A stretch of 10,538 nucleotides of DNA from Candidatus Melainabacteria bacterium (GTDB lineage: Bacteria > Cyanobacteriota > Vampirovibrionia > Obscuribacterales > Obscuribacteraceae): positions 1-10,538 of the forward strand of contig JACQVM010000324.1 of the NCBI GenBank assembly GCA_016209785.1. Reading direction: 5' to 3'. Below the pieces are notes generated by a model. That model was not told where the DNA came from, ran no database searches, and saw only the letters and a program-made list of their open reading frames with translations. Of the stretch, positions 1 through 10,538 are shown in pieces (position 1 is the first letter of the stretch; the number at the start of each line of letters is the position of its first letter). A program made the position numbers and the translations under genes.

Positions 1-486
1 ATCCCTATAGTGACCTTTGTGGATGTGCCTGGCTATCTGCCAGGGAGGACTCTAGAGCATAACGGCATCATTCGCCATGGAGCTAAGCTTCTTTATGCCT
101 ACTGTGAGGCAACCGTGCCTAAACTTACTGTCATTACACGCAAGGCCTATGGGGGGGCGTTTGACGTAATGGGATCAAAAAACGTGGGTGGTGACATAAA
201 CCTGGCATGGCCAACAGCAGAGATTGCAGTTATGGGTGCAGAAGGAGCAGTAAATCTACTTTATAGAAAAGAATTGGCAAAGGAGGGAGTTGAGGACAAG
301 CTAAAGACTTTAGTGGCTGAGTATCGTGCCAGGTTTGCAAATCCATATATTGCCGCTGAGCGTGGTTATATTGATGATGTAATTTTGCCCTCTGAAACCA
401 GAAAGGTACTTCTGGCAGCGCTTGAGGTTCAACAAAATAAGAGGGTGGAAAGGCCGGCCAGAAAGCATGGGAATGTTCCTCTATAA
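1..486 (+). CDS. pccB: Acyl-CoA (propionyl-CoA) carboxylase carboxyltransferase, beta subunit, C-terminal part
   Basis: Open from the first base of the window, so the start lies upstream; 161 residues are visible. It reads as the C-terminal end of a biotin-dependent carboxyltransferase of the PccB/MmdA family, which moves CO2 between biotin and an acyl-CoA such as propionyl-CoA. Visible family signatures are VDVPGYLPG at the left edge, [31 protein letters not shown] (nt 139-171), [15 protein letters not shown] from nt 208, [17 protein letters not shown], and the typical last residues RKHGNVPL. The complete protein is usually about 510-540 residues, so about two thirds is missing through the window edge, not through mutation. 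The [11 protein letters not shown] ending looks closer to propionyl-CoA carboxylase than to a sodium-pumping methylmalonyl-CoA decarboxylase, but this fragment alone does not settle the substrate. No biotin carboxylase or biotin carrier gene is visible downstream. Confidence 0.93.
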
Positions 487-660
487 GCCCTCCCTCGCCT
501 TCGTTCCTCGACTCGTCCGGGCGTTTACACGCTCGGCGGCCGACGGCTCAACGCAGTCGTTGCCTCGCTATTTTGTCCAGTCACGCTTGGCAGTGGTAAG
601 GTCTGGGTGGACCAAACGTACGTCGCAAGAGTTGTCCGTCAGTCTCGTAGTTGACGGATC
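487..660. other. GC-rich block of tandem hairpins, possible dispersed repeat or structured 3' element
   Basis: Directly after the pccB stop the base composition jumps to a GC-rich stretch unlike its surroundings, clearest over 487-567. Four inverted repeats follow one another. They are 517-524 with 529-536 (8 pairs including one G-T, loop TTAC), 549-553 with 558-562 (CAACG/CGTTG, loop CAGT), 600-603 with 610-613 (GGTC/GACC), and 635-641 with 652-658 (TCCGTCA/TGACGGA, 10-nt loop). The block overlaps the last 31 or so codons of the minus-strand gene that ends at 568. Only a short T-run (571-574) follows the second hairpin, so it is a poor intrinsic terminator in the plus direction. It could be a dispersed REP-like or miniature element, a structured 3' UTR of pccB, or a small RNA. 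The sequence alone does not decide. Confidence 0.4.
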
Positions 661-1290
661 AGGAGAGTTTATCTCTAAGAGATTAATTGGGATAGACAGC
701 GGGTCCGGAAGTAGCGAATCATATCTGCCAATTGGATCGCATGCATTGGTTAGCTTGGCAATCTTTTGGATTACAGTTTCTGGGAAGGGTTGTGGTCGAC
801 AAAGAAACAGCCCAGACAAACCAGACATCTTTCCTGCCTTTCGGCACAACTGAGTCAATAACTTGCTAAAGTGCCTTTCGTTTGTTGCCTGAATAGGGAA
901 GTCATCAAGGCAAGCTAACACCATAGGTTTACCTCGCCAATCCAGCAAAACAAGATAGAAAATTGGCAACAAACTTTTGTGAATTAGTCCATGACTTGCT
1001 TGATGTACCTCAACTGTTGTTACTTTTGCTAAAGATTCCCAGAGAGCTCGTTGGCGGTTGTATAGTCCTGTACGATGAGCCAGCACAAAAAAATTACTGG
1101 TAAGAAACTTCGCTAGCACTGTTACTGATACAAGTGGTTGGGTACCGAGCGTGGAGATTTTAAGGTTTTGACTAGCAGCAAGCAGGTCTTGAGGCCTATA
1201 AATGCGTGGATTTTGGGCAACTGCAGAAAACGTTATAGTCTCTGGGTTAACGATTTCAATCTGGACCTTATAAGTAGGCTTTTCGAACAT
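568..1290 (-). CDS. Protein of unknown function
   Basis: A minus-strand reading frame encoding 240 residues from the ATG at 1288-1290; an in-frame TTG at 1300-1302 would add four. Neither start has a clear ribosome binding site. I do not recognise the family. The middle looks like a folded alpha/beta protein: a helix around RALWESLAKV, then strands in FYLVLLDWRGKPMVLACLDD, then FLCRPQPFPETVIQKIAKLT, and a run ending PINLLEI. The pattern hydrophobic-D-x-x-GKP-hydrophobic-LDD faintly recalls the core strands of PD-(D/E)XK nucleases such as DUF2726, but the usual E-x-K is absent, so this is only a hint. The last 31 or so residues lie inside the hairpin-rich block and are unlike the rest, which suggests the original C-terminus was replaced. 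The gene converges on pccB and diverges from the sigma-factor gene. Confidence 0.6.
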   Translation of the reverse strand: MFEKPTYKVQIEIVNPETITFSAVAQNPRIYRPQDLLAASQNLKISTLGTQPLVSVTVLAKFLTSNFFVLAHRTGLYNRQRALWESLAKVTTVEVHQASHGLIHKSLLPIFYLVLLDWRGKPMVLACLDDFPIQATNERHFSKLLTQLCRKAGKMSGLSGLFLCRPQPFPETVIQKIAKLTNACDPIGRYDSLLPDPLSIPINLLEINSPDPSTTRLTDNSCDVRLVHPDLTTAKRDWTK

Positions 1291-1520
1291 ATGATTAGGC
1301 AATTACCATTTAGCTTTTGGATAACGTGGTACATCTATGTTAAGGGCAGTCATAGTTTCTGCCTAGAAAGGGGGGTAAACTGGAAAGTACGAGTAGGGTT
1401 GTAAACAGACAACAAAAGAATTCTCCTAGAATAAGCTTCTCTTGATCATTGAGCTTTTTAGCGTGGTAAAGACTAAATTGCCAAGAGAATGAGGGACGCC
1501 AGAAAGTAAAGGTTATTTTA
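1291..1520. other. Divergent intergenic region upstream of the sigma-factor gene
   Basis: About 230 bp between the unknown minus-strand gene and the sigma-factor gene, so both promoters should lie here. I see no convincing sigma-70 promoter pair: TTGATC (1442-1447) and TTGAGC (1449-1454) lack a -10 box at normal spacing. Possible regulatory marks are two GTAAAC copies (1375-1380 and 1401-1406) and an inverted repeat AAGCT/AGCTT (1433-1437 and 1452-1456) followed by a short T-run. A purine-rich AAAGG lies a few bases before the sigma-factor ATG and can serve as its ribosome binding site. The lack of a housekeeping promoter would fit autoregulation by the encoded sigma factor, but that is inference. 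Confidence 0.35.
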
Positions 1521-2093
1521 ATGGCACTTCTTCCATCAAAAGACTATTCGCAGCACGCTGCAGCTAGCGTGTTGATTGAGGTACGCAAAGGTAACAAGCA
1601 AGCGCTAGGAGATTTCATTTGGCAAAATCAAGAACGCATTTACGCTATTGCTTACCTGGCTACAAATGATGTGGACATGTCTACCCAACTTACAATGATG
1701 GCCTTTAAGAATGCTTTTGTTGCTCTTAAGCAGCTGAATCCAAAACAGTTGGGTGATTCAGCTTGGGATTGGCTGGCACAGTTTATAGTGGATGCTTGTG
1801 CTGAATACCATATGGAGTATTCTGGACCCGTTCCGGCAAACGCACAGGCTGATCCTAGTGTTGATGGATCTGCACAGATGGACTGGGAGTCCACTATCAT
1901 TTTAGGACTGCAGCGAATGAAGAGGTGCTTAGGAACCTTGCCAGATGAACAGAAAAATGTTTTTCTTTTGCGGCACCAGTTAGGTCTTAACTATGAGCAG
2001 GTGGCTCAGGTGCTAAATAAGAATGTAGACGATGTGTTAGCCTGGCTTTTCCGTAGTCGAGTTCAGGTTATCAAATGTTTGGGCAGAGGATAG
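1521..2093 (+). CDS. ECF-type (extracytoplasmic function) RNA polymerase sigma factor, divergent
   Basis: A 190-residue protein of the size and layout of an ECF sigma factor, which directs RNA polymerase to a specific set of promoters. Sigma region 2 spans roughly residues 28-98 (FIWQNQERIYAIAYLA, then AFKNAFVALKQL, then WDWLAQFIVDACAEY). A variable linker covers about 100-122. Region 4 spans about 130-186, with LGTLPDEQKNVFLLRHQLGLNYEQVAQVLN and a recognition helix around VDDVLAWLFRSRVQV. Region 4 fits the family well. Region 2.2 is odd: the usual acidic DAED-L-x-QE-x-F core-binding motif appears as MSTQLTMMAF, with the acidic residues and the QE pair missing. The start is ATG, preceded by GTAAAGG. 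The gene ends in tandem stops (TAG TAG), 25 bp before the zinc-binding anti-sigma gene, a standard sigma/anti-sigma operon order. A role in cell-envelope or stress response is possible but not shown. Confidence 0.85.
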   Translation: MALLPSKDYSQHAAASVLIEVRKGNKQALGDFIWQNQERIYAIAYLATNDVDMSTQLTMMAFKNAFVALKQLNPKQLGDSAWDWLAQFIVDACAEYHMEYSGPVPANAQADPSVDGSAQMDWESTIILGLQRMKRCLGTLPDEQKNVFLLRHQLGLNYEQVAQVLNKNVDDVLAWLFRSRVQVIKCLGRG

Positions 2094-2118
2094 TAGGCAG
2101 CCAAGAGCTGAAAAGAGA

Positions 2119-5073
2119 ATGAACTGCAACACATTTAGATTTTTGATTCAACAAAGTTGTGACATGGAGTTACCTGTCGAGGATGAGGAGCTGCTCTTAG
2201 CCCACCTTGAATCGTGTGAATCCTGCACACGCTTTCAGCATCAGCTTGGGCAAGTGGTAGAAGCTGCCGAAGAATTATCTTTGCCGGAAGAGGTATTGCC
2301 TAGCAACTTGGAGTCGTTGGCGCGTACAATCATGCAACAGCTCCCGGCACCTAAACAATCTATTTTCGCCACGATTGGAGCCTTTTTGAGCTCCAAAAAA
2401 GCCAAGCAACCCAAGGAACCTAAAGAGTCCAAGAAGGTTCTTGCTGAGCAGGCTAGCAAGTTTCCGCACATTGCACGTAAGTCCCCTGAGAGCCAATCGT
2501 TACGCAAGGGACAAAAACCAGCCGGTGCTGTTGAAATGGACGAAAGGCAGGCTCAATCAGTACGATTAAAGGGCATGTCTCGTTCCGGACAAGTTCCCAG
2601 TGATTTGACCCAGTCTGGCACTCGCTCGCTGGGGGAGAAATTTGGGCTTGTGGCCTCTCAGCAGGATGCAGCACCAGATGAGGTTCCGTTGACTCTAGCG
2701 GAGTCCATCCGGCGCAAGGTGACTGAAGAGCTTCAGGTAAAAAATATTGACCTTGCTCAAGTCGAGGCCGCATCATCAGGCACCACAGGTGGTGAAGAAT
2801 GGTCTGGGACGAGTTCTGTAGTGACACCAACTCCACAGAGTGAGCCTGTTGGGCAGCAATACGGCAACCAAGGGCTGGGTGGATTTCCGAGTGACTCCAC
2901 CGGCAGTGCCTGGACTTCAACTAGCCCACAGCAGTCACCGGACATGACTTATCAAGCGGATGAGTGGGGAGGACAGTCCCAGTACCCAGCAGGTGGAGCC
3001 TGGGAGGAACCTCAATCTAACGCTCCTACTGGAGTGGAATGGGGTGTGCCTCCACAGCCTGGGAATTGGGCGCAACCAGACTCTGCTTGGGGGCAGGCAA
3101 CCAGTGATTCTGACAGTCAAACAAATTGGGGTAAACCACAGGAGCCAGCCGGTCAGGACGCACATGGTGCCGGTTGGGGAGACACTGGAAGCACACCTCA
3201 AGGCGGTGCCTGGGAAGGCCCAACAGTTACGCCAACTCCTGCGAGCTGGTCAGAGGAGGCGGAGCAAATTCAGACTGGCATGTGGCAGGCATTTAGTCCA
3301 GAAGGTGCCCTTGGGGCGACATCTAAGCCAGTTGTGCCAAGCTCGCCAGTGCAGCCAGCACCGCAAGCTTCCAATGTGCAGGACTCTCAGCGGTGGGATG
3401 TGCCGATTCAAGAGCGAACACAACAGTCCGGTCGTCCAGCACCTTGCGAGGCAGATCGTTGGGATGTGCCAATCCAAGAGAGATTGAAAATGCAGGCTGG
3501 CCAAGCAGGACAAACAAAGGATGTAGTTGAGAGTTCCAGTTCTCAAGGCGTACCTGCTGAGTCCATCATGAATCGTCTAAGTAATATTCTTGGAGAGGAG
3601 ACTAAATCAACTCATTCACCACCGCAGGAAAGTCAAGCCCCTCCTGACCGCTGGGATGTACCTATTCAAGAAAGAATGCCCGACAGGCAGCCAGTTGTGC
3701 CAGCCAGTCCAGTGCCGGCTGACCGCTGGGATATACCAATACAAGAGCGAAAACAGCTCATGCCTCCGGTAGCTCCTGCTAGCCAAGCTGTTCCAGCGGC
3801 GGGTGGACTGTTCAAGAACCTTGATGATGGAGCTATGGACCGCCTTTTTAGTGATAATTTAGGAGTTGTTGATTCAACACGCTCAGTCTCGGCCAGTCAG
3901 CCGCTGGGGCAACCTCCTCCACAGGTGCAGTCTGCTTCTCAGTCCATTGAGCCGGTTGGATCTAGCGCAGTTGCACCCCAAACGTCAGATTTTTCTGTTG
4001 CGCCGCCAACGGTGCCGACTGTCCCTGGTGCCCCAACTATAAGCCCTGTGACACCTAAAATTCAGGTGCCTCAGTCTGCTACGACATCACCACCGGTGAT
4101 ACCTGCACCTAAGCAAAGTCCTGATGTGCAGGAGTTAAACAAGGGACTTTTGCAAAACTTGGATGATAGCGCCATTGACAAATTGTTTAGTGAGAATCTA
4201 GGCGTGACCGAGTCTGTCCAACCTGTGGCTTCTGCCCAGGTACCCCAACCAGCGCAATCAGCACCACCATCTGCACCAATAACCGTACCATCGCCACTCC
4301 CTGCACCATTTCAGCCACAACAAGGTGGGTGGAGTGAAACGCCAGCCCCGGTGTCGCCTGCTCCTAGCCAGCAGCCTCCTGCCCCGCCACAGCCAGCCGG
4401 CGGGCTGTTCTCGGTAGATGATGACATGATGGACAAGCTCTTTGCGGACAACCTTGGTGTTGCAGAAAAAACAACACCGCCAGCTCCTAAAGTAAATGTA
4501 AGCGAAGCTGTGCAGTCTATTAAAAGCACAGCCGGAGCCCCTTGCCCGCCGCCGCCCAAGGTAGAGGGGCTAGGGAGACTTGCGCAGGCTGAGAAGGGTC
4601 CTGAAGCTGGGTCAGGTAAGATTGCTTCAATTGGTAAGTTCCTGTTAGATCAGCAAGACCTATCTAAGCTTGGCAAGCTAGCTGCGTCAGATCTTTCTGA
4701 CACCAAGATGCGCATTCTTACTATGGAGGCCTCACAACAACTGCAGGGCTTGCTCCAGACGATAGGGGCACAGCAAGGAGTAGTTGGGTCAGTTATTGTG
4801 GGTCATGATGGCATTCTTATTGCCAACAGTATGCCTGCCGACCTTGATGGGGAGAACATTGGTATATGGGCGCTTGGGATGTACCTCAATACAGACAATG
4901 TGCTGAAGAAGATGGGGCATAATCACATACATCAGGTGGTGGCACGGACAGTTCGAGGTTATCTCATCATTGCTGACTTTGGAGGCGGCATTCTTGTTAC
5001 GCTGACCGATGGTGCAGAAACGGATAAGCTCATACCACTGATGCGTAGCATCACTCAACTGGTAGCTCAATGA
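2119..5073 (+). CDS. Zinc-binding anti-sigma motif / low-complexity / Roadblock-LC7 fusion protein
   Basis: A 984-residue protein with a fold at each end. Residues 1-80 resemble the zinc-binding anti-sigma domain: an early Cys (C3), helices, and the H29-x3-C33-x2-C36 motif (HLESCESC). Such domains bind and silence the sigma factor encoded next to them. Residues about 85-865 are low complexity, rich in Pro, Gln, Ser and Ala. They hold a Trp-spaced segment (228-389), four RWDVPIQER motifs (425, 447, 511, 536) and three LDD-to-NLGV helical motifs (563, 676, 762). Residues about 870-982 read as a Roadblock/LC7 domain: LLQTIGAQQGVVGSVIVGHDG, then a helix, then a strand pair YLIIADFGGGILVTLTD. Roadblock proteins bind or regulate Ras-like GTPases. 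No membrane helix is present (the short SIFATIGAFLSS is too brief), so a soluble cytoplasmic regulator is likely. The start is ATG after GAAAAGAGA. The long tail and Roadblock end are unusual for anti-sigma factors. Confidence 0.85.
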   Translation: MNCNTFRFLIQQSCDMELPVEDEELLLAHLESCESCTRFQHQLGQVVEAAEELSLPEEVLPSNLESLARTIMQQLPAPKQSIFATIGAFLSSKKAKQPKEPKESKKVLAEQASKFPHIARKSPESQSLRKGQKPAGAVEMDERQAQSVRLKGMSRSGQVPSDLTQSGTRSLGEKFGLVASQQDAAPDEVPLTLAESIRRKVTEELQVKNIDLAQVEAASSGTTGGEEWSGTSSVVTPTPQSEPVGQQYGNQGLGGFPSDSTGSAWTSTSPQQSPDMTYQADEWGGQSQYPAGGAWEEPQSNAPTGVEWGVPPQPGNWAQPDSAWGQATSDSDSQTNWGKPQEPAGQDAHGAGWGDTGSTPQGGAWEGPTVTPTPASWSEEAEQIQTGMWQAFSPEGALGATSKPVVPSSPVQPAPQASNVQDSQRWDVPIQERTQQSGRPAPCEADRWDVPIQERLKMQAGQAGQTKDVVESSSSQGVPAESIMNRLSNILGEETKSTHSPPQESQAPPDRWDVPIQERMPDRQPVVPASPVPADRWDIPIQERKQLMPPVAPASQAVPAAGGLFKNLDDGAMDRLFSDNLGVVDSTRSVSASQPLGQPPPQVQSASQSIEPVGSSAVAPQTSDFSVAPPTVPTVPGAPTISPVTPKIQVPQSATTSPPVIPAPKQSPDVQELNKGLLQNLDDSAIDKLFSENLGVTESVQPVASAQVPQPAQSAPPSAPITVPSPLPAPFQPQQGGWSETPAPVSPAPSQQPPAPPQPAGGLFSVDDDMMDKLFADNLGVAEKTTPPAPKVNVSEAVQSIKSTAGAPCPPPPKVEGLGRLAQAEKGPEAGSGKIASIGKFLLDQQDLSKLGKLAASDLSDTKMRILTMEASQQLQGLLQTIGAQQGVVGSVIVGHDGILIANSMPADLDGENIGIWALGMYLNTDNVLKKMGHNHIHQVVARTVRGYLIIADFGGGILVTLTDGAETDKLIPLMRSITQLVAQ
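2800..3285 (+). repeat. Tryptophan-periodic low-complexity segment (protein-level repeat)
   Basis: Within the anti-sigma/Roadblock fusion, residues 228-389 carry twelve Trp residues (228, 265, 283, 295, 308, 317, 324, 337, 353, 365, 377, 389). Each sits in a Gly/Pro/Gln/Ser context such as GGAWEEP and GGAWEGP. The last three intervals, and the one between 283 and 295, are all 12 residues; the others range from 7 to 37. Evenly spaced aromatics in a disordered chain are typical of multivalent linkers. The repeat is at the protein level; the DNA copies are diverged. Confidence 0.7.
3391..3750 (+). repeat. Four RW-D-[VI]-PIQER short linear motifs
   Basis: Nine-residue motifs begin at residues 425, 447, 511 and 536 of the anti-sigma/Roadblock fusion. 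Three are identical (RWDVPIQER) and the last is RWDIPIQER. Three of the four follow (A or P)-D, and all are followed by unrelated linker sequence. Synonymous codons differ between copies (CGG/CGT/CGC for Arg, ATT/ATC/ATA for Ile), so the peptide is being preserved rather than recently duplicated. That pattern suggests a docking motif for a partner protein, identity unknown. Confidence 0.9.
3805..4467 (+). repeat. Three LDD..(M/I)D(K/R)LF..NLGV helical motifs
   Basis: About 22-residue copies at residues 563-583, 676-696 and 762-781 of the fusion protein share the pattern G-L-(F/L)-x3-DD-x-(A/M)-(M/I)-D-(K/R)-LF-x-(D/E)-NLGV. Each is predicted to form one short amphipathic helix between Pro-rich linkers. 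A weaker relative, MNRLSNILGEE, lies at residues 484-494 between the second and third RWDVPIQER motifs. These could be a second class of docking or self-association site. Confidence 0.85.
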
Positions 5074-5119
5074 GGAATATCGGCCTGGGCATTTGCTCGA
5101 TCTTTTGCGGCTCGTAGAT

Positions 5120-5160
5120 ACAAGCACAGACTCTTTCTGGCTCCATGCTTGTCCTACTTT
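5120..5160 (+). terminator. Possible weak terminator hairpin after the sigma/anti-sigma operon
   Basis: The 80-bp convergent gap between the fusion gene and the exported-protein gene contains a perfect 7-bp inverted repeat, ACAAGCA (5120-5126) with TGCTTGT (5146-5152). The 19-nt loop holds a smaller CAGA/TCTG stem. The following bases, CCTACTTTTC, have only four consecutive T. The stem is AT-rich and the loop long, so it is a weak candidate, but no better terminator is visible here. Confidence 0.3.
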
Positions 5161-6530
5161 TCACTAGTCAAACGATTTGTCGGCGGTGGGGCAATTGTTC
5201 CTTCAGGGCAAGTTGCTGATTTCTTTTCTTGTTGAGTTATTGGAGGATTGGTCATACTGACTTCATAACAAGGCAAGTTTTTTGCCAATTTTTGTAAGAG
5301 CGGATCAGCAGGTGCAATAAAAATGCCTTTTATTGCCCACCAGCTCTTGCTTTTTGTTACATCAAAAATCAAATCGTTTCTTTGGTAAGTAATGAGACGA
5401 TAACGGTAAATGGTTGGAGTTGTGCAAGACATGCCTAGGATACGCAAGGAAGAAGTCTCCTTGCCGGCTGTCAGACCAATGTACTTGGCAATGCTAACCA
5501 GCCTCGGGTCCACGAGCCAACCCTTAGCTATGTCCAGGCGTTTTTGCAAAACTGCTGCGACAAACTCACGTACTGCATTTACCGGCGAATCCTCGATGTC
5601 CTTGCCATCGAGGGTATATCTGCCATTAATCAGGCGCAACACAAGTTGATATGCTGATAGCCCTGTTGATGGTTCAGCGTGAGCGCTGGTGTCAAATGCC
5701 TGTGGTGTCTTGTTTCCATTTTGATTAATGGTAAGCACAAGATCTGAGCCAGTCAGCGAAATTTGTCCTGATAAGTTGGTCAGAAGAAAAGGTGGTATGC
5801 CAGAGACGGGATAAGGGTCTTCTTTCCATCCGTCAAACCCTAACCTGTATGACTTAAGCCAGATAGTGCCTGATTGGTCCGAGCCTGTAACAATGAGAAA
5901 ACGTTGGCTAGTAATGTTGCTTGTCTTGCTTTGACTTTTGCCGACACGTCGACCGGCTGGTAATTTGAGCTGAGAGGGATCTAGGTGGTGGTTGCTTGAA
6001 CTACTGGAGATTACTCGTGCTCCAGTTATGGATACAGACGGTGCAATTGTTATCACTTGGACACGTGGTGTGGTTATGGTATGGGTTGTCCGCCGGCGAC
6101 CTTTAGAAGGGTCAATTTTTGTCTCCACACAATGGATATAAAGTTCATGAGACTGGCTAATCCGGGGGAAAAGCCACACTTTGGCGGCTCCAGCATTGAT
6201 TATCTTTACACCAAGATCCACTAAAGATGGGTTGGCCTTTACTAGAGTGTCTGTGTCATTCCAAGCAGATGGGGTGCTTATTAACCAAGACTTAAAAGCC
6301 TGTGACACAGAAGACCAGGTCACATCATTTGGATTAAGCTTAAAGTTCGTGATTGTGCTGGCTAGCGCACTTGAAGTTGCTGGAGAATCACCTGGCTTTT
6401 TACTTTGGGTGCTGAGTTTATCCGGTGGTTTTTCATCTGCTTTGCTGGGGTTTGTTTGTCCTGGCAAAGCAGTCATCAAGGAAAGCACGAGTGCTAAGCA
6501 GGGGGAGAAGATGTTTGGGGATAATTGCAT
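5154..6530 (-). CDS. Exported protein of unknown function, possible NTF2-like C-terminal domain
   Basis: From the ATG at 6528-6530 this encodes 458 residues. An in-frame GTG at 6608 would add 26, but the ATG gives an N-terminus that looks like a signal peptide (MQLSPNIFSPCLALVLSLMTALPG, then QTNPSKADEK), so I prefer it. The Cys in the hydrophobic stretch is not in lipobox position, so it is probably not a lipoprotein. After a polar linker (about 25-60) the protein is mainly beta-strand-like, with a Ser/Arg-rich patch (GRRRTTHTITT and ISSSSSNHH). The last part, about 317-410, opens with VNAVREFVAAVLQKRLDIAKGWLVDP. That helix followed by strands resembles the start of NTF2-like/DUF4878 domains; this is a weak, pattern-based guess. 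I do not recognise the family. It diverges from the LysM-protein gene, so both may act in the cell envelope. Confidence 0.8.
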   Translation of the reverse strand: MQLSPNIFSPCLALVLSLMTALPGQTNPSKADEKPPDKLSTQSKKPGDSPATSSALASTITNFKLNPNDVTWSSVSQAFKSWLISTPSAWNDTDTLVKANPSLVDLGVKIINAGAAKVWLFPRISQSHELYIHCVETKIDPSKGRRRTTHTITTPRVQVITIAPSVSITGARVISSSSSNHHLDPSQLKLPAGRRVGKSQSKTSNITSQRFLIVTGSDQSGTIWLKSYRLGFDGWKEDPYPVSGIPPFLLTNLSGQISLTGSDLVLTINQNGNKTPQAFDTSAHAEPSTGLSAYQLVLRLINGRYTLDGKDIEDSPVNAVREFVAAVLQKRLDIAKGWLVDPRLVSIAKYIGLTAGKETSSLRILGMSCTTPTIYRYRLITYQRNDLIFDVTKSKSWWAIKGIFIAPADPLLQKLAKNLPCYEVSMTNPPITQQEKKSATCPEGTIAPPPTNRLTSEK

Positions 6531-6567
6531 TAGCTTAGTAGTTTCACGATAAGAAAGGCGATACTGG

Positions 6568-6581
6568 TGGGAATTTTCCCA
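6568..6581. promoter_or_regulatory. Dyad TGGGAATTTTCCCA, possible operator
   Basis: A 14-bp inverted repeat, TGGGAA-TT-TTCCCA, with six paired positions per arm. It lies in the 123-bp region between the divergent exported-protein and LysM-protein genes, about 38 bp from the former start and 10 bp upstream of the -35 box proposed for the latter. Its size and position fit a binding site for a dimeric repressor. No matching regulator is known to me. Confidence 0.35.
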
Positions 6582-6590
6582 TGAACGTGT

Positions 6591-6619
6591 TTGACTTGCC
6601 TTAATCACTTAAGTAGAGT
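6591..6619 (+). promoter_or_regulatory. Sigma-70-type promoter for the LysM-protein gene
   Basis: TTGACT (6591-6596, five of six consensus bases) is followed after exactly 17 bp by TAGAGT (6614-6619, four of six). Transcription would start near 6626, giving a leader of about 28 nt before the ATG at 6654. This also argues against a TTG start at 6591, which would lie inside the -35 box. An 8-bp palindrome, ACTTAAGT (6607-6614), sits in the spacer. Confidence 0.55.
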
Positions 6620-6653
6620 AACCATAGCTTCTCAAGCGGAACCTAATGCGTTA

Positions 6654-8981
6654 ATGCCCATTTCTTACCGGCCTCAAAACTTTGCACCAACCTCCTCCGG
6701 GGATGTCTCTGGTGGTGGTAGTGGTACAACAGAGCTGTCACATGCAGGGCTTAGCGCAGGTCTAGAATCTCAGCTAGCTTCTCCTAGTGAAGTTAGCAAG
6801 GCTCATCAGTTTTTCCAACCTAATTTAGATGTAGGATTTACAACCTCTGGGCTGGCCGGACATGAGGTGTCTACACTCCCACTGGCAAGCGGGATTGACT
6901 CTCATGCACTGGCGGCAATCCCGGCAGCCGGCGAGCCGATTTCCCCCTTAATCCAGCTCATCATGAAGCTGCCAGGCATGGGTGCAATCAACTCCTTGCT
7001 AGATGCACTAGCAGCATTTTTTATGCCAGGCACACACCTTATGACGTCGCTTGATCTGTCTACATTGGCACAGCAGGCTCAAAGTGCTGTTACGTCTTTG
7101 AGCCTAGGGGCTAGCGAACATTTGCCCATTAGCCTTTCGCTGCTTCCCTCTCATGCTCCTATCTTTCAAAGCCTGGGAATTGGTACCCCTGGATTTAACT
7201 ATCTTTCAGGGAAACTTGCTGCTGGCGGTTTTGAGCAGCCTTTAGGAGCACTATCAAGAAATCCTTTGAATGTATCGGGCCAATTAAATCTGCAGAAGCC
7301 TCAGTTTGAACCATCTTTTAATGAAACCAGCAGTCTAGTGCCACGTGGTCTTTCTGGGGAGACTAGTCAGCTTACCTCAGGGGCGGCTCTTTCCAATCAG
7401 TCTGTAGGCGAGCACTTAGCTGGCAACCATAGACTTTTTACAGATCGCATAGATGCAACTTCACCAGGCACGTCGCAGTCTAGCTCAATGCCAACAGGCT
7501 CACAAACTACGGTTGGCTTGTCACATACTGTACCCTTGTCCAATTGGCCAGGCTCGATGCATGCAGGAGCGTCCATTCATGGACACCATGCAGAAGCCCT
7601 GTTGCCAGTGGCACAAATTAAAGATGGTGTCCTAAGTGGGCCAGCCCTTTCGCAGACAGTGGCAGCACACCTGGGAGCACCCTCCCACCCTGCACTTGAT
7701 GGCAACACTACATTAGGACCATCTGGAGCTGTTGGACTAGAGTCCAAGCAACTACTGGTGTCCGATTCGCTACCTGCTTATCGCCCTGTCGTTGGAGGCT
7801 CTCAGGCGCTTCCAGCTAAAGATATTACCTATGCTAAGCCAGACAGCTCTCTATCTTTTTCGGCACAGTCAGGGACCGGCTCCAGCAAGCTGCCTGTTGT
7901 GCAGGCTAGCTCTGCCGAGTCACCGACAACCATTGCCGGGCTGAAGGCTAAGCAGCTTACGCTTCCTGGTGTAAAGGCTGCTGGTACGGCATCCCCGCAT
8001 GCTAAGCCAGTTGTCGATCATATTGCCCACCAGAGCCGAGGTAATCAGGAAATGCTTTCAGCTCGTGGCGGAAAGGCAGTTGATCAAATTGCACATCAGT
8101 CACCTCACAAACCAAGTGAGCAACCACTCAGCCTTGCCACGCGCCAAACAAGAGTACCCAGTACATCTTCTTCTGAGCTTGCCGTAAAGAATGCTCAAGG
8201 TATTAAGCAGAACTTAGTGCCTGCTTCCAAACACAATGAGATTGCCCAAAGTCAACCAGTCAGTACACCAGAAGGAGCTCTAAAGACAACCTCAGAATCT
8301 TCAGGTACTTCGTACACTGTAAGAGCTGGTGATTGTCTTTGGAACATTGCACGCAACCATCTAGGCTCCGCTGTCCGGTGGCAAGAAATTTACAAACTTA
8401 ACTCTGACTTGCTAGGGTCCAATCCGCACCTAATCCAACCAGGTACAACCATTAAAATGCCTGGAGTTGATAGTCAGCTTCTGATGCCGGGAGACAACGT
8501 AAGTAAATATGTGGTTCAACCTGGGGATAATCTTTGGGAGATTGCTCAGAGTCAACTGGGAGACAGCAAGCGTTGGGGAGAATTGTATCGCTTAAATGCT
8601 AGCACTGTTGGCCCCAATCCTAAACTAATTTTGCCAGCCCAAGAGCTCACGCTACCTAATCAACCGCAGCTTGCCGGAGCTGTTGGTCCAACTACCCAGC
8701 AAACGCTGTTGCAGCCAGTGTCTGCATCTCAAGTACCCAGTGCTAGTTTACCTCCTGCAACACAAGCTGGTGCAATGGACAGTACCATGTCAGCTCCATC
8801 TCAATTTAATGGACACCCTGTTGTGTCACCTACTGCTTTTAATCAAGGTATGCCAGGTGGTGGTGCAGGTGCTGCTCAAGCTGCAATATTGCCCGCAGGC
8901 AAGGCATCACCAGCGGCTGCTAGTTCGCTAGTCTCATCGTCGCTCCGCCCAGATCTGTCCTTCTTAACACGCAAGCGCTGA
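6654..8981 (+). CDS. LysM-domain protein with long low-complexity N-terminal region
   Basis: From the ATG at 6654 this encodes 775 residues; only a weak purine-rich AGCGGA lies upstream as a ribosome binding site. Residues 1-550 are Ser/Gly/Leu/Ala/Gln-rich and mostly disordered-looking. They include one hydrophobic stretch at about 99-126 (LIQLIMKLPGMGAINSLLDA) and a small duplicated motif, KPVVDHIAHQS (451-461) and KAVDQIAHQS (474-483). Two LysM domains follow. The first, 554-603, runs from YTVRAGDCLWNIARNHLG to IQPGTTIKMP. The second, 619-668, runs from YVVQPGDNLWEIAQSQLG to ELTLP. Each has the RW-x-E-(I/L)-Y-x-LN core. LysM binds N-acetylglucosamine polymers, usually peptidoglycan. A Gln/Ala/Ser-rich tail of about 105 residues ends the protein. 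No enzymatic domain and no classical signal peptide are visible, so export would need another route, or the protein is a cytoplasmic or assembled-structure component. Confidence 0.88.
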   Translation: MPISYRPQNFAPTSSGDVSGGGSGTTELSHAGLSAGLESQLASPSEVSKAHQFFQPNLDVGFTTSGLAGHEVSTLPLASGIDSHALAAIPAAGEPISPLIQLIMKLPGMGAINSLLDALAAFFMPGTHLMTSLDLSTLAQQAQSAVTSLSLGASEHLPISLSLLPSHAPIFQSLGIGTPGFNYLSGKLAAGGFEQPLGALSRNPLNVSGQLNLQKPQFEPSFNETSSLVPRGLSGETSQLTSGAALSNQSVGEHLAGNHRLFTDRIDATSPGTSQSSSMPTGSQTTVGLSHTVPLSNWPGSMHAGASIHGHHAEALLPVAQIKDGVLSGPALSQTVAAHLGAPSHPALDGNTTLGPSGAVGLESKQLLVSDSLPAYRPVVGGSQALPAKDITYAKPDSSLSFSAQSGTGSSKLPVVQASSAESPTTIAGLKAKQLTLPGVKAAGTASPHAKPVVDHIAHQSRGNQEMLSARGGKAVDQIAHQSPHKPSEQPLSLATRQTRVPSTSSSELAVKNAQGIKQNLVPASKHNEIAQSQPVSTPEGALKTTSESSGTSYTVRAGDCLWNIARNHLGSAVRWQEIYKLNSDLLGSNPHLIQPGTTIKMPGVDSQLLMPGDNVSKYVVQPGDNLWEIAQSQLGDSKRWGELYRLNASTVGPNPKLILPAQELTLPNQPQLAGAVGPTTQQTLLQPVSASQVPSASLPPATQAGAMDSTMSAPSQFNGHPVVSPTAFNQGMPGGGAGAAQAAILPAGKASPAAASSLVSSSLRPDLSFLTRKR

Positions 8982-9005
8982 AAAACCCCGGCGTTAATAC
9001 CGGAG
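8981..9005 (-). terminator. Intrinsic terminator of the glycerate kinase gene, with the stop codon in its loop
   Basis: On the minus strand CTCCGG (9005-9000) pairs with CCGGGG (8991-8986), six pairs with one T-G. The 8-nt loop TATTAACG contains the TAA stop of the kinase. Five T follow directly (8985-8981), the last overlapping the stop codon of the convergent LysM gene. In the plus direction no good T-run follows, so it acts mainly for the minus strand. Confidence 0.75.
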
Positions 9006-10112
9006 TCTTCTCGCATCCATCTCTCTAAAGAGATCTCGGACTGTGTTGGTTAAATCGGCGGCGGTGGCAATTTGGCCCTGACGGGCAACAGGTAGTATTT
9101 TGTTTAGCTCTGCCAACTTTTCTTGAATGCCTGGTTCAACGACTGCTGCCAGCACCCAGAGGCGACGCCCAAGGCGTGCACACCGTACTGCTAATTCGCC
9201 TACCACCTTGCCAAATGCCGATTGTTTGTCGAGCTTGCCTTCGGCAGAAATCACCAAGTCACATTCCTTAAGCTTCTCATCAAGCTGTACTAACTCAGCA
9301 ACCCAGGCAAACCCAGGAACAATATTGGCTCCTAAGACACAAGCAAGTCCAAAGGCAGTACCGCCGGCAGCCCCAGCGCCTGGTGCATTGCGGACACTTG
9401 TGAGTGTCAATGACTCCAGCACGTCAGCAAGTCGATTAAGTCCACGCTCGAGAAGCAATACCTCTTGAGCGTTGGCTCCCTTTTGAGGTGCAAACATGTA
9501 GGCAGCTCCATTTTTGCCTAGTAAAGGACTTTTGACATCGGTAGCAACGGAGATGAAAGTAGCATCAGCTCTCGCCATGAGATGCGTAAGATCGCAGGTG
9601 CTTAAATTAATCAGTGAACCTCCACCTAAGGAAAGTTCTTGTCCTGCAATGTTTAGAAATCTTGCACCCAGGGCTCTGAGCAATCCTGTGCCACCATCAG
9701 TGGAGGCGCTTCCGCCTACTGTAACTACAATATTGGTCTTGCCCTCACTAAGACACTGCCTGAGCACCTGTCCGGTCCCTAGCGTGTGAGCTTCAAGTGG
9801 AGCTAAGTTGCTGGAGCCAATTAAGGTGAGACCTGAGGCAGATGCCAGTTCAATAACTGTTAGATTAGGCAGACACAGCCAGTTTGCCATAACGGGCTGC
9901 CCCACTGGTCCTGTGACTTCCAGAGTTCTAATCTTGCCTCCGAGTGCCATATGAAGAGCATCAATGGTGCCATCGCCACCGTCGGCTACAGGTGTTAAGA
10001 TAAGCTGCGCTGGGTAGCCAGATTCTGTTATGCCGCAGGCAATAGCTTGAGCTACTTCACTAGGAGTTAGTGTTCCCTTGAAAGCTGTTGGTGCTATGAG
10101 GATTTTCCTCAA
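8994..10112 (-). CDS. glxK: Glycerate kinase (GlxK/GarK family)
   Basis: A full-length 372-residue member of the type-1 glycerate kinase family, which phosphorylates glycerate with ATP; in characterised bacterial members the product is 2-phosphoglycerate, which feeds lower glycolysis. Family landmarks are in order: APTAFKG (7-13), PVADGGDGT (41-49), VTVGGSASTDGGTGLLRALG (130-149), ATDVKSPLLGKNGAAYMFAP (190-209), PGAGAAGGTAFGLA (244-257) and SAEGKLDKQSAFGK (289-302). Length is normal and no key motif is broken. The N-terminal motif is PTAFKG where many members have PDSFKG. The start is TTG (10112-10110), chosen because it gives the family's N-terminus and nothing better lies upstream. It begins 9 bp after the GGDEF gene stop, so the two are probably cotranscribed. 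No glyoxylate or tartronate pathway gene is in the window, so glycerate's source is unclear. Confidence 0.95.
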   Translation of the reverse strand: MRKILIAPTAFKGTLTPSEVAQAIACGITESGYPAQLILTPVADGGDGTIDALHMALGGKIRTLEVTGPVGQPVMANWLCLPNLTVIELASASGLTLIGSSNLAPLEAHTLGTGQVLRQCLSEGKTNIVVTVGGSASTDGGTGLLRALGARFLNIAGQELSLGGGSLINLSTCDLTHLMARADATFISVATDVKSPLLGKNGAAYMFAPQKGANAQEVLLLERGLNRLADVLESLTLTSVRNAPGAGAAGGTAFGLACVLGANIVPGFAWVAELVQLDEKLKECDLVISAEGKLDKQSAFGKVVGELAVRCARLGRRLWVLAAVVEPGIQEKLAELNKILPVARQGQIATAADLTNTVRDLFREMDARRLRY

Positions 10113-10121
10113 TGGTATCTA

Positions 10122-10538
10122 CTAGAGAATGCAAAGCCGATCGCCACCACGCTGTTTGGCCAGCTCTAATGCTTGTAAAGCTCTCTGTACTAAGTCCTTA
10201 GGTTCTCTGGCATGAGTTGGGAATGCTGCAATGCCTAAACTAAGCGTAACCGTTACAGACTGTGAGCCTATGTTTATTACTTTGGCACCAACCTTTTTCC
10301 TAATTCGCTCAGCAACAACGGTAGCACCCGAAGCATTTGTTTCAGGAAATACAACTGCCAGCTCGGAGTTTGAATAACGAGCAGGGATATCTACATCACG
10401 TGTTGAGAGCCGTGTTTCGCTCGCAACCTCTCTTAAAATGTGCTCGGCAACCTGATTGCCGTATTGCCTGACCGCGTCTTCAATCTGGCGGTCTGGACGA
10501 ACCTGCGTAACGGATTGAGGAGTGCAGCAAGAATGCAG
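10122..10538 (-). CDS. Degenerate GGDEF-domain protein, C-terminal part
   Basis: This frame enters from the right edge and gives the last 138 residues of a GGDEF domain, stopping at TAG (10124-10122). The family match is clear after YGNQVAEHILREV: RDVDIPARY, then SELAVVFPETNASGATVVAERIRKKV, then VTVTLSLGIAAFPTHA, and the closing ALELAKQRGGDRL. The signature GGDEF is replaced by SNSEL (10359-10373), losing both glycines and the metal-binding aspartate, so diguanylate cyclase activity is unlikely. The inhibitory-site motif RDVD (10389-10400) is intact at the usual five-residue distance. The upstream F-K-x-x-ND substrate-binding stretch is also not recognisable (QIEDAVRQYGN). The protein may bind c-di-GMP through the I-site or act as a structural domain. 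Any N-terminal sensor lies outside the window. Confidence 0.85.
   Translation of the reverse strand: MHSCCTPQSVTQVRPDRQIEDAVRQYGNQVAEHILREVASETRLSTRDVDIPARYSNSELAVVFPETNASGATVVAERIRKKVGAKVINIGSQSVTVTLSLGIAAFPTHAREPKDLVQRALQALELAKQRGGDRLCIL

Follow-up and report, generated by a model that had tools for sequence, protein, structure and literature searches.

An anti-sigma-like head and a Roadblock/LC7 domain joined in one protein beside an ECF-type sigma gene of the Obscuribacterales

The locus and its protein family

The window, that is, the whole stretch of 10,538 nucleotides analysed here, carries two adjacent genes on the forward strand. The upstream gene (1521-2093, +) encodes a divergent ECF-type sigma protein of 190 aa and ends 25 nt before the start codon of the second (2119-5073, +), a single uninterrupted frame of 984 aa with an anti-sigma-like head at its N-terminus and a Roadblock/LC7 domain at its C-terminus. 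An earlier reading of the same DNA, hereafter the original prediction, had described this architecture and placed the gene directly after an ECF sigma gene; both observations are confirmed. A frameshift joining two separate genes was looked for and ruled out, given the frame open throughout 2119-5073 and likewise in full-length relatives. Promoter and terminator patterns around the genes gave nothing informative.

A search of about 5.8 billion proteins at E<=1e-3 returned 66 other proteins, making a family of 67 with the query; most members are about 1000-1700 residues long, fragments being included in the motif and hydropathy counts given below, and the named relatives come from Candidatus Obscuribacterales and Melainabacteria assemblies. 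The fusion is conserved across one order of uncultured cyanobacterial relatives, the Obscuribacterales, sampled here with 53 genomes (200 had been asked for), and no second head-Roadblock fusion was found outside it in 386 sampled genomes of the phylum, with at most two candidates scored per genome. Among the open-access papers listed in literature searches, none described the fusion or its setting. Comparison of sequences and structures, as presented in the following sections, shows the two domains, the disorder of the linker, the pairing with a sigma gene, the lack of a membrane helix, the losses of the zinc site and the pilus linkage of head-less relatives.

The anti-sigma head and its zinc site

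Residues 1-76 (2119-2346, +) form a class I anti-sigma-like head, with helices predicted by AlphaFold at 3-15, 20-32, 34-52 and 64-74 and with residues 1-50 modelled at a pLDDT of 91-97. When a six-row head profile was compared with the PDB, the sole match below E 0.1 was RsiW (5wuq_C, E 4.8e-6), the next one lying at 0.1. The curated models stayed under their cut-offs, both zf-HC2 of Pfam (16.1 bits, cut-off 22.2) and antisigmaE of NCBIfam (NF052368, 21.6 bits, cut-off 50). The Foldseek and VIA-align lists for the whole model were filled by Roadblock rows, and the identity of the head is based on the profile match and the helix pattern. Together with the CHCC ligands, that is, an N-terminal helical domain with the (C)...Hx3Cx2C arrangement of class I, zinc-containing anti-sigma factors, this bears out the zinc anti-sigma N-terminus that had been predicted.

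The motif itself, HLESCESC, is present at residues 29-36 (2203-2226, +) as previously noted, supplying His29, Cys33 and Cys36, while Cys3 (2125-2127) is the likely fourth ligand. The pattern C-x20-35-H-x3-C-x2-C appeared in none of 20000 shuffles of the protein, which rules out a chance origin. All four residues are invariant, as is much of the tail, across 16 aligned members whose head is complete. Of the 49 genomes with a strong head, 45 were placed on a tree; the ligands are present in 37 of these heads and absent in 8. In seven of these His29 is kept and all three cysteines are gone, while in the eighth (G049) Cys3, His29 and Cys33 are gone. Two changes of the zinc-site label are forced by well-supported branches, both on a combined tree, which takes in the ligand columns, and on a sigma-only tree, which leaves the head out and for which the rows of loci in opposite-strand reading were set aside. 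At least two losses of the site have thus occurred beside a sigma gene that was retained, and the zinc is therefore probably structural. This reading agrees with RsiW, which holds SigW even when oxidised (in the part of PMC5358783 used here), and with the mixture of zinc and zinc-less anti-sigma factors within one group (in the part of PMC7406223 used here).

The sigma partner and its pairing with the head

Region 4 of the 190-aa protein is well matched (Sigma70_r4_2 of Pfam, E 6.2e-10), and no Pfam match to Sigma70_r2 was obtained at E<=1. Taken as a whole, the chain resembles SigW, AlgU and sigma-E in both profile and fold; the best PDB match of the profile was SigW (5wuq_A, E 3.1e-6), and the fold search also gave 5wuq_A as its best result (E 2.4e-6), the top three being chains of 5wuq and 5wur. 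In fact, the head and sigma profiles independently picked the anti-sigma and sigma chains of one PDB entry, 5wuq. Each of the 38 distinct stretches collected for the 26 residues of region 2.3-2.4 contains 0-2 Lys/Arg (the search pattern fitted 51 of 55 loci rows); SigW and AlgU have about 5 or 6 over this stretch. Ordinary promoter activation is therefore not assured. The sigma protein is unusual in its region 2, and "sigma release" may therefore not be ordinary promoter switching.

Of the 53 order genomes, 51 have a match to the sigma family (E<=1e-12) and 50 have one to the head profile (E<=1e-3). When distant paralogues are left out, a close sigma is found in 50 genomes and a strong head in 49, and all 49 strong heads have the sigma gene directly upstream on the same strand, with 17-157 nt between the matches; the fiftieth close sigma (G003) is cut by a contig end. 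The neighbouring sigma gene which the original prediction had suggested looking for in relatives is therefore the rule for strong heads. Elsewhere in the class, no match to the sigma family was found in 329 sampled genomes outside the order (E<=1e-12, at most 8 candidates scored per genome). Weaker paralogues are not accompanied by an adjacent cognate sigma gene: shorter head-Roadblock paralogues occur in several genera, most of them without the cysteine motif, and the family sigma gave no match on their contigs, nor did it stand beside them among the matches listed. These paralogues weaken the idea that an adjacent sigma goes with every head. A search with a 435-aa paralogue returned only itself though other paralogues exist, a result that says nothing on their spread.

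The linker, the membrane question and the Roadblock tail

Between head and tail lies a linker of about 775 residues, the stretch 93-868 being modelled mostly at pLDDT under 50 except for short helices. It contains four copies of [QD]RWD(V/I)PIQER at residues 424-544 (3388-3750, +), the strict WD(V/I)PIQER motif being present in 46 of the 67 family proteins, and three copies of xDDxx(M/I)D(K/R)LFxxNLGV at 566-583, 679-696 and 764-781 (3814-4461, +), which coincide with short predicted helices and recur in 62 of the 67. A looser motif count had been raised by a fortuitous match near residue 82, and the strict counts are the ones given here.

The absence of a membrane helix, as originally claimed, was right. 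No transmembrane-like segment precedes the Roadblock domain, where the top 19-residue Kyte-Doolittle mean is 0.96, and none of the 67 family proteins has a 19-residue segment above 1.6 outside its last 150 residues, so that a membrane anchor was discarded for the protein and for the family. As a refinement, a Phe-rich amphipathic segment followed by lysines is conserved directly after the head (residues 79-92; 2353-2394, +): the thresholds H>=0.7 and muH>=0.4 are reached by 60 of 69 distinct segments of the family, compared with 0.12% of random linker stretches. This segment, which presumably sits about where the membrane helix of RsiW would begin, may lie on the membrane surface as a helix or make an additional contact with the sigma protein.

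The Roadblock-like fold reported for the C-terminus is upheld by Pfam, where Robl_LC7 matches residues 879-961 with 23.5 bits (cut-off 23), and by the AlphaFold model, where residues 869-984 (4723-5070, +) adopt this fold at a pLDDT of about 90. Modules of this type control Ras-like switches that act in cell polarity. Ahead of the domain, the conserved segment KVEGLGRL...IGKFLLDQQDLSKLGKL (residues 814-856; 4558-4686, +) holds invariant alignment columns, and a similar segment, IGKxLxD, precedes other Roadblock domains of the phylum. Compared with one true MglB, the tail reached an hhalign probability of 0.7% with a shallow profile. Each of nine genomes contained 3 or 4 Roadblock matches. In G031 and G004, extra Roadblock-like genes follow the anti-sigma gene.

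Head-less relatives linked to pilus genes

Outside the class, 8 of the 386 sampled phylum genomes gave matches to the family model (E<=1e-10), all confined to the tail. Two of these relatives, taken whole, showed only Roadblock in Pfam and no anti-sigma head; their kind carries the IGKxLxD segment in the tail and, in some linkers, repeated LDxLF-type motifs. In 7 of the 8 genomes pilB is the next large gene, identified in six by Pfam T2SSE and MshEN (L201-L204, L207, L209) and in G398 (L208) solely by an N-terminal motif; in G402 the two genes are separated by a 109-aa Roadblock gene, and no pilB was seen beside the relative of G392 (L210). By motif, pilT follows in six and pilC in four, family models having been applied only in L208, and pheT precedes the head-less relative in L208 and, by motif, in L211. 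The membrane Roadblock gene of G021 also adjoins pheT (L092), and two membrane Roadblock genes from the order cluster with those linked to the pilus (100/99) in a small tree of 18 rows, in which many loci were missed by the search pattern, the bootstrap had not settled, and the group called pilB-linked takes in L210. Through the kinship of its tail with these pilB-linked relatives, the anti-sigma gene seems to be sister to a Roadblock scaffold linked to the pilus and to have acquired its anti-sigma head. The pilus linkage itself belongs to head-less relatives in other classes and not to the anti-sigma gene.

MglA and the question of GTPase control

The product of L097:1306-1881 matches M. xanthus MglA at E 1.1e-81, and genuine MglA was found in 50 of the 53 order genomes (22 of 22 among those of high quality) and, in the rest of the class, in 6 of the 329 genomes sampled. 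The home assembly, which is 66.6% complete, gave no MglA match, and none of the 12 draft genomes tabulated has mglA on the contig of the anti-sigma gene, so that the position next to mglA expected of an MglB was not observed there. DUF4388, which we take to correspond to PATAN, lies within 10 kb of the anti-sigma gene in at least 11 of 12 genomes picked for few contigs (0.65 expected under random placement; none in G051 among the matches listed) and within 5 kb of at least 6 of 23 mglA genes (0.57 expected). PATAN genes near some mglA genes have been described (Wuichet and Sogaard-Andersen, in the part of PMC4316618 used here). The order-wide co-occurrences and those with DUF4388 count as few events because the genes are inherited together, and MglA and the fusion are nearly confined to one clade; their joint presence is therefore weak evidence for a link.

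The original prediction had proposed a cytoplasmic switch in which the state of a GTPase would control sigma release. Its anti-sigma-like head, Roadblock end, cytoplasmic layout and sigma partner stand, as does the presence of MglA in 50 of 53 genomes, while the GTPase control gained no support, considering the home assembly without an MglA match, the contigs without mglA and a tail that does not appear close to MglB in sequence. GTPase control is plausible from the sequences but unproven. Three genomes with MglA (G011, G021 and G040) have neither a close sigma nor a strong head; G011 and G021 are at least 90% complete (98% for G021), and these two count against GTPase control.

Interpretation and alternatives

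The whole of the observations is best explained, with a probability of roughly 0.55 for the joint reading, by a soluble anti-sigma factor of class I and of the RsiW type, in which an RsiW-like head acting on an ECF-type sigma protein is combined with an input through the Roadblock domain and its scaffold. The head would clamp the adjacent sigma protein, and the Roadblock tail would sit on a long, disordered scaffold in which short motifs recur; within the order, a relative of the pilus-gene-linked scaffold would have gained the head and the sigma partner. Under this reading the signal would most likely enter via the Roadblock domain and the linker, and neither by zinc oxidation nor by intramembrane proteolysis; candidate binders are an MglA-like GTPase of the Ras type, a further Roadblock protein or the pilus motor complex, any of which would alter how the head is clustered, where it lies or how accessible it is. 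We infer from this arrangement that the sigma protein is inhibited and released and that the input comes from a GTPase or from the pilus. More tentatively, and as something possible rather than probable, the sigma factor may be controlled by a cytoplasmic anti-sigma protein that answers to a Ras-like GTPase or to the motor of the type IV pilus. MglA-GTP or a pilus ATPase complex would then bind the Roadblock tail, and binding would move or cluster the scaffold, perhaps at a pole, or at the membrane by way of the amphipathic helix. If true, a sigma factor would be under the direct control of Ras-like GTPase or pilus signalling, and polarity or surface contact would be wired straight to transcription in a bacterium. 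Control by a GTPase or by the pilus is offered as a good hypothesis and not as a result; nature provides zinc-less heads, paralogues without a sigma neighbour and head-less pilus-linked relatives in the order and the phylum, and the hypothesis is therefore testable.

Three other explanations were weighed. The Roadblock domain might be purely a module for homo- or heterodimerisation and localisation, working without a GTPase, the sigma protein being set by protein amount, by clustering or by proteolysis of the linker. The apparent distance of the tail from MglB in sequence, the lack of mglA on the anti-sigma contigs of 12 genomes, the several Roadblock proteins per genome as possible partners and the extra genes of G031 and G004 all suit this idea, as does MglC of M. 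xanthus, described as a paralogue and interactor of MglB (in the part of PMC7949163 used here). We nevertheless consider it unlikely, given that MglA is found in nearly all genomes of the order and rarely elsewhere in the class, and that DUF4388 neighbours are common to the anti-sigma gene and some mglA copies. The 190-aa partner might, on the other hand, be a degenerate sigma which does not open promoters, the pair then being a sigma-derived scaffold or adaptor and not a transcription switch, as the missing Sigma70_r2 match and the scarcity of Lys/Arg in region 2.3-2.4 would allow; with region 4 well matched and the whole chain resembling SigW, AlgU and sigma-E in profile and fold, this seems quite improbable.

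A redox or zinc switch, in which the head would sense oxidants like RsrA and release the sigma protein while the Roadblock domain only dimerises the protein, is very improbable. The CHCC ligands of the window and of most heads on the tree speak for it, together with a weak NCBIfam match of the protein to RsrA (TIGR03988, 12.7 bits, cut-off 62.5), but the repeated loss of the ligands beside a retained sigma neighbour and the behaviour of oxidised RsiW, the nearest solved relative (PMC5358783, as used above), speak against it, and the conserved linker motifs would be left unexplained.

Relation to known systems

The closest parallel is RsiW-SigW of Bacillus subtilis, whose two chains in 5wuq are matched by the head and the sigma protein of the window and whose CHCC ligands are shared. 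RsiW, however, is membrane-anchored and controlled by regulated intramembrane proteolysis (in the part of PMC5358783 used here), whereas the window protein has no membrane helix and bears its long linker and Roadblock domain instead. According to the part of PMC7406223 used here, some two thirds of the class I anti-sigma factors known have a predicted membrane helix and about 35% are soluble, the latter often being redox sensors; these soluble factors resemble the present protein in being cytoplasmic and in that the zinc motif may be present or absent in one group, but no Roadblock-tailed group is mentioned in that part. MglB, the Roadblock GAP of MglA, differs in that the tail of the window protein does not appear close to it in sequence, was not found next to mglA and is fused to a head. 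The actinobacterial conservons (CvnA-D), as far as the source material used here describes them, consist of a histidine-kinase-like membrane protein, a Roadblock protein, a DUF742 protein and a GTPase, and an anti-sigma factor is not among the parts named there. The pilB-linked Roadblock proteins differ in having no matched anti-sigma head and a pilus operon instead of an ECF partner; they share with the window protein the extended IGKxLxD segment with its Roadblock domain and, in some cases, the LDxLF-type motifs of the linker.

Genes around the anti-sigma locus

A reverse-strand gene of the window (568-1302), flanked by the sigma gene and the carboxyltransferase gene, encodes a 244-aa protein. 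Counterparts of this gene were recognized by eye at the same position in several relatives, and searches of Pfam and NCBIfam gave no match for the 244-aa protein or for a relative's counterpart. In the protein encoded on the forward strand at 6591-8981, the LysM domain was matched twice, and a long stretch of the chain is of low complexity.

In relatives, the anti-sigma locus is found a few genes downstream of a primary-type sigma gene. In L194 this sigma gene (4083-5033) had its best NCBIfam matches to RpoD, under those models' own cut-offs; similar genes were recognized by eye in L193, L196 and L199. In genomes G031 and G004, the anti-sigma gene is overlapped or directly followed by additional Roadblock-like genes (L195, 3660-4037 and 4044-4493; L196, 3412-4233).

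Related Roadblock proteins

The majority of the head-Roadblock paralogues, which are shorter relatives of the 984-aa protein (L081-L091), lack the cysteine motif of the head, L087 being one that retains it, and the contigs carrying these paralogues gave no match to the family of the window's sigma protein. Another Roadblock protein, encoded in the home genome (L007, contig C426) and in G021 (L092), has a hydrophobic N-terminal part which probably spans the membrane; the home copy contains two Roadblock domains, and its gene continues past the contig end. In relatives belonging to other classes, the gene series pilB-pilT-pilC is followed by a SigF-like sigma gene, both in L212 (7137-7919; best NCBIfam match SigF, under its cut-off) and in L213 (11621-12001; assigned by motif only).
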